Source: Natrarchaeobaculum aegyptiacum (GTDB taxonomy: Archaea > Halobacteriota > Halobacteria > Halobacteriales > Natrialbaceae). Taken from it: a stretch of 64,000 bases of DNA. The notes under the pieces were generated by a model. The model was not told the origin of the DNA. It ran no database searches and saw only the letters and a program-made list of their open reading frames with translations. Shown piece by piece: positions 1 through 64,000 of the stretch (the first letter of the stretch is position 1; each line of letters starts with the position of its first letter). Position numbers and translations under genes: made by a program. The stretch lies in contig NZ_CP019893.1 in assembly GCF_002156705.1 (NCBI RefSeq), positions 2,108,001-2,172,000 of the forward strand. Reading direction: 5' to 3'.

Positions 1-72
1 GTCCCGTAGACTGGACTCGAGGATACCGGAACCGCGCCGGCAGTTTCAAACCGCGAAACTGGGACTTCGGAC

Positions 73-1440
73 CTACAGCCAGGGCGGGGAGACGAACTCG
101 CTGGTCGCGTGTTCGTCAGGCCAGATGACTTCCTGGACGCCCTCGCCGTCGTCGTTCTCCTGCCACTGGAAGAATAGTGTGTCGGCCCCCTGATACTGGA
201 GGTCGTGAGCGAACTCGTGGTCGCGGTCGTAGAACTCGATCGTACCCGTCGCACCCTCGAACGAGACGTCCTCGAGCGCCGGGACCAGGTCGTCTTCGTC
301 GAACGTTCCGGCCGATTCGACGACGTGGTCGTAGAGCATGACTGCCTCGTAGGTCGTGTAGCCGGTGTACACCGGGTTTTCGTCGAACTCGCTCTCGTAA
401 GCGGAGACGAAGTCCTGGGTCAGCGGCCCGGGTTCGCTGTTTGCGGTCGCGCTGATCTGACTGAACGTGTACCGGCAGGCCCCATTCGTCTGGTCGTAGT
501 AGGACGGAAGCTGGGCCGGGACGTGGATGCCGCCGAAGGCGAACGGATACGGTCGTCCGCTGGGCGGGGCCGCCCAGTCGAGAAGAGCGTCCGTGCCAGT
601 GTGGGCCATCGCGACGAGTGCGACGTCGGCACCCTGCTCGCTCACGGGGTCGTACAGGTCGACGAAGTCGTCGGTCGCGGGCGGATAGCGCTCCTCGAGC
701 ACGACGTCGAGACCGGTTTCGTCGAGGTCGTCCTGCAGGACCGACCACGGACCGTCGGACCAGTCGTAGTCCTCCGCCAGCACCGCGACCGACTCCCAGC
801 CGACGTCGGGTGCGATCCCATCGACGAAGTCGACGGTTCCGCGTCCGAGGTCGATCTCGTTCGTCGGACCGACCCGGAAGTGGTACTTGTACGACTCGTA
901 GTCCTCGCGGATGAGTTGACTCGTCACCGTCGTCGCTGCCCCCGTCGTCAGGTGGAGCAGTTCCTGCTCTGCGATGTCTTCCATCACGTGCACGAGCGCC
1001 GGGCTATCGAACATCCCGACGGTCACGTCAGCGCCTTCCTCGAGGACGAGTCGGTGGTACTCGCGCCGGGCCTCGAGTGGGTTCGCCGCCGTGTCGCCGA
1101 CGGCCAGTTCGACGTCGCGGCCACCGATGCCTCCGCGCTCGTTGAGTTCGGCGACGGCCACTTCCGCTCCGCGAGCCATCGACCGGCCGACGAAGTCCCC
1201 GTCGGGATTCGGTGCGAGCACACCGACGGTCACCGGTCCCTCGGCAGCCTCTGTCGATCCGATCAACCCCTCGAGACTCGTCTCCTCGAGACAGCCAGCG
1301 AGTGCGAGCGTCCCGGCGCCACCGGCAGCCTGTAACACGCGCCGCCGTGATCGCGTCTCTCGCCCACCACGCCCGCCAGCTGTCGATTTCAGTCTCTTCT
1401 GCTCGCCCGTACCCCACGAATTTTCACCCATATCTTTCAT
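73..1440 (-). CDS. ABC-type solute-binding lipoprotein (Peripla_BP_6-like)
   Basis: 455 aa. It probably captures a small amino-acid- or amide-like solute outside the cell for an ABC importer. A twin-arginine stretch (RRRVLQAAGG) and lipobox (LALAGC) near residues 32-50 mark a Tat-exported, lipid-anchored protein. The body (VGVLAPNPDGDFVG, then ELNERGGIGGRDVEL and GYTTYEAVMLYD) has the layout of Leu/Ile/Val-type binding proteins. The C-terminus (FFQWQENDDGEG, VIWPDEHATSEF) is nearly the same as in the protein encoded just upstream, so the two are paralogues. No permease or ATPase gene is in view; they may lie left of base 1. The ligand cannot be told from sequence. Confidence 0.85.
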   Translation of the reverse strand: MKDMGENSWGTGEQKRLKSTAGGRGGRETRSRRRVLQAAGGAGTLALAGCLEETSLEGLIGSTEAAEGPVTVGVLAPNPDGDFVGRSMARGAEVAVAELNERGGIGGRDVELAVGDTAANPLEARREYHRLVLEEGADVTVGMFDSPALVHVMEDIAEQELLHLTTGAATTVTSQLIREDYESYKYHFRVGPTNEIDLGRGTVDFVDGIAPDVGWESVAVLAEDYDWSDGPWSVLQDDLDETGLDVVLEERYPPATDDFVDLYDPVSEQGADVALVAMAHTGTDALLDWAAPPSGRPYPFAFGGIHVPAQLPSYYDQTNGACRYTFSQISATANSEPGPLTQDFVSAYESEFDENPVYTGYTTYEAVMLYDHVVESAGTFDEDDLVPALEDVSFEGATGTIEFYDRDHEFAHDLQYQGADTLFFQWQENDDGEGVQEVIWPDEHATSEFVSPPWL

Positions 1441-1456
1441 GCAAAACGCCCATTAC

Positions 1457-1469
1457 GTTTAATATTTTC
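1457..1469 (-). promoter_or_regulatory. TATA-like promoter element of the first solute-binding gene
   Basis: AT-rich block reading AAAATATTAAAC on the minus strand, 17-29 bases before the ATG at 1440. The spacing suggests a leaderless or nearly leaderless transcript, so this gene may be transcribed separately from its paralogue upstream. Confidence 0.5.
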
Positions 1470-1572
1470 TTGTCCTGACAGGCGGTTGACCAGTATCGGT
1501 GGGGCGCAGTCGCTCCGAACAGGTCGAGGCAACTCGGGCAGACAGAGGGGCGATCAGATCGACGTCGGGCGT

Positions 1573-2898
1573 TCAGGACCAGTCGGGCTCGACGTACTCG
1601 CTCGTCGCGTGCTCGTCAGGCCAGATGACTTCCTGTGTGCCCTCGCCGTCGTCGTCTTCTTGCCACTGGAAGTACAGCGTCTCTCCTCTCTGATAGACGA
1701 GGTCGTGTGGGTATTCGTGATCTCGGCCGTAGAACTCGATCTGTCCGGCGCTTCCGGTAAACGCGATGTCCTCGAGCGTCCCGACGAGGTCGTCAGCGTC
1801 GAAGGTTCCGGCCTGTTCGACGGCTTCTGCGAAGAGTGTGACGGCGTCGTAGGCGAAGTAACCGGTGTAGACGGGGGTCGATACGCCGTATCGATCCTCG
1901 TAGGCGTCTTCGAACGTCGACGTCTTCTCGGTAACGTCGGCGCCCAGCGGGGCGCTGCTCTGCCCGATGCCGTACAGGCAGGCCCCGTTCGTCGCGTCGT
2001 AGTAGGTGGGCAATTGCATCGGCACGTGGATGCCGCCGAACTCGAACGGTCGCTGCCCACCGGTCCAGTCCAGGATTGCGTCGGTTCCGGTGTGGGCAGT
2101 CGAGATGAACACGGCGTCTGCTCCCGCTGTCTCGGCCTCGTCGTAAATGTCGGTGAAGTCGTCGAGCGCCGGGGAATAGCGTTCCTCGACGACGATATCG
2201 ACCTCGAGTTCGTCTCGCTGCTGCTGGAACGTCTCCCAGGGCCCCTCCGACCAGCCGTAGTCCTCTGCGAGCAGTGCGATCGACTCCCAGCCCATTTCGC
2301 CGGCCATGTCCGTGAGAAAGTCGATCTGGGCCTGTCCGAGATCGTACTCGTTTACCGGGCCCGCCCGGAAGTGGTACCTGTAGTCGTCGTACTGCTCGCG
2401 AACCAGATCGCTCACGCCTGTCGTCGCCGCACCGGCGGTGATGTGGATCGTCTCCTGTTCGGCGACGTCCTCGATGACGTGATCGAGAACCTCGCTCGTC
2501 GAGATGCCGACGGTCACGTCTGCACCCTCGTCCAGAACGAGACGCTGGTACTCGCGTCGTCCCTCGAGCGGATCCCCCTTCGTGTCACCGACGACCAGCT
2601 CGACGTCCCGACCGTCGATGCCACCGTCGTCGTCGAGCTGGTCGACGGCGAGTCGCGCCGATCGCTCGATCGCCCGTCCGTTGAAGTCGCTGTCTGGCTC
2701 GGGCGCGAGGACGCCGACCGTGACGACTTCCGTTCGGTCCTCCGGTGACCCGGCGACGGTGTCGAACGTCTCGAGACAGCCAGCGAGCGGGGCCGCTATC
2801 GCCCCGGCCGCAACCCCCTCGAGAAATCGCCGTCGCTTCGAACCGGCAGCGCGGCCGGCATCTGTATCGCTCGCTCGGTTCCGGCGCGAAGAGTTCAT
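1573..2898 (-). CDS. ABC-type solute-binding lipoprotein, paralogue of the preceding gene
   Basis: 441 aa. Same architecture as the protein at 73-1440: Tat motif (KRRRFLEGVA), lipobox (APLAGC) at about residues 35-41, then a Leu/Ile/Val-type binding fold (VGVLAPEPDSDFNG, QLDDDGGIDGRDVEL). The two are collinear along their whole length, and the shared tail (YFQWQEDDDGEG) points to tandem duplication followed by divergence. A TATA-like block at 2921-2930 lies about 28 bases before the ATG, consistent with a leaderless start. The ligand is unknown, and no transport ATPase or permease is adjacent. Confidence 0.85.
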   Translation of the reverse strand: MNSSRRNRASDTDAGRAAGSKRRRFLEGVAAGAIAAPLAGCLETFDTVAGSPEDRTEVVTVGVLAPEPDSDFNGRAIERSARLAVDQLDDDGGIDGRDVELVVGDTKGDPLEGRREYQRLVLDEGADVTVGISTSEVLDHVIEDVAEQETIHITAGAATTGVSDLVREQYDDYRYHFRAGPVNEYDLGQAQIDFLTDMAGEMGWESIALLAEDYGWSEGPWETFQQQRDELEVDIVVEERYSPALDDFTDIYDEAETAGADAVFISTAHTGTDAILDWTGGQRPFEFGGIHVPMQLPTYYDATNGACLYGIGQSSAPLGADVTEKTSTFEDAYEDRYGVSTPVYTGYFAYDAVTLFAEAVEQAGTFDADDLVGTLEDIAFTGSAGQIEFYGRDHEYPHDLVYQRGETLYFQWQEDDDGEGTQEVIWPDEHATSEYVEPDWS

Positions 2899-2920
2899 AT
2901 CGTTCAGCCGTTCCGATCAC

Positions 2921-2930
2921 TATTTCTTAA
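2921..2930 (-). promoter_or_regulatory. TATA-like promoter element of the second solute-binding gene
   Basis: TTAAGAAATA on the minus strand, 23-32 bases upstream of the start at 2898, the usual distance for a leaderless haloarchaeal transcript. Confidence 0.5.
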
Positions 2931-3174
2931 CCGTTCCGGACAAAGTCTCGAGAGCGACCGTGGTTCAATGAAGAAACGACGCCACAAGTGAATAGGAGTT
3001 TACTGGTCGAAGTTCCCACGGTATTGTCCTGTTGTCATCTCTACGTGATGTCGATTAATACTATTTTTCAGTTAATTATTCTAAACCGGACACTCGGTCG
3101 TCGGTTCCCGATTATCATTGCCGATAACCGCGGATCACAATTTATGTACCGACGGTGGCATCCGTTCGGTATCC

Positions 3175-6100
3175 ATGGATTTCGCTCGACGACTGGTGCC
3201 AGCAGCGATCCGACGCCGCTACGCGGTCAAGTTCGCGATCGCGCTGCTGATACTCGGGCTGTCGGTGGGGATCATCGGTTTCGTCGCGACGGCCGAACTG
3301 ACGGCCAGCGTGGAAGATCGCGTCGAAGACGACCAGACCGCCTTCGTCAGTCAGGAAGCACAGGGACTGCAGATGTGGCACGAACAGAACGAACGGACGA
3401 TGAGCGTCATGGCGCACACGGACGTCGTCGCAACCGACGAGCCAGCGGCCATTCAGGCGAGCTTCCTCGAGTGGGAAGAACACCTCGCCGACGACACGTT
3501 CGCGATCAGTTACGTCGATACCGACGCGGAGACGGTGCTCGCGAGCACGGACGCCGACCTGCGCGAGCAGTCCGTCGACGCCATAGCGGGCGTCGAGGAC
3601 GAGGCCTTCGACGAGGCGACCGATCAGGTGCCGTGGGTCTCGAGTCCGTACCAGACCGAAGGTGAACTCGGTGAGGAAGCCGCGGTCATCACTTACGTCC
3701 AGACCGTCCCCGGTGACGACGAGCGGGCGATCGTCTACACGGCCGAACTCGAGGCACACTCACTCGATTCGCCCGACGGCGTCACGACGGTCGTCGTCGA
3801 CGGGAACGACGAGATCGTCCTCGACAACGCAGACTACGGCGACGACTACGAGACACTCGGCCAGTCCTACGACCACGCCTCGATCGCCGAGACCGCCCGA
3901 CTCGAGGGTGCGACCACCGAGCAGGCTGCTGCAGGGACCGCAGCGGTCCTCGGCGACGCGTACGGCTTCGGTGGCGGCGAGGATTACGTCGTCAGTTCTG
4001 CGCGCGTCCACGGCACCGACTGGGTCGTGCTCACCCACGAACCCGAGAGTCAGGCGTTCGGATTCGTCCACACCGTCAACGAGTGGGGGATGTACGCGAC
4101 CGCTGGCGGCGTCCTGCTGATCGCCCTGATCGGGGCCGTTCTCGGACGCAACACGGCCGTCTCGATCGACCGGCTCACCCGCAAGGCAGCCGAGATGGAA
4201 GACGGCAACTTAGACGTCGATCTGGAGACCAAACGGATCGACAACATCGGCCGGCTCTACGAGGGCTTCGACTCGATGCGCGTCGCCTTGCGTGAGCAGA
4301 TCGACGAGGCCGAGGCCGCCCGTGAGGAGGCCGAACGCGAACGCGAACGCATCGCGGAGATCAACGACCACCTCGAGGCGAAAGCCGACGAATACAGCGA
4401 CGTGATGGAGGCCGCCGCAGACGGCGACCTCACCGCTCGCATGGACGCCGACAGCGAGAACGAGGCGATGGAGGCCATCGCCGCGGAGTTCAACGAGATG
4501 CTCGCAGAGATCGAGGTCACCGTCGCCGAGTTGAGCGAGTTCGCGACCGAGGTCGCGACGGCCTCCGAGCAGGTGACCGCCTCGAGCGAGGAGGTCCAGT
4601 CGGCATCCGAGCAGGTCACCGAATCGATCCAGGAGATTTCCGACGGTGCGGAGCGACAGAACCAGTCGCTGCAGTCGGTCAACCAGGAGATGAGCGGCCT
4701 CTCGACGACGACCGAAGAGATCGCCGCCTCCTCGAACGAGGTCGCAGACATCGCCGAGCGGACGGTCCGAACCGGTCAGGACGGTCAGGAGGCCGCCCGG
4801 GACGCCATCGCCGCGATGGACGACATCGAGGCCGAAGCGGAGGGGGCCGTCGCGGAGATGCGCCGACTCGAGGAGGAAGTCGGCCAGATCGACGAACTGA
4901 TCGCCGCGATTTCGGAGATCGCCCGTCAGACCAACATGCTCGCGCTCAACGCCAACATCGAGGCCTCCCGATCCGCCAGCGGCGAGGACGAGGAAGGATT
5001 CGCCGTCGTCGCCCAGGAGGTCAAGGCGCTGTCGGAGGACGTCGCCGACGCGGCCGACGAGGCCGAACGGCGGCTCGAGGCGATCCGCGAGCGAACCGAG
5101 CAGTCGACCGCCGAGGTCGAAGGGACGAGCGAGCACATCCAGGACGCTGGCGAACGCGTCGAGGAAGCCGTCGACGCCCTCGAGCAGATCGCCGACCTCG
5201 CCCGTGAGACCAACGTGGGCGTCCAGGAGATTTCGGCGGCGACCGAAGAGCAGGCGGCCTCGACCCAGGAAGTCGTCGCCATCGTCGACGAGGCCGCGAC
5301 GGTCTCCGAGGAGACCACGACGGAAGCCGAGAACGTGGCTGCAGCGGCAGAAGAACAGACCACGGCCCTGACCGAGGTCACGGAGGCCGCTTCCGGTCTC
5401 TCGGCACAGTCGACCCAGCTGTCGGCGGGACTCGCCCGATTCGACACCGACGTCGACGAGGACGCAGCCGCATCGACCTCGCTCGCGCCGTCGCTCGAGG
5501 AGCAAGCCGACGAATCGACGGATATCGAGGATGGTGCCGCCGAGACGGCCAGCGCGTCGATCACGTTCGACGAGGACGACGACCTCGACCTCGAGACCGG
5601 TTCCGATGCGGAGGTCGATTCCGACGCTGGCGACGAGGGACCAGCCGGTGACGACGGCGGCGATCCTCTCTCGTTCGACGAGGGCGGTCCGCAACTCGAG
5701 TCGGACGCGCCAGATTCGAGCGCAGACCCCGATCCGATGGCGGACGTAGCAGAACCGACCGCCGAAATCGACCTGTCCGGGGACGGACGCCAGTCGGACC
5801 CGGCGGAGGACGCCCTCGCAGACGATACCCTCGAGTCGGCTGCAGGGGATGCCCCGCTCGCACCGTCCGACGGCGACGACGATGGTTCGGCCGACGAGAT
5901 GAACGCGGCTGGTGGAGACGAGGACCAGCAACTCGATACCGAGTCGATCGACTTCGGGCTCGAGGAGTCCGCAGCCGAATCGAGCGACGACGGACTCGAG
6001 ACGACCGGTGCCGACGAGGCCGCCGAGTCGGACGACGATTCGTCGGAAGACGGTGACGAGCCGCTGGCGATGGGGCCAGCCGACGACGAGCCGTCGACGG

Positions 6101-6411
6101 AGCCCCAGCCGGATCCGCTGGCAGGAGACGAACGTGATCCGCTGGCCGACGACGCGACCGATCCGCTGGCGATGGAACCGACGGACGACGATCTGACAGC
6201 GTCGGACTCGGGTACCGAGGAGTCCGCCGATCCGCTCGACGACGCACTCGAGTCCGACGACGCCAGTGGTGTGGCCGACGCTGGTGACCCGGACGACGCA
6301 GTCGAAGACGAAGATGCCGCTGGCGACGACGCAGCCGAAGACGAAGACGAGGACGGACCCGAGACCGCAGACGACGTGTTCACCTTCGGCGACACGCCCG
6401 ACGAGGAGTAA
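3175..6411 (+). CDS. Membrane methyl-accepting chemotaxis-type transducer with long acidic tail
   Basis: 1078 aa from the ATG at 3175, chosen because the first membrane helix ([17 protein letters not shown]) follows about 15 residues later; an in-frame ATG at 3118 is less likely. An extracytoplasmic sensor region (about 40-300) lies between two membrane helices. It is followed by a HAMP domain (about 325-380), a coiled-coil signalling domain with the hairpin tip [16 protein letters not shown] near residue 580, and then a tail of about 320 residues, almost all Asp, Glu, Ser, Ala, Gly and Pro, with short DPLA-type repeats. It should relay a stimulus to CheA/CheW, but no che genes are near. Normal transducers end soon after the signalling domain, so the tail is unusual. 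A TATA-like TTTATG is at 3141-3146. Confidence 0.9.
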
Positions 6412-6519
6412 CCCCCGCGTTACTCGGCCACTTCGGCGGCCACACGTCGACGTGGTTCTGGCCGGTGGCTGCTGTCGTCGTTCGCTACCTTTTTGCCCGC
6501 ACTGTAGCAAGACTCGAGC

Positions 6520-7410
6520 ATGCTGACCGTTCGGGCCCCGGCGACGAGCGCGAACCTCGGGAGTGGCTTCGACGTCTTTGGCGTCGCGCTCGGGGCTCCA
6601 GCGGACGTCGTCCGGGTCGAACGAGCCCCGGAGACGACGATCACGGTCACGGGGGTCGGAAGCCAGTACATTCCGGAGGACCCGGCGAAGAACACCGTCG
6701 GTGCCGTCGCCGAGGCGCTCGACGCGCCAGCGCACATCCGAATCGACAAAGGTGTCCGCCCTTCGTCCGGACTCGGATCGTCGGCCGCGAGTGCGGCGGG
6801 TGCCGCGCTCGCGCTCAACGAACTCTACGATCGCGGCCTCTCGCGGGCGGACCTCGTCCCGATCGCCGCAGAAGGCGAGGCGGTCGTCTCCGGCGAGGCC
6901 CACGCGGACAACGTCGCCCCGTCGCTGCTTGGGGGTTTCACCGTCGTCGCCGACGGCGGCGTCACCCAGGTCGACGCGTCGATCCCCGTCGTGGCCTGTC
7001 TCCCCGAGACGACCGTCTCGACGCGCGACGCTCGCGGCGTCGTCCCCGACAGCGCCTCCCTCGAGTCGGTCGTCGACACCGTGGGTAACGCCGCGACGCT
7101 CACCGTCGGGATGACCCGAAACGATCCCGTCCTCGTCGGCCGCGGCATGGACGACGAGATCGTCACGCCCGAACGCGCGAAACTCATCCGCGGCTACGAG
7201 GACGTCCGCGAGGCCGCTCTCGAGGCGGGTGCCACCGGCGTCACCGTCAGCGGCGCCGGTCCGGGTGTCCTCGCAGTCTGTCGGCGTGCGAGCCAGCGAG
7301 CGGTCGCCGCGGCGATGATCGATGCCTTCGATTCCGCCGGCGTCGACAGCCGGGCCTACCAGACGACAGTCGGTGAGGGTGCCAGGCTCTACCGTCCCGG
7401 TTCGGACTGA
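6520..7410 (+). CDS. thrB: Homoserine kinase
   Basis: 296 aa. Phosphorylates L-homoserine with ATP to O-phosphohomoserine, the precursor of threonine, in the cytoplasm. The GHMP-kinase signatures are all visible: N-terminal substrate motif (APATSANLGSGFD, residues 5-17), phosphate-binding loop (PSSGLGSSAASAAGA, about 81-95), and a C-terminal motif (TVSGAGPGVLAVC). Length matches the family. It starts 108 bases after the transducer and has its own direction-matched upstream region. A threonine-synthase-like gene occurs in the same window at 36627-37829, far away and not co-transcribed. Confidence 0.93.
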   Translation: MLTVRAPATSANLGSGFDVFGVALGAPADVVRVERAPETTITVTGVGSQYIPEDPAKNTVGAVAEALDAPAHIRIDKGVRPSSGLGSSAASAAGAALALNELYDRGLSRADLVPIAAEGEAVVSGEAHADNVAPSLLGGFTVVADGGVTQVDASIPVVACLPETTVSTRDARGVVPDSASLESVVDTVGNAATLTVGMTRNDPVLVGRGMDDEIVTPERAKLIRGYEDVREAALEAGATGVTVSGAGPGVLAVCRRASQRAVAAAMIDAFDSAGVDSRAYQTTVGEGARLYRPGSD

Positions 7411-7515
7411 CTCGCGTCGTCGCCCGGGGTGTTGACCGATGGATGCGAGCGCGAGAACCCCGCGTTCACTTCCGTCTCGCAAACAGTTTTGCTCTCGTCT
7501 CTGTCACTGGTGTGC

Positions 7516-8508
7516 ATGGAACGCATCTCACTGTCGAACGGCGCGTTCGAGGGCAACAACAACGCATACCTCTTCGCTGGCGGCGAGGACGTCGTCCTCG
7601 TGGATACCGGCGACTGGATGCCCGCCACGCGCGAGCAACTCGAGGCTGAGTTCGACGACCGGGGCGTCTCGTTTTCGGACGTCGACCGAATCTTTCTGAC
7701 CCACTGGCATCAGGATCACACCGGCCTCGCGGGCGAGATTCAGGCCGAGAGCGGTGCCGAGGTCTACGCCCACGAGGCCGACGCGCCGCTGATCGAAGGC
7801 GACGAGGAGACCTGGGAGGCGATGCGAGACACACAGGAGACCTACTTCGAGGAGTGGGGGATGCCCGAGGCAAAGCAGGTCGAACTCCGCGAGCGGATCG
7901 TGCGCAACGACGAGCCGATCGAACTCCCCTCGGTGACGCCGTTCGAGGACGGCGATACGTTCACCGTCAACGGAACCGAGTTGACGGCCGTCCACACCTC
8001 GGGTCACGCCGCCGGTCTCTGTCTCTTCGAATTCGAGCGAGACGGCAACCGTGAGATCCTCTCCGGCGACGCCCTCCTGCCCGTCTACACGCCGAACGTC
8101 GGCGGCGCGGACGTCCGGGTCGACCGGCCGCTCGAGCGGTACCTGCGGGCGCTCCAGTCGATCGTCGACGCCGACTACGACCGCGCGTGGCCGGGTCACC
8201 GTGATCCGATCGACGACCCCGCAGCTCGGGCTGCCCACATCATCCACCACCACGAGGAGCGCTCCTACCGCGTGCTCGACGCGCTCGACCGTCTCGGCCC
8301 CTGTGACACCTGGACCGTCAGCGACGACCTCTTCGGCGACCTCGAGAGCATTCACATCCTCCACGGTCCGGGCGAGTCCTACGCCCACCTCGAGCACCTG
8401 GAACGTGACGGGACGGTCGTCCGCGAGGGCACCGAGTACCGGCTGGCCGACGGCGTGGCCGAGGAACTGGCGGCGCTCGAGGACGAACGCTGGGAACTCG
8501 AGTTCTGA
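7516..8508 (+). CDS. Metallo-beta-lactamase-fold hydrolase
   Basis: 330 aa. The ATG at 7516 is preferred to an in-frame ATG at 7429, because the fold begins right after it (MERISLSNGAFEGNNNAYL). The zinc-binding motif THWHQDHTG sits at residues 62-70, and further ligands follow: SGHAAG near 160, SGDALL near 185 and PGHRDP near 230. The C-terminal about 80 residues (HHEERSYRVLDAL onwards) look like the small winged-helix extension of LACTB2-type hydrolases. A cytoplasmic hydrolase of thioesters or of phosphodiesters is possible; the substrate cannot be read from sequence. Confidence 0.88.
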   Translation: MERISLSNGAFEGNNNAYLFAGGEDVVLVDTGDWMPATREQLEAEFDDRGVSFSDVDRIFLTHWHQDHTGLAGEIQAESGAEVYAHEADAPLIEGDEETWEAMRDTQETYFEEWGMPEAKQVELRERIVRNDEPIELPSVTPFEDGDTFTVNGTELTAVHTSGHAAGLCLFEFERDGNREILSGDALLPVYTPNVGGADVRVDRPLERYLRALQSIVDADYDRAWPGHRDPIDDPAARAAHIIHHHEERSYRVLDALDRLGPCDTWTVSDDLFGDLESIHILHGPGESYAHLEHLERDGTVVREGTEYRLADGVAEELAALEDERWELEF

Positions 8509-8643
8509 TTCTGGGCCAGCGCGATCGACTCGAGCGACGTCGAAGCTGGTGGCCGGTCGAACGTGCGAGACCGTGGAAGCTTTGGTTCTACCGACACCTC
8601 GCTTTGATATGTGCAGGCGCGTCCGGCCGGGGAGGTGCAGGCG

Positions 8644-9114
8644 ATGATCGACGAGGTCGACCAGCTACTCGAGGACGTCGGGTTCGACCCGGACTCGAGC
8701 GTGTTGACCCACAGGCAGGCACAGGTGCTGGCCCTGCGCGAACGGGACATCTCGCAGGCGGACATCGCGGCGGAACTCGGCACCTCGCGGGCGAACGTCT
8801 CCTCGATCGAGTCCAGCGCGCGAGAGAACCTGCGGAAGGCCCGCGAGACCGTCGCGTTCGCGGAGGCCCTGCGAGCCCCCGTTCGCATCCGTGTCCCGGA
8901 GGGGACCGACCTCTACGACGTGCCGGAACTGGTCTACGAAGCCTGCGACGACGCCGGCGTCAAGGTCGACTACACGGCGCCGGACCTGATGAAGTCGGTC
9001 AGCGATGCCGCCGGCGCGGCAGTCGAGGGGCGACAGGTCTCGCGGCCGCTGGTCGTCGGCGTCACCTCCGACGGGATGGTCCGCGTTCGCCATCGTGATC
9101 AGGACGTCGAGTAG
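8644..9114 (+). CDS. Tfx-family DNA-binding protein
   Basis: 156 aa from ATG 8644, which is preceded at good spacing by a Shine-Dalgarno-like GGAGGTG (8631-8637); a GTG at 8611 is the alternative. A helix-turn-helix of the sigma-region-4/LuxR type (LTHRQAQVLALRERDISQAD and the following LGTSRANVSSIESSA) occupies about residues 20-65. The remaining 90 residues match the C-terminal part of archaeal Tfx-type regulators (PVRIRVPEGTDLYDVPELVY). Tfx was described as an activator of molybdenum-enzyme genes in a methanogen; the target here is unknown. The haloarchaeal Tfx annotation is from family memory. Confidence 0.8.
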   Translation: MIDEVDQLLEDVGFDPDSSVLTHRQAQVLALRERDISQADIAAELGTSRANVSSIESSARENLRKARETVAFAEALRAPVRIRVPEGTDLYDVPELVYEACDDAGVKVDYTAPDLMKSVSDAAGAAVEGRQVSRPLVVGVTSDGMVRVRHRDQDVE

Positions 9115-9216
9115 CCCACGTTCAGTTCTGTTCTGTTCTCGAACTCCCGACTGACCCACCAGCACCGAGAGAGAACGGCCCCCGAAGATTTGCCCACTCG
9201 CGTCCTCGAGTCCCGT

Positions 9217-10002
9217 ATGGACCTCGAACTCGACGATAGCACGGCACTGGTGACGGCCTCCTCGAGCGGACTCGGTTTCGCGAGCGCGCAGGCGCTCGCA
9301 TCGGAGGGTGCGAACGTAACCATCTGTGGCCGCGACGGGGACCGCCTCGAGGACGCCCGTGAGGACGTAGCCGAGACCGGACCGGGCGACGTCCTCGCGA
9401 TTCAGGCGGACCTCACCGATCCGGACGACGTCTCGCGACTCGTCGGCGAGACGGTCGAGACGTTCGGCGGGCTCGATCACGTCGTCACTTCTGCCGGCGG
9501 CCCGCCGAGTACGACCTTCCTCGAGACTGACGAGCGCGACTGGTACGCGTCCTTCGACCTGCTCGTGATGAGCGTCGTCTGGACCATCGAGGAGGCCCAC
9601 CCGCACCTGCTCGAGTCGCCCCACGGGACGATCACCTGCATCACCTCCCGGACGGTGAAGGAGGTCGCCGACGGACTCTTGCTCTCGAACGCGGTTCGCC
9701 GAGGTGTCGAGGGGCTGGTCAAGACGATCTCCCGGGAGTTCGCCCCGGAGATCCGGGCGAACACGGTCGTTCCGGGAACGATCGAGACCGCACGCATCGA
9801 GGAACTGCTCGAGGCACGCATCGAACGCGGCGTCTACGCGGACTACGAGGAGGGCCTCGCCGACTTCGCGGACTCGGTTCCGATGGACCGTATCGGCGAA
9901 CCACGCGAACTCGGCGACCTGGTGGCCGTCCTGGCGAGTCCCCGCGCGAGTTACGTCAACGGCGCGTCGATCCCGATCGACGGGGGCGAGTTGCGCAGCT
10001 AG
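9217..10002 (+). CDS. SDR-family oxidoreductase, divergent active site
   Basis: 261 aa from ATG 9217. The Rossmann nucleotide-binding loop is TASSSGLGFASAQALA (residues about 10-25), followed by an NADP-type arginine region (ICGRDGDRL) and the usual ending SYVNGASIPIDGGELRS. In a classical SDR the catalytic Tyr-x-x-x-Lys follows the Ser strand. Here that helix reads LLSNAVRRGVEGLVKTISRE, with no Tyr at the expected place. This LSNAxR form is known from a divergent SDR branch, so the enzyme may use another residue or have lost redox function. The substrate is unknown. A strong hairpin follows the stop codon. Confidence 0.85.
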   Translation: MDLELDDSTALVTASSSGLGFASAQALASEGANVTICGRDGDRLEDAREDVAETGPGDVLAIQADLTDPDDVSRLVGETVETFGGLDHVVTSAGGPPSTTFLETDERDWYASFDLLVMSVVWTIEEAHPHLLESPHGTITCITSRTVKEVADGLLLSNAVRRGVEGLVKTISREFAPEIRANTVVPGTIETARIEELLEARIERGVYADYEEGLADFADSVPMDRIGEPRELGDLVAVLASPRASYVNGASIPIDGGELRS

Positions 10003-10019
10003 TGGCGGTCTACGCCTGC

Positions 10020-10065
10020 ACTGCTGGGTGACATCGGTGGTCGACGCCCGATGTCACGCAGCAGT
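10020..10065 (+). terminator. Strong inverted repeat between the SDR and permease genes
   Basis: An 18-base arm (10020-10037, ACTGCTGGGTGACATCGG) pairs with 10048-10065 at 17 of 18 positions across a 10-base loop. It begins 18 bases after the SDR stop and ends 83 bases before the permease start. It could be a transcript-end hairpin or an RNA-processing or regulatory structure. There is no T-run directly after it, so a simple terminator role is not certain. Confidence 0.5.
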
Positions 10066-10148
10066 CGACGCGTGAAACGGTACCAGTGGCGATCCCGACT
10101 TCCGGCACGCGACAACAGAGCTAACAGTCATGCGACTCGAGTTGCCGT

Positions 10149-11633
10149 ATGGCCGAGGAGTCGTCTGAATCTGTGAACGCTTCATCTCCTTCGTCCCCGC
10201 CGTCCCCACCGTCGACGGGACCTGACGCGTCGGTCTCCGGAACCAACCTCGACGGCGAGGCTCCGCGGGTCGAGCCGACGGTCGAGACCGACGAGGCCAC
10301 GATCACCGACGACGCCGAACTCGAGCGGACGATCGGCCTTTCCGGTGGGCTCGCGATCGGTATCGGGACGATGATCGGCGCCGGGATCTTCGTCTTTCCG
10401 GGGCTCGCCGCGGGTAACGCCGGACCGGCCGCGTCCCTCTCGTTCGCCATCGGTGCCGTGATCGCGCTGCTGGTCGCGTTACCCACGTCGGAACTGGCGA
10501 CGGCCATGCCGAAGAGTGGCGGTGGTTACTACTTCATCTCCCGTGGGCTGGGAACGCTCGCCGGGACCGTCGTGGGCCTCTCGCTGTGGTTCGGGCTCGT
10601 CTTCGCGACGGCGTTCTACCTCGTCGGGTTCGGCTACTACGTGGTCGACACGCTCGTCGAAGTCGGCGTCGCCGCTGGTGAGTGGCTCGTCATCCCGATC
10701 GCAGTCCTAGCCGGGGTCGCGTTCACGATTCTCAACGTGACTGGCACCGAGAACGCGGCGAAACTCCAGAACGGCGTGGTGGCGCTGTTGCTCTCGATCA
10801 TCGTCTGCTTTCTCGCTGTCGGCGGGCTGGACGCGGCGGGTGTGTTCGGCGAGCCGTCAACGCCCGAACGGTTCGCCCCCCACGGCGCGATGCCGATCCT
10901 GTCGACCGCAGCGCTCGTGTTCACCTCTTACCTCGGGTTCGCACAGGTCGCGACCGTCGCCGGCGAGATGAAAGACCCCGGCCGGAACCTCCCACTGGCG
11001 ATGGTCGGTTCGGTGCTCGTCGTCGGCGTCCTCTACGTCGCCACCATCTTCGTCGCCACCAGCGCGTTCGGGAGCGACCAGCTCGAGACCCTCGGCGAGA
11101 CCGCGATGGTCGAGGTCGGGCGTCACTACCTCGGCACGGTCGGGGCCCTCGCGATCCTCGTCGGCGGCCTGCTGGCGACGATGTCGAGCGCCAACGCCTC
11201 TGTCCTGAGCACCTCCCGGGCGATTTACGCCGTCTCGAGGGACGCGCTGTTACCCCGGGATGCGAGCCGGATCAACCTCCGCTACGGCACGCCACACGTC
11301 GCGCTCGGACTCGCTGGTGGGCCGATCGTCGTGTTGACCGCAACCGGTCGCGTCGAGTTGCTCGCCGAAGTCGCCTCCTTCCTTCACCTCGTGATGTACG
11401 GCCTGATCTGCGTGGCACTGCTCGCGCTCCGGCGGAACGAACCCGAGTGGTACGATCCCGCGTTCCGCGTCCCCGGTTACCCGATCGTCCCGATCCTCGG
11501 GGCGCTCTCGAGTTTCGCGCTGGTCGCGTTCATGCAACCAGCCTCCCGGTGGATCGGACTCGCGATCGTCGTCCTCACCGCCGGCTGGTACGCCTACTAC
11601 GCTCGCGACGTCTCGCTGCGAGGTGTGCTCTGA
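10149..11633 (+). CDS. APC-superfamily amino acid permease
   Basis: 494 aa. A hydrophilic, Ser/Pro/acid-rich N-terminus of about 60 residues precedes roughly 12 membrane helices. The first helix carries the APC signature [20 protein letters not shown] (about 70-89). Later motifs ([17 protein letters not shown] and [20 protein letters not shown]) fit amino acid/polyamine/cation transporters. The protein ends soon after the last helix, but a gene for a two-domain Usp protein starts 2 bases after the stop. In haloarchaea, Usp domains are often fused or paired with such permeases, so the partner may regulate transport. Substrate not determinable. Confidence 0.9.
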
Positions 11634-11635
11634 AT

Positions 11636-12469
11636 ATGACCGACGATACTGACCCACAGACTTCCGACGACGCATCGCATCCACGGACGCGCATCCTCGT
11701 TCCACTGCCTATCCTCGAGGGCGGCGCCGTCTCGGCCGGGCTGGCAGACCTGCTCGAGCCACTGGACGTGACCGTCCTCGGCTTCCACGTCCTGCCCGAA
11801 CAGACGCCACCCGATCAGGCCCGACTCCAGTACGAAGACCGGGCGACCGACGCGCTCGAGGACCTCGCCGTGGAGTTCGGGGCCGAGGACGGAACGGCCG
11901 ACTACCGCCTCGTGTTCACCCACGACCGGAAACAGACGATCGATCGCGTCGCCGCGGCGACGACGGCCGGCGTCTACGTCGTTCCCGGAGCGACGGGTCC
12001 CGTGGAACGCCTGCTGGTGGCCCTGACAGGCGACGTCGCGGTCGATCACGTCTGTGCGTTCACCGCCGAACTGGTCGGTGACCGGGACATCGAGGTCACG
12101 CTCTTTCTCGCGACCGACGACGAGGCCGCCGGCCGCGACCTGCTCGAGGCTGCGCGCGAGCGGCTCACTGACCGCGGCATCGACGTTCAGACGGACCTCG
12201 CCGTCGACGTCGCGCCGCTGGAGGCGCTCGTCGACGCGGCGGCCGATCACGACGCCGTCGTGATGGGTGAACGCGCCCCATCGCTTCGCTCGCTCGTCTT
12301 CGGCGAGGAGGCCGAACGAATCGCGGCCGAGTCGGTCGGTCCGGTGTTCGTGGTGCGACGGCTCGAGGGTGACGACGGCGAGGAACGAACGCTCGAGGGC
12401 GACGGCGAGGGCACGGAGTCGGACGCAGCGCGGGACGACGACGGAGAACAGTCCAAGGACGGCGGATAG
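11636..12469 (+). CDS. Universal stress protein-like, two domains
   Basis: 277 aa. The ATG at 11636 lies 2 bases after the permease stop, so the two genes are almost surely co-transcribed. Two Usp-like units are visible: residues about 18-125 (RILVPLPILEGG to VYVVPGATGPVERLL) and about 130-245 (TGDVAVDHV to GPVFVVRRLEG). The second ends with the classical arrangement VVMGERAPSLRSLVFGEEAERI. The last 30 residues are an acidic tail. It probably acts as a nucleotide-responsive partner of the permease. It is closely similar in design to the convergent neighbour at 12486-13292. Confidence 0.85.
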   Translation: MTDDTDPQTSDDASHPRTRILVPLPILEGGAVSAGLADLLEPLDVTVLGFHVLPEQTPPDQARLQYEDRATDALEDLAVEFGAEDGTADYRLVFTHDRKQTIDRVAAATTAGVYVVPGATGPVERLLVALTGDVAVDHVCAFTAELVGDRDIEVTLFLATDDEAAGRDLLEAARERLTDRGIDVQTDLAVDVAPLEALVDAAADHDAVVMGERAPSLRSLVFGEEAERIAAESVGPVFVVRRLEGDDGEERTLEGDGEGTESDAARDDDGEQSKDGG

Positions 12470-12485
12470 ACGTCGCTGGCAGCCG

Positions 12486-13292
12486 TCACCGGCTCTCGGC
12501 TTCCGTGTCGTCACCCCCACTCCGGCTTTCGGACTCACCGTTTTCGTCGTCCGCGGCGTCGTCCGCGGGAGACAGGTACTCACCGCGAACGACGAGGACG
12601 GGGTCGACGGCTCCCCGCGCCAGGACCCGCGCACGGTCTCGAAACACCAGCCGGCGCACCGAAGGACGACTCTCACCGACGACCAGCAGATCGTGGTCCG
12701 TCGAGGCCGCGAGAATCGCCCGCGTCGGCGAGCCGTCGACGACGAGGCTGGTCCCGATCCGCTCGCGATCGACGCCCGCGGCAGCCAGTTCGTCGGCAGC
12801 CGTCTCGAGGACGCCTATCCCCTGCTCGCGGTCGTCTCCGCTCGTCACGTGAAGGATCGTCACCGTGAGGTCGGTCCCGTCGAGGACGCCCCCGAGGAAG
12901 GCCGCGATGGGCTCGAGGTTGACGTCGCCGCGGACGGCGAGCAGGACCGACTCGAGAACGGGTGCCGGCTCGAGGAGGGCGATCGCCGTACACCGCTCTT
13001 CGATGGCGACCCGTTCGATCGTCTCGAGGCGATCGTGGGTGAACACGAGACGCGTCCGAACGTCGACGCAGTCTGCCTCGCGAAACGCGTCCGCGAGCGC
13101 CTCGAGTTCACCTCGTGCGCGGTCGCCCCACTGCTCGCGGGCGTGGTCGGTCCCGACCTGGTCGGGGAGTTCGCGATAGGCGAGCAGGGTGACGGGAACG
13201 GACGCGAGGGTCTCGACGATCGCCTCGGGGACGGCCTCCCCGCCGAGGACGTCGACCGGAACGAGCACGCGGTGGTCGCGGCTGGTTGCCAT
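12486..13292 (-). CDS. Universal stress protein-like, two domains (convergent paralogue)
   Basis: 268 aa from the ATG at 13292. The protein begins MATSRDHRVLVPVDVLGGEAVPE and parallels the preceding Usp protein. The shared core VFTHDR and the C-terminal half DHDLLVVGESRPSVRRLVF align with VFTHDR and DHDAVVMGERAPSLRSLVF there. The two stops face each other 16 bases apart. It has a Ser/Asp/Glu-rich tail. No transporter gene lies beside it on its own strand, so it may share the permease as partner or act elsewhere. Confidence 0.83.
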   Translation of the reverse strand: MATSRDHRVLVPVDVLGGEAVPEAIVETLASVPVTLLAYRELPDQVGTDHAREQWGDRARGELEALADAFREADCVDVRTRLVFTHDRLETIERVAIEERCTAIALLEPAPVLESVLLAVRGDVNLEPIAAFLGGVLDGTDLTVTILHVTSGDDREQGIGVLETAADELAAAGVDRERIGTSLVVDGSPTRAILAASTDHDLLVVGESRPSVRRLVFRDRARVLARGAVDPVLVVRGEYLSPADDAADDENGESESRSGGDDTEAESR

Positions 13293-13438
13293 ACTCGGTG
13301 GGCCAATCTGCAACGTCGAGCGGGATATAACGGGGGTCCGTTCGGGGGATCGAGGGTGGTGCTGTCCCGTCGGCACGGCCGGCAGTCGGTGTCGACCACC
13401 GGGGAACACCTGAACCAGATCACATCGAACACTGACAT

Positions 13439-13978
13439 ATGGCCGGAACGCTCTGCCGTCGACTCGGTCCCGGACGGTTGCCCTACGCCTCGAGACGCGA
13501 TGCCGGCGGCGGGATCGCCATGGGCGCGACGGCGCTGCTGGCGATCGCGGTCTGGTTCGGCGGCGCCGCAGTCCTGTTCGGTACGGGGGTCGTGACGGGA
13601 GCGTCGGCCGGCCACCTCGCCGGCTTCACCCTCGGGATGAGCGTCTTCGTTGCCCCGCTGTCGGTACCGACGGCCGTCGTGGTGGGGATCGCGCTCTGGC
13701 GGTACGTCCACCCCGGCGGCCCACGCCCGTTCCTCGGTGGCGTTCTCGGCGCCTGTACGGCCGTCGTGAGTGTGGCTGGCGGTGCGCTCGGCATCGGCTT
13801 CGTCGTCGGCCTCTCGAACGTCGCCGACGGGACGATGGGCCTGCTCGAGGCGGTCCAGTTCGTGCTGGGGACCACGATGCTCGCGGTCCCGTTCGCGATC
13901 GCGTTCGGCGGGTGGCTGGTCGTCCCGCTCGGCGCGTTCGGCGGGTGGTATCACGAGCGGGCAAAACGGGCTGGTTGA
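13439..13978 (+). CDS. Small multi-pass membrane protein, unknown function
   Basis: 179 aa from ATG 13439; an ATG at 13520 would give 152 aa and start just before the first helix. Four hydrophobic segments are visible, at about residues 30-50, 60-85, 105-130 and 140-165. The segments are Gly/Ala/Val-rich and the ends are basic (YHERAKRAG at the C-terminus). I recognise no family motif. It stands alone, convergent with ubaA 22 bases away. Confidence 0.6.
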   Translation: MAGTLCRRLGPGRLPYASRRDAGGGIAMGATALLAIAVWFGGAAVLFGTGVVTGASAGHLAGFTLGMSVFVAPLSVPTAVVVGIALWRYVHPGGPRPFLGGVLGACTAVVSVAGGALGIGFVVGLSNVADGTMGLLEAVQFVLGTTMLAVPFAIAFGGWLVVPLGAFGGWYHERAKRAG

Positions 13979-14000
13979 CGCGCTCTGTTCTCGCTTGCGT

Positions 14001-14873
14001 TCAGTCTGCGGGCATCGAACAGGTTCCCTCGTAGGAGACCTCCTCGACCGACTCGATCTCGGGCTGGTCGCCACAGACCGGACAGGCCGGGTTCGCCCGC
14101 ATCTCGACCGGTTCGAAGCTCATGTCCATCGCGTCGTACATCAGCAGTCGCCCCTCGAGCAGGTCGCCCTTCCCGAGCAGGTACTTGACGACCTCGGTGG
14201 CCTGGATGCAGCCGACGGTGCCGGGGAGGACCCCGAGGACGCCGGTCGTCGCGCAGTCGGGGACCGTCCCGGGTTCGGGAGCTTCGGGGAACAGACAGCG
14301 GTAGCAGGGTGAGTCCTCCTCGTCGGCGTTCACGTCGGTCTCTTCGCTGGCGGCGCTCCCGTCGCGCTCGTTCGTGAACGTCGTCACCTGCCCTTCGAAT
14401 CGGTAAATCGCCCCGTGAGCCAGCGCCGTGTTCGAGAGGACGCAGTAATCGTTGAGCAGGTACCGCGTCGCGAAGTTGTCGCTGGCGTCGCAGACCACGT
14501 CGTAGCCGTCGACGAGGTCGGCCACGTTCTCGGGATTCAGCCGCTTCTCGTGGGTCTCGACGTCGATATCTGGGTTGAGCGCCCGGACGTAGTCGGCGGC
14601 GCTCTCGACTTTCGGCCGCCCCACGTCGGCGTCGGCGTGGACGATCTGGCGTTGCAGGTTCGACCGCTCGACGACGTCGTCGTCGACGATCCCGATCCGG
14701 CCGACTCCCGCCGCCGCCAGATACTGGATCGCCGGCGAGCCGAGTCCCCCGGCGCCGACGACCAGCACGCTCCCCTCGAGCAGTCGCTGTTGCCCCTCGG
14801 GACCGATCTCGTCCATGATAACGTGTCTCGAGTACCGGTCCAGCTGGGTCGCGTCGAGGCGTAAGTCGCTCAT
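14001..14873 (-). CDS. ubaA: SAMP-activating E1-like enzyme UbaA (MoeB/ThiF family)
   Basis: 290 aa from ATG 14873. Adenylates the C-terminal Gly-Gly of ubiquitin-like SAMP proteins for protein conjugation and for sulphur transfer into tRNA and molybdopterin. Seen: N-terminal YSRHVIMDEIGPEGQQRL, ATP-binding GAGGLGSPAIQYLAAAGVG (about 34-52), DNFATRYLLND, zinc cysteines in CYRC and CPVC, and the candidate active-site Cys in CATTGVLGVLPG (about 188). All key residues are present. An acidic insertion (NERDGSAASEETDVN) precedes CYRC. In Haloferax a single UbaA serves all SAMPs; I infer the same here. Neighbours give no further clue. Confidence 0.92.
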   Translation of the reverse strand: MSDLRLDATQLDRYSRHVIMDEIGPEGQQRLLEGSVLVVGAGGLGSPAIQYLAAAGVGRIGIVDDDVVERSNLQRQIVHADADVGRPKVESAADYVRALNPDIDVETHEKRLNPENVADLVDGYDVVCDASDNFATRYLLNDYCVLSNTALAHGAIYRFEGQVTTFTNERDGSAASEETDVNADEEDSPCYRCLFPEAPEPGTVPDCATTGVLGVLPGTVGCIQATEVVKYLLGKGDLLEGRLLMYDAMDMSFEPVEMRANPACPVCGDQPEIESVEEVSYEGTCSMPAD

Positions 14874-15048
14874 ATCCCAGTATTGGTGCGTCCCGGAGAA
14901 AAGTTCGTGGGTCACCCGGACTCGAACCGGTTGCCGTCGACCTCGAGCGTCTACCCGGCCGACCGATGTGTGGTAATTCGTCGCACGATCGAGGCAGACG
15001 TTTCGCCCACCCCAACGATTATGTAGTGTGCTGCACGTTCACACACGT

Positions 15049-15234
15049 ATGGCATCCTCACCCAACGGTGCCGGTGACGACGTGTTCGATCAATTCCTCG
15101 CGGATCGCGGTCATGCGGTAGAACGTGTCGGGTGGGAACGAGAGTATAACAAGAAACAGTGTCCAGAATGCGGCGGGCTTCACGACCCGTCCGCGAGCGC
15201 CTGTACCGTCTGCGGCTGGGAACCGACGGTCTGA
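15049..15234 (+). CDS. Very small zinc-finger protein (HVO_0416-like)
   Basis: 61 aa from ATG 15049. The C-terminal half carries a four-cysteine zinc site: CPECGGLH, then CTVCGWEP. The N-terminal half is short and acidic (GDDVFDQFLADRGH). It resembles one of the conserved micro-zinc-finger families of haloarchaea, by memory HVO_0416. Such proteins are proposed to have regulatory roles. Function unknown here. Confidence 0.75.
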   Translation: MASSPNGAGDDVFDQFLADRGHAVERVGWEREYNKKQCPECGGLHDPSASACTVCGWEPTV

Positions 15235-15470
15235 TCCTCTGGCGGAGGCCGCCGTCCCTGCGTCCTCCTGTCTCGTTCGACGACCGCAGACCAGCAGGAC
15301 TCGACGCGCATCGGACCAGTCGACGGTGCGACCCAGCCACTCCCGCCCAGCGTCTCCCCCTCTCGACGCTGACTACGAACGGTAATTTCTCCAACCAGTC
15401 GGGCCATAATTAGAAGATGCGATACGGTACAATTATTATCGCTCACGCCAAGCGTTCAGTGAGTACGACC

Positions 15471-15629
15471 ATGCCGGAATGTCAAAATTGCGGTGCATTC
15501 GTGACGGACGCCTACGCTCGAGTCTTCACCCCTCGTGGCGTCGACGATCCGCGCGTCTGCCCGGAGTGTGAAGACAAGATTCGTGACGGTTCCCAGATTC
15601 GTGCCGCCCGCTCGCCGCGAAACACGTAA
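15471..15629 (+). CDS. Very small zinc-ribbon protein (DUF7563-like)
   Basis: 52 aa from ATG 15471. It starts MPECQNCGAFVTDAYARVF and contains a second Cys pair in RVCPECEDKIRDG, so one zinc site in CxxC-CxxC form. The basic C-terminus (IRAARSPRNT) and size match a conserved haloarchaeal family, recalled as DUF7563. An AT-rich block (AATTATTATC, 15431-15440) lies about 35 bases upstream as a possible promoter. Function unknown. Confidence 0.78.
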   Translation: MPECQNCGAFVTDAYARVFTPRGVDDPRVCPECEDKIRDGSQIRAARSPRNT

Positions 15630-15760
15630 CCGAGGCTTTCAGATCGTTTTCCCCCTGTGGTTCCGAAAATTACTGCCGCTCGCTCTTCGCCGGCCACCCA
15701 CCGGTCAGGTCGCTTACCGGTACTCGAGCGTGGCCGTTCCAGCGAAGACAACCCACGTCA

Positions 15761-15767
15761 CTTATAG
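15761..15767 (+). promoter_or_regulatory. TATA box of the helicase gene
   Basis: CTTATAG, centred about 28 bases before the ATG at 15792. This implies a leaderless helicase transcript. Confidence 0.55.
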
Positions 15768-15791
15768 GTCTCGCCCGCCTGAACAGGGACA

Positions 15792-17663
15792 ATGGCTCCC
15801 ACCGAGACGAAGGTGACCCGGTTGTTCGGCGGTCCGGGTAGCGGGAAGACGACCGCCCTCCTCGATCACGTCGAAGACATTCTAGACCAAGATGGCGTCA
15901 CCTTTCGGGACATCCTCGTCGTCTCGTACACGCGCGCCGCAGCACAGGAGGTTCGCGAGCGTCTCGCCGACCGACTCGACGAATCGCCCCGTGCACTCCA
16001 GGGCAACGTCTGTACGATGCACGCGAAGGCCTACGATCTGCTCGATCTCTCTCGTGGCGACGTCATCGGCGAAAAGGACAAAGAGGAGTTCTGTGAGGAC
16101 TACGGCCTCGAGTTCGAAGACGAGTACTCCGGCGCCGGCCGGCGTACCGCTCGCTCGACGACCATCGGGAACAAGATCATCGCCACGAGCCAGTGGCTCC
16201 AGCGAACCCGCCGGGACGTCGCCGACTGGTACGACGTCCCCTTCCAGTGGGACGTCGAGGAGGTTCGCCTCCCGCCGGAGATCGATCCGAACGCTCAGGA
16301 GGGCAACAAGTACACGCCCACCTGGCCCAGCGACGACGACCGGATCGACGTCCCCGAGGCGATCCGTGCCTGGCGTTCCTACAAGGGCGAACAGGGCAAG
16401 ATCGGCTTCGCGGACATGTTAGAGCGCGTCAGACAGCGCTCGCTCGTTCCGAACGTCGAGTACCTCGTGATCGACGAATTCCAGGACATCACCACGCTCC
16501 AGTACGACGTCTATCAGGAGTGGAAACCCTACGTGACGGAGGTCCTGATCGCCGGTGACGACGACCAGGTCGTCTACTCCTGGCAGGGTGCAGACCCCGC
16601 CTTGCTGCTCGAGGAAGACGTCGACGAAGACGTGATTCTCCCGAACTCCTACCGGCTGCCATCGAACGTCCTCAACGCGGTGAACAAGGAGATCCGTCAC
16701 ATCGAACAGCGTCAGGACAAGGACCTCAACCCGCGCAAGGAAGGCGGCAGCGTCGAGGCCAAGCGCAACGGCTCGATGCTCGACGTCGTCCGGATGGTTC
16801 GCCGAACGCTCGTCGAAGGCGACGGCACCATCATGGTACTGTTCCGTGCGCGCTACCAGATGTTCCAGTTCATCGATGAATTCATCACCGAGGGGGTGCC
16901 GTTCACCTCGCTGACCGACCAGCGGATGTGGACCGATCGGCTCACCGACTACGTCCGCGCCGTCGAGGCCATCGACGCCGGCAAGGACGTCACCGGACTG
17001 CAGGCGCGCCGACTCGCCGACATGCTCCAGGAATCGGCGTTCGGCACGGGCGAGCGCGACGACCTGTTCGACGAGATCGACGAGCGACAGGAAGACGCCG
17101 GCATCGACGATCTCGAGGAACTGATGATCCCCGGTGATGTGATCGAGGACCTCGTGCCGTTCATGCCGACGCCCGCCTCGGCCGCCGACATGGTCCGCAA
17201 GGTGACGAGCTTCCAGAAGAAGTCCATCCGCTCGTACTTCGCGATCGGCGAGTACCAGGGAATGGATACCGACCGGGTTCGCGTCGGCACCATCCACTCC
17301 GCGAAGGGTCGCGAAGCCGACCACGTCTTCGTCGCCACCGACCTCACCGAGAAAGTCGTCGAGCAGATGGTCGCCACCGTGGACGATCCCGAGGACGTCC
17401 CCGGCATCGAGGAGTTCACCAAGACCACCTCGCCCGTGCCCGTCCTCACCGACAACGAACGCCGCGTCTTCTACGTCGGCATGTCCCGCGCCCGCGAACG
17501 GCTCGTCCTCCTCGAGAACTTAGTCGACGGTGCCCCGACGCTACCGATCGACGTCTTGCTCGAGAACGAACCCGTCGACGCCACCGTCGAGGAACTCGTC
17601 GAAGCCGCCCAGGAACCGATCGAGGACGCCGAGACCGAAGAGGTCGAAGCCGAAGCCCCCTGA
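15792..17663 (+). CDS. UvrD/Rep-like superfamily 1 DNA helicase
   Basis: 623 aa. An ATP-driven DNA strand-separating motor, probably in repair or replication restart. Motif I GGPGSGKTT is at residues 13-21, followed by Ia (VVSYTRAAAQEVRERL), II (VIDEFQD, about 227-233), III (GDDDQVVYSWQGAD), V (VGTIHSAKGREADHV, about 497-511) and VI (RRVFYVGMSRARERL, about 557-571), so the motor looks intact. The C-terminus is acidic. The protein is shorter than bacterial UvrD (about 720) and its accessory subdomains look reduced. The next gene starts 3 bases after its stop. Confidence 0.9.
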   Translation: MAPTETKVTRLFGGPGSGKTTALLDHVEDILDQDGVTFRDILVVSYTRAAAQEVRERLADRLDESPRALQGNVCTMHAKAYDLLDLSRGDVIGEKDKEEFCEDYGLEFEDEYSGAGRRTARSTTIGNKIIATSQWLQRTRRDVADWYDVPFQWDVEEVRLPPEIDPNAQEGNKYTPTWPSDDDRIDVPEAIRAWRSYKGEQGKIGFADMLERVRQRSLVPNVEYLVIDEFQDITTLQYDVYQEWKPYVTEVLIAGDDDQVVYSWQGADPALLLEEDVDEDVILPNSYRLPSNVLNAVNKEIRHIEQRQDKDLNPRKEGGSVEAKRNGSMLDVVRMVRRTLVEGDGTIMVLFRARYQMFQFIDEFITEGVPFTSLTDQRMWTDRLTDYVRAVEAIDAGKDVTGLQARRLADMLQESAFGTGERDDLFDEIDERQEDAGIDDLEELMIPGDVIEDLVPFMPTPASAADMVRKVTSFQKKSIRSYFAIGEYQGMDTDRVRVGTIHSAKGREADHVFVATDLTEKVVEQMVATVDDPEDVPGIEEFTKTTSPVPVLTDNERRVFYVGMSRARERLVLLENLVDGAPTLPIDVLLENEPVDATVEELVEAAQEPIEDAETEEVEAEAP

Positions 17664-17666
17664 GCC

Positions 17667-18776
17667 GTGGTTCGCGAGGTCCGTGCCTACCTCGAGTCGA
17701 CGCTCGAGGCCGAACTCGACGCGCGAGCGGCGACCGGGGTCGTTCACGCCGGTCCCGCTCGCGACCCAGCGATCCGGTACTGGCTCGAAGCGAGCGACGA
17801 AGCGGCAGGTGCCGCGCGAGTGAGCTACGTCGACGAGCGACGACGCTTGGCGGTCGCCTACACCGCCGCGTCGGACTCGACGATCGTCCACTCGGACGCA
17901 GACTCGTCACACCCAGCCGAGAAACTCGCGAGTGACCTCGCCGATCGGGGCCTCGATGGAACGGTGCTGACACCGGCTGCGATCCCCCACGACGCCGCGC
18001 TCTACCTCGAGCGCGCCGGCTTTGGCCTCGCCTCGACGGACGTCCTCGAGCGCGCTCGAGCGACGAAGATCCCCGGTGAACGCGAGCGGATCGCGGCCGC
18101 CCAGTCGATCGCGGGCGACGGAATCGAGCGCGCGGCCGCGGTGCTCGCCGGGACGACCGTCCGCGACGATGGCTGGCTCGAGCACGATGGTGTGCCATTG
18201 ACACCCGACCGACTTCGAATCGCCGCCGACGAGGCGATCGTCGCCGCGGGTGGCCTCCCGTCGGGGAACACGCGCGTCGATCCGGGAGTCACGGGGGCCG
18301 ACGACGGAGCGCTCCGGGCAGGCGATCCGATCGTCGTCACCGTCGCTCCCCGGACCCGTGACGGCTACCACGGCGGGCTCGTCCGCACGTTCGTCGTCGC
18401 TGGCGAGGGTGGCCCGGAACGACGCGCCCACGTCGGCGTCACCCACGCCTTTCGCTCGAGCGAGGCGATGCTGACCGCTGACAGCCACTCGGTGACCGCC
18501 GTCGAGGCCGACCTCGAGGCCGAGGTCCGCGCCTTCGGCGTCGCAGGCGAGGAAAACGTCGAGACGGACGTCGCAGGCGTCGGCCTCGAGCCCCGTGAAG
18601 CGCCACTCGCTGGCGGGGACGAGGTCGGACCCGGGTGCGTCGTCAGACTCGAGGCCGCCGGGTGCGTCGACGGTGCCTGGGTTCGCGTGGCCGACGTGCT
18701 CTCGGTCGAGGACGACGGCGTCGAGTGGCTCCCAGCGCCATCGCGCTCGCTCGAGCCGACGGCGCTGCTCGAGTGA
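17667..18776 (+). CDS. M24 (Xaa-Pro aminopeptidase) fold protein, probable pseudo-peptidase
   Basis: 369 aa from GTG 17667, 3 bases after the helicase stop. An N-terminal creatinase-like domain (about 1-135) is followed by a pita-bread region starting near ATKIPGERERIAAAQSIA. In active M24 enzymes five residues bind two metals (Asp, Asp, His, Glu, Glu). Aligning by motif, VDVG reads VTVA here, the YxxDxTRT Asp reads Gly in GYHGGLVRTF, GHGIG reads VAGVG, and the RIED Glu reads Ala in VRVADV; only the Glu in VVRLEAAG remains. Catalysis by the usual mechanism looks impossible. It may be a binding or regulatory protein tied to the helicase. Confidence 0.8.
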   Translation: MVREVRAYLESTLEAELDARAATGVVHAGPARDPAIRYWLEASDEAAGAARVSYVDERRRLAVAYTAASDSTIVHSDADSSHPAEKLASDLADRGLDGTVLTPAAIPHDAALYLERAGFGLASTDVLERARATKIPGERERIAAAQSIAGDGIERAAAVLAGTTVRDDGWLEHDGVPLTPDRLRIAADEAIVAAGGLPSGNTRVDPGVTGADDGALRAGDPIVVTVAPRTRDGYHGGLVRTFVVAGEGGPERRAHVGVTHAFRSSEAMLTADSHSVTAVEADLEAEVRAFGVAGEENVETDVAGVGLEPREAPLAGGDEVGPGCVVRLEAAGCVDGAWVRVADVLSVEDDGVEWLPAPSRSLEPTALLE

Positions 18777-18783
18777 CCGTCGC

Positions 18784-19866
18784 TCAGTTCACCGCTTCCT
18801 GGTCGTCGTAGGCCGTCTCCCGGTCAGCGTCGAGGAGGAACGGCCCCTCCTCTGGGGTCAGCTTGGTGACGGTCGCAGCCCGCAGGATGTACGACGTGAG
18901 CACGGCGTACGGTGCGAGGGCGAGCGTGTACGCGAAGCTGATGAATACCGTCAGCGGCGTGTAGCCGACCAGCGAGACGTCGGGGAAGAGTCCGGTGTCG
19001 AGTGCGAGCAAGACGTAGGTGATGAAGACGATGATCGGCAACGAGACGGTCAACAGCGTCGTCGAGAGGTCAGAGAGCTCGAGTTTGTAGTACAGCGTCT
19101 TGAAGTACTCGCGACAGACCATCAGTTTGTGGAGGGTGTCGACGATGTCCTCGATCACGGTCCGCTCCTCGTCGGTCAACTGGTCGTCGTACTTGGTGAG
19201 GATTCGTCGCGACTGATAGAGTTGCCACGAGGAGTCGTAGTTCAATCCCGTCAGGAGTTCGTCCGTCGAGCCCTTCGGGACCCGCGAGAGGGTGGTCAGC
19301 ACCTCCTCGGTGTTCGACTGGATGTCGGCCTGCAGGCGGTCGACGTCCTCGCGGTAGTCGTCGCTGCTGGCGTCGCCTGCGCCCTCGAGTTCCTGCAGCT
19401 CGTTGGCCCGCTGTTTGATCGAGCGGAGGACGACGGCCGTGAACTGCCCGGGGCGGGCCGGGCTCACGTCGACGATGCCGTGGTCTTCGATCGCTGCCTG
19501 AAAGTCCATCGTCGTCTCGACGCGCTCTGACTGGTCGCCGAGGGAGGTCAGTTCCTGTGAGATGCCGACGGCGGCGATGGAGACGACGATCGAGACGAGC
19601 AGAATCGTCCCGGAGAGGAGGGTGTTGAACACCGTCTGGACCATCGTCGTCTCGCTCAGCAGTTCCTGGTACTCGATCGGCCAGACGCCACCGAGGACGA
19701 GCAACAGGGCGAAGACGGCCGCGAGCAGCGCCGTCGCCACTCGCTCGCGGTTGCCGTCGAAGAGGATCCACTGTTTCAGGCGGTTCTGACTCGAGCGATC
19801 GACCCGTCTTCCCGGCGTTCCAACCCAGTTCCGTGCGGCGTGAAGCAGTGACTCACCGTCGGCCAT
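18784..19866 (-). CDS. Four-helix membrane protein with cytosolic coiled region (paralogue A)
   Basis: 360 aa from ATG 19866. Two membrane helices near the N-terminus (RVATALLAAVFALLLVLGGV and a second ending in SIVVSIAAVGISQEL), a charged helical middle of about 150 residues, then two more helices and a conserved end (YILRAATVTK ... EEGPFLLDAD). Signature REYFKTLYYKLEL lies just before helix 3. Two further genes in this window (61299-62318 and 62411-63493) share all these features. I recognise no named family. The position between an M24-like gene and riboflavin synthase gives no function. Confidence 0.75.
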   Translation of the reverse strand: MADGESLLHAARNWVGTPGRRVDRSSQNRLKQWILFDGNRERVATALLAAVFALLLVLGGVWPIEYQELLSETTMVQTVFNTLLSGTILLVSIVVSIAAVGISQELTSLGDQSERVETTMDFQAAIEDHGIVDVSPARPGQFTAVVLRSIKQRANELQELEGAGDASSDDYREDVDRLQADIQSNTEEVLTTLSRVPKGSTDELLTGLNYDSSWQLYQSRRILTKYDDQLTDEERTVIEDIVDTLHKLMVCREYFKTLYYKLELSDLSTTLLTVSLPIIVFITYVLLALDTGLFPDVSLVGYTPLTVFISFAYTLALAPYAVLTSYILRAATVTKLTPEEGPFLLDADRETAYDDQEAVN

Positions 19867-19973
19867 CTGTGGTCCGACAGCGCCGACGTGCAAATAGTCT
19901 GTACCGGGAACTGCGTCCCTCGCCCAGCAGCCGACCCGGAACGGCTTTCCCTCGCCGCCGACCACCCTCGTGT

Positions 19974-20621
19974 ATGTTCACCGGAATCGTCGAGGAGACC
20001 GGCGAGATCGTCGCCCGCGAGCGGACCGACGAGGGGCTCAGGCTGCAGATCGGTGCCGACGAGGTGGCGACGGGCCTCGAGCATGGCCAGAGTATCAGCG
20101 TCAGCGGAGCCTGTCTCACCGTCGAACGCTTCGCCGAGGGGGAGTGGTTCGAGGTCTTCCTCGCCAGCGAGACCGTCGATCGAACTTATCTCGGGGACCT
20201 CGAGACCGGCGACGTCGTCAACTTAGAGCGGGCGATGCCTGCCGACGGTCGGTTCGACGGGCACGTGGTCCAGGGCCACGTCGACGCGGTGGCGACGGTT
20301 CGGGACGTCGAATCGGTGGGTGACGACTGGTACTTCGCGTTCGACCTCCCCGACGGCTACGACCGGTACGTCGTCGAGAAGGGCTCGATCACCCTCGATG
20401 GGATCAGCCTCACCGTCGCTACCCTTGAGAGCGGTGCGTCCTCGGCGCACCGAAATGGAGACGGTGAAACCGTCGACGAGGGAACCGTCACCGTCGCGAT
20501 CATCCCGACGACCTACGACCTGACGACGCTCTCGGAGAAAGAACCCGGCGATCCGGTCCACCTCGAGGTCGACGTGCTCGCGAAGTACGTCGAACGGCTG
20601 CTCGAGGCGCGGTTCGACTGA
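19974..20621 (+). CDS. ribE: Riboflavin synthase (bacterial trimeric type)
   Basis: 215 aa from ATG 19974. Converts two 6,7-dimethyl-8-ribityllumazine molecules into riboflavin and a pyrimidine. The start MFTGIVEETGEIV is the family hallmark. There are two lumazine-binding repeats, about 1-95 and 96-215. The first carries SISVSGACLTVE, and the second GHVVQGHVDAVATV followed by GSITLDGISLTVA. Length is normal. Many archaea use an unrelated archaeal-type enzyme; haloarchaea carry this bacterial form. The gene is divergent from the membrane protein upstream, with about 107 bases between the starts. Confidence 0.95.
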   Translation: MFTGIVEETGEIVARERTDEGLRLQIGADEVATGLEHGQSISVSGACLTVERFAEGEWFEVFLASETVDRTYLGDLETGDVVNLERAMPADGRFDGHVVQGHVDAVATVRDVESVGDDWYFAFDLPDGYDRYVVEKGSITLDGISLTVATLESGASSAHRNGDGETVDEGTVTVAIIPTTYDLTTLSEKEPGDPVHLEVDVLAKYVERLLEARFD

Positions 20622-20629
20622 GTTCGTCG

Positions 20630-21856
20630 TCATCCTGACGGCTCGCCGTCGGTGTCCTCCTCGATCGCCCCGTCTTCTTCCCTCTCGTCCCCGGATGCGT
20701 GGAGCGGCGGGTCGAACTCGAAGCCGCTCTCGCGATCCGATTCGCTCGCAGACTCGAGATCTTGACGGTCGTCCCCGTGGTCACGTCTGGAGTCGAGATT
20801 GGCCCGCTCGACGCGGCCGTCGTGGGTGGCCCGCTCGCTCGAGTCCGCTCGAGTTCGCGGGTCGAACTCGGTCTTCTCGGGGGTGAGGTCCCGGCGGCCG
20901 GCGTCCTCGCGAACGGTGCGATAGGTGCTGCGGTATCGCGAGACCTTCACGTAGAGGTAGCCACCGATGGCGAGGTTGTAACTGACCACGTAGCCGATGA
21001 ACGCGACCTCGACGCTGACGGGGTAGAGCGCGGCGACGAACGGCGGGACGAGACCGACGGTCGTGTTGTAGAGGGCGTGGGCGACTGCGGCGACCAGCAG
21101 GCCCTTGACGACCAGCGGGCCGGCGTACTGGGGGTTGAACTTCGCCAGACCGAGGTAGTAGCCCGCGATGGCCGAGTAGATCACGTGTCCGGGGCCGACG
21201 AGCGCCCGGACGCTCGCGATTCCGGTCGCGGCAGTAAACAGCCCGGCGTCGGCCTGGGCCACGGTGCCGGTGATGTAGATGGTGTTCTCGATGGCGGCGA
21301 ACCCGAGGCCGGCGACGGCCCCGTAGACGGCCCCGTCGAGCACCGAGTCGAACGTCGACGACCGGTAGGCGAACGCACGAACAGCGAGCAATTTCACGGT
21401 CTCTTCGACCGGACCGACGATCAGGAAGAAAAAGAGCACCCAGCCGATCAGCGGAATCGCCTGCAGATACGGTCTGGTGACGTCGTTGACGATCGCCGCG
21501 ATGGTCGCGAAGACGATGGCGAGCAGGAAGGTGACGACCAGCAACCCCAGCGGCTGGCGGGTCGTCACGTCGGTGTACCAGATAAAGGCTGCGAGCAGGG
21601 CCGCGGGAACGACAGAGAGCGCGAAGAAGCCGCCGATCCAGGGCTCCTCGAGTACGAGGACCGTCGGCTGGAGGAGCAAGACGAGCGTGATCGAGATGGT
21701 GACGACGAGGACGATCGCCTGCCAGCCGTAGGAGATCGCAGTGTAGATCGCGCAGGCGAGCCAGTCGACCAGCGACCGGGGCTCCCACGTCGAGACGTCG
21801 TAGAGGTCCCGATCCTCGTCGTCGGCGCGCTCGATCGGGTCTCGCCTGCGATCCAT
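20630..21856 (-). CDS. PrsW-family intramembrane metalloprotease
   Basis: 408 aa. About eight membrane helices fill residues 35-315. Conserved PrsW elements are present: GPVEETVKLLAVRAFAYR (putative metal Glu pair), GLGFAAIENTIYITG, GPGHVIYSAIAGYYLGLAKF and AVAHALYNTTVG. PrsW-type proteases cut membrane-bound proteins such as anti-sigma factors in Bacillus; the target here is unknown. After the last helix is a hydrophilic tail of about 100 residues rich in Arg, Asp and Glu, longer than the core needs. It is convergent with ribE, 8 bases between stops. Confidence 0.88.
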   Translation of the reverse strand: MDRRRDPIERADDEDRDLYDVSTWEPRSLVDWLACAIYTAISYGWQAIVLVVTISITLVLLLQPTVLVLEEPWIGGFFALSVVPAALLAAFIWYTDVTTRQPLGLLVVTFLLAIVFATIAAIVNDVTRPYLQAIPLIGWVLFFFLIVGPVEETVKLLAVRAFAYRSSTFDSVLDGAVYGAVAGLGFAAIENTIYITGTVAQADAGLFTAATGIASVRALVGPGHVIYSAIAGYYLGLAKFNPQYAGPLVVKGLLVAAVAHALYNTTVGLVPPFVAALYPVSVEVAFIGYVVSYNLAIGGYLYVKVSRYRSTYRTVREDAGRRDLTPEKTEFDPRTRADSSERATHDGRVERANLDSRRDHGDDRQDLESASESDRESGFEFDPPLHASGDEREEDGAIEEDTDGEPSG

Positions 21857-22018
21857 GCGGCGACTTACGGCGTCCGGTCCGGTAAGCGTTCGGCAGTCGG
21901 CGGCTCTTGTCCGTCTCTCTGAAGCCCACGCTCAGGCCACGCCGAATCGGCTCTGGGAATGATACGGACGATCGTGCACTCGGAATCCACAAAGGGGTGG
22001 GGGGCAAACTGGGGACCC

Positions 22019-23446
22019 ATGACCAGGGTGCGCGTGCGCGGCATCTACGCGACGGCGGTGACACAGTTGCTGACCGACGCCGGCCTCGAGGTCGTCCAGG
22101 CCTCGGACCCCATCCGCGATCGGTTCGACGAGTCGTTCCCGACGGCGTCGGCAGACGCCTCGGTCTGGACCACCCGCGATCGACAGGGACTCGAGGTGTC
22201 TGGAGAGTCCGATGCCGTCGAGGCCGTCGTGGCGGCACTCGCGGACCTCGCGATCGACACGTTCCGCTGGGACGGCGACGTGGCCCGCGACGAAATCTAC
22301 GACGCCGAGGTGCTCGAGGCCCGCGGCGGGAGCGGCGCTGTCGTCGACCTCGGAGCGGGCCACCGGGGCTATCTCAAATACGACGACGTCGACGGCTACG
22401 TGGACGACGGCAACCGCTACCGCGTGCAGGTGACGGAGCCGACGCCGCCGTGGGACGACGACCGCCCGCAGGTCTCCCCCTCGCTCGAGGTGGGCGGCGG
22501 CCTCTGTACGCTCTCGCAGGATCGCAGCGGCGTCTCGGCCGACCTCCGTGGCGGCGCTGCAGACGAACTCGTGGGGATGACCGACCTCCTCTCGGTCGAC
22601 GTTCCCGACGGGTGGGGCCTGCGCTGGCAACGCGGCGCCGACGGGGCCGACCTCGAGTCGATGACCGCGGCGCTCGAGACGGCCGTCGACCGCGCGGAGA
22701 CGCTCGAGGAGGCACTCGAAGACGAGCCCGAAGAACCGGGCGAGCCGGGCAAACTCGTGGCGACGGGACAGACCGTCTGGCTGTGGTTCGGCCGGGAGTC
22801 CCGGTTCGCTCTCGATTCGGCCCGCCGAACGGTCGAGACGACGATGGCGGGTCACCACCGCACGAAGACGGCCACCCGGGCGGCGAGCGCGGCCGTCGAC
22901 TTCGCCGAAGCGGTCTGTGAGACGCCCGCGACCGGCGACGATGCGTTCCCGTTCGGGGCAGTCACCCGCCAGTTCGGGCCGACCGAGGGCGATCGCCTCG
23001 AGATCGGCCACGGAAAGCCCGATGGAAGGCTCATCTCGCTCGGTTCGGGCGAGGTAACCGACCGGGACGCCGAGGGGTCGATCACCCTCGAGCGCTCGAT
23101 GAGCGCTGGCGGGAGCTACGACGCGCTGGGGGTTCCGAAAGAAGCGGGCGACGTGGCGGTCACGACGTTCCGCGAGGGCCGGTGGTGGTACCCGACGACG
23201 TACAGGGCCGACGACGGGACGGTGAAAGGCACCTACGTCAACGTCTGCACACCGCTCGAGGTCTTCCCCGACGGCGTCCGGTACGTCGACCTCTACGTGG
23301 ACGTGATCCGCCTCCCCGACGGGACCGTCGAGGTCGTCGACGCCGACGAACTCGAGGCGGCCGTTGCGGAGGGGCTGGTGAGCGAGGGTCTCGCGGAGAA
23401 AGCACGGACCGTGGCAGAGGCAGTCGAGCGCGCACTCTCGTCGTGA
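22019..23446 (+). CDS. fau-1: Probable ribonuclease FAU-1 (RNase E/G-like S1 domain, DUF402)
   Basis: 475 aa from ATG 22019. The N-terminus (VRVRGIYATAVTQLL) and the region YDAEVLEARGGSGAVVDLG match the S1-like RNA-binding part of archaeal FAU-1 proteins. The C-terminal half holds the DUF402 motif (FREGRWWYPTTYRADDG, then GTYVNVCTPLEVFP, and VRYVDLYVDVIRLPDG). FAU-1 from Pyrococcus binds AU-rich RNA and has RNase E/G-like activity in rRNA processing. Length is typical. The neighbouring NUDIX gene converges 4 bases away. Confidence 0.88.
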   Translation: MTRVRVRGIYATAVTQLLTDAGLEVVQASDPIRDRFDESFPTASADASVWTTRDRQGLEVSGESDAVEAVVAALADLAIDTFRWDGDVARDEIYDAEVLEARGGSGAVVDLGAGHRGYLKYDDVDGYVDDGNRYRVQVTEPTPPWDDDRPQVSPSLEVGGGLCTLSQDRSGVSADLRGGAADELVGMTDLLSVDVPDGWGLRWQRGADGADLESMTAALETAVDRAETLEEALEDEPEEPGEPGKLVATGQTVWLWFGRESRFALDSARRTVETTMAGHHRTKTATRAASAAVDFAEAVCETPATGDDAFPFGAVTRQFGPTEGDRLEIGHGKPDGRLISLGSGEVTDRDAEGSITLERSMSAGGSYDALGVPKEAGDVAVTTFREGRWWYPTTYRADDGTVKGTYVNVCTPLEVFPDGVRYVDLYVDVIRLPDGTVEVVDADELEAAVAEGLVSEGLAEKARTVAEAVERALSS

Positions 23447-23450
23447 GGGG

Positions 23451-23909
23451 TCAGTCGGAAACGCTGGCGACGTCGCCAACCGCGGGTGTCGACGGCAGCA
23501 AGCGGACGTAATCGTCGAGGTCCAGCGCGAACTCACCCACCGTGGCGGGGCGGACCCACCGCAGGTCGAACTCGGCACCGTGTTCGTCGCCGCCGTCGGT
23601 CACCGTGTGCGTCCAGCGATCGCGTGGCTCGTGGACCGTCGCGTGGAAGAAGTGGCGCACGTAGCGTTTCGGTGGCGAGCGTCGGCGCGTCCAGACGTCC
23701 GTCGTCAGGTGGGTCACGCCGTTGAGCGTCCCGAGACCGGTCTCTTCTGCGACCTCCCGGTAGAGCGCTTCCCGTGGAGATTCGCCGCCCTCGAGTGTTC
23801 CCTTCGGAATCTGGAGGCCGTCGTGGCCCGGCCCCTCGAAGACGAGCAGTTCGCCCGTCGCTCGCGTGACGTAGGCGCAGGCCTTCTGCACGTAGGTGGG
23901 TTCGGTCAT
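23451..23909 (-). CDS. NUDIX hydrolase
   Basis: 152 aa from ATG 23909. The Nudix box is complete: GTLEGGESPREALYREVAEE followed by TG, at about residues 38-60, which binds Mg2+ and the pyrophosphate. It hydrolyses a nucleoside-diphosphate-linked compound; the specificity is not readable. The start at MTEPTYVQKACAYVTR matches the usual beginning of the fold. Single gene, divergent from nothing close by. Confidence 0.88.
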   Translation of the reverse strand: MTEPTYVQKACAYVTRATGELLVFEGPGHDGLQIPKGTLEGGESPREALYREVAEETGLGTLNGVTHLTTDVWTRRRSPPKRYVRHFFHATVHEPRDRWTHTVTDGGDEHGAEFDLRWVRPATVGEFALDLDDYVRLLPSTPAVGDVASVSD

Positions 23910-24023
23910 GCTATTCTTCCACAATGGGTGGGCGGTTAAGTGTACGTACGGAGACCCTAGAAGGGATTAAGGGAATTTACCGCCTCGAGCGGCAGCTACC
24001 CGCGAAACCCGCGCGGGCGACGC

Positions 24024-25010
24024 TCAGTCGGAGGCGATCTCCGGTTCGTACTCGGCGACCGGTTCGCCGTCGATCTGGGTGAAGACCGTCGCGAGTGCGG
24101 GGCCGGAGACGTTGTGCCAGACGCTGAACAGTGCCGGGATGAGCGCGGCGACGGGGTCGAAGAACGCGATGGCGATCGCGACCGCGAGGCCGCTGTTCTG
24201 GAGTCCGACCTCGAACGCGCAGGCGCGGGCCCGATCTTCGGCCATGCCAGTCACCTTGCCGACGCCGTAGCCGGCACCGAGCCCGAGGCCGTTGTGGAGG
24301 ACGACCGCGAGGAAGACGACTGCGCTGGCGGCGAGGATCTCCTCGACGTTCAGGCCGACGACGGCCGCGACGATGGCGACGATGGCGACGACGCTGATCG
24401 CCGGGAAGATCGACAGGCCGGCTTTCGCTGCGGTCGGGGCGTACTTGTCGAGTACCAGCCGCAGGAGCAACCCGGCGACGACGGGGATCAGGACGATCAG
24501 GACGATCTCCTGGGCCATCTCGGCGAACGTGACGGTGATCTGCTCACCCGCGAGCAGGACGACCCACGCGGGCATCACGAGCGGCGCGGCGATCGTCGTC
24601 ACCGACGTGATCGTTACCGACAGCGCCACGTCGCCCCGCCCGAGGTAGGTCATCACGTTCGAGGCCGTCCCACCCGGTGCGGCACCGACGAGGATCAGCC
24701 CCAGTCCGACCTCCCACCGAAGTCCGAGCGCGACGACGAGCACGTACGCGAACGCCGGCATCAGGATCCACTGTGCGAGCGCGCCGATCGCGACGTCTCG
24801 AGGTCGCTCGAGGATCCGCCTGAAGTCTGCGGGCGTGAGCGTCAGCCCCATCCCGAGCATGACGAGGCCAAGCAGCGGGGCGATGTAGTCGCCGATCGGG
24901 ACGAACGTATCAGGAGTGAATAACGCGATAATCGAGACGAGAAGTACCCAGACGACGAAGTACTTGCTCGTCAGTTGACTAACTCGCTCGAGTAGTGCGA
25001 GACTGTTCAT
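24024..25010 (-). CDS. BASS-family Na+-coupled organic anion symporter
   Basis: 328 aa with nine to ten membrane helices. Family motifs: LGLVMLGMGLTLTPADF (about 45-61), GGTASNVMTYLGRGDVALSV (about 112-131), both with the helix-break pattern that forms the Na+ and substrate site, and FEVGLQNSGLAVAIA near residue 270. BASS proteins import bile acids, pantoate, pyruvate or other carboxylates; the substrate here cannot be assigned. A TATA-like TTTATA on the minus strand (about 25061-25067) lies about 50 bases before the start. Confidence 0.88.
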   Translation of the reverse strand: MNSLALLERVSQLTSKYFVVWVLLVSIIALFTPDTFVPIGDYIAPLLGLVMLGMGLTLTPADFRRILERPRDVAIGALAQWILMPAFAYVLVVALGLRWEVGLGLILVGAAPGGTASNVMTYLGRGDVALSVTITSVTTIAAPLVMPAWVVLLAGEQITVTFAEMAQEIVLIVLIPVVAGLLLRLVLDKYAPTAAKAGLSIFPAISVVAIVAIVAAVVGLNVEEILAASAVVFLAVVLHNGLGLGAGYGVGKVTGMAEDRARACAFEVGLQNSGLAVAIAIAFFDPVAALIPALFSVWHNVSGPALATVFTQIDGEPVAEYEPEIASD

Positions 25011-25323
25011 CTGTATATCACCTTATTGATACTCATGTTTGCCGATCAGTCAGTTCTTACGTATAAATCGTGCGACTCGGAGCTGCCATCGGTCTCGACC
25101 TCGCCTCCTGATGAGGTCAGAGACGGGCCGGAAGCGCCACCTGCTGGATGGACGACTGTCGGACTGACACACCGGTCGATAGTGACAACTGCAACGATTC
25201 ACACACTGATCGCCGATCCGTCTGGCGATCAGGTGTGCAGTGACTACTATAACTGTAACAGCGTACAGTTGTCTGCATTGAACGTATCGGAACGATAATA
25301 TTTCCCTGCTGAATAGTGGGCGT
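25011..25323. other. 313-base intergenic region with two hairpins
   Basis: No gene is visible. It holds the promoter of the BASS transporter (minus strand, about 25061-25067). A 9-bp hairpin, arms 25206-25214 and 25224-25232 (CTGATCGCC with GGCGATCAG), has a 9-base loop. A perfect 7-bp inverted repeat, AACTGTA (25251-25257) with TACAGTT (25264-25270), follows. An AT-rich GATAATATTT at about 25294-25303 lies about 25 bases before the ATG at 25324. The repeats may be operators for either gene. Confidence 0.5.
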
Positions 25324-26076
25324 ATGCCACTCGAGTCTTCCTTCGTCGGTCTCGTCTTCGGGGTGATCGGTCTCGCGGCCGCGGGCTACGGCGGGCTCCA
25401 GCTTCGAACCTGGCACCGAATCCGCTCGAGCGACCCGGTTTCGGTCAGAGACGCCGCCATCGAGTCCGGACCGGTCGAACTCGAGGGACGGGTTCGCGCG
25501 ATCGCAGAGCCACTCTCGTCGCCAGTGCAAAACCACGCGTGCGTCGCCTACGAGTACGAAGTCGAGGAGCGCCGCCGTCGGCGGTCGAACGCGAACTCGA
25601 ACGGGAGTCGCCGAACCTGGAAGACGATCGACTCCGGGAGCGACCGCCAGCGATTCGTTCTCGAGGACGACAGCGGGCGGGCCGTCGTCGACCCCTCGGG
25701 GGCCAGGCTGACGATGGCGAACGAACGGACGCATTCGATCGACAGCACGTCACAGCTTCCGCCGGGGCTGCAAACCGGCGTTTCGACGCCGCTTTCGATC
25801 GACATTGGCGGCCTCTCGATCGGCTCGCGGCCGACGCGGTACACCGAACGGCGACTCGACGTCGACGACACGGTGTACGTCTTCGGGCAGGCCGAGCCGA
25901 ACCCGCCAGAAACGGACGCGCTCGTGGCGGTCTCCGACGGACCGGACGCGCCACAGTTCCTGATTTCGGACGCCGACGAGTCGGCGACGATGCGGCGATT
26001 CCTGAAACTGGGCGTCGGTGCGATCGCACTCGGTTTCGTCTTTCTCGCCGTCGGTGGACTCGTGTTCGTCGCCTGA
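25324..26076 (+). CDS. GIDE-domain membrane protein
   Basis: 250 aa. One N-terminal helix (about 7-25), a central region (about 35-215), and a C-terminal helix (about 228-248). The central part has the pattern of GIDE-type domains (VRDAAIESGPVELEGRVRA, HACVAYEYEVEE, RFVLEDDSGRAVVDPSGA, DTVYVFGQAEP), the domain found beside RING in MUL1/GIDE. There is no RING finger here, so E3 ligase function is not implied. A basic patch (RRRRRSNANSN) lies near residue 82. Apparently leaderless from GATAATATTT. Function unknown. Confidence 0.72.
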   Translation: MPLESSFVGLVFGVIGLAAAGYGGLQLRTWHRIRSSDPVSVRDAAIESGPVELEGRVRAIAEPLSSPVQNHACVAYEYEVEERRRRRSNANSNGSRRTWKTIDSGSDRQRFVLEDDSGRAVVDPSGARLTMANERTHSIDSTSQLPPGLQTGVSTPLSIDIGGLSIGSRPTRYTERRLDVDDTVYVFGQAEPNPPETDALVAVSDGPDAPQFLISDADESATMRRFLKLGVGAIALGFVFLAVGGLVFVA

Positions 26077-26169
26077 CCGGGTTCTCCTGGACGTTTTTGG
26101 CTCGGCCGCCCGCTTCGGATCGTGACGCCTCACCGAACCGTTCATGGACCTCCCTCGTGTACTTCCACT

Positions 26170-26379
26170 ATGGGCGACTCCCACCGGTGGTCACCACAGC
26201 GGGTCCTCTTCGTCATCGTGCTCGCCGCCGCCGTAACGGTCCCCGTCGCCGCGACCCAGCTCGAGGTCAGTCCACACCGGGTCACGCCGGGGACGGTCGT
26301 CGCGGGGACTGCGCTTCTGGTCGGCTCACTCGCGTTGCCGGCGCTGCTGTTCTCTCGCTGGGCGGCTACGGTGGAGTGA
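26170..26379 (+). CDS. Small two-helix membrane protein
   Basis: 69 aa from ATG 26170. Two hydrophobic segments, VLFVIVLAAAVTVPVAAT and VVAGTALLVGSLALPALLF, are separated by a short loop with the N-terminus MGDSHRWSPQR outside the first helix. No motif recognised. It lies 93 bases after the GIDE-domain gene and may be co-transcribed with it. Real-gene status rests on the frame and membrane pattern only. Confidence 0.5.
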   Translation: MGDSHRWSPQRVLFVIVLAAAVTVPVAATQLEVSPHRVTPGTVVAGTALLVGSLALPALLFSRWAATVE

Positions 26380-26500
26380 CTGGTCTCTTTCGTGCCGGGT
26401 GCGAATCCGATCGACGGTCTGTCGTGCTGGCGGGCGGAGATCCGGCGACGTGGAACGGACAACCGAACCCCTATGAGTGGGGCCGGCCATACGACGGTAT

Positions 26501-27400
26501 ATGACCAAGCGGTACGTCTCGCTGCCCGACGAGGCGGAAGCGGGCATGCGGGAGTTCATCGACGAGGTCGACCGACGGCTCTCCGGCGACGAGGACACCT
26601 GTGCAGTCGTCGAAGACGTCCTGATCGACCTCTCGGGTGATCGAGAGGCCTACGAACGATGGCAGGCTGGAGAGTCCACCTCACCGGCCGAACGCGTTCG
26701 CCTCCAGAGTTACGATCCGTGCAACACGACTCTCGAGAGCGAGTACTACGCCGAGAAGGACGAGGAGAAATTCCGACGCTCGAAACACCTCCAGTGGCTC
26801 TGGCGACAGTTCGACAGCCTGCCCATCGCAGATAACGTCGAGTTCGCGCTGCGATTCCGGCGGATGCTCGCCGACCACCTCTTCGAGAAGTGTGGTGACG
26901 ACTGCCGCTTTTTCAAGGGGATCACGTTCACCTACGGCCACAACATCACCGTCGGCGACAACACTGTCATCCACGACGACGTCCATTTGGACGACCGCGG
27001 GAAACTGACCATCGGTGACCGCGTCTCCGTCTCCGACGGCGTCCACGTCTACAGCCACGACCACGACGTCGTCGACCAGACCGAAGTCCGAAACTACCAC
27101 ACGATCGTCGAAGACGACGTCCGACTCACCTACGACTCGATGATCCGTGCAGGTTGCAAGGTCGGCGAGAACGCCATCGTCGGGGCGCGGGCCATCGTCC
27201 AGCACGACGTTCCGGCCCACCACATCGCCGTCGGTGCGCCCGCACAGAGCGTCAAGATCAAGCCCGGCTGGGAAGACGCCGCCACCCCGCTCGAGGAAGC
27301 CGGCGTCACCCGTCAGGAGCAGCGCCAACTCGAGTACGACCTCCCCGAGGACCTCGAGGTCTTCGACGAGTTCGAACGCGACCTCCAGCCGCCGGAATAA
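26501..27400 (+). CDS. Left-handed beta-helix acyltransferase
   Basis: 299 aa from ATG 26501. The C-terminal half (about 140-265) is a hexapeptide-repeat fold with the pattern ITVGDNTVIHDDVHL, KLTIGDRVSVSDGVHVYSHD, then NAIVGARAIVQHDVPAHHIA and VGAPAQSVKIKPGW, as in maltose/galactoside O-acetyltransferases. The His in YSHDHD is the likely catalytic base. The N-terminal about 130 residues are helical and charged, longer than in simple acetyltransferases. It probably acetylates a sugar or a small molecule from acetyl-CoA; the acceptor is unknown. Confidence 0.85.
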   Translation: MTKRYVSLPDEAEAGMREFIDEVDRRLSGDEDTCAVVEDVLIDLSGDREAYERWQAGESTSPAERVRLQSYDPCNTTLESEYYAEKDEEKFRRSKHLQWLWRQFDSLPIADNVEFALRFRRMLADHLFEKCGDDCRFFKGITFTYGHNITVGDNTVIHDDVHLDDRGKLTIGDRVSVSDGVHVYSHDHDVVDQTEVRNYHTIVEDDVRLTYDSMIRAGCKVGENAIVGARAIVQHDVPAHHIAVGAPAQSVKIKPGWEDAATPLEEAGVTRQEQRQLEYDLPEDLEVFDEFERDLQPPE

Positions 27401-27473
27401 TTCTCCCTCGAGAGACTGTGTTCCCTGTCGATTCGGGGAATATCCAAGTGCATAGAGAACCTAGCACACGGTG

Positions 27474-27806
27474 ATGGAGCTCTGGGGGTGGCTCGTCGCG
27501 TACGTGGTCCTGTTTGCCCTGCTCCACCTGGTTCTCTACTACGTCTACGTTCGTCGGTCCGACGGCGACAGTTCCGCGACGCCGTCGCTGGCCGATCCGG
27601 ATCACAGCCACTCGCGAGGCTCACCCAGTCCTGATCGCTTCCCCCCGGCTGGCGACCGCGATGGCGACCTCGAGGGGTCAGAGGGGCCGGACGAGGACCA
27701 CCACGTCACCGGCGACTCCGTGACCTGCCCCCACTGCGGCGCGACTAATTCGGCCGACCCGACCTACACCTACTGCTGGCACTGCGTCTCGACGCTCCGG
27801 CAGTGA
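27474..27806 (+). CDS. Membrane-anchored zinc-ribbon protein
   Basis: 110 aa from ATG 27474 (a GTG directly before it, 27471, is an alternative). One N-terminal membrane helix (LVAYVVLFALLHLVLYYVYV), a disordered acidic/His linker, and a C-terminal zinc ribbon CPHCGATNSADPTYTYCWHC. Similar anchored zinc-ribbon proteins are common in haloarchaea (recalled as DUF7577). Function unknown. Confidence 0.75.
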   Translation: MELWGWLVAYVVLFALLHLVLYYVYVRRSDGDSSATPSLADPDHSHSRGSPSPDRFPPAGDRDGDLEGSEGPDEDHHVTGDSVTCPHCGATNSADPTYTYCWHCVSTLRQ

Positions 27807-27833
27807 CTGTGCGGGGACGGTGCCAGTTCGTGG

Positions 27834-28577
27834 TCAGCGTTCGGCCGCGAGCGCGTCCGCGAGCGTCTCGAGGTGGTCGACGCCGACGACGGCGACGACC
27901 TGGTCGTCGCCATCGGCTCTGATCTCCTCGAGTCGGTCGATCATGCAGCGTTCGCGTGTCTCGTCGCGGTAGGAAAGGGCACTTCCGTCGGTGTCGACGC
28001 TGGCCAGCAGCGTCTGCACCCGGGCGACGTGCTCGCGTTCGTGGGCGGCCTGAACGGTCGGAGGATCGTCGTGGCTGCACTCGTACTCGATCGGATCGTC
28101 GCAGGCGACCGTCATCGACGTCGCGTGGGTGACCGTCGCGGCGACGCGGCAGGTCAACGCCTCCCGGGTCGCCCCGGAGAGACTCGAGACGACGCGTCGG
28201 GCGGTGGTCGCGGAGACGCGGTCGGCGATCAGTCGGGTGGCGAGGCGGCGGACGAACGACCAGTTCGGAGCGTCGATGCCGACGACGTCGGCCTCCGGGG
28301 TGGCCCGAATGGCGGCGCTCATCTCGCCGCCGAACCGCGGCGGCCCCTCACCTGCGCCGTCGCGGGCGTAGGCTCGATACAGCGGGACGGCAGCGGGCGG
28401 CAACTCGAGTGCGAGGGTCGCAGGCTGGAGGTGGCGGAGGACGCGGTCGACGCGCGCGACGCTCGCGGGGTGGTCGTGGACGACGCCGAGGAGGGTCAGA
28501 TCGGTGGGCCCGGTCACCTGACGGACGAACTGGTCGGTGACCCGGGGGTCGTCGAACGATGCGGGGAAGTCGGGCAT
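27834..28577 (-). CDS. TraB/PrgY-like protein
   Basis: 247 aa. The N-terminal GVVHDHPASVARVDRVL, followed by TLALELPPAAVPLYRAY, has the paired His-Glu pattern of the TraB/PrgY/TIKI fold, and a late motif VVAVVGVDHLETLADAL closes it. The members known in bacteria and animals are proteases or pheromone-shutdown proteins; here no membrane helix is seen, so it is likely cytosolic. Convergent with the zinc-ribbon gene. Function is inference from fold. Confidence 0.72.
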   Translation of the reverse strand: MPDFPASFDDPRVTDQFVRQVTGPTDLTLLGVVHDHPASVARVDRVLRHLQPATLALELPPAAVPLYRAYARDGAGEGPPRFGGEMSAAIRATPEADVVGIDAPNWSFVRRLATRLIADRVSATTARRVVSSLSGATREALTCRVAATVTHATSMTVACDDPIEYECSHDDPPTVQAAHEREHVARVQTLLASVDTDGSALSYRDETRERCMIDRLEEIRADGDDQVVAVVGVDHLETLADALAAER

Positions 28578-28766
28578 TGATCGGCTGGTAGTACGTGACT
28601 ACCGGCATAACCCTTCCGTTGTCGACGGTCGCCGTCCCCGCAATTCCGGGAAACGGAGCGGTGGCGTCCCCACAGCGTGGGCGACGATCGTTTCACGGCT
28701 GGTAGGCCCGGCGTACCGTGACCGTATCGCGAAACGATCACCAACCTCTGACAACGATTTCATCGA

Positions 28767-28794
28767 TTTATATGCGGACCGTTCCACTGCTGGG
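28767..28794 (+). promoter_or_regulatory. TATA box plus conserved downstream element, PRC-barrel gene
   Basis: TTTATAT (28767-28773) is followed by CCGTTCCACTGCTGGG (28779-28794). The same 16-mer with one change recurs at 31123-31138, at nearly the same distance from a TATA-like block ahead of the MinD-like gene. This suggests a shared promoter or start-site element. Confidence 0.45.
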
Positions 28795-28855
28795 CTACAC
28801 AGGTGCCACGGCGAACACTCGATCGGGGGGACGACCGACGTGGAGGTGACCAGCC

Positions 28856-29101
28856 ATGACGAAGGAGAGTCTCACGAAAGCAGACGAGGGGAAACGCGTC
28901 CTGAACGCAGACGGTACCGACGTCGGCCGCCTGGTGGCGGTCGAAGATGGCCGCGGATACGTCGACGCCGACCCCAGCCTCTTCGAGACGATCAAGGCAA
29001 AACTCGGCTGGCGTGACGTCACCGAGGACGCCCACCCGCTCGACGAGGGGAGTATCGAACGAATCACCGACGATGCGATCTACCTTCGCGGAACGCTCTG
29101 A
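28856..29101 (+). CDS. PRC-barrel-like small protein
   Basis: 81 aa from ATG 28856. It has a Shine-Dalgarno-like GGAGGTGA (28842-28849) at normal spacing, which is unusual among the mostly leaderless genes here and supports the start. The sequence (GKRVLNADGTDVGRLVAVED, followed by GYVDADPSLFETIKAKLGW and IERITDDAIYLRG) fits a PRC-barrel/DUF2171-type beta fold. Such proteins often bind RNA or membranes, and the role here is unknown. A palindromic repeat begins at its last stop base. Confidence 0.75.
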   Translation: MTKESLTKADEGKRVLNADGTDVGRLVAVEDGRGYVDADPSLFETIKAKLGWRDVTEDAHPLDEGSIERITDDAIYLRGTL

Positions 29102-29181
29102 TACGGTTTACTGTAAATCATTGCCGACGCAACCGCCCACGGGTCGCGGTTGCGTCGGTAAACCGTTACAGTAATCCGTAT
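29101..29181. repeat. 81-bp double palindrome, MITE-like
   Basis: Outer arms of 16 bases (29101-29116, ATACGGTTTACTGTAA, with 29166-29181) match at 15 of 16. Inside is a perfect 13-bp stem: CCGACGCAACCGC (29124-29136) with its complement at 29146-29158. It lies exactly between the PRC-barrel stop and the convergent Usp gene. It looks like a short transposable-element remnant (a MITE) or a bidirectional terminator. No transposase is nearby. Confidence 0.65.
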
Positions 29182-29191
29182 GAGTCGGTCG

Positions 29192-29620
29192 TTACTGCTC
29201 GATCGACGTCACCACGGGACAGTCGGCGTTCAACAGGACCGACTGGGTAACGCTCCCGAACACTGCCTTTCCCGTCGGCGACCGCCGCCGTCCGGCGACG
29301 ACGACGTACCGTGCGTCGTGTTCGTCGGCGTACTCGAGGATCGCGTCGGCGGGATCTCCTACCAGCCCCACGGCTTCGGTGGGGACGGTGAGATCGGCTG
29401 CAGCCTCGGCTGCGACCGCTCTTGCGGCCGCTTTCACCTCGTCCATACTGATCGAGCCACCGACCTCCTCGGCCGCCGTCCGTCCCATGTCGACGAACTC
29501 CGACCGGGTCAACACGTGGACGACGTGAACCGGGTCGTCGAACGCTTCTGCGAGCCGTTCGGCTTCCTCGACTGCGTCTGCCGCTCGCGCTGACCGATCG
29601 ACTGCTGCAACGATAGCCAT
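29192..29620 (-). CDS. Universal stress protein, single domain
   Basis: 142 aa, the standard UspA length. The ATP-binding signature is present at the C-terminus: VVVAGRRRSPTGKAVFGSVT, with GxxGxxxxxxGK-type spacing followed by GSVTQ. The N-terminus MAIVAAVDRSARAADAVEEA is normal. It probably binds ATP and forms a dimer. Unlike the two Usp proteins at 11.6-13.3 kb it has one canonical domain with an intact nucleotide loop. Confidence 0.9.
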   Translation of the reverse strand: MAIVAAVDRSARAADAVEEAERLAEAFDDPVHVVHVLTRSEFVDMGRTAAEEVGGSISMDEVKAAARAVAAEAAADLTVPTEAVGLVGDPADAILEYADEHDARYVVVAGRRRSPTGKAVFGSVTQSVLLNADCPVVTSIEQ

Positions 29621-29693
29621 AGGAACGGATGGTGCCGCTCGCTTGTTACTGTTTGCGTGGCCACCCGTTCTCGGAAAATCTCCGCCTGTCGTC

Positions 29694-30953
29694 TCAGACG
29701 CCGGTGTCGTACCGCAGGATGCCGGCGAACCCGCCGAAGGCGTTGTAGAGCTGTTCGCCCTTCTCGAAGTCCGTGGAGATGAACTTGGGCTCTGTGCCCC
29801 GCTGTTCGGCGATATCGATCAGGTGCTCGATGGCGTCCTCGCGATCCTCGTCGCTCGCTTCGACGTCAGCTCCGCAGTCGGTGCAGGTGTGGTCGGGGGT
29901 CGCCTTCCGTCGGTCGACGACCTCACGGTCGGTGTTCCCACACTCGCCACACTCGTAGGAGATGACGTCCTTGCGCAGGTCCTCGCTGATGAGCAGGCGG
30001 TCGACCGATCCCATCACGAGGTTCTCGCGAGTCTGCTCGAAGCCGTAGGTGGCAAGGTTGCCCGCGTTGAGTTCCTTGAAGAACTCCTCCATCTCCTGTT
30101 TGTCCTTCATCACCTCGGCGTCGGCCAGCGCGTCTTCGGCGTTGTCGACGAGTTCGCGGAGACCGGACTCGTCGGTGTAGGAGACGTCGAACTTGCCGAT
30201 GACCGAGTCCTGGAGTTCGTGGTGGAGGTAGTCGCCGTCAAGGAACTCCTCTTTGGTGGGCGAGGGACCGCCGACGAGCACGCCGTCGATGTCGTGGCGC
30301 TTGGGGACGAACAGGTCGTTCGCCATCCCGGCAACTTCCTGATAGAAGTTGTCGATTGCTTCGAGTCGGAGCCGAGCGAATCGCTGGGCGGACTGGCCAC
30401 CCTTTCGCTGTTTGCCAGGGACGAGCGAGGAGGCGGACTTGACGGCCTCGATGCGCTTGCCTTTCAGCCAGCCGACGTTGGCCTCGCGCCGATCGAGCAC
30501 GATCAGCCCGTAGAGGCCACTGTCGGTCAGCATCTCCTCGAGGGGTTCGGTCAGAAAGTCAGAGTCACAGTGGTAGCGGAACGACTCGACGGGCTGTGGT
30601 GGGCTCTCCAGCACTTTGGTGACCATCTCGGTCTGGCCGCCGCCGGAGTCGACCGCACCGGAGAACAGCACCATGCCGTTTTCCGGCGGGTAGGTGTCGT
30701 AGTAGCGCAGGCGGTCTTTGATGCTGGTCAGGGCATCCTGGACGTTCGTCCGGGTCTGCTTCGATTTGATGTTGGCCGCTTCGCTGTGTTCCTGGGTGAC
30801 GTGGGCAGCGACGTCGCTGATCTGGCGGTCCTCGGGAACGTAGATGGTCACGAGTTGGGTGCCAGAGCCCTCGTAGTTCTTCAGATCCTCGATGACCTTC
30901 CGAAATTCGTATTTCTTCCGGTCGGAGTGGTCCTGCTCGGCCTCCTGGCTCAT
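29694..30953 (-). CDS. prf1: Peptide chain release factor aRF1
   Basis: 419 aa. Recognises all three stop codons and triggers peptide release. NIKS at residues 61-64 (stop-codon decoding) and GGQ at 185-187 (peptidyl-tRNA hydrolysis) are intact. The C-terminal domain with two CxxC zinc pairs (CGECGN, CTDCGAD) fits archaeal eRF1-type factors. Full length, no oddity. It is divergent from the MinD-like gene with about 195 bases between the starts. Confidence 0.96.
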   Translation of the reverse strand: MSQEAEQDHSDRKKYEFRKVIEDLKNYEGSGTQLVTIYVPEDRQISDVAAHVTQEHSEAANIKSKQTRTNVQDALTSIKDRLRYYDTYPPENGMVLFSGAVDSGGGQTEMVTKVLESPPQPVESFRYHCDSDFLTEPLEEMLTDSGLYGLIVLDRREANVGWLKGKRIEAVKSASSLVPGKQRKGGQSAQRFARLRLEAIDNFYQEVAGMANDLFVPKRHDIDGVLVGGPSPTKEEFLDGDYLHHELQDSVIGKFDVSYTDESGLRELVDNAEDALADAEVMKDKQEMEEFFKELNAGNLATYGFEQTRENLVMGSVDRLLISEDLRKDVISYECGECGNTDREVVDRRKATPDHTCTDCGADVEASDEDREDAIEHLIDIAEQRGTEPKFISTDFEKGEQLYNAFGGFAGILRYDTGV

Positions 30954-31109
30954 TGCCAGTACAAAACGGTGCGCGGGGTAAGTATCCTACGACAGTCCGT
31001 GAGCGTTCCCGCGCAATCGCCGATGTGTGACGAATCGAACGCACACACATGAACGTAACGGCCGTCAGCCCGCTTCTTACAGCCCGCGCGTCGGTCACTC
31101 GAGGTGACG

Positions 31110-31138
31110 TTTTAAGGTGTAGCCGTTCCACTGTTGGG
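31110..31138 (+). promoter_or_regulatory. TATA-like block and conserved downstream element, MinD-like gene
   Basis: TTTTAA at 31110-31115 followed by CCGTTCCACTGTTGGG at 31123-31138, differing in one base from the element at 28779-28794. The gene starts at 31149. Confidence 0.45.
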
Positions 31139-31148
31139 GTATCCGAGC

Positions 31149-31997
31149 ATGTCCCACGAGACGGTCTACGCTATCGCGAGCGGGAAAGGCGGCGTCGGCA
31201 AGACGACGACGACGGTCAACCTCGGGACGGCGCTCGCCCAGGCTGGCGAGCGCGTCGCGATCGTCGACACCGACCTCGGCATGGCGAACCTCGCGGGGTT
31301 CGTCAGCCTCACGCCCGACGCGACGACGCTGCACGACGTACTGGCAGGTGACGCATCGATCGAAGACGCAACCTACCGACTGGCGGACAACATCGTCGCC
31401 GTTCCCAGCGGGACGGACTTAGACGAGTACGCAGAGACCTCGCCCGAGGGCCTCCGGGAAGCCGTTTCCGACCTTCGAACGGAATACGACTACGTCTTCC
31501 TCGACGTCGGCGCGGGTATCAGCCACGAGACGGTCCTCCCGCTCGGGCTGGCAGACGAGGTGATCGTCGTCTCGACGCCCGAACCCGCCTCCGTTCAGGA
31601 CTCCGAGAAGACGATCGAACTGACCGAACACGCCGGCGGAACGGTCGCCGGCCTCGTCGTCACCCGCATCCACCCCGACACGGACGTCACCTACGACGAA
31701 ATCGCAGACCGCCTCGGGCTCTCGCTGCTCGGCGCCGTCCCCGAAGACGGCGCTGCGCGCGAGAGTGTCTACGCCGGCACGCCGCTGGTGGTCTACCAGC
31801 CCGAAAGCGCTGCAGCAGTCGCCTACCGACGCATCGCCGCCGACATCGCCGGTATCGACACGTCGACCTCGAGCTCGAATTCGAGTTCGAACGGTGCCGA
31901 CGCGAACGGAGCCGGCGCGCAGTCGACGGGCGAACGTGAGCAGGCAGCGCCGGACGAGGTCTCGAGCGCCATCACCGAGGCAGAATCCGACCACTGA
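31149..31997 (+). CDS. MinD/ParA-like ATPase
   Basis: 282 aa from ATG 31149. Deviant Walker A motif GKGGVGKTTTTVN (about 10-22), then VDTDLGMANLAGF (about 41-53), VFLDVGAGISHETVLPLGLA (about 119-138) and STPEPASVQDSEKTIEL. This is the MinD/ParA fold, which binds ATP as a dimer and often binds membranes or guides placement of structures. Haloarchaea have several MinD homologues; which one this is cannot be said. The last about 45 residues are Ser/Asn/Asp-rich with no obvious amphipathic membrane-targeting helix. No partner gene is adjacent. Confidence 0.85.
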   Translation: MSHETVYAIASGKGGVGKTTTTVNLGTALAQAGERVAIVDTDLGMANLAGFVSLTPDATTLHDVLAGDASIEDATYRLADNIVAVPSGTDLDEYAETSPEGLREAVSDLRTEYDYVFLDVGAGISHETVLPLGLADEVIVVSTPEPASVQDSEKTIELTEHAGGTVAGLVVTRIHPDTDVTYDEIADRLGLSLLGAVPEDGAARESVYAGTPLVVYQPESAAAVAYRRIAADIAGIDTSTSSSNSSSNGADANGAGAQSTGEREQAAPDEVSSAITEAESDH

Positions 31998-32421
31998 CCG
32001 GTCGACCGGCGACCGATCGTCTCGTGGCGTCTCACTTCGCCGCGCCGTTTACGCCCGTTCACTGGAGTTGCCGGGGTCTGGCTGGCTGGTCAATCGCGCC
32101 GACTGTTGTCCGTCCGGGACGGTGCTGGAGGCGACCGCTTACCGTCCCGGTAGGCCCCACCTGATTCGGCACGTTCGACGCTCGAGACGCCGAATCGATT
32201 CGAATGCTGTGACTACCACTCGAGCCGAACGGTCAGCGTCTCACGATAGTCGTTGTCGGAGACACACGGCTCGGCCATTTCTACGAAACTGGTAAATTAC
32301 CGGCTTTCGGGCCCTCTATCTCCACGTTATCGCCCATATGAACGTCACCCTCGTCTGACCGGTCGGGATCGCAGAGAGTACGAGCTAATTACTAATCCGG
32401 GTTCGACTGGAGCGCTCGACC
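31998..32421. other. 424-base region without a recognisable gene
   Basis: Frames are open over parts of it, but none has haloarchaeal coding character or a plausible start. A small palindrome GGTAAATTACC is at 32291-32301. The AT-rich block TAATTACTAA (32386-32395) lies about 31 bases before the next ATG (32422) and is the probable promoter of that gene. The rest shows nothing I can identify. Confidence 0.5.
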
Positions 32422-32943
32422 ATGGAGCGACGAAAAATCCTCCTCGGCAGTGGAGCGGCGTTCGCGACCGTGCTTGCGGGCTGCTCTAGTACCGAAACCG
32501 ACGAAGACGTACCAGACGATTCGGGCACCGACGACACGTCCGGGTTCGACGACGACGGTGGAAGCGACGACAGCGACACCGGCGGCGACGACGACGGCGA
32601 GGATCTCCCCGGCGTCGAGGGCGTCACCGACCTCGAGTCCGACCACCTCTCGGTCGTCGACGTCCAGGCCAACCCGGACACCCTCGGGGTGTACGTCGAG
32701 ACCGACACGACCGACACGCAGAAACTCCACGACGAACTCGCCTACGTGGCCGACGACCTCTCGAAGGCGATCGTCGACCGAGACCGGTTCAAGTCCGAGA
32801 TCGAATCCATCGAACTGGTCGTCGAACACAGCGGTGCGCGCGTGTTCGAAGTGTACATCGACGTCCAGTGGCTGCTCGACTACCTCGACGAGTACATCAC
32901 GCGCGAGGAGCTGAAGCACAAGGTCGTCGACACGAAACACTGA
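32422..32943 (+). CDS. Tat-exported lipoprotein, unknown function
   Basis: 173 aa. The start MERRKILLGSGAAFATVLAGCS carries a twin-arginine signal and lipobox (LAGC) around residues 19-22. A low-complexity Asp/Ser/Gly linker (about 25-70) follows, and then a folded domain of about 100 residues (LSVVDVQANPDTLGVYVETD, followed by LHDELAYVADDLSKAI). It is probably attached to the outer face of the membrane. I do not recognise the domain. It is divergent from argS on the other side. Confidence 0.7.
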   Translation: MERRKILLGSGAAFATVLAGCSSTETDEDVPDDSGTDDTSGFDDDGGSDDSDTGGDDDGEDLPGVEGVTDLESDHLSVVDVQANPDTLGVYVETDTTDTQKLHDELAYVADDLSKAIVDRDRFKSEIESIELVVEHSGARVFEVYIDVQWLLDYLDEYITREELKHKVVDTKH

Positions 32944-33077
32944 CACCGTCGGCCGTCTTTGCCGACGAGAGACGAAGTGGTTCCGTGGCGCAGCCGCTGC
33001 GTCGTCCACGCGCTTTTACGCGCCAGCGATTCCCTCGAGCGGGAGCGCCGACCCCGACAGTGAGCCTGGCGACCGTG

Positions 33078-34862
33078 TTACATCGAGCGCGGCGCTGCTA
33101 CGCCGAGGATGGCGAGCGCGTTCGCGACCGCGTGTTTCGAGGCGGCCACGAGGGCGAGTCGGGCTTCCCGGAGGTCGTCGTCGACGCCGTCTGCCAGCAC
33201 GGGACACTCGCGGTAGAAGCCGTTGAACCGGTCGGCGATCTCCCGGGTGTAGGTCGCGATCTGATGCGGCTCTAGGTCCTCGGCGGCCTCGTCGACGACC
33301 GCGGGGAACCGGGCGATCGTCTCGAGCAGGTCGCGTTCGGCGTCGGTCTCGAGCAGGTCGGCGTCGACGGCCGTCTCGAGGCCCTGGGCTGCGAGGTCGT
33401 CGTCGGGGTCGAGCCCCGCTTCCTCGAGAATCCCACAGCAGCGGGCGTGGACGTACTGGACGTAGGGAGCCGACTGGGCTTCGAAGTCGAGGGCGCGGTC
33501 CCACTCGAAGGTGATCGCTTTGGTTGGCTGTTTCGAGACGACGTCGTAGCGGACGGCGCCGATGCCGACCTGATGCGCGATTCGTTCGACGTCCGCCGCA
33601 TCGAGGTCGTCGTCGCGGATACGGTCGTCCAGTCGATCCTCGACCTCCTGGCGGGCGCGGTCGATGGCCTCGTCGAGCAGGTCGTCCAGATCCACGCCGG
33701 TACCGCGGCGAGTCGACATCTTCCCCTCGGGCAGGTTGACGTAAGAGTACAGTACCTGCTCCAGGTCCTCGGTGTCGGTACCCAGCAACTCGAGGACGGT
33801 CTCGACCTGTCTGGCCTGCAGTTTGTGGTCCTCGCCGAGCACCGTGACGGCGCGGTCGTACTCTTCGAATTTCCACTCGTGGTGGGCGATATCGCGCGTC
33901 GCGTACAGCGAGGTACCATCCGAGCGCAGGAAGACGAGGTTCTTGTCGATCCCGTGATTCTCCAGCTCGAGCTGCCAGGCGTCCTCGTCGTAGACCGCCT
34001 CGTCGAGGGCCTGCAGTCGGTCGACGAGGTCGTCGGTGTCGCCGTTGCGCATGAACCGGGTCTCCTTGACGAACTCGTCGAACTCCGCGGGCAGGCGCTC
34101 GAGACACTCGCGCATCCCCGAGAGCACCTGGTCGACGACCTCGCTGACCCGCTCGTAGGCCTCCTCGTCGCCCGCCTCGAGGCCCTGCATGATCGACTCG
34201 ATCTCGGCTTCGGCTTCCTCGACCTCGGCCTCGGAGGCGTTCTCGAGGTAGGCGTTCCCCTTGCGGTAGTAGCGCACGAGGTCGTACTCGATGCGGTCGC
34301 GTTCTGGCTCGCTCTCGAGGTCTGCCTCGTCGAAGGTCTCGTAGGCCCACGTGAAGACGGCCATCTGTCGGCCGGCGTCGTTGACGTAGTAGTGGCGATC
34401 CACGTCGTAGCCGGCGTACGCGAGCAGATTGGCGACGGCGTCGCCGATGATCGGGTTCCGCGCACGGCCGACGTGGACCGGCCCCGTCGGGTTGGCGCTC
34501 GTGTGCTCGACGACGACGGAGGTCTCCCGATCCGTGAGGTGACCGTACGCCTCGTCGGTCGCCGCGACGAGCGTCTCGTCGAAGTAGGCGTCACTCGGCA
34601 GGAAGTTGAGGTACGGACCCTGCGTCTGGATCTCGGCGACGTAGGTCAGGTCGTCGACGTCGATCTCGCCTGCGATCTCGCCGGCGACCTGCGGCGGCGC
34701 CGCGCCGGCCTCACTCGCCAGTCGGAAGGCCACGCTCGAGGCGAGGACGCTCTCGACGTCCTCCGGCGGTTCTTCGATCCCGAGGTCGTCCGTCGGGTAC
34801 CCGAGGGTCGAGAGCGCCCCCTCGAGGGCGGTTTCGACCTCCGTGCGTAGAGACAGGAACAT
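33078..34862 (-). CDS. argS: Arginyl-tRNA synthetase
   Basis: 594 aa. Attaches arginine to tRNA-Arg. Class I motifs: [17 protein letters not shown] (HIGH element, here HVGR, about 121-137) and the KMSKS element as [11 protein letters not shown]. The N-terminal Arg-specific additional domain (about 1-110) and the anticodon-binding DALR-type C-terminal domain ([20 protein letters not shown] onwards) are present, ending near the C-terminus with GVAAPRSM. Normal length, no damage. Confidence 0.96.
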
Positions 34863-34974
34863 ACCCGCCCGTATTCAGGGGGCGACTAAAGGAATGTCGG
34901 GTTCTGCTTTTGCCTGTATGGCGACCCACCCGATAGTCGACTTCAGCTCACCAGCAGACGCGGCTCCAAAACGG

Positions 34975-35814
34975 CTACAGGAACGGTTCGAGCATCTCGT
35001 CGTCGTACGGCGCGGGTTTCCCGTCGGCGTCGAAGCAGCCGTACTCGGAGACTGCTTCGATGTTGGTCCGGCCGTCGGTCGAGAACTCCTGGGCGACTCG
35101 GATCGTGTCCTCGCTGACGGTCTCGACGTCGCACTCGACCTCGAGGGTGGTCCCGAACAGGACGGGCGATTTGAACTGCCACTGCCAGTCGCGAATGCGG
35201 TAGGGGTGTTTCTCGCCGCGCAGTTCGGGGAGGCTGGTGTCGTTTGCCTCGAGGTGGTGCTCGATGGCGATCGTCGCGAAGTTCGGGTAGTTCTCGAAGT
35301 AGGCGAGTTCCGCGCCCTCGATGTACGGACTCCGGACGTCGAACGACGAGGCGAAGGAGACGTCGCTCTCTTCGCCGGCGGGCTCGTCCTCGGGGCCGAC
35401 GACCGGGTCGCGGTCGACGCAATCGTCGATGAACGCCTCGCGGACGGCGTCGGGTAACTCGAGGGCGGTCCCCTCGTCGTCGATCGTCACGTGGACGATC
35501 CGGGTGGTCATCAGACTGTCGCCGGACTCGTCGGTTACTTCGTAACAGAGTTCGACGCTCGTGTCGCCCGCCGAAATCGGGACGGTCTCGACGGTGATCG
35601 CGTCCCCGGTTCGGGGGTAGCGGTCGACCGAGGTCTGGACCACGACGGGGGCGTAGGGGATGCCGTCGTCGGCCAGAATCTCCTCGAACGAGTAGCCGTA
35701 GGCCTCCGCAAATTCCTGCGTCGAGACGAGTTGCCAGTCGAAGAGCGTCCCCCCGTGGACGAGCCGTCCCGAGAGTTCGCCAAATCGCACCCGCTGGTCG
35801 CCAATGGTTTCCAT
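34975..35814 (-). CDS. Acyl-CoA thioesterase-like double hot-dog protein
   Basis: 279 aa from ATG 35814; an ATG at 35838 and longer in-frame options exist, but the folded part starts at METIGDQRVRFGELS. Two hot-dog units seem present: about 10-130 (LVHGGTLFDWQLVSTQEFAEAY to TRIVHVTIDDEG) and about 165-279 (AYFENYPNFATIAIEHHLEA). It probably hydrolyses an acyl-CoA or acyl thioester. An AT-rich block reading TTATAGTTTTT on the minus strand at about 35917-35935 would give a leader of roughly 80-100 bases. Substrate unknown. Confidence 0.75.
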   Translation of the reverse strand: METIGDQRVRFGELSGRLVHGGTLFDWQLVSTQEFAEAYGYSFEEILADDGIPYAPVVVQTSVDRYPRTGDAITVETVPISAGDTSVELCYEVTDESGDSLMTTRIVHVTIDDEGTALELPDAVREAFIDDCVDRDPVVGPEDEPAGEESDVSFASSFDVRSPYIEGAELAYFENYPNFATIAIEHHLEANDTSLPELRGEKHPYRIRDWQWQFKSPVLFGTTLEVECDVETVSEDTIRVAQEFSTDGRTNIEAVSEYGCFDADGKPAPYDDEMLEPFL

Positions 35815-36034
35815 GCCCCATTCCAGTGTCGACCACATTACAGTGGTTCCGAAACCGGCAACCGAGGTGCAAACCACTACCGGGCGACCGGATTGGGGTT
35901 GGTAAGTTGACACGCAACGGTAAAAACTATAACGTATCCGATAAACTCGAAACGGGATGTAAGTGGGGTCCTGGTCGGCGTCACTCGAGACTGGGGGCTG
36001 CCAGAATCGTCGATTCCCTGCCCGGCGGCCGAAC

Positions 36035-36601
36035 TCACTCGAACCGGGCTGCCGCTGCCCGGAATCGCTGCTCGTGGATCGGTCGGAACGCCTCGTCGGA
36101 CGCGTCGAACTCACCCGGCGAGAAGAAGCGGGCGTCCATCGCGTCAGAGCCGGCCGACGGAACGCCGGTGGTCGCCGACCGCTCGACGACGTAGTGGATC
36201 GTCACCACGTGTTTCCCCGTTCGCGGCGGAAGATTTGTCGCGTCGAGGATCTCGAGCGCGTCGGGGTCGACCGAGATGCCGGTTTCCTCCTCGAGTTCGC
36301 GGGCGGCGGCCGCGGCCGGCTCCTCGCCGACTTCCATGTGGCCACCGGGGATCGTCCACTCGCCGACGCCCGGCGGAACCCCGCGCTTGACACAGAGGAC
36401 GGCGGGCTCCGTGTGGCGATCGCCGTCGCGCCCTGTTTCGTCCCCGCCGCCGTCCACGACCGCGACGCCCGCACAGGGGACCGGGTTGTGCCAGACGACG
36501 CGGTCGCAGGCGGGACAGTTCGCGCGCTCGCGTCCGTCGAACGTGATCGTCTCGAGAGCGGAACCACAGCGGGGGCAAAACTCGGCCGGGCGGCTGACCA
36601 T
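36035..36601 (-). CDS. NUDIX hydrolase with zinc ribbon
   Basis: 188 aa. N-terminal zinc ribbon (CPRCGS, CPACDR) at residues 9-34, then a Nudix box GGHMEVGEEPAAAAARELEE followed by ETGI at about 85-108. This layout resembles NADH pyrophosphatase-like NUDIX proteins, but length and substrate are not enough to call NudC. Its start lies 26 bases downstream of the stop of the threonine-synthase-like gene, so it is likely the third gene of one operon. Confidence 0.88.
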   Translation of the reverse strand: MVSRPAEFCPRCGSALETITFDGRERANCPACDRVVWHNPVPCAGVAVVDGGGDETGRDGDRHTEPAVLCVKRGVPPGVGEWTIPGGHMEVGEEPAAAAARELEEETGISVDPDALEILDATNLPPRTGKHVVTIHYVVERSATTGVPSAGSDAMDARFFSPGEFDASDEAFRPIHEQRFRAAAARFE

Positions 36602-36626
36602 CTATCCGCCCGTCGGGACTCGAGGC

Positions 36627-37829
36627 TCAAAGCGTTTTCAGTCCGCTGCCGGTCAGCGGGACGACGACGTCGGCACCCGGTGCGAGGATTCCGTCCTCGC
36701 GGTAGCGTTCGAGTGCGGCGGCGGCGACCGCACAGGTCGGTTCGACGTAGAACCCGTCGCGGTGGAGTCGGTCGAGTGTCGCCTCGACGGGGTCGTCGCC
36801 CAGCGCGATGGCGTCGCCGTCGGTCGTCTCGATCGCCTCGAGAATCTCTTCCTGTCGGGCGGGCGCGTCGATCCTGAGGCCAGTCGCGATCGCGCTCTCG
36901 GCGTCGCTCTCGCCGAAGGGGTCGCCGTCGAGTGCCTCGACGATCGGTGCGTAGCCGGCTGCCTGTGCACCCAGCAGCCGGGGGACGCGGTCGATCATGC
37001 CGGCTTCCTCGAGCAGCGTGAAGCCGCGATACGCGCCGAGAAACAGCGTTCCGTGACCGATCGGGAGGACGACCGCCTCGGGTGCGCGCCAGTCGCGCTG
37101 GGCGGCGAGTTCGAAGGCGAACGTCATCGTGCCCGCGAAAAAGGCCGGGTTCCACGCGTGGCTCGCGTACCAGCCGTCGCCGGTCTGGTAGGGTGCGTCG
37201 TCCCCGTCGTCGTTCGCTCCGCCGCCGCCCGATTCACCATCGCTGGCCGTTGCGCCGCCGTCGTTGTCGCCGCCCGACACACCAGTGACCGCCGCCTGAC
37301 AGGCCTCTGTGACCTCCTGCCGACTCCCCTCGATCCGAACCGGACGGGCACCGGCGCGCTGGATCGCCATCAGCTTCGACTGGGCGACGTCCGCCGGGAC
37401 GTAGATGTCTGCTTCGAGTCCCGCTCGCGCTGCGTAGGTGGCGATGGCCGCACCCGCGTTGCCCGAGGAGTCTTCGACCACTCGCTCGACGCCGAGTTCG
37501 ACCGCACGCGAGAGGATCGTCGTCGCGCCCCGGTCCTTGAACGACCCCGTCGGGAAGACGTACTCGAGTTTGAACGCGGCGTCCCAGTCGGGTGCGTCGA
37601 CCAGTGGGGTAAATCCCTCGTGGAAGGTGACGTGCGGTTCGATCGGCAGGAACTCGAAGAACGTCCAGAGGCCGTCGCTCGTGTCGACCCGTGAGAGCGG
37701 CAGTGGGTCGCCCTCGGGATAGGGCCGCTCGGTGAACTCGAGGGGGTGGCCACAGCCACAGCGCCAGGGCTCCTCCGGGCCGGCCTCGTAGGTCCGTTCG
37801 CAGGCGGGACAGGTGAGTTTCGAGGCCAT
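36627..37829 (-). CDS. Threonine-synthase-like PLP enzyme
   Basis: 400 aa. A fold-type II PLP enzyme; the family turns O-phosphohomoserine into threonine. Zinc-ribbon-like N-terminus (CPAC at 7-10, CGCG at 24-27), PLP-lysine motif PTGSFKDRGATT (Lys about 98), SSGNAGAAIATYAARAG, and late phosphate loop PIGHGTLFLGAYRG. An Asp/Gly/Ser-rich stretch of about 35 residues (about 190-225, GGDNDGGATASDGES and on) interrupts the core. Haloarchaea often have more than one threonine-synthase-like protein, so it may have another substrate; hence no gene symbol. Its start codon shares one base with the stop of the upstream gene (ATGA-type overlap). Confidence 0.8.
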   Translation of the reverse strand: MASKLTCPACERTYEAGPEEPWRCGCGHPLEFTERPYPEGDPLPLSRVDTSDGLWTFFEFLPIEPHVTFHEGFTPLVDAPDWDAAFKLEYVFPTGSFKDRGATTILSRAVELGVERVVEDSSGNAGAAIATYAARAGLEADIYVPADVAQSKLMAIQRAGARPVRIEGSRQEVTEACQAAVTGVSGGDNDGGATASDGESGGGGANDDGDDAPYQTGDGWYASHAWNPAFFAGTMTFAFELAAQRDWRAPEAVVLPIGHGTLFLGAYRGFTLLEEAGMIDRVPRLLGAQAAGYAPIVEALDGDPFGESDAESAIATGLRIDAPARQEEILEAIETTDGDAIALGDDPVEATLDRLHRDGFYVEPTCAVAAAALERYREDGILAPGADVVVPLTGSGLKTL

Positions 37830-38788
37830 CAGACGGTGTCGACGTCGGTGCCGACCGAGCAGACGTACTCGCCGGTGGCGACCTGTGGCAGGCGTCGGGT
37901 TCGCCAGAGGATACCGTCGCTGTCGGCCGTGATCGTCGCCTTCGATTCGCCGAAGGGGGTCGTCACCTCGAAGATCGGTTCGCCGCGGCTGACGCGCGCG
38001 CCGAGGTCCTTCTGCATGTCGACGAGTCCGCCCACGGGCGAGCCGTACTGTTCGAAGCCGGTCGCGCGGGTCTGGCGCTCGAGTGTCGGGCTCCCGTCGA
38101 GGAAGCCGTAGTATTCGAGGACGTTGAAGACACCCTCGACGCCCTTTCGGATGCTCGTCTCGTCCCAGCCGACGGCACCACCGAGTTCGGGGTCGACGGT
38201 CGGGATTCCCTCGTCGGGGGCGACACGGGCGAGCTGGCCGTCGGGCCCTTTCTGATCGAGGACGTAGCCACAGCCGAAGGCCTTCGCCAGCTCGAGGCAG
38301 TCCTCGTGGATGCGGTGTCGGCGGCCACAGCGTACCCGGACTTCGTCGATCATCCGACTGGTCGACCCCTGGTGGAGGTCGAGCACGAGGTCGGCGCGAC
38401 TGGCGGCGTCGAACGTCGCGGCGGCGATTCGCTCGCTCGAGGTGCCGTTCTCGTTGCCGGGGTAGGCCCGGTTCATCTTCGTGTCGTCGATCGGGTTCCG
38501 GTGTTCGGCCACCTGAAACGCGTGGTAGTTGACGATGCCGACGATCAGGATCGTCCCCGAGAGTGTCGCGGGATCGAGTTGTGGGACGAGTCGCCTGATC
38601 ACGCCGACGCCGTTGAGTTCGTCACCGTCGCTGGCGGCCTGCAGATATAGCGTCTTGCCCGACCGCTCGCCGTTGATTACGGCGACGGGGAGCCCGACCG
38701 GGCTGCCGTCCCGGGTTTCGCCGACCTCGAGACGGCCCGTGTCGATCTCGCCGGGCCCTGCGCTCGCCGTTCCGAGCGTCGTCGTCAT
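37829..38788 (-). CDS. Succinylglutamate desuccinylase/aspartoacylase-family hydrolase
   Basis: 319 aa from ATG 38788. A zinc-dependent amide hydrolase with the carboxypeptidase-like fold. The zinc site is partly visible as LQAASDGDELNGVG (family form GxHGDE, here SDGDE, so the His is replaced), with DLVLDLHQGSTSRM providing the later His. The missing first zinc ligand may mean altered chemistry. The C-terminal lobe is the usual beta domain (PIFEVTTPFGESKA). It overlaps the threonine-synthase-like gene by one base, so they are translationally coupled and probably work in one pathway. Confidence 0.78.
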   Translation of the reverse strand: MTTTLGTASAGPGEIDTGRLEVGETRDGSPVGLPVAVINGERSGKTLYLQAASDGDELNGVGVIRRLVPQLDPATLSGTILIVGIVNYHAFQVAEHRNPIDDTKMNRAYPGNENGTSSERIAAATFDAASRADLVLDLHQGSTSRMIDEVRVRCGRRHRIHEDCLELAKAFGCGYVLDQKGPDGQLARVAPDEGIPTVDPELGGAVGWDETSIRKGVEGVFNVLEYYGFLDGSPTLERQTRATGFEQYGSPVGGLVDMQKDLGARVSRGEPIFEVTTPFGESKATITADSDGILWRTRRLPQVATGEYVCSVGTDVDTV

Positions 38789-38888
38789 GTCCCAGACGAC
38801 GGACCCGTCCACTATTATACTGTCTGTTGATGATGGACAGGAACCCGCTCCAGTTGCCGACTTTCTCTCAGCAGGTGTCCCGTCCCGG

Positions 38889-40013
38889 TCACTCGGCCGC
38901 GTCGTACTGCGGGAGCCGTCCCGACCGCGCCGAGCCCTCGAGGAAGGGGAGACTCGTCTGCCGTGCCGGAATCTCCTCGCCGTCGACCCGGACCGAGAGC
39001 GACTCGGTCTCGCAGTCGTACTCCACGAGCGCGAGGGCGATCACGGCCTCGAGCATCGGGCTCTCGACGGCACGGGTGACTTCGCCGACGGTGGCGTCGC
39101 CGTCGAAGACGGTCGCACCGGCGTCGGGGACGACTGGTTCGTCGTCAGGTGCGTCGGCAGCCCCCTCGAGTGTGAGTCCGACCAGTCGGCGACTCGGCTG
39201 GCCGACGTTCTCGACACGGGAGACGACCTCCTGGCCGACGAAACAGCCCTTCTCGAAGTCGACGGCCCCGCGGAGACCGAGCACGTTCGGGATCTGCCCC
39301 TCGAGTTCGGCGTCGAACAGCGGCGTGCCGGCCTCGAGACAGAGGGCCTCCCAGGTCCGGTAGCCGACGGGTGCGGCGTTCATCCCCTGTGTGAGGAGGA
39401 CGTCGTGGACCGCCTCGGCGTCGGCGGCACTGCAGACGACCTCGTAGGTCTCCTCGCCGGGGTGGCCGTCGGTTCGGATCACGGTCACGCCGGTGTCGCC
39501 CATCGTTCCACGGACGAAGGTGTGGGGCTGTTCGGGCGTCGCCGCGCCGTTGAGGACGCTCGCGACCTTCTCGGTCGCCTGTGGCCCGCAGAGACGGAAG
39601 ACGGCGTACTCGTCTGTCGCGTCGGTGATCTCGACGTCCTGAATGAACACCTTCTCCGACCAGTCGTCTGCGAGGTCGCCGGCCGCTCCGGGCTGGGTGA
39701 ACAAGAGGAGACGCTCGCCCGCGTTGTAGACGGTCAATTCGACCTCGACGCGACCCTGCGGATCGAGGACCAGCGCCTCACAGCCGCGGCCGTCCTCGGC
39801 GGGGACGCGGTTCGAGACGACGTTGTCGACGTACTCGAGTCGGTCCTCTCCCTCGACGACGACGACGCCGTAGGCGGCCTCGAGCAGGCCGACGCCGTTG
39901 CGGACCGCCCGGTGGGCGCGCTCGGGCCGGCCGTAGTGTTCGACGACCGTTCGACCACCGCGGTCGCCGAAGGTCGCCCCGTGGTCGGCGTGAATCGACT
40001 CGATGACACTCAT
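38889..40013 (-). CDS. YgfZ/GcvT-like folate-binding protein
   Basis: 374 aa. The conserved motif KGCFVGQEVVSRVENVGQPS (about 275-294) is the K-G-C-[FY]-x-G-Q-E mark of YgfZ/IBA57, which help repair or assemble 4Fe-4S proteins using a folate. The fold is that of the glycine-cleavage T-protein (RTWEALCLEAGTPLFDAE). A true GcvT would lie with gcvH/gcvP; none is here, so the YgfZ reading is preferred. It starts MSVIESIHADHGATFGDRGG at ATG 40013. Confidence 0.82.
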   Translation of the reverse strand: MSVIESIHADHGATFGDRGGRTVVEHYGRPERAHRAVRNGVGLLEAAYGVVVVEGEDRLEYVDNVVSNRVPAEDGRGCEALVLDPQGRVEVELTVYNAGERLLLFTQPGAAGDLADDWSEKVFIQDVEITDATDEYAVFRLCGPQATEKVASVLNGAATPEQPHTFVRGTMGDTGVTVIRTDGHPGEETYEVVCSAADAEAVHDVLLTQGMNAAPVGYRTWEALCLEAGTPLFDAELEGQIPNVLGLRGAVDFEKGCFVGQEVVSRVENVGQPSRRLVGLTLEGAADAPDDEPVVPDAGATVFDGDATVGEVTRAVESPMLEAVIALALVEYDCETESLSVRVDGEEIPARQTSLPFLEGSARSGRLPQYDAAE

Positions 40014-40091
40014 ATCACTGTCCTCGAGCCTCGTCCTCTCAGGCGTTTCGATTCGCGAAGTCCCGGGACTCGGCAGGCGAGCGGTCTCGAG

Positions 40092-40400
40092 TCAAAACGG
40101 GAACCGCTCGCGGAGCCACTCACCGATCGTCGCCGACTCTTCGTCGTCGACTGGCTGGTCCGGGACGACGCGCTCGTGGGGCTTGATCACCGTCCGACCG
40201 CCCTCACCCACGCTCGATTCGACTTCGATGAGTCCGTCGGCTTTCAGCGTCGACAGCGCCGTCTCGAGGTCGTCGATGTCGACTTCGACGGCTGCCCGGA
40301 GTTCGAAGACAGTCATCCCCTCCTCGGCGCGGTTGACGAGCGCATCGAGTACCGCCACCTGCGTCCCGTCGCGGTTCCGGTACTCCCGCTTGGCTCTCAT
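40092..40400 (-). CDS. Small winged-helix protein (DUF6432-like)
   Basis: 102 aa. The body TQVAVLDALVNRAEEGMTVF, followed by LRAAVEVDIDDLETALSTLK and DGLIEVE, has a winged-helix DNA-binding outline, and the C-terminus (ATIGEWLRERFPF) is conserved by memory in a haloarchaeal family (DUF6432). Possible small transcription regulator. It is 78 bases from the YgfZ-like gene, same strand, possibly co-transcribed. Confidence 0.7.
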   Translation of the reverse strand: MRAKREYRNRDGTQVAVLDALVNRAEEGMTVFELRAAVEVDIDDLETALSTLKADGLIEVESSVGEGGRTVIKPHERVVPDQPVDDEESATIGEWLRERFPF

Positions 40401-40512
40401 CCGGTCTCACTTTCGACAGCGCGGGATTTGACGTTTGTCGTTCGCTCTCACGGATCCGTGACCGATCGGATCTCGTGGTTGACAGCGATCTGAGCAAATA
40501 GTGGGCGGTACG

Positions 40513-40520
40513 TTTTTTAT
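40513..40520 (+). promoter_or_regulatory. TATA box of the acidic zinc-finger gene
   Basis: A TTTTTTAT run 25-32 bases before the ATG at 40545, suggesting a leaderless transcript. Confidence 0.55.
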
Positions 40521-40544
40521 ACCCAGAATCGGTACGGTGGGACA

Positions 40545-41639
40545 ATGGTCCTGCGATGTTCGCTGCTCGGTCACGACTACGGGGAACCCGACGTCGAACG
40601 CGAGCGCGAAGAACGGGGCAGCGAAGTCGTCGTTACCGTCCAGGAGTACGAGGAGTGTTCCCGCTGTGGCGACCGCAACGTCCTGAGCGAGAACACCGAA
40701 GTGCGGAGTCTCTCCGGGACGAGCGCCGATGGAGCCGCGCCCCCACGATCCGAGTCCGACGCCGAGGCCGAATCGACCGCCGACGATCAGCCGAACCGAC
40801 CGGACGCTGCCCGGGGCGAACCGAGTGGCGCCGAGGCCGGCGCTGGCGGCGGCGCTAGCGCTGGAAGCGAGTCCGAGTCGACGGCCGACCCGGCCCCCGA
40901 GACCACCGGCGAGGACGCCGAAATCCTCGACGCAGAGGACGACGCGTCCGGCGGCGTCACCATTCCCGACGCCGAGACGAACGGCCCGGTCGAGGCCCGG
41001 CCCGACCCGGACGGTCAGGTGGCAACCGACGACGCCGTCTCGGCCGACCATCCGTCCGACGCCGACGGCGAACCGGTGACCGACGACGGCGAAATTCTGG
41101 AACCAGCGGACGAGTCCACCGACGACGACAGAGCGCCCGGTGCCTGGCCCGACTCGAGCGACGTCGGGCCGCCGGTCGACCGCGACGGGGAACCGACGAC
41201 GTGGCCAGACCCGGAGGCCGACTCCGACGGGATGGAGGCGACTGGTGACTCGAGCGACGAACCCGGACCCGTAGCCGACGATCCGGCGGAAGAGCAAACC
41301 GACGCCGTCGTTCTCGAGCACACCGACCCGACCGAGACCGGTGCCGACGCCATCGCGACGGACTCCGAAATCGTCGACGCAGGCCCCACCGGTCCCGAGC
41401 CCGACCAGGAACCCGACTCGAGCGGCCGCCCGAGTCTCAGTACCGGTTCGGGGATCGAGCGGGCAGACTCGGTTCCGACGCCCGGCGAGACGCCCGCCCG
41501 ACGAACCGACGACGTTCAGACGGAGTACTACTGTCCGCGGTGTGAGTTCGTCGAACCGGACGGGCAGGGCTCGCTCCGACCCGGGGACATCTGTCCCGAC
41601 TGCCGGAAGGGCTACCTCGGGGAGCGTCCGGTCCAGTAA
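40545..41639 (+). CDS. Very acidic protein with terminal zinc fingers (DUF7093-like)
   Basis: 364 aa. The N-terminal 50 residues hold a zinc knuckle (YEECSRCGDRNVL) after MVLRCSLLGHDYGEP. The last 45 residues hold a second (YYCPRCEFVEPDG, ICPDCRKGYLGE). The 250 residues between are low-complexity, rich in Asp, Glu, Ser, Pro and Ala, and probably disordered. It resembles a conserved haloarchaeal family recalled as DUF7093. Function unknown; the two-ended zinc layout suggests a scaffold or an adaptor. Confidence 0.72.
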   Translation: MVLRCSLLGHDYGEPDVEREREERGSEVVVTVQEYEECSRCGDRNVLSENTEVRSLSGTSADGAAPPRSESDAEAESTADDQPNRPDAARGEPSGAEAGAGGGASAGSESESTADPAPETTGEDAEILDAEDDASGGVTIPDAETNGPVEARPDPDGQVATDDAVSADHPSDADGEPVTDDGEILEPADESTDDDRAPGAWPDSSDVGPPVDRDGEPTTWPDPEADSDGMEATGDSSDEPGPVADDPAEEQTDAVVLEHTDPTETGADAIATDSEIVDAGPTGPEPDQEPDSSGRPSLSTGSGIERADSVPTPGETPARRTDDVQTEYYCPRCEFVEPDGQGSLRPGDICPDCRKGYLGERPVQ

Positions 41640-41745
41640 CCGAACGCGATTTTCCCGGCGAATCGGGACGGCGGCGTCCGGGTATCAGTCCGGCGTAACG
41701 TCGCCTATGAAAAGAGGTAAAGACCCTGCCGTGTATCTCAGAGCC

Positions 41746-42132
41746 ATGAAGGAGTACAAGATGCGTCGCGGCGAATATCTCGAGGAACGAATCCCCGACA
41801 TGGAAGCGACCGTCGAGGAGTACTTCGGTCCGATCACGGGTACCGAGGAGTTCAAAGGGAGTGACCTCTACGTCATCGGCGAGCCCGACAACCCCGTCTT
41901 CGAGAAGATCGTCGTCGGTGCCGTCGAATACTCCGGCAAGAAGGACAAACTCGGCGTCGAATTTCACGAGCGCGATCCCACCGAACTCGGCCCGGAGGAA
42001 CTCGAAGCCGCTGCCGATGCCGTCGACGCGAAAAACGACTTCCTGCTCGAGGCGACCGGTCGTGACGCCAAGGCCCGTCGTGACTCGCTGAAACGCTCGG
42101 TCGAGGACGACCCGGACCACGACGTCGCCTGA
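41746..42132 (+). CDS. DUF5611-like conserved archaeal protein
   Basis: 128 aa from ATG 41746 (MKEYKMRRGEYLEERIPDME); an in-frame ATG at 41707 would add 13 residues and cannot be ruled out. Contains YFGPITGTEEFKGSDLYVIG and FEKIVVGAVEYSGKKDKLGV. Small alpha/beta protein found in haloarchaea and some other archaea, recalled as DUF5611. No known role. Confidence 0.72.
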   Translation: MKEYKMRRGEYLEERIPDMEATVEEYFGPITGTEEFKGSDLYVIGEPDNPVFEKIVVGAVEYSGKKDKLGVEFHERDPTELGPEELEAAADAVDAKNDFLLEATGRDAKARRDSLKRSVEDDPDHDVA

Positions 42133-42236
42133 TCGCGGGGTTCTTTTCTACTTCGACGGTTCCGGTCACGGATCGGCGCTCGAGCGCCAGTCCGAATTCG
42201 GAATCGTTACGACGACGCCGTCTATTCGTTCGATCG

Positions 42237-42425
42237 ATGGAGTTCACTGCGTTTGTACTCGCGACCGCAGTTGCACACGTCGGTTTCGCGATCTTCGTCA
42301 CCGCCCATGCGAAGCTCACTGCTCAGGACGCCGGTAACTGGCCGTACCTGACGCTCTTGCTGGGGCTCGCCGGTGTCGCAGGTTACTTCTTCTACGACGA
42401 GATCGCAGAATCCGGACGGATCTGA
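42237..42425 (+). CDS. Small two-helix membrane protein
   Basis: 62 aa. Two hydrophobic segments, FVLATAVAHVGFAIFVTA and LTLLLGLAGVAGYFFYDE, with a short polar loop (TAQDAGNWPY). No homology recognised from sequence alone. It sits 104 bases after the DUF5611-like gene. Confidence 0.55.
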   Translation: MEFTAFVLATAVAHVGFAIFVTAHAKLTAQDAGNWPYLTLLLGLAGVAGYFFYDEIAESGRI

Positions 42426-42534
42426 CCGGCCGGCCGTCGCCAGTTTCGACTCGCTCGTGAGAAACCGGGGGTCAGAAGCGAGAACGCCAGAAGGGAGCGT
42501 TGGTGGTCGTTTCTCGAGCGTTCGAGGGGGTCGT

Positions 42535-44055
42535 TCAGGCCAGGAAGACGTGCCGCGGCCGGTCTGCGAGGATGTCCCGGCCGTACTGCACCGTTTCCGA
42601 GAACTCGTCGCTTCGGAAGAAGGCCATCGCGTCCTCGCGGGAGTCCCACCGGCTGGCGATGAACATGTCGTTTTCGTCCTCGCGGTTGGCCAGCAGGTCG
42701 GACTTGCGGTGGCCGTCCATCTCGGCGAGCAGGCCGCCGACGTCCTCGAAGGTGCCGACGAAGTCGCTCCGGTGCTCGGGCTTGACGGTGTAGAACATTC
42801 CCATCGTCCCCCAGGAGTCGTCGTCATCGTCGCCAGCCTGTCGGACGATTTCGGGAAGGTCGGCGAGGAACCCGGCCGCCGTCTTGGCCGCGCGCTCGGT
42901 CTCCCAGAGGCTGACGACTGCCGTCTCGGCGTCCTCGTCGCTCGTTTCGGATTCGTAGACGGCGGTCTTCACGTGCGTGTCGTAGTGGTCGAAGTTCGTC
43001 CGGAGGCCGTCGACCTCGTCGAACAGGTCGTCCGGGTCGGCCGCCGAGTAGAGGACGACTGCGTGGATGTCCTCGCCGTGTGGCTGGCCCGCGTAGACGC
43101 CCTGCTCCTCGAGTTCGCTCCGGACGTCCTCGCCGGCGACGCTGCTCGGTGGACCACCCGAGTCCCCGTGGGCGTGGCTGTCGGCCTCGTCGTCGCGCTC
43201 GCCGTGGGGATGGTCGCCTTCGCCGTGGGCACCATCGCCGTGTGGGTGGCCACTCTCGTCGTCGTCTTCGGTCGGAACCGCCTCGCCGGCCATGTATGCC
43301 TCGAGGTCTGCGGGTTCGAACCGGCGGCCGACGTAGAAGCGGCCGAACTCGGCGTACTTCGAGGTCGAGGGGTCGAAGCGCATCTCCGCGAGCAGGTTCT
43401 TGATGTTCGCCGGGTCGTTGGCGAACAGCGAGACGCTCCACTCGTGGTCGTCGAAGCCGATGCTGCCGGCGGTGATCTGGCTGACCTTCCCGCCGTAACT
43501 GCGACCGATGTCACCGTGAGAGCTCATGTGTTCCGACCGGTCCTCGAACGGCAGGTCGTACCAGTTGTACTCCGGATCGCGACGCTTCGACATCGGGTAG
43601 AAGTTGACGTACTCGGCGTCGGGGATCTGCGGGTAGAGCTTCTGCTCGAGGTAGCGCTTGAGGCCGGTGTTTTCGACCTCTTCGTCCTCCTCGAAGTAGG
43701 CGTCGGTGACGTAGTCGGACACCTCGGCGACCGAGATATAGGAGTCGGCGCGCTCGGTGAACTCGGCGAAGGCCGTGCCGTCGAACCGCCGCCCGAGGCG
43801 TTCGACCTCGGCCATCGTCGGCCGGATGTGCATGACGAGCAAGTCGACCTCGTGGCCGAGCATGGCGAACGTCGCCGAGTCGCCTTCCTCGGCGTCGACG
43901 ACGGCCTCGCAATCGTCGAGGAAGGCCGCTCCCTCCTCCAGTGCGCGCTCGCGGACGTGATCCGGGGCCGCCCGCCAGGCGTCCCAGTCGACGGTCCGGA
44001 AGTCGTGCAGGATGTACCAGCCTTCTTTGGTTCGCGGTGGGGTCCGTCGTTCCAT
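42535..44055 (-). CDS. pitA: PitA-type haem protein: chlorite-dismutase/HemQ domain fused to monooxygenase-like domain
   Basis: 506 aa. Residues about 1-245 form a HemQ/chlorite-dismutase fold; the motif SSHGDIGRSYGGKVSQI (about 179-195) provides the likely proximal haem His. A His-rich linker (about 262-305, GHPHG, DHPHG and SHAHG, seven His) joins it to a C-terminal antibiotic-biosynthesis-monooxygenase-like domain (about 315-506, with FYTVKPEHRSDFVGTF and FIASRWDSREDAMAFF). The Haloferax PitA protein has this fusion. HemQ relatives decarboxylate coproheme in haem synthesis, so a role in haem formation is likely. Divergent from a PadR gene 169 bases away. Minus-strand TATA-like CTTCTTA at 44081-44087 implies a leaderless start. 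Confidence 0.9.
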   Translation of the reverse strand: MERRTPPRTKEGWYILHDFRTVDWDAWRAAPDHVRERALEEGAAFLDDCEAVVDAEEGDSATFAMLGHEVDLLVMHIRPTMAEVERLGRRFDGTAFAEFTERADSYISVAEVSDYVTDAYFEEDEEVENTGLKRYLEQKLYPQIPDAEYVNFYPMSKRRDPEYNWYDLPFEDRSEHMSSHGDIGRSYGGKVSQITAGSIGFDDHEWSVSLFANDPANIKNLLAEMRFDPSTSKYAEFGRFYVGRRFEPADLEAYMAGEAVPTEDDDESGHPHGDGAHGEGDHPHGERDDEADSHAHGDSGGPPSSVAGEDVRSELEEQGVYAGQPHGEDIHAVVLYSAADPDDLFDEVDGLRTNFDHYDTHVKTAVYESETSDEDAETAVVSLWETERAAKTAAGFLADLPEIVRQAGDDDDDSWGTMGMFYTVKPEHRSDFVGTFEDVGGLLAEMDGHRKSDLLANREDENDMFIASRWDSREDAMAFFRSDEFSETVQYGRDILADRPRHVFLA

Positions 44056-44080
44056 GACCGGTGGGTTGGTCCGCGACCGA

Positions 44081-44087
44081 TAAGAAG
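44081..44087 (-). promoter_or_regulatory. TATA-like element of pitA
   Basis: Reads TTCTTA on the minus strand, 26-32 bases before the ATG at 44055. Confidence 0.5.
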
Positions 44088-44224
44088 GGTCTGCTTCGAT
44101 CCCGGTTCGCTGGAGCCGACTCGAACGCCGTCGATCGCGCCGGCCAGTGATCGCCGTCGAAGGTTCCCGTCCCGAATTGCTGGCGTCAGAAACCCTTTAG
44201 GGCCGCCCCCGTAACTCCGGGCCA

Positions 44225-44761
44225 ATGCGGAAGAGTGGGCCGCCGAAGGGGCTGATCGCGTATCTCGTCCTCGAGTTGCTCGAGGAAAAACCACGGTACG
44301 GCTACGAGGTACTCAAGGAAATCTGTGAGATCAGCGGCGGCCACTGGGAGCCCTCCTACGGGTCTGTCTACCCGATTCTCTACAAGTTCGAGGAGGAAGG
44401 GTGGGCCGAGCGAATCGACCGCGAGGACGAACCCGACCGGAAGTACTTCGAGTTGACCGACGCCGGCCGCGAGGAACTGGCCGACCGCCGGGAACGGTGT
44501 CCGACGGACGCCGTCGAGTTCGCCGACGTCATTCTGGGGTACGTCCACGTCTACGCCGCGTTCGCGACCGACGATCGGTTCGAGATCCCCCACCGCGAGG
44601 GCACCTGGCGATTCGACGAGACGTTCAACGCCTGGCTGGTCGAGCAGGTGATCCGCCACCACGAGCACTACTTCGACACCGAGTTCGAACGGCTCGAGGA
44701 CAGCCCCGAGGAGTTCTACGACCGCCACGACGTCGACGAGGAGGAGCGAAGCGGTCGGTGA
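44225..44761 (+). CDS. PadR-family transcription regulator
   Basis: 178 aa. PadR-type winged helix at about 10-85: LIAYLVLELLEEKPRYGYEV, then GGHWEPSYGSVYPILYKFEE and YFELTDAGREELADR. The C-terminal half (about 90-178) is helical and may bind a ligand or dimerise. It is transcribed away from pitA across a shared intergenic region, which suggests control of the haem protein or of itself. A TTTAG block (about 44195-44199) is at TATA distance. Confidence 0.88.
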   Translation: MRKSGPPKGLIAYLVLELLEEKPRYGYEVLKEICEISGGHWEPSYGSVYPILYKFEEEGWAERIDREDEPDRKYFELTDAGREELADRRERCPTDAVEFADVILGYVHVYAAFATDDRFEIPHREGTWRFDETFNAWLVEQVIRHHEHYFDTEFERLEDSPEEFYDRHDVDEEERSGR

Positions 44762-44800
44762 CTGCTGTCTCACCGGTCGAGTCCCACGTCGGCGGACGAG

Positions 44801-46657
44801 TTAGCTCGCGAGCAACCACGGGATGAACAGCATCGCGAGGAAGCTAAACAGCATGGTGAGTCCGACCGTCGTCGTCACGGCCCGCACCATTCCGCGGGTG
44901 GCATCGATTGGTAGCCTCGAGAGGATGGCCTCCGTGGTGGTCCGGAGGATGTGCCCGCCGTCGAGCGGGAACGCCGGGATGAGGTTGAAAAAGCCCAGCT
45001 GAACGTTGATCCAGCCGGTCCAGAACAGCAGGTTCGCGATAACGAAGACGGTCCCGTCGCCGAGACCGGCGAGTGGTCCCGTCGCGACGAAGAAGTTCTC
45101 GATCCCGCCGGTAAAGCCCGCGAAGTTGTACGGGAGCAAGTCGACGACGCCCGCGATCGGCAGCAACAGTGCGATCGCAACCTTCCCGAGGAACGAGTCG
45201 GTCAGGCTGGTGAAACTCCCGTCGCCCTCGCCGCCGAGCATGACGAGGAACTCCTCTGCCGGGTAGAGCTGGATGCCGATCGGCGAGAAGTCGACGCCAG
45301 AGGTACCACCAAGGGGAGTGACGCCGAGGAACGCGGTCCCGGACTGGCGGGTGTGTTCGCCGAGCGTCACCGTCGTCTCGAGGCGCTCGTCGTCGAGGTA
45401 GCCGGCGACGACGACCTCGTCGCCGGGTTCGTGTTCGCCGATGAGCGCGTCGACGTCCTCGTAGGAGTGGACGCGTTCGTCGGCGAACTGTGTGATGACG
45501 AACGGCTCGTCGATCGTTCCGTAGTCGGCCTCGAGCGCCGATTCGAGTGGACCGTCGTCGACGACCGAGACGGCACCGCCGATCGGGATCTCTCGTTCTT
45601 CGGTGTCGCCGTCGTCGGTCGGCTCGACGGTGAGTGTCACGCGTTCTTCGTCGCCGATGGCCGCGAAGAAGTCGGATTCGGTCTCGACCGATTCGCCGTC
45701 GACGGCGACGATTACGTCACCGGACTCGAGGTCCACCGGTGCACCGCCCGGCGGTGCGATCACCTGGAGTTCGCGGTCCATCTCGAGTGTCTCGTCGCCG
45801 TTGACCTCGAGGGAGATCGTCTCGCCGTCGAGGGCATCGAATCGCTCGACGAGATCCTCGTTGTCGTCGACGGGGTCGCCTTCGAGGGCGGTGATTCGGT
45901 CGCCGGGTTCGATGCCGGCCTGGTCGGCGGGTGTGCCGGGTTCGACGCCGCCGACGGCCGCGCCGGGGGCGACGGCGATCGAGCCGGCGATGGGGCCGAA
46001 CAGCAGTGCGAACACGATAATCGTCACGAGAAAGTTGGCGGTAACGCCGGCGGCGAACATCCGGGTCTGGCCACCTCTCGAGGCCTCCTTGCTGCTCTCG
46101 TGGTCGGGTTCGACGAACGCGCCGAAGGGGATGATCGCGAGCATGGCGACGCCCATCGACTCGATCTCGATGTCTTCGACGCGACAGAGCAGGCCGTGAG
46201 CGCCTTCGTGGACGACGAGGCCGACCAGGAGGCCGAAGACGATACCGGGGGCCGCAGATAGTGGCAGGAAGTCGTTGACGCCGGGGATCACGAGCACGTT
46301 CCGGGGCGTCTGGACCTCGCTCGCGGCGGGTTCGGGTGAAGAGAAGGCGGCGATGGCCGCGAGCAGGAGGAAGCCGAACATCGCGACCATGACGACGAGG
46401 CTGACGCCGATGCCGACGTTGGCGAACGCCCGCCAGAAGCGCTTCGGGCCCGAGAGCCAGTCCAGAAATTCACGACCGCGTTTGGTGTGGAAGGTGAGAA
46501 TCGGGCCCTGCGTTCCGACGTAGTCGGGCAAGAGGTCGGCGTTTCGCAGGCCGATGACCGCGGCCCAGTAGATGCCGAGTCCGAGCACGACCCACGTCAG
46601 GGTTTCGGACCCGAAGAGTTCGGGAAGTGAAATGAGGGCGGGGAAGCCGGACTCCAT
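44801..46657 (-). CDS. Site-2 protease-type intramembrane metalloprotease with PDZ domains
   Basis: 618 aa. Zinc motif HEGAHG at about residue 150 within VGLVVHEGAHGLLCR, and the second M50 motif NLIPAFPLDGGHILR near residue 560. Several membrane helices flank a soluble middle with two PDZ-like repeats (VEPGTPADQAGIEPGDRITA and the region after it, about 240-500). Cuts membrane-bound regulators in regulated proteolysis; the substrate is unknown. Long for an M50 family member because of the double PDZ insert. No partner gene is adjacent. Confidence 0.88.
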   Translation of the reverse strand: MESGFPALISLPELFGSETLTWVVLGLGIYWAAVIGLRNADLLPDYVGTQGPILTFHTKRGREFLDWLSGPKRFWRAFANVGIGVSLVVMVAMFGFLLLAAIAAFSSPEPAASEVQTPRNVLVIPGVNDFLPLSAAPGIVFGLLVGLVVHEGAHGLLCRVEDIEIESMGVAMLAIIPFGAFVEPDHESSKEASRGGQTRMFAAGVTANFLVTIIVFALLFGPIAGSIAVAPGAAVGGVEPGTPADQAGIEPGDRITALEGDPVDDNEDLVERFDALDGETISLEVNGDETLEMDRELQVIAPPGGAPVDLESGDVIVAVDGESVETESDFFAAIGDEERVTLTVEPTDDGDTEEREIPIGGAVSVVDDGPLESALEADYGTIDEPFVITQFADERVHSYEDVDALIGEHEPGDEVVVAGYLDDERLETTVTLGEHTRQSGTAFLGVTPLGGTSGVDFSPIGIQLYPAEEFLVMLGGEGDGSFTSLTDSFLGKVAIALLLPIAGVVDLLPYNFAGFTGGIENFFVATGPLAGLGDGTVFVIANLLFWTGWINVQLGFFNLIPAFPLDGGHILRTTTEAILSRLPIDATRGMVRAVTTTVGLTMLFSFLAMLFIPWLLAS

Positions 46658-46718
46658 CGATGGTACGTCAGGGGGGCGCGCTCAAATGGCTTTTGTCTGG
46701 TGTTCGGACGCGACCCGT

Positions 46719-47615
46719 TCACTCCGGCTGGTCTTTCCACTCGCCGATTCCCGACGGATCGAGGTGGACGTGGGCGTCGCCAACGCCCTCTACGTTCCGG
46801 AGCCGACTTGCCAGTGCAGACTCGATGTCGTGGGCCCGGCGAAACGACATGTCGCCGTCGACTTCGACGTGGACTTCCACCTCGAGCACGGGGCCGTCGT
46901 AGAAGACGGTGAGGTCGTGGACGCCCTCGACGTCGGGGTGCTTGCGGAGGGCGTTCGTGATCTCGGCGCGTTTTTTCGAGGAGGGAGCCGCGCCGACCAG
47001 ATAGTCGACGTTCTCGCGCCCGATCTCGACGCCCTGGTAGACGACCAGCAGGCTGACGAGGCCACCCGCGAGCGGGTCGAGGAGTGGCTGGCCGAGCATC
47101 ACGCCGAGGATGCCGACGACCGCTGCGATCGAGGTGTAGATGTCGTTCAGACAGTCGACCGCCAGCGCGTCGAGTGCGGTCGAACCGATGTCGGCGTTGA
47201 CGTACTCGGTATAGCGGTAGACGAGGTACATATCGACGATCGCGAACGCCAGTGCGCCGAGCAGGAGTGGGCTGGCGACGGGTGGCTCGAGTTCGAGGAG
47301 CCCCTGTACCGACTCGTAGAGCAAGAGGAGGCCGAGCAGGGCGATGATCGCGCCGACGAACAGCGCGGTGAGCGGTTCGATCCGGTCGTGGCCGTGGGGG
47401 TGGGTGTCGTCCGGGGCGTCGAACGACCGGCGGCCCCAGACGAGCACGACGAGGCTGGCCGCGAGGTCGGCGACCGAGTGGGCCGCGTCGGCGAGCAGGG
47501 CGACGCTGCCGAAGGCCAGCCCGACGGCTCCCTCGACGACGATCTTGGCGGCGTTGCCGACGACGTTGACCGCCGCCGCCTTCGTAAACCCGTCCCGTCC
47601 GACGGCCTCGCTCAT
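46719..47615 (-). CDS. Cation diffusion facilitator (CDF) metal exporter
   Basis: 298 aa from ATG 47615. Six membrane helices and a C-terminal cytosolic dimer domain (about 205-298, KHPDVEGVHDLTVFYDG and DAHVHLDP). Metal-site motifs: ALLADAAHSVADLAASLVVL on helix 2, the HPHGHDRIEPLTALF loop, and LDALAVDCLNDIYTSIAAVV on helix 5. It exports Zn2+, Mn2+, Fe2+ or similar for H+. A palindrome sits directly over its promoter (47622-47640), which suggests control by a metal sensor. Confidence 0.9.
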   Translation of the reverse strand: MSEAVGRDGFTKAAAVNVVGNAAKIVVEGAVGLAFGSVALLADAAHSVADLAASLVVLVWGRRSFDAPDDTHPHGHDRIEPLTALFVGAIIALLGLLLLYESVQGLLELEPPVASPLLLGALAFAIVDMYLVYRYTEYVNADIGSTALDALAVDCLNDIYTSIAAVVGILGVMLGQPLLDPLAGGLVSLLVVYQGVEIGRENVDYLVGAAPSSKKRAEITNALRKHPDVEGVHDLTVFYDGPVLEVEVHVEVDGDMSFRRAHDIESALASRLRNVEGVGDAHVHLDPSGIGEWKDQPE

Positions 47616-47621
47616 TGCCTG

Positions 47622-47640
47622 GTTTAGAGCGAGTCTAAAC
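47622..47640 (-). promoter_or_regulatory. Palindrome at the CDF exporter promoter, candidate operator
   Basis: A perfect 7-bp inverted repeat GTTTAGA (47622-47628) and TCTAAAC (47634-47640) around a 5-base spacer, beginning 7 bases upstream of the start at 47615. The far arm overlaps the TATA position. Candidate binding site for a metal-responsive repressor. Confidence 0.5.
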
Positions 47641-47818
47641 TTGGGTCTTTTCCTTCGCGCTCGTCGACGGCCGGACTGGCTCGAGTATGTCGGCGAGTAG
47701 TCGTCTGGCCCGTCTGTGGACCGTGCCGGTGCGTTCGATGCCCGGAGCTGGGTGAGTCGAGTTGCCAGATTCCAATCCGCAACGATCATACCGTTCCCGT
47801 GAGAATTCGGCCGTAACC

Positions 47819-47881
47819 GGGCGATGGGGCCCGCCCGACCCAACCGCCGATTCCCGTCTCGAGCGGGCGGCTGACGGTCCC
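47819..47881 (+). ncRNA. Fluoride riboswitch (crcB RNA motif)
   Basis: Matches the crcB motif closely. P1 pairs GGGCG (47819-47823) with CGCCC (47832-47836). The pseudoknot pairs GGGCC (47827-47831) with GGTCC (47876-47880), one G-U. A second stem pairs CCGCC (47844-47848) with GGCGG (47866-47870), followed by the conserved CTGACGG (47871-47877). It lies 25 bases before the GTG of the first of two crcB genes. A small perfect hairpin (arms 47891-47896 and 47901-47906) abuts that start codon and may be the expression switch. Confidence 0.85.
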
Positions 47882-47906
47882 TGTCCTGCTGGCGACGGCA
47901 GTCGCC

Positions 47907-48344
47907 GTGACCACCGTGACAGACCGACACCCACTCGTCCGACTCGAGACGCTCGCCCTCGTCGGTATCGGCGGCTTCGCCGGTGCGAACCTCCGTTTTT
48001 TCGCGGTCGGTTCCCTGCCCGACGACCTCGGGATCTTGCTCGCGAACGTCGTCGGCAGTGCGATCCTCGGCTTCCTGGTCTACGAGGCCCAGTACGCAGA
48101 CGTCCTGGACCGCCGCGCCAGACTCGCGTTTACGACCGGATTCCTCTCGTCGCTGACGACCTACAGCGGCTTCGCGCTCGGAATCGCCGACGCACCGACG
48201 CTCTGGCTCGCGCTCGCCATCCTCGCCGGCAACTACGTACTCGGTTTCACGGGCGTTCTCGTCGGCCGTGCCGTCGCCTTCCGGGTGAGCGGCCTCGAGC
48301 CTACCGAACCAGCCACCGGCCCGACTCGAGGTGATGGTGGATGA
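47907..48344 (+). CDS. crcB: CrcB/Fluc fluoride channel subunit 1
   Basis: 145 aa from GTG 47907; a second GTG at 47916 would remove three residues. A four-helix protein of the Fluc family that lets toxic F- leave the cell. Motifs: GIGGFAGANLRFF, ILLANVVGSAILGFLVYEAQ with the conserved Asn, and FTTGFLSSLTTYSGFA. The fluoride riboswitch just upstream fits its job. Its stop overlaps the start of the second copy (ATGA), so the two are translated together and could form a heterodimer. Confidence 0.93.
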   Translation: MTTVTDRHPLVRLETLALVGIGGFAGANLRFFAVGSLPDDLGILLANVVGSAILGFLVYEAQYADVLDRRARLAFTTGFLSSLTTYSGFALGIADAPTLWLALAILAGNYVLGFTGVLVGRAVAFRVSGLEPTEPATGPTRGDGG

Positions 48345-48742
48345 ACGACGTCGTATTCGCGCTCGGCCTGTCTCTCCTGGCGCTCGAGCCCGAACCGGCT
48401 CACCTCGTCGGCACCGGCGGGGCGATCGGTGCGATCTGTCGTCACTGGGTGTACCTCCAGTTGTCGTCGGAGAAGTACCCGATCCCGACGTTCCTCGTCA
48501 ACGTCGTCGGGAGTTTCGGCCTCGGACTGCTCGCCTTCGGCGGGGCGAGCGAGTCGACGGTTCAGCTGCTCGGACTCGGGGCCTGCGGGGCGTTCACCAC
48601 GTTCTCGTCGTTCTCCGTAGAGACGGTCCAGATATGGGAACGGGGCGACCGTGTGCTGGCGGTCCTCGTCGCCGTCGGAAACCTCGCCGGTGCACTCGCC
48701 GGCGTCGCGCTGGCGTGGGGCCTCGTGGGCGCGCTCGCCTGA
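48341..48742 (+). CDS. crcB: CrcB/Fluc fluoride channel subunit 2
   Basis: 133 aa, starting inside the stop of the first copy. Motifs: GTGGAIGAICRHW, FLVNVVGSFGLGLLAFGG and ACGAFTTFSSFSVE, with the Asn and the FTTFSSF stretch kept. Four helices. The N-terminus is different from that of copy 1, so the genes are old duplicates. Paired genes of this kind often form dual-topology-derived heterodimers (known for the family); I infer the same here. Confidence 0.93.
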   Translation: MNDVVFALGLSLLALEPEPAHLVGTGGAIGAICRHWVYLQLSSEKYPIPTFLVNVVGSFGLGLLAFGGASESTVQLLGLGACGAFTTFSSFSVETVQIWERGDRVLAVLVAVGNLAGALAGVALAWGLVGALA

Positions 48743-48759
48743 TCCGTCCTCCTCCCCTC

Positions 48760-50268
48760 TCAACTCTCTCGCAACCGCTCGAGGTGCTCTCCGATGGCGT
48801 CGAGTTCCCTCGTCTGGCGATCGGTCGCCGATCCGATGGTCTCGATCTCCTCGGCGATTTTCGTGGCCCCCTCGAGCACGTCGTCGGTCATGCTCGCGAC
48901 TTCCTCCGTACTCGCCGCGAGATCGTCGGTCGCCGTGGCCACCTCGCGGGTTCCCGCAGTCGCCTCGTCGACGGTCGTCTCGATCTCTTCCAGCCGATCG
49001 ACGGTCTCGGTGACGTTGTCGACCCCCCGCGAGACCGCCTCGTTGGCCGCCTCGAGGTGGTCGACCGTCGAGTTTGTGTGCTTCTGGATCGCCGTGACCA
49101 TGCGTTCGATCGACTTGGCCTCGGTCTGGGACTCCTCGGCCAGCGACTTCACCTCGTCTGCGACGACCGCGAAGCCGTCCCCGGCCTCGCCCGCCGTCGC
49201 GGCCTCGATCGAGGCGTTGAGCGCGAGCAGGTTCGTCTGGTCGGCGATGTCGTTGATCACCGCCACGATCTCGTCGATCTGCCTGACGCTCTCCTCGAGT
49301 TCGTCGACCGTCGCCGTGACCTCGTCGGCGGTCGTCTCGACGGTTTCCATCTCCTCGATCGCCTCGCCTGCGGTGGTGGTCGCGCGGCCGGCAGCGTCGG
49401 CTGCCTCCTCGGTCGTCGCGTTCACCTCCTCTGCCGTCGACGCGATCTCCTCGACGGTGGCGCTCACGTTCGACACCTCGCCGGCTGTTTCGGCCATGGC
49501 GTCTGCTTGCTCGTTCGCGAGTTCCTGAATGTCTGTTGCCGTCTCCGCAACGTCGCTCGAGGTCTCTCGCAGGTCGTCGACGGAGTCGTTCACCGACGCC
49601 GCGATCCGCCGCTTGTTCTCGAGGGCCTCGCTGTCCTGACTGTAGGAGTGGAGGTACGTGTCGTTGACCACCTGCATGTCGAGGTTCGTCCCCCGGATGA
49701 CGGCCGCGAGGTCATCGAAACCGTCGTCGATCGCGTCCTCGACGGCTGCCGTGGCCGCTGCTGGATCGTCCGCATCTGCGAGTGCTGCCCGGGCCCGCTC
49801 GTTCGTCGCCGCCTGCAGTTCCTCGAGAAAGAGGATCGCGAGGTTCGCGAACATCCCCCCGAAGTAGTACAGCGGCATCTCCAGACGATCGTGGAGTCGC
49901 CCGATCCGGGCTCTGTGCGTGTAATATCGACGGTCGTAGGTCCCGCCGGTGAGCGTCTCGAGGTAGCCCTCGACGATCTGGCGGAGGGCCCGTTGGTCGC
50001 GTGGCGACCGCTCGAGCACCTCCTGCGTTCGGTCGTACGCGAGAAGTGGCCCGAGGAATGCGTCGACGAGATCCTCACGTCGATCCGTCACGACGTCGTT
50101 GAGTCCCTCGAGTCGGCTGGCGTCCTCGTCGGTGAAGCCGACGAACTCCTGACGCCAGCGAACGTTTTCGTCGGTGAGACCGATCTCCGTCGTCAGATCG
50201 ACGGCGTCGTAGTCCATCCCGATCGATTCCCCAGCAGCGACGGATTCCCCCGGCTCTGGTACGCGCAT
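48760..50268 (-). CDS. hemAT: HemAT-type soluble oxygen transducer (globin plus MCP domain)
   Basis: 502 aa. No membrane helix. The N-terminal about 190 residues (VRWRQEFVGFTDEDASRLEG to MPLYYFGGMFANLAILFLEE) form a globin-coupled sensor that binds haem and O2. The rest is an MCP coiled coil with tip IADQTNLLALNASIEAATAG and a conserved VVADEVKSLAEES. Drives movement away from or toward oxygen through CheA. A second possible start at residue 18 (MDYDAVD). Minus-strand TATA-like ACTTATAC (50291-50298) is 23-30 bases before the ATG, supporting 50268. It ends 17 bases from the convergent crcB stop. Confidence 0.92.
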   Translation of the reverse strand: MRVPEPGESVAAGESIGMDYDAVDLTTEIGLTDENVRWRQEFVGFTDEDASRLEGLNDVVTDRREDLVDAFLGPLLAYDRTQEVLERSPRDQRALRQIVEGYLETLTGGTYDRRYYTHRARIGRLHDRLEMPLYYFGGMFANLAILFLEELQAATNERARAALADADDPAAATAAVEDAIDDGFDDLAAVIRGTNLDMQVVNDTYLHSYSQDSEALENKRRIAASVNDSVDDLRETSSDVAETATDIQELANEQADAMAETAGEVSNVSATVEEIASTAEEVNATTEEAADAAGRATTTAGEAIEEMETVETTADEVTATVDELEESVRQIDEIVAVINDIADQTNLLALNASIEAATAGEAGDGFAVVADEVKSLAEESQTEAKSIERMVTAIQKHTNSTVDHLEAANEAVSRGVDNVTETVDRLEEIETTVDEATAGTREVATATDDLAASTEEVASMTDDVLEGATKIAEEIETIGSATDRQTRELDAIGEHLERLRES

Positions 50269-50290
50269 GGTGTACCATCAGATAACTTTT

Positions 50291-50298
50291 GTATAAGT
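50291..50298 (-). promoter_or_regulatory. TATA box of hemAT
   Basis: ACTTATAC on the minus strand, centred about 26 bases before the start codon at 50268, so the transcript is likely leaderless. Confidence 0.55.
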
Positions 50299-50432
50299 GT
50301 GCTGGCCGGTAGTGGGAACAAAACGAAATACTGAATAAATCCACGGGATGGCTTCTCTCGAGGCAACTACGCCGCTCCCGTCAAATGACGGGGTCGGCAG
50401 ACCACTCCTGAAAGAAAACGTATGTGTCCGCG

Positions 50433-51482
50433 CTACAGCAGTTCTTGAAGCAACACTGCGGCGAGCCCGAAGTAGATCACGAGCGCCGTGACGTCCTTGA
50501 CGGTCGTGATCAGCGGATCCGAGGCGGCCGCCGGGTCGAAGCCGAGTTTGTTCATCAGCCACGGAATGACGTAGCCGACGACGGAGGCGACCACGCAGAC
50601 CGAGACGAGTGCGATGAAGACGACTACCGCGATCGTTCCGGCGTTCGGGTCACCCGCCCAGGTCCGCCAGCCGAAGGCAGCCAGTGCACCGATGCCACCG
50701 ATGATGAGGCCGATGATGAAGCCGATGAGCCCTTCACGGCCGAAGTGACGCATCGCGTTCCGGTCGTCGATGTGACCCAGCGCGAGGCCGCGGACGAAGA
50801 TCGTCGACGCCTGCGTGCCGACGTTGCCGCCCATGTCCATGATCACTGGAACGAAGAAGGCCAGCGCAACGACGGCCTCGAGCGTGTCCTCGAACTGCTC
50901 GATCACGCCGCCGGCCATCAGCCCGCCCGCGAGGGCGACGACCAGCCACGGCAGCCGAAGCCGGAGAATTCGTGGGATCGAGGACTCGAGGATGGCCGAG
51001 CTACGACTCTCCTCGATGTCGGCGAACGAGAAGCCGGCCGACTTCAGGATGTCTTCGGTCGCTTCCTCCTCGACGACCTCGAGCATGTCGTCGGTCCGGA
51101 GAACGCCCGCGAGGACACCCTCGCCGTCGACGACGGGCAGCGCCGGGAAGTCGAGGTCGGCCATCTGCCCGGCGGCGAGTTCGGGGTCGGCGTCGGCGTC
51201 GATCGTCACCAGGTCGGTCTCCATGTGGGCTTCGACGACGTCGTCCTCCGGGGCGTTCAGGAGTTCCCGGAGGGACATGACGCCGACGAGACGGCCGTAG
51301 TTGTCGGTGGCGTAGAGGTAGTAAACGGTCGTTTCCTCGGAAACTGGCTCGAACTCGCGGAACTGTTCGATCGCCGTATCGACGAACGTGTCCTGCGTGA
51401 CTGCGACGTACTCCTCGTCAGCGATCTCGTCGGCGCGGTCTGCGTGGAACTCGAGTTCGCGCCCGTGTTCAGCAGCCCCCAT
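50433..51482 (-). CDS. MgtE-type magnesium transporter with CBS pair
   Basis: 349 aa from ATG 51482. Residues about 20-140 hold two CBS motifs (VYYLYATDNYGRLVGVMSL and DFPALPVVDGEGVLAGVLRT), and residues about 165-349 form the MgtE membrane domain (VVALAFFVPVIMDMGGNVGT, then TVKDVTALVIYFGLAAVLL). The MgtE N domain is missing or much reduced. It imports Mg2+ (or Co2+) as a dimer. It is divergent from two one-domain MgtE genes, with a PhoU-TrkA_C gene further on, forming an Mg2+ locus. Confidence 0.88.
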   Translation of the reverse strand: MGAAEHGRELEFHADRADEIADEEYVAVTQDTFVDTAIEQFREFEPVSEETTVYYLYATDNYGRLVGVMSLRELLNAPEDDVVEAHMETDLVTIDADADPELAAGQMADLDFPALPVVDGEGVLAGVLRTDDMLEVVEEEATEDILKSAGFSFADIEESRSSAILESSIPRILRLRLPWLVVALAGGLMAGGVIEQFEDTLEAVVALAFFVPVIMDMGGNVGTQASTIFVRGLALGHIDDRNAMRHFGREGLIGFIIGLIIGGIGALAAFGWRTWAGDPNAGTIAVVVFIALVSVCVVASVVGYVIPWLMNKLGFDPAAASDPLITTVKDVTALVIYFGLAAVLLQELL

Positions 51483-51825
51483 ACACCTCACCCCGGCTGT
51501 GAGACCGCATGACGCCTGCGAACTCTCCTTCGAGCAGATCGAGGATCAGGTCCTCGAGACTGGGGCCGCGTTCGCGACTACCGTCGCTGATCGCCGTGTC
51601 GATTCGATTTCGACTGCTGTGATTGGTGTCCAGCATGCGGGCGGGAGTTATTAGAAGGGGCTAAAAGTCGTTTTCCTTCAGGACAGGGGCTGTATTCTAG
51701 TGACGTGGGTGACCGTCACCGACGGGCGAATGGGATCTCGGTGCCGAGAGATATTGCGCTCGACGGAAATCACATCGGGCGAACGACCCCGGTACACTTA
51801 ACAGGTAACTGGGTGATTTCCCCGT
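51483..51825. other. 343-base region between divergent MgtE genes
   Basis: No gene is visible. AT-rich blocks lie at about 51648-51655 (CTAATAAC on the minus strand), which would give the CBS-MgtE transcript a leader of roughly 140 bases, and at about 51795-51800 (ACTTAA), about 28 bases before the first half-MgtE start. The long leader has no fold I can name. Confidence 0.45.
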
Positions 51826-52395
51826 ATGAGCGTTCGGCGCGATTTCTGGTCGATCTATCGCGAATCGTTGCCCGTTCTCGTCATCGCGCTGGGCGGCGGC
51901 CTGTTCGCCGGGCTGGTTCTCGAGGGACTCGTCGAGAGCCTTCAGCGGTTTCCCGGTCTCTTCGTCATGATCCCGGTGTTTCTGGCGACGCGGGGCAACG
52001 TCTACGGTGCGCTGGGCGGCCGAATCGCGAGCGGCCTCCATCAGGGGCTGATCCCGCCGCGGTTCGAGTGGAACGATCGACTCGTCAACGCGGTGCTGGC
52101 GTCGTTCATCAACGGCATCGGGATCTCGATCGTCATCGGCGCGCTGACGTGGATCGCGTTGTTGCTCCTCGGCTGGGAGGTCGCCGCTCTCTACGAACTC
52201 GTCGGAATCATGGTGGTCGCCGGCGTGTTGACCTCCGTCGTGATGATCGGCGGGTTGCTCCTGTTGATCTTCTTCGGCTATCGGCTCGGGCTCGACCCCG
52301 ACAACCTCGTGGGACCGATCGTCACGACGCTCGGGGACATCTTCGGCATGGCGTTCATGTGGTTCGCCGTCGTCCTCGTGGGGGCGATCCTATGA
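51826..52395 (+). CDS. One-domain MgtE-like magnesium transporter, copy 1
   Basis: 189 aa, entirely the MgtE membrane domain (about five helices). Motifs LPVLVIALGGGLFAGLVLEG, FPGLFVMIPVFLATRGNVYG (the family PxxxxMxGN-type loop) and PIVTTLGDIFGMAFMWF. No CBS or N domain. A second gene of the same kind follows 34 bases later. In animals the SLC41 carriers are two MgtE domains in one chain; here the two halves may pair as a heterodimer. Confidence 0.85.
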   Translation: MSVRRDFWSIYRESLPVLVIALGGGLFAGLVLEGLVESLQRFPGLFVMIPVFLATRGNVYGALGGRIASGLHQGLIPPRFEWNDRLVNAVLASFINGIGISIVIGALTWIALLLLGWEVAALYELVGIMVVAGVLTSVVMIGGLLLLIFFGYRLGLDPDNLVGPIVTTLGDIFGMAFMWFAVVLVGAIL

Positions 52396-52429
52396 CCGCC
52401 CCGGCGATCCACGCGGGGGTGCGGAACTG

Positions 52430-53011
52430 ATGGTCGTCCCGCAGGGCTCACTCGGCACGTGGGACTGGAAGTCGATCGTCGGGACCATGTTCCCGTTGCT
52501 GATCGTCCTCTCGGTCATCGTCCTCTGGGCGGGAATCACCCTCGAGTCTGCAGAGGAGATGATCGAGGAAATCGCCATCCTCGCGGTGATGGTGCCGACG
52601 ATGGTCGACATGGGCGGCAACCTCGGCGCGATCCTGAGTTCGCGCCTCTCGAGTCGGTTCCACCTTGGGACGACCGAACTCGACCCGACCGACCGGGTGC
52701 TCTGGGCGAACGTCGCGGCGATTCTCGCGCTCGCGGCGACGATCTTCACCGCGCTGGCGGTCGGTGCGGCGATCATCGACGCCGTCGTCTTCGGGGGTGT
52801 CGTCGGCCTGGCCGATCTGCTGATCATCTCGCTGGTCAGCGGGATGTCGGTCGCCGTCATCGCGATCGTCTTCAGCTTCGCGGCGACCTACGGCTCGTAC
52901 CGAATGGGAATCGATCCCGACGACACGACGATTCCGATCGTCACCAACGTCGTCGACGTCTTCGGAATGGTCATCTTCATCGGCGTCTCGGCGACCGTCC
53001 TCGGCTTCTGA
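52430..53011 (+). CDS. One-domain MgtE-like magnesium transporter, copy 2
   Basis: 193 aa from ATG 52430. MgtE membrane domain alone: MFPLLIVLSVIVLWAGITLE, LAVMVPTMVDMGGNLGAILS and IPIVTNVVDVFGMVIFIGVS. Diverged from copy 1 at the ends but with the same helix plan. The M-x-x-N-x-G loop (MVDMGGN) is better conserved than in copy 1 (MIPVFLATRGN). Same operon as copy 1. Confidence 0.85.
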   Translation: MVVPQGSLGTWDWKSIVGTMFPLLIVLSVIVLWAGITLESAEEMIEEIAILAVMVPTMVDMGGNLGAILSSRLSSRFHLGTTELDPTDRVLWANVAAILALAATIFTALAVGAAIIDAVVFGGVVGLADLLIISLVSGMSVAVIAIVFSFAATYGSYRMGIDPDDTTIPIVTNVVDVFGMVIFIGVSATVLGF

Positions 53012-53110
53012 GACCGGTGCGGATTCCGTCAGCCGCCCGTCTGACGCACGTCGGCCGGTCTGCCGCCCGTCTGACGGACTTTCAAGGACTCCGGTGTGGG
53101 CATCGTGGCT

Positions 53111-53440
53111 ATGGCCACCGAAACCGACGACGCAATCGCCGTTCGAATCGCACAGCAGGTCGCCACTCTCGAGGACGTGGACCCGATCGACCTCGAGCCG
53201 CCGCTGTACGAGGTCGTCGACGTCGACGCACTCGAGGCGCTGTGTGGCGGTCCGACCAGTCACGAGCCGTTCACCGGTTCCGTCTCGTTCGACTACCGCG
53301 GCTACACGATCACCGTCGACCACGAGGGCTCGATCGACGTGCTCGCGACGACGGCGAATCCCGTCGACGCAGGCCGCGATCCGACCGGGGTTTCAGGGGG
53401 CTCGAGCGCCGACGATGGCCGACTCGTCGGCGAACAGTGA
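53111..53440 (+). CDS. HalOD1-domain protein
   Basis: 109 aa from ATG 53111. Residues about 8-80 (VRIAQQVATLEDVDPIDLEP, LYEVVDVDALEALCGG and FDYRGYTITVDHEGSIDV) match HalOD1, a small output domain seen mostly in haloarchaea, alone or fused to signalling proteins. The C-terminal tail is Ser/Gly/Asp-rich. Role unknown; DNA or ligand binding has been suggested for the family. It is convergent with the PhoU-TrkA_C gene, 11 bases apart. Confidence 0.82.
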   Translation: MATETDDAIAVRIAQQVATLEDVDPIDLEPPLYEVVDVDALEALCGGPTSHEPFTGSVSFDYRGYTITVDHEGSIDVLATTANPVDAGRDPTGVSGGSSADDGRLVGEQ

Positions 53441-53451
53441 GCGAAGGAGCC

Positions 53452-54660
53452 TCACGCGCCAGCGAGCGCTTCGAACGCGTCTGCCGCCGTTCGGGTCCCC
53501 TTCGAGATGAGCACGTCGCCGGCCTGAATCTCGGCGTCGGTGTCGCCGACGAGTATCCAGCCGTCTTCGGGCCGACGGATCGCGATCACCGACATCGTCG
53601 ACTCGGCGTCGGCGACGCCGGCCTCGATCGCGATTCCGTCGAGGTCACTCCCCGCCTCGACCTCGACGCGCGTGATGATCTCGTCGCTCTCTTCGACGGC
53701 CATCCGGACGACGGGGTGGACGTCGAAGTCACGGAGGACGCCCTCGCTGATGTCGACTGCGGCGTCGCTGATGACCTCCGTGGCGCTGCCGAGCCTGATA
53801 AGCCCGCGCAGGACGACCGGATCGGACGCATCTGTTGCCGCCCGGAGCGTCCACGCCTCGAACCGGGACTCGAGCGCGTCGACTTCGACCTCGAGGTTTC
53901 GCACCTCCTCGGCCAGCCCTTCGCTGTCGAAGAGCACGCTGCTGTAGGCGAGGTCGACCGCGAGTTCGGAGAGGTTCTTCATGTGGACGATCGTGTTCAC
54001 CGCCCGCTCTAGGTCGTCGATCGGTTCGCCCTCGACGCTCGGGACCTCGTAGGGGCATCCGGAGAGCGCCTCGTAGACGTCCTCGACGGCCGGAACCGGG
54101 CCACGGAGCAGCGCCACGTCGTCGGGTTCGACGGTCGTCTCCGGGCCCGGGTTGAGCAACCACTCCGTTCCCCGTCGGAGCGCGATGATCCGGACGCCGG
54201 TCTTCGACTCGAGGTCGACGTCCTGAAGCGTCCGATCGACGTACGGCGAATCGGCGTCGACGACGCCGCGGACGAGCGTCTCCGCGGCCTCCGGTAACGC
54301 GACTCGCATCGCCTCGGGGAGGCCCATCTCTTCGAGGACGATCTTGGCGATGTCACCCGCGGCGTCGCTGATCGCGCCCGCCGCGGCCACGATTCCGAGG
54401 ACGGGTGCAAGCTGTTCTGCGTCGTCCGGGTTGCGAACGGCCATCATCAGGCTCATCCGTGCGCGCAACTCGAGGACGTCCATCCGCTCTTCGAGCCGGA
54501 GGACCTCCCGCGCGAGCGCTTCGTTCCGGTGCAACACCGCCGAGTACGAGAGGTCGATCAACAACTCCGCGGTGTCTTTCATCTCGACGAGCACGTCCTT
54601 GACGCTCACCGGCTCGTACGCGACCGATCCCGACGACGCCTCCCCCTCGAGCGGGTCCAT
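53452..54660 (-). CDS. Tandem PhoU-TrkA_C regulatory protein
   Basis: 402 aa. Two repeats of the same pair: PhoU-like helical bundle (about 20-115, VSVKDVLVEMKDTAELLIDL) with TrkA_C beta domain (about 130-200, VDRTLQDVDLESKTGVRIIA), then PhoU-like (about 215-310, NTIVHMKNLSELAVDLAYSS) and TrkA_C (about 325-402, LDGIAIEAGVADAESTMSVI). No membrane helix, no Rossmann domain. TrkA_C domains bind small ligands and gate K+ or Mg2+ transport. Its place beside three MgtE genes makes it a likely regulator of their transport. Confidence 0.85.
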   Translation of the reverse strand: MDPLEGEASSGSVAYEPVSVKDVLVEMKDTAELLIDLSYSAVLHRNEALAREVLRLEERMDVLELRARMSLMMAVRNPDDAEQLAPVLGIVAAAGAISDAAGDIAKIVLEEMGLPEAMRVALPEAAETLVRGVVDADSPYVDRTLQDVDLESKTGVRIIALRRGTEWLLNPGPETTVEPDDVALLRGPVPAVEDVYEALSGCPYEVPSVEGEPIDDLERAVNTIVHMKNLSELAVDLAYSSVLFDSEGLAEEVRNLEVEVDALESRFEAWTLRAATDASDPVVLRGLIRLGSATEVISDAAVDISEGVLRDFDVHPVVRMAVEESDEIITRVEVEAGSDLDGIAIEAGVADAESTMSVIAIRRPEDGWILVGDTDAEIQAGDVLISKGTRTAADAFEALAGA

Positions 54661-54723
54661 ACCTGAACAGAGCGATCCGTGGTGAAAAAAGCGTTTCCCG
54701 CCAGCCGCCCGCTCGAGGTCACC

Positions 54724-55203
54724 CTACCCGCTCACCGGTTCGAACCTGACGACGACGAACGCGCGGGCACGCTCTTCCGGGCTCGCACTCGAGTCGCCGA
54801 TCACGCGACCTCCCTCGAAGAGCAGTCTCCAGAGACGCGACCGGTGGGTCAGTTCGTCGGTCCAGGCGGCGATTGCGTCGGCGTCGGTGATCGCCTGTCC
54901 CGTCGTTTCGATCGGCTCCCCGCCGATCCAGAGCGTCGCTGGATGGGGGTTCCGGAAGTTCTTCCACCAGGTAACCGCCCGGCGGCCGGTCGTGACTGCG
55001 ATCGTCTCCCCATCCCGCTCGTACAGGACTGGCGTCGAGAACCGCTCTCCGGAGACCCGACCCTCGTAACTGAGCACCGCGAGCCGTCCGCTCAGAAGCG
55101 GGTGCAGTCGGGACCGGAGGATGCGGTCGACGATCGGATTGACGAGGCGACGCTCGATCCACATCGCAGATCGAACCAGCACGTTCGCGCCGGCAGTCGC
55201 CAT
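54724..55203 (-). CDS. DUF385/Ddn-like nitroreductase-fold protein
   Basis: 159 aa from ATG 55203. The core VLSYEGRVSGERFSTPVLYE, followed by TWWKNFRNPHPATLWIGGEP, matches the split-barrel F420H2-dependent Ddn/DUF385 family (VGRRSGR-type motif read here as EGRVSGE). F420 is made in haloarchaea, and cofG is in this window at 59006-60178. Probably an F420-dependent reductase. Substrate unknown. Divergent from serS. Confidence 0.78.
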   Translation of the reverse strand: MATAGANVLVRSAMWIERRLVNPIVDRILRSRLHPLLSGRLAVLSYEGRVSGERFSTPVLYERDGETIAVTTGRRAVTWWKNFRNPHPATLWIGGEPIETTGQAITDADAIAAWTDELTHRSRLWRLLFEGGRVIGDSSASPEERARAFVVVRFEPVSG

Positions 55204-55331
55204 ACGAGCCGTTCGCGGTGACCGACCGTCTGTCTTGCTCTCACCCTGGTAAACTCGAGAGACTCGTGGATCGACCCGCGGAACGACGCCATCCGACACG
55301 ATTTTGGACGGCCACAGTGAAGCCACGAGCA

Positions 55332-56711
55332 ATGATCGACCGGACCTACCTGCGCGAGCACCCCGACGAAGTACGCGACGCCGTCGAAAACCGCGGCGCG
55401 GACGTCGACGTCGACGAGATCCTCGAGCTCGACGAACGCTGGCGGGAACTCAAGGCCCGCGGCGACGAACTCCGTCACGAGCGAAATCAGGTCACCGAAC
55501 GGATCGGCAAACTGGTCGCCGAGGGCAAGGTCGACGAACGCGAGCAGGCCATCGAGGAGTCGAAGGAACTCAAAGACCAGATCGAGGACGTCGAGGCCGA
55601 GGCCACCGAGCTGAAAGCCGACCTCGAAGAACGGATGCTCGAGGTCCCGAACGTCCCCGACGAGAGCGTCCCGCTGGGACTCGACGAGCGGTACAACGTC
55701 GAGGACCGCCGCTGGGGGTTCGACGATCTCAGAGTCGACCCCGACGACGTCACGCCCCACTACGAACTTGGCGAGGACCTCGACATCATCGACGAGGCTC
55801 GTGCCGCCAAGACCACCGGCTCTGGCTTCTACTTCCTCAAGGGCGACGGCGCTCGCCTAGAGCACGCGCTGGTCCAGTTCATGATGGACGTTCACCGCGA
55901 GCAGGGCTACGTCGACCTCTTCCCGCCGATTCCGGTCAAGAGCGAATCGATGCGCGGCACCGGACAACTGCCGAAGTTCGCCGACGACGCCTACCGACTG
56001 GGCGGCAGCAACGAGGAGGAATACGAAGACGAGGACCTCTGGCTCTGCCCCACTGCGGAGGTCCCGGTCACCAACATGTACGCCGACGAAATCCTCCTCA
56101 ACGACGACCTCCCGCTGAAACACCAGGCCTACACGCCGAACTTCCGCCGTGAAGCCGGCGAGCACGGGACCGAAACCCGCGGCATCGTCCGCGTCCACCA
56201 GTTCAACAAGGTCGAACTCGTCAACTTCGTCGAACCCGAGGAGAGTTACGACCGCCTCGAGAGCCTGCTCGAGGAAGCCGAGGAGGTCCTCAAACGGCTC
56301 GAACTTCCCTATCGCATTCTCGAACTCTGTACCGGCGATCTCACCTTCGCCTCCGCGAAGACCTACGACATCGAGGTCTGGGCCCCCGGCGACGACATGG
56401 ACGACGGCCCCGACGTAGGCGGGCGCTGGCTCGAGGTCTCGAGCGCCTCGAACTTCGAGGACTTCCAGGCCCGTCGGGCTGGCCTGCGCTATCGCCCCGA
56501 ACGCCACGAGTCCGCAGAGTACCTCCACACGCTGAACGCGTCGGGACTCGCGCTCCCGCGCGTGATGGTCGCGATCCTCGAGTACTACCAGAACGACGAT
56601 GGCACGGTGACGGTCCCCGAGGCGCTGCAGCCGTACATGGGCGGCAAAGAGATCATCGAGGGCCACGAGAAGGTCGGCGAGAGCGCGCTGGGTGCGGGCG
56701 AACGCGAGTAG
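55332..56711 (+). CDS. serS: Seryl-tRNA synthetase
   Basis: 459 aa from ATG 55332. Charges tRNA-Ser (and tRNA-Sec where present). The N-terminal coiled-coil arm (about 25-105, MIDRTYLREHPDEVRDAVEN onwards) binds tRNA. Class II motifs: motif 2 in the region NFRREAGEHGTETRGIVRVH (about 273-292) and motif 3 LPRVMVAILEYYQN (about 415-428). The standard SerRS type, not the rare methanogenic form. Complete. Confidence 0.96.
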   Translation: MIDRTYLREHPDEVRDAVENRGADVDVDEILELDERWRELKARGDELRHERNQVTERIGKLVAEGKVDEREQAIEESKELKDQIEDVEAEATELKADLEERMLEVPNVPDESVPLGLDERYNVEDRRWGFDDLRVDPDDVTPHYELGEDLDIIDEARAAKTTGSGFYFLKGDGARLEHALVQFMMDVHREQGYVDLFPPIPVKSESMRGTGQLPKFADDAYRLGGSNEEEYEDEDLWLCPTAEVPVTNMYADEILLNDDLPLKHQAYTPNFRREAGEHGTETRGIVRVHQFNKVELVNFVEPEESYDRLESLLEEAEEVLKRLELPYRILELCTGDLTFASAKTYDIEVWAPGDDMDDGPDVGGRWLEVSSASNFEDFQARRAGLRYRPERHESAEYLHTLNASGLALPRVMVAILEYYQNDDGTVTVPEALQPYMGGKEIIEGHEKVGESALGAGERE

Positions 56712-56712
56712 G

Positions 56713-57108
56713 TCAGTACGTTCTGACGTCGACACCGAGTCGTTCGAAGTCGGTCTCGTTGGCTGTCAGTACGGCGTCGTCGAGAACAGTGGCAATGGCA
56801 CCGATATAGGCGTCGTTCGTCTCGACACCGCTGTCACCACCTGCGTCTCTGTCAGCTTCAGCGAGCAACGTGCTCGCGGTCCTGGCAATCTCCTCGTTGA
56901 TGTCTACCCGCGGATAGCCGAGGAGTGCATTTCGAACCCGTCGGCGCTCGTCGTCGCTTTTCGTGCAGGTGACACCGTAGTATACTTCCGCGACGACGGG
57001 TGTGGGCAGCCACTGGACTTCTCCGGATTCTGTAAGATCGTGCCCCAGAGCGAGCGCTGCTCGTGACCCATCCATGAGGTCGAAAATGTACGACGTGTCG
57101 AGGATCAC
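56713..57108 (-). CDS. vapC: PIN-domain toxin (VapC-like)
   Basis: 131 aa. A PIN-domain RNase. Expected acidic residues: Asp in MILDTSYIFDLMDG (residue 4), Glu in PVVAEVYYGV (about 40), Asp in ETNDAYIGAIAT (about 98) and Asp/Glu in NETDFERLGV (about 118). It overlaps the antitoxin gene by 4 bases, so the two are translated together. Probably degrades RNA such as tRNA when free of antitoxin; the target is unknown. It lies next to serS, stop to stop. Confidence 0.9.
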   Translation of the reverse strand: MILDTSYIFDLMDGSRAALALGHDLTESGEVQWLPTPVVAEVYYGVTCTKSDDERRRVRNALLGYPRVDINEEIARTASTLLAEADRDAGGDSGVETNDAYIGAIATVLDDAVLTANETDFERLGVDVRTY

Positions 57109-57338
57109 TCCTCGAACGCCTCCCGGGCCCGCTTCCAGCGTTCTCTATCACGACCACCGAACCGCTCGGCTGCCGCTCGAGCCTCCTCGACCTCGTCTGA
57201 CGACAGAATCCCCGCGAGTGCTTCTGGATCCGGTTCACGAGTCAGTCGCCTCAAGGTCTCGAACATCGTCTCGTCATCCCGATTGTGGGCTTTCACCCAC
57301 GCATGATACTCGTCGGGAACGCGAATCATCTTGGTCAT
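57105..57338 (-). CDS. vapB: VapB-like antitoxin
   Basis: 77 aa. Starts MTKMIRVPDEYHAWVKAHNR, the pattern of a ribbon-helix-helix DNA-binding N-terminus, with a charged C-terminal tail (AAERFGGRDRERWKRAREAF) of the type that wraps around the toxin. Its gene overlaps the toxin gene. It probably represses its own promoter, where a palindrome sits at 57342-57357. Confidence 0.85.
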   Translation of the reverse strand: MTKMIRVPDEYHAWVKAHNRDDETMFETLRRLTREPDPEALAGILSSDEVEEARAAAERFGGRDRERWKRAREAFEE

Positions 57339-57341
57339 GCT

Positions 57342-57357
57342 GTAAATTACGATTTAC
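57342..57357 (-). promoter_or_regulatory. Palindrome before vapB, candidate autoregulation operator
   Basis: A perfect 6-bp repeat, GTAAAT (57342-57347) and ATTTAC (57352-57357), around TACG, three bases before the vapB start codon. A toxin-antitoxin complex usually binds such a site to shut its own promoter. Confidence 0.5.
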
Positions 57358-57393
57358 GAGCCAAAAAGCGTTCGCTCGAGCGCGTCTCTCGAG

Positions 57394-58848
57394 TCACTGA
57401 CCCGACCGCATCCAGTACGCAGCCGAGAGGAGCGTCAGGCCGGACCCGAGGACGAGGACAACGAGCCACGGGGCGGGGGACAACTCGAGGACGTCGCTCC
57501 CCACGTCGGTGTCGACGCTCGAGTCGGCGTCTTCGACGGACTCGGTGCCTCCTTCGTCGTCTTCGCCCGTGTCGTCACGTTCGCCCTCCGAACTCGAGTC
57601 GTCGTCCGCTGGCCACGTCTCCGACTCCTCGAGTACGTCGTCGGGAACGGCTACGACCACGTGCTCGAGTGGTGCAGTCAGTCCACTCGCCTCGAGGACG
57701 TACCGGTCGCCGTCTGCGTGGTGGGCGACGTCCAGTTCGGTCCACTCGCCACCTGCTCCGGCGTAGATGGTCACGTTCGCGGCTGCGAGGTCGGCTGACT
57801 CGAGCCACGCCGTCGAGACGCTCGCCCTCACGGTTCCGGAGGCCGCGTTGCCGTCTTCCCGGACGTCGATCGCGGAGAGGACGACAGCGTCAGCCGGCCC
57901 CTCGCGGTCACCCGCCGCCCCGTCGCTGACGCGCACCGACTCGGCAGAATCGACGCCGGCGAACTCGACCCCTTCGAATCGGACGTCGTCGCTCGCGCCC
58001 TCGAGGGTCTCGAGGGCGTCGCCGTCTGCGCCGGACGCGCCGTCGACGCTGGCACCGACGCCCTGCGTGGTCCGGTAGTACCGAACCGCTGGCTCGTCGC
58101 ACGTTCCGGACCGGATCGTCACTGGCTGGTCGAGTGCCAGCGGGATTCGCTCGGGCTGGTTGGCGTCGCCCGAGAGGAGGTGCCACTCGGCGATCCGGCC
58201 GTCGCCGTGCCAGTCGGGGTCGTGGAGCGTCGGGTCGTCGTAGAAAGGGGAGGCCTCGTTGAACGCCGGGTGGATCGTCAGCGCGAGGTCGTCCTCGAGG
58301 CCGCCGCGGATCGCCCCGCCGTCGGTGCGACCGTCGGCCCAGATCCAGTCGGCCGCGAGCCAGCCGTGACCGGCGTGCCACTCGGCCATGTTGGTCTCAC
58401 CGCGGTACTCGTCGTCCCTGACGACCCAGTCGGCCTCGGGCGGGACGCCGACCACGTTGAACGAGACGACGCCGCCCTCGGTCGCTCCCCCGAGTCGATC
58501 GTGGACTGCGACGAGGCTCGTTCCGTCGGTCCCCTCGTGAAGCATGAGGATGCTCGTGTCGTCTCGCTGGAGGTGGGTCGTCCCGTAGGAACTGTACTCG
58601 TTGTCGTCGATGTCCGGGTGGGTCTCGTGGTTTCGGTAGTCGTAGAACCCTTCGACTGTGCCGCCGGTCTCGAGCGGCTGGATTTCGTGGCACGTTCCAG
58701 CCTGCTCGACGACGTACGTGTCGCTCGAGTCGCCCCCGGCGTCGTGGGTGGACTGGGCTGTCACGCCGTCGACGCCGACGGATGCGACGCCGGCGACGCT
58801 CGCGAGGACGAGAAGAGCGACCATCGCCCCAGCACGTCGACCGCTCAC
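57394..58848 (-). CDS. Secreted or membrane-anchored protein, unknown function
   Basis: 484 aa from GTG 58848; the ATG at 58824 is an alternative. Signal peptide MVALLVLASVAGVASVGVDG at about 9-28. A large extracellular part of about 360 residues follows (CHEIQPLETGGTVEGFYDYR, NEYSSYGTTHLQRDDTSILM and WHAGHGWLAADWIWADGRTD). The last 35 residues are a membrane helix (PWLVVLVLGSGLTLLSAAYW) after an acidic Ser/Glu/Asp linker. It has four or five Cys (CHEI, CDEP). I recognise no domain. It is not a PGF-CTERM type tail, so anchoring is by the last helix. Confidence 0.65.
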   Translation of the reverse strand: MSGRRAGAMVALLVLASVAGVASVGVDGVTAQSTHDAGGDSSDTYVVEQAGTCHEIQPLETGGTVEGFYDYRNHETHPDIDDNEYSSYGTTHLQRDDTSILMLHEGTDGTSLVAVHDRLGGATEGGVVSFNVVGVPPEADWVVRDDEYRGETNMAEWHAGHGWLAADWIWADGRTDGGAIRGGLEDDLALTIHPAFNEASPFYDDPTLHDPDWHGDGRIAEWHLLSGDANQPERIPLALDQPVTIRSGTCDEPAVRYYRTTQGVGASVDGASGADGDALETLEGASDDVRFEGVEFAGVDSAESVRVSDGAAGDREGPADAVVLSAIDVREDGNAASGTVRASVSTAWLESADLAAANVTIYAGAGGEWTELDVAHHADGDRYVLEASGLTAPLEHVVVAVPDDVLEESETWPADDDSSSEGERDDTGEDDEGGTESVEDADSSVDTDVGSDVLELSPAPWLVVLVLGSGLTLLSAAYWMRSGQ

Positions 58849-59005
58849 GCGGTATCACGCTCCCGGAAATCGGGGTCGTCGGCGAGCGCGCTCGTGGCGG
58901 GGAGGGCTAGCACGAAATTCATCGCCGATGTATCACCGAAGTAACGGGTTAGTAAATGGCCCCGTTCCGGTGGGTAACGATCGCCGACTGCCACTCACGA
59001 ACTGG

Positions 59006-60178
59006 TTACCGTCTGCCGGTCACGAACCGATCGTCGAGCACGCGTCGGTAGCGGGCACCGGCCGCGTCGTCGGCTGTGATCGCCTCGCGAACCGGTAGCG
59101 CGATCCACTCACGATCGTCGTCGCCGGACGTCGCCGTCTCTGCGGGTTCGCCGTCGAATCCCCGTGGACGCAGCGCTGGCGGGAGGAATCGCTCGTAGAC
59201 CGGCAGTCGTTCGACCAGCGGGAGGCCAGCGTCGTCGGCGATCGCCTCGAGTTCGCGCAGGGCTGGCCACGTGTAGTCGGGGTTGACGTGGTCGTCGGTC
59301 ACGGGCGAGACCCCGCCCAGGTCGTCGACGCCGCAGTCGATCAGTTCGCCCGCGGCCACGAGGTTCGGCGGCACCTGCACCGACACCTCCTCGGGGAGGG
59401 CCGCGCGGGCCATCGCCGTCACACGACGCATCGTCTCGAGGTCGGGTTCCCCGCCGGACCAGCGGTCGTTCTCGCGGACGGGCTGGACGATCACCTCCTG
59501 GACGTGATCGTAGCGGTCGTGCAGTTCAGCGATGGCGAGCAGGCTCTCGGCGCGGTCGCGCCACGTTTCGCCGATGCCGACGAGGATGCCGGTCGTGAAC
59601 GCCACGTCGAGTTCACCCGCGTTCTGGATCGTCCGCAGGCGCTGGCCGGGCACCTTCGTCCGGGGCCCGGCGTGGGCGGCGACGTCGGCCGTCGTCTCGA
59701 GCATCGTCCCCATGCTGGCGTTGACGTCGGCGACGGCAGCCATCTCCTCGCGGGTCTGGTCGCCCGGATTCGCGTGCGGTAACAGGCCCTCCTCGAGGGC
59801 GACCTCGCAGGCCTCGCGCAGGTAGGTGTGGATCGAGTCGTGGCCCCACGCCTCGAGTTGCCGGTGGATCTCCGTGTAGCGGTCGTCCGGATCGTCACCG
59901 AAGGTAAAGAGCGCCTCCGTACAGCCCGCGTCCGCGCCGCGCCGACAGATCTCGCGAACTTCCTCGAGGCTCAACAGCGAGGCCTGCCCCGGCGGGTCGA
60001 AGTAGGTACAGTAGGTACACGTATAGCGACAGGCAGTCGTCAGCGGCACGAACACGTTCCGCGCGAAGGTCAGTCGGTCGGGGGCCGAGACGTCCGCGGG
60101 ACTCACTGCGAGGAGATCCTCGATCGCTGCGTCGGCAATCTCGAGGTCGACGCCGTACTCGCCTGCCCCCTGAATCAT
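59006..60178 (-). CDS. cofG: FO synthase subunit 1 (CofG), radical SAM
   Basis: 390 aa. With CofH it makes FO, the deazaflavin chromophore of coenzyme F420. The radical SAM cluster motif CRYTCTYC (about 52-59) is intact and followed by FDPPGQASLLS. Other family parts: YTEIHRQLEAWGHDSIHTYL, TTGILVGIGETWRDRAESLL and DDHVNPDYTWPALRELEAI. C-terminal Arg/Glu-rich tail. cofH is not in this window. A DUF385 (Ddn-like) gene at 54724-55203 may use F420. Confidence 0.92.
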   Translation of the reverse strand: MIQGAGEYGVDLEIADAAIEDLLAVSPADVSAPDRLTFARNVFVPLTTACRYTCTYCTYFDPPGQASLLSLEEVREICRRGADAGCTEALFTFGDDPDDRYTEIHRQLEAWGHDSIHTYLREACEVALEEGLLPHANPGDQTREEMAAVADVNASMGTMLETTADVAAHAGPRTKVPGQRLRTIQNAGELDVAFTTGILVGIGETWRDRAESLLAIAELHDRYDHVQEVIVQPVRENDRWSGGEPDLETMRRVTAMARAALPEEVSVQVPPNLVAAGELIDCGVDDLGGVSPVTDDHVNPDYTWPALRELEAIADDAGLPLVERLPVYERFLPPALRPRGFDGEPAETATSGDDDREWIALPVREAITADDAAGARYRRVLDDRFVTGRR

Positions 60179-60311
60179 CGTCTCTGAGTGTCGTCGGACG
60201 ACCCATAAGGGCTTCCTTCGGGCTCGAGGGCGTCGAACCGATCACCGCTCCCCACAGTCGCTACGATCGCCAACATCGTTTAGGTACGTCCTCGGTGTGG
60301 TCCGTGCTGGA

Positions 60312-61298
60312 ATGACAGACAGTCCTGACGGCACGGAGGTCTCTCGACGGCGGCTCTTGCGCGCAACGGCGACCACGGTATCGATCTCGGCCGCCGGGAT
60401 CGGCCAGGCGAGCGCCACGGATCCCGACCCCGCGCCCGCTTTCACGGGCCGGTGTTCCGAGGCGACGATCCGACCGAGTATGGGTCCCTGCGACGGCGCG
60501 AGCACGGACGCCTGCGACGACGACCACCCGGCGACCCTCGAGTTGCAGTCGGCCGTCGCGGAGACGCTCGAGGAGCGGTATCCAGATGCGAGCGCGCTGG
60601 CCGATGCGGGGTTCAAACCGTACTTCGACACGCTTTCGGACGGCGAGGACGGCTGGTCACACTGGCTCTCGCCGGAGTACGTCGGCGACGACGTGATGCT
60701 CGATCCCGGGCGGCCGGAGTCGGTCCTCGTCGACAACGAATCGTGGCGATCGATCGGCGTGATGTTCGTCGCGACGCTCGAGGGCGACCCGGTCGAGGCA
60801 CCGACGGTCTTCGAGGCCGACGACGACGGCTTTGCGGGACCCGTCCGCAGGCCGGACGCCGGGGAGCCGCTGGATCTCGAGAGCGAACGTGACCCTGCGG
60901 ACGGTCACACCGGGGATGGTCACGACCACCACGACGACCACGACCACCACCTCCCCGACCGCGACGACGGCCGCTGTGCTCCCTGGCACTACCACGCCGG
61001 CCTCCCCGGTCGCTTCGCCTGGTGGTTCTACCGGCAGGCCTACGAACGCGATTTCGAGGACGGCGACCTCGAGCTTCCCTGCCGGACGCCCTGCATGATG
61101 CACGTCTGGACGGTCGACCATCCCGAGGGCGTCTACGCCCACGACGCGCCCCCGGCGGAGTACCGGGACCTCGACCCGGCCGACCCGGCCGACGGGTTCG
61201 ACGACGCGACGCCCGGCGAGGACGACCTGGGGTGGGCCGTTCTCCCGGACGACGTCGGCCCGGACCGAAGGCCCGAAGAGTTCGTTCCCGGCTGGTAG
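60312..61298 (+). CDS. Tat-exported His-rich protein, unknown function
   Basis: 328 aa from ATG 60312. Tat signal at residues about 10-35: SRRRLLRATATTVSISAAGI, ending in GQASA as a likely cleavage site. The mature protein has conserved-looking aromatics and acids (LADAGFKPYFDTL, WSHWLSPEYVGDD), and a loop of about 25 residues that is mostly His and Asp (about 200-220) before CAPWHYHAGLPGRFAWWF. Cysteines are paired (CSEATIRPSMGPC, CRTPCMMH). Metal binding outside the cell is possible. No family recognised. Its stop is directly next to the stop of the convergent membrane protein. Confidence 0.68.
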   Translation: MTDSPDGTEVSRRRLLRATATTVSISAAGIGQASATDPDPAPAFTGRCSEATIRPSMGPCDGASTDACDDDHPATLELQSAVAETLEERYPDASALADAGFKPYFDTLSDGEDGWSHWLSPEYVGDDVMLDPGRPESVLVDNESWRSIGVMFVATLEGDPVEAPTVFEADDDGFAGPVRRPDAGEPLDLESERDPADGHTGDGHDHHDDHDHHLPDRDDGRCAPWHYHAGLPGRFAWWFYRQAYERDFEDGDLELPCRTPCMMHVWTVDHPEGVYAHDAPPAEYRDLDPADPADGFDDATPGEDDLGWAVLPDDVGPDRRPEEFVPGW

Positions 61299-62318
61299 TC
61301 AGCCCAGATCCTCGTCTCGCTGTGACTCCCGGAGGATGAACGGCCCCATCGCCAGCGTGCGTTTCGCCACGCTCGCGATCCGCAGGATGTAGACGATGAA
61401 GACGACGAACGGCGAGATACCGATCACGAAGCCAGCGCTCGTGAGCCAGACGAGGTTGTCCACGCCCAGCGTCGTCCCGGGAAGCGCGCTGGCGTCGATG
61501 TACATGATCATGAACGCCATCACGGTCAGCGCTGGCACCGCGATGTACAGCAGCGCCCGCGAGAGGTTGATGAGTTCCCACTGGAAGTACAGCGTCTTGA
61601 AGTGTTCCCGGGCCGGCCCGAACAGTTTCAGCGTGTCGATCATGTGGCCGAGTTTCTCGTTCGCCTCGTCCGAGAGCGACCCCTCGTGATCGGCGCGGAT
61701 CTTTCGTGCGTCGTAAATCTTCCGCGAGTAGTTGAACTCGAGGGCAGCCCAGATCACCTCGAACGTGCCGAACTGGGCGTCCTCGAGGTCGTCTTTGACC
61801 TCGTCTGCGTTCCCGGTGACGTCCTCGACGTAGTCGGCGATCTTCTCGCGAACCTCCTCGTCGCGCTCGTCTTCCATCTCCGTCTCGAGTTCGTTCGCCC
61901 GGCTCTCGACGCCATCCAGAAGTTCGTAGAGGAACGCGGCGGGTTCGGGCGGGCTGGCGTCTTCGTCGATCGTGTCCTCCGTGTCCTGTCGGAACCCCAT
62001 CGCCTCGCCCATCCGCTCGCGCTGTTCGCCGACCGCACCCAGTTCCTGTGAGAGGACGAGCTGGTTGATCGTGACGACGATCGAGGTCCCCGTGATGATC
62101 GCGCCGATGAACGCAGAGAAGAGGAACTCGAGGCCGTCCTGGTTCTCGACGATGGTGCGAAGCGGCGTCAGTCCGAGCTGGCTGGCACCGACGAGGACCA
62201 CAAAGACCGCAAACAGGATGCCAGTGGTCAGCACCCAGCGGTTTACCCGGAGTAGTATCCAGAGTCGTGGACCCCCGAGCCGGTCGCTCTCGCCATCGTC
62301 TGTGTCCGAATCGCTCAT
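61299..62318 (-). CDS. Four-helix membrane protein with cytosolic coiled region (paralogue B)
   Basis: 339 aa from ATG 62318. Same plan as the protein at 18784-19866: two N-terminal helices, ending in SIVVTINQLVLSQELGAVGE, a charged helical middle (about 100-210), REHFKTLYFQWELINLSRAL, two C-terminal helices, and the end YILRIASVAKRTLAMGPFIL. The start at MSDSDTDDGES is preferred. Directly preceded on the same strand by paralogue C (gap 92 bases), so a tandem duplication. Confidence 0.75.
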   Translation of the reverse strand: MSDSDTDDGESDRLGGPRLWILLRVNRWVLTTGILFAVFVVLVGASQLGLTPLRTIVENQDGLEFLFSAFIGAIITGTSIVVTINQLVLSQELGAVGEQRERMGEAMGFRQDTEDTIDEDASPPEPAAFLYELLDGVESRANELETEMEDERDEEVREKIADYVEDVTGNADEVKDDLEDAQFGTFEVIWAALEFNYSRKIYDARKIRADHEGSLSDEANEKLGHMIDTLKLFGPAREHFKTLYFQWELINLSRALLYIAVPALTVMAFMIMYIDASALPGTTLGVDNLVWLTSAGFVIGISPFVVFIVYILRIASVAKRTLAMGPFILRESQRDEDLG

Positions 62319-62410
62319 CGAGTGATGGATCGACCACGTCGCCGACCAAAAGTTCACGCCCGGCAGTCACGCTCAGGGTGGTGGCGAGGGCGACGGTCCA
62401 TACTGGGCGC

Positions 62411-63493
62411 TCAGTCGGAGGGAGTTCCGGTTCCGCTGCCGGTCCCGCGTCCGTCGCCGGCTTCTACCTCGAACGGCCCTTCGTCCGGATCTTTCTGGGG
62501 GAGCATCGGGCCCGTGGAGACGGTCCGTCTGGTCACCGTCGCCGTCCGGAGGATGTACGCCGTGAGCAGGGAGAGCGGCGAAATGACGATCGTAACGAGG
62601 GCGCTCGCGACCCACGGCAGAGCGCCGACGGCGATCGTCGGTCCCGTCGGGTCGGCGTAGACGAAGCCGAGGATCATCGCTGACAGCACCGCCGGCACCC
62701 CACAGTAGATCGTCAGCTGGGAAAATCGGGTGAGCTCTCGCTGCAGGTACGTCGTCTTGAAGTGCTCTCGAGCCACCGAGAACAGCTCGATCGCGTCGAT
62801 TAGCTCCTCCATCGCCTCCTGGGCCTCCCGGGAGTACTGCTCGCCGTAGCGTCCCTGAATGTGCCGTGCCGCGTACAGGTGCCAGGCGTCGTCGTAGCCG
62901 ATCGCTGCCGAGACTGCACGGAACGTGCCGAAGGTGGTGTGCTCGAGGGTGTCGTCGATTCGATCGGCGCTCTCTCGGACTTCGGCGGCGTAGGCGTCGA
63001 TCGGGTCGGCGACCGACGCGTCGTGATCGGCGACCGCATCGGAGAGGGCCTCGGCTCGATCGCCGATCGCGTGGACGACCACCTCGAGCAGGCGCGTGGG
63101 AGAGGCCGGCGCGGCCGGAATCTCCGCGACGTCGGCGACGTCCTGTCGGAAGTCGACGACGCCTTCGATCTGTGACTCGGACTCGCCGGCGGCGGTGAAC
63201 TCCCGTGAGAGGATGAGCTGGTTGATCGAGACGACGAGGGTGACGAGCGAGAACGTGCCGGCGATCATGCCGCCGGCGAGCCGGGTGATCGAATCGTCGT
63301 TGACGAACGCGATCAGGCCGAGTTCGTTCAGTACGAGCAAGCCGACGAACGTCGCCAGCGAGATGGTCCCCGCGACGACCAGCCGATCGGCTTCGACGAG
63401 GAACCAGTCCCGTAACCGGGTCCACGAGTTCGTCCGTTTCCCGATGTCGGTCCCGTAGGAGCCGATCGTCTCGTCGCGGTCTGTGGACCCCAT
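62411..63493 (-). CDS. Four-helix membrane protein with cytosolic coiled region (paralogue C)
   Basis: 360 aa from ATG 63493. Shares with the two others: LVVSINQLILSREFTAAGES after helix 2, REHFKTTYLQRELTRFSQLT before helix 3, and the tail YILRTATVTRRTVSTGPMLP. In sequence it is closest to paralogue B. No enzyme motif. The cytosolic middle is acidic and helical. Unknown; a mechanosensing, transport or signalling role is only a guess. Confidence 0.75.
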   Translation of the reverse strand: MGSTDRDETIGSYGTDIGKRTNSWTRLRDWFLVEADRLVVAGTISLATFVGLLVLNELGLIAFVNDDSITRLAGGMIAGTFSLVTLVVSINQLILSREFTAAGESESQIEGVVDFRQDVADVAEIPAAPASPTRLLEVVVHAIGDRAEALSDAVADHDASVADPIDAYAAEVRESADRIDDTLEHTTFGTFRAVSAAIGYDDAWHLYAARHIQGRYGEQYSREAQEAMEELIDAIELFSVAREHFKTTYLQRELTRFSQLTIYCGVPAVLSAMILGFVYADPTGPTIAVGALPWVASALVTIVISPLSLLTAYILRTATVTRRTVSTGPMLPQKDPDEGPFEVEAGDGRGTGSGTGTPSD

Positions 63494-63617
63494 GCCGCCT
63501 CGTTCAGCGGTCTCGTCGATAAGGCCCCGCGTTGCACATCCCGACACGGGCCCAGAGCGCGCCGAGAACAGGTCCGCAAGCTACGGACTGAAATGCGTTC
63601 GCGCCCTCGCGTCGTCT

Positions 63618-64000
63618 ATGACCCGCCAGCGAACGCCGTCGGGAGCGTCGCGCACGTCACGTCCTCGAGCGAACCGTCGGCGCGTCCTCGCGGGCCTCGG
63701 CTCTGGAGTGGCTGTCGCACTCGCCGGCTGCACCGACGTCCTCGGCGACGACGCCCCGGCCTACGAGGACGGAACCGTCGACGTCGACGGCGGCCCACGG
63801 TCGCCCGACGAGACAGTCGCCGCGGAAGCCCTCGCCGAAACGGAGATCAACGAAAGCGTCACGCCGATCGGCGATCTCGAACTCGAGGACCACGACTTCG
63901 TGCTCGAGGACGACTACCGTGGGTCGATCGTTCAGGGAACTGTCCGGAACGACGGCGGTGATCGAATCCAGCTCGCGGAGGTCCGCGCCCGCGTCTACGG
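63618..64000 (+). CDS. Tat lipoprotein with FxLYD-like domain, cut by the window end
   Basis: At least 127 aa; the 3' end is outside the window. Tat signal RRRVLAGLGSGVAVALAGC with lipobox (ALAGC, near residue 38), then a linker, and the start of a beta-rich domain (DFVLEDDYRGSIVQGTVRND) resembling FxLYD-type extracellular domains common in haloarchaea. Starts at ATG 63618; no other start is better. Confidence 0.7.
   Translation, partial: MTRQRTPSGASRTSRPRANRRRVLAGLGSGVAVALAGCTDVLGDDAPAYEDGTVDVDGGPRSPDETVAAEALAETEINESVTPIGDLELEDHDFVLEDDYRGSIVQGTVRNDGGDRIQLAEVRARVY

Follow-up and report, generated by a model that had tools for sequence, protein, structure and literature searches.

A probable translational fluoride riboswitch before paired crcB genes in the haloarchaeal family Natrialbaceae

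The leader of the crcB1-crcB2 gene pair of Natrarchaeobaculum aegyptiacum carries an aptamer of the fluoride (crcB) riboswitch class, and it probably serves as a switch by which fluoride activates translation of a two-subunit Fluc (CrcB) channel. The pair lies in the 64,000-nt stretch of contig NZ_CP019893.1 that was analysed as a whole, from here on the window, and its initial annotation as haloarchaeal DNA is supported. The riboswitch class itself is already known, and Rfam detects its members in other haloarchaeal families and overlooks most of the Natrialbaceae subtype. What is new is this conserved haloarchaeal subtype and its expression platform. The features of the locus are as follows, in coordinates of the window.

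47777-47805, + strand: putative promoter (BRE-like CCGCAA 47777-47782, TATA-like GATCATA 47784-47790, -10 AA 47804-47805)
47819-47836, + strand: P1 stem-loop, 47819-47823 pairing with 47832-47836 (from sequence, Rfam alignment and covariation)
47826-47831, + strand: pseudoknot 5' strand GGGGCC (nt 8-13), pairing with 47876-47881 (covariation)
47846-47871, + strand: P3, GCCG 47846-47849 with CGGC 47868-47871, plus a CCCG/CGGG upper stem
47869-47875, + strand: GGCUGAC, the P3 3' strand plus joining segment (nt 38 U, nt 40 A)
47875-47926, + strand: predicted fluoride-free hairpin, taking up the pseudoknot 3' strand and enclosing both candidate GTGs (base-pair probabilities)
47876-47881, + strand: pseudoknot 3' strand GGUCCC (nt 42-47); the invariant U47882 (nt 48) comes next
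47891-47906, + strand: local hairpin GGCGAC-GGCA-GTCGCC, abutting GTG 47907
47907-48344, + strand: crcB1, 145 aa from GTG 47907 (PF02537, 55.1 bits against a cut-off of 32.9)
48341-48742, + strand: crcB2, 133 aa from ATG 48341 (PF02537, 80.5 bits against the same cut-off)

Aptamer, promoter and channel genes

The Rfam covariance-model search identified positions 47819-47882, with the sequence GGGCGAUGGGGCCCGCCC-GACCCAACCGCCG...CGGCUGACGGUCCCU, as a fluoride riboswitch aptamer (RF01734, 29.4 bits). The match spans 47811-47890 and covers model positions 1-64, with an E-value of 2.4e-6 for the leader stretch when tested against all 4,227 Rfam families and of 5.7e-6 across the 3.93-Mb genome, where it is the sole match. 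The covariance-model check proposed in the initial annotation thus gives a match with a low E-value and a score below the gathering score of 34 bits, a curator's threshold and not a structural feature. At that threshold an Rfam scan of the whole window gives zero matches, and E-values and relatives were used instead. A mir-339 hit (E 0.21) that overlaps the leader was rejected as chance.

The elements of the motif first read at 47819-47881 are all present: P1, the base of P3 and the long-range GGGCC/GGTCC pseudoknot, which has six pairs, the five originally listed plus G47826-C47881. The loop of P1 is AUGGGGCC, and there is an additional pair C47818-G47837. The residues A6, U7, G8, U38, A40, G42 and U48 are what we take to be the ligand site of the Thermotoga petrophila structure, and the window keeps them at 47824-47826, 47872, 47874, 47876 and 47882. 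At nt 41, a pseudoknot position, it has C instead of U. The aptamer core is letter-perfect relative to the Natrialbaceae consensus.

The core is nearly invariant inside Natrialbaceae and says little about structure there. Covariation is informative between families, at which level 35 sequences were compared, with shuffles and slid alignments as controls. In these, 97.0% of cells are paired; the shuffles reach 91.4% and the slid controls 35-51%. Among the tested pairs of P1, P3 and the pseudoknot, seven show two-sided changes (one in the slid controls), and such changes occur in 39 cells, compared with 10.3 for shuffles and 2 for slid controls. All 35 sequences pair the pseudoknot throughout (100%), and two of its pairs change on both sides: nt 10-45 varies among A-U, G-C, G-U and C-G, nt 12-43 between U-A and C-G. 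Compensatory changes in orthologous leaders, the absence of which would have spoken against the annotation, are thus found across families in both the stems and the pseudoknot.

Promoter-like columns are conserved upstream of 82 aligned aptamers and fit the published haloarchaeal BRE, TATA and WW elements (PMC4983044). These upstream elements are probably the promoter, and the transcript is predicted to start near A47815, about four bases before P1. Further upstream, between the leader and a divergent cation-efflux (CDF) transporter gene on the - strand (start near 47615), lies a perfect palindrome, GTTTAGA-GCGAG-TCTAAAC, at 47622-47640, just upstream of the transporter gene. Of 122 related loci, 75, from 18 genera, have the pattern TTTAGA-n4-6-TCTAA[AC] upstream of crcB1; it looks like a putative metal-regulator operator in a conserved divergent arrangement.

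Both genes behind the leader were annotated as overlapping channel genes, and this holds: both products belong to PF02537, the reading frames overlap by 4 nt (ATGA at 48341-48344), and the stop codon of crcB2 ends at 48742. No further crcB genes were found in the genome. The crcB2 product aligns with the solved Fluc chain 5a40, and a single-sequence search with crcB1 matches no solved chain. Given the overlap and adjacency of the genes, the pair would form a dual-subunit fluoride channel. The phenylalanine-box motifs of the two proteins differ (LTTYSGF in crcB1, FTTFSSF in crcB2; 47907-48742), which suggests an unequal heterodimer.

A start-adjacent element complementary to the aptamer

CrcB1 is present in 119 of 125 Natrialbaceae genomes, and in 82 of these 119, from 24 of 29 genera, an intact or near-intact aptamer stands directly before crcB1. 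The crcB1 leaders of these genomes were compared; they share ancestry, and counts over them are not independent tests. Most aptamer-bearing leaders carry (GT)CAGCC or CAGCT just before the start codon. AGC[CT] directly 5' of the start is found in 57 of the 82, compared with 2 of 1,419 other ATGs of the same loci and none of 23 crcB2 starts, which together serve as the background. Among 37 crcB1 leaders that lack an intact aptamer, 9 also have it, and most of these nine still carry aptamer traces. Information content is 1.05-1.40 bits at positions -5 to -1 and at most 0.51 at -14 to -6. L049 and L080 retain the element at a distance of about 5 nt from the ATG, and the clades g4, g20, g27 and part of g15 are without a start-adjacent complement.

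This element (GUCAGCC) is complementary to the GGCUG(AC) of the aptamer, that is, the P3 3' strand and joining segment: over 81 leaders, columns 35-39 form standard pairs with positions -1 to -5 in 85-98% of cases. Ranked against windows from the same loci, the duplex with GGCUGACGG has a median of 0.06, and 15 of 24 genus medians are below 0.1. The other strand-platform combinations tried rank worse; for the pseudoknot strand paired with the first codons the family-wide median rank is 0.21. With so little variation in the aptamer strand, the pairs of the element show hardly any covariation. Imposing the aptamer raises the mean predicted unpaired probability of the start region from 0.47 to 0.56 (p 8e-5, for leaders that share ancestry).

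We infer a translational on-switch from the element before the start, its complementarity to the aptamer, the gain in accessibility and the absence of T runs. Without fluoride, a strand comprising the P3 base, joining segment and pseudoknot would pair with the start-codon region and close the start, in most relatives as GGCUGAC with GUCAGCC-AUG. Binding of fluoride with Mg2+ would lock the pseudoknot and P3, withdraw the covering strand and free the start, and crcB2 would then be translated, probably coupled through the ATGA overlap. In haloarchaea it makes sense to target the start codon and not a Shine-Dalgarno sequence; in Haloferax a synthetic switch hiding the two is functional (PMC8241225). 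On balance we lean towards a general form of this arrangement, in which the P3 strand pairs with a CAGCC element joined directly to the start codon and fluoride controls access to the start without a Shine-Dalgarno sequence, widespread in haloarchaea. To our knowledge, such a start-fused platform has not been described.

CAGCC could instead be a signal for translation initiation or protein binding that has nothing to do with the switch. It remains beside a decayed aptamer in L057, L061, L069, L085, L099, L101 and L112, and it is present in L133, which has no aptamer. However, it is absent before crcB2 and nearly so before other ATGs, it is missing in most leaders that never showed an aptamer, it is kept in the two leaders where it has shifted from the ATG, and it is no Shine-Dalgarno sequence. 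We therefore consider an unrelated signal unlikely.

The same riboswitch might, instead of controlling the start codon, act on transcription, by premature termination, or on mRNA stability. This would agree with the terminators by which many bacterial fluoride switches work (PMC2864571; PMC11077080), but is rather improbable here. In the 82 leaders there is no stretch of five T from the aptamer to the start and none of four T after the aptamer, the distance from aptamer to start is just 11-20 nt in most leaders, and the element adjoining the start is complementary to the aptamer. Termination is unlikely since no leader has a T-tract, and the earlier proposal of a translational rather than a transcriptional switch is supported by these sequences.

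The start region in the window

The window leader has diverged after the aptamer, with an extra 9-18 nt forming the local hairpin, and with GTCGCC-GTG in place of GTCAGCC-ATG; the 3' arm of the hairpin, GTCGCC, stands where relatives carry GTCAGCC. The 6-bp hairpin of the initial annotation does exist at 47891-47906 and abuts GTG 47907, but a part in switching is not borne out, for it is private to this genome and the leaders of relatives are without such a hairpin. The annotated start is likewise uncertain. GTG 47907 adjoins the hairpin, but relatives begin with ATG-GCA-GAC or similar, and their Met aligns with GTG 47916; from the sequence the start of crcB1 is ambiguous between GTG 47907, abutted by GTCGCC, and the homology-matched GTG 47916.

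The complement to the aptamer strand is a bulged one in the window (GGC-GAC:GTC-GCC, rank 0.19), and the predicted free fold pairs the pseudoknot strand instead: 47875-47881 form a helix with 47922-47926 that is exclusive with the aptamer pseudoknot. The closed state of the window would thus join the pseudoknot strand to the sequence around the two GTGs, which is the alternative platform that is the weaker one in the family as a whole. A complementarity of the P3 apex to crcB1 codons (CTCGAGACG) was set aside, the close relative L034 having no such match.

It could be that the riboswitch is real in the family and is broken or constitutive in this genome through its changed platform. The inserted nucleotides, GTCGCC for GTCAGCC and GTG for ATG would fit this, as would a predicted start-region accessibility of 0.49 with or without the imposed aptamer and the decay of aptamers in several relatives. 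Against it, the aptamer core matches the family consensus exactly, unlike that of decaying leaders, and the predicted free fold sequesters both the pseudoknot strand and the two GTGs. Loss of switching in the window is decidedly improbable in our view, and because its core is fully intact the leader is expected to be functional, with a less certain geometry.

Distribution among haloarchaea and comparison with known systems

The Rfam model finds the aptamer in 43 of 125 Natrialbaceae genomes at E up to 1e-3, and in only 8 of 125 above its cut-off. Named records with the same protein (CrcB1) come from Natrialba, Natronococcus, Halovivax, Natronolimnohabitans, Haloterrigena and other Natrialbaceae. 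A family-specific model was built from 23 Natrialbaceae leaders and searched against 391 genomes of the class; it matches 97 of them, from 36 of 86 genera and eight families, so that the aptamer occurs in seven families beyond Natrialbaceae. In the other families most pseudoknots have the usual GGAGUC/GACUCC form, all 21 aptamers tested exceed the Rfam cut-off (39-56 bits), and nearly all aptamer sites read stand before crcB. Chance resemblance with no riboswitch could appeal to the sub-threshold score in the window and to a plain fold of the aptamer stretch alone that is no better than shuffles (z 0.41) and is uninformative, but it is extremely improbable, being already contradicted by the family-wide conservation, the covariation, the near-exclusive link to fluoride-channel genes and the scores in sister families.

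The apical part of P3, taken as the whole stretch between conserved blocks, ranges from 16 to 190 nt in relatives. Very long insertions, of up to 190 nt, occur in L053, L054 and L062 (genus g13) and also in L039, L041 and L045; several g13 genomes have insertions made up of degenerate CGGCTGGT-type repeats. Decaying aptamers precede an intact crcB1 in L068, L069, L072, L085, L099, L101, L103, L112 and L115, mostly of genus g15, and this series offers natural broken switches for comparison.

Tandem fluoride aptamers about 415 nt apart occur in L188 (G345, 461-931) and L193 (G392). The first of each precedes a gene for a small membrane-like protein of 68-72 aa without a Pfam match, and the second precedes crcB1-crcB2. 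The small-protein gene is a candidate for a new fluoride-controlled gene; its relatives in three other genomes are without an aptamer. In G023 an intact 53.9-bit aptamer (L004 1501-1565, L218 2609-2660) is followed by a truncated crcB1 remnant, for which reason it was rejected as a sign of a new target gene, and the crcB pair elsewhere in that genome has no aptamer. Second riboswitch matches in G116 and G035, and likewise that in L217, lie inside coding sequence and are attributed to chance.

Structured leaders are considered untypical for haloarchaea (PMC4983044), and natural RNA switches are hardly documented there; a literature search for fluoride switches in named haloarchaea, with coverage that omits most subscription journals, found no paper. 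A riboswitch kept in most of Natrialbaceae is a counter-example, and one that the Rfam cut-off misses in most members of this one family. It makes RNA-switch control of translation testable in a group with working genetics in which the Shine-Dalgarno sequence is dispensable, and it would provide haloarchaea with a natural control element inducible by fluoride.

The fluoride aptamers of T. petrophila and Bacillus cereus have the same core residues and pseudoknot topology as the one described here. They belong to the fluoride riboswitch class (PMC11077080); the B. cereus switch works by an intrinsic terminator, whereas the window leader is without a T-tract. The crcB motif was reported in bacteria and archaea by Weinberg et al. 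2010 (PMC2864571), and the RNA described here shares with RF01734 a P1 with an AUG loop, the long-range pseudoknot, the AAC-P3-UGA core and the site before crcB. The Natrialbaceae subtype differs in its GGGGCC/GGUCCC pseudoknot, C at nt 41 and an often very long P3, and most of its members fall below the Rfam cut-off. The fluoride switch of Thermococcus kodakarensis, according to PMC8241225 the sole experimentally determined riboswitch in archaea, is likewise archaeal, near a channel gene and presumed translational (PMC8241225, PMC4247193), but the RNA there precedes TK0513 and not crcB itself. Both window proteins share PF02537 with the solved Fluc channels (5a40, 5a43), and differ from the solved chains in being two unlike subunits.
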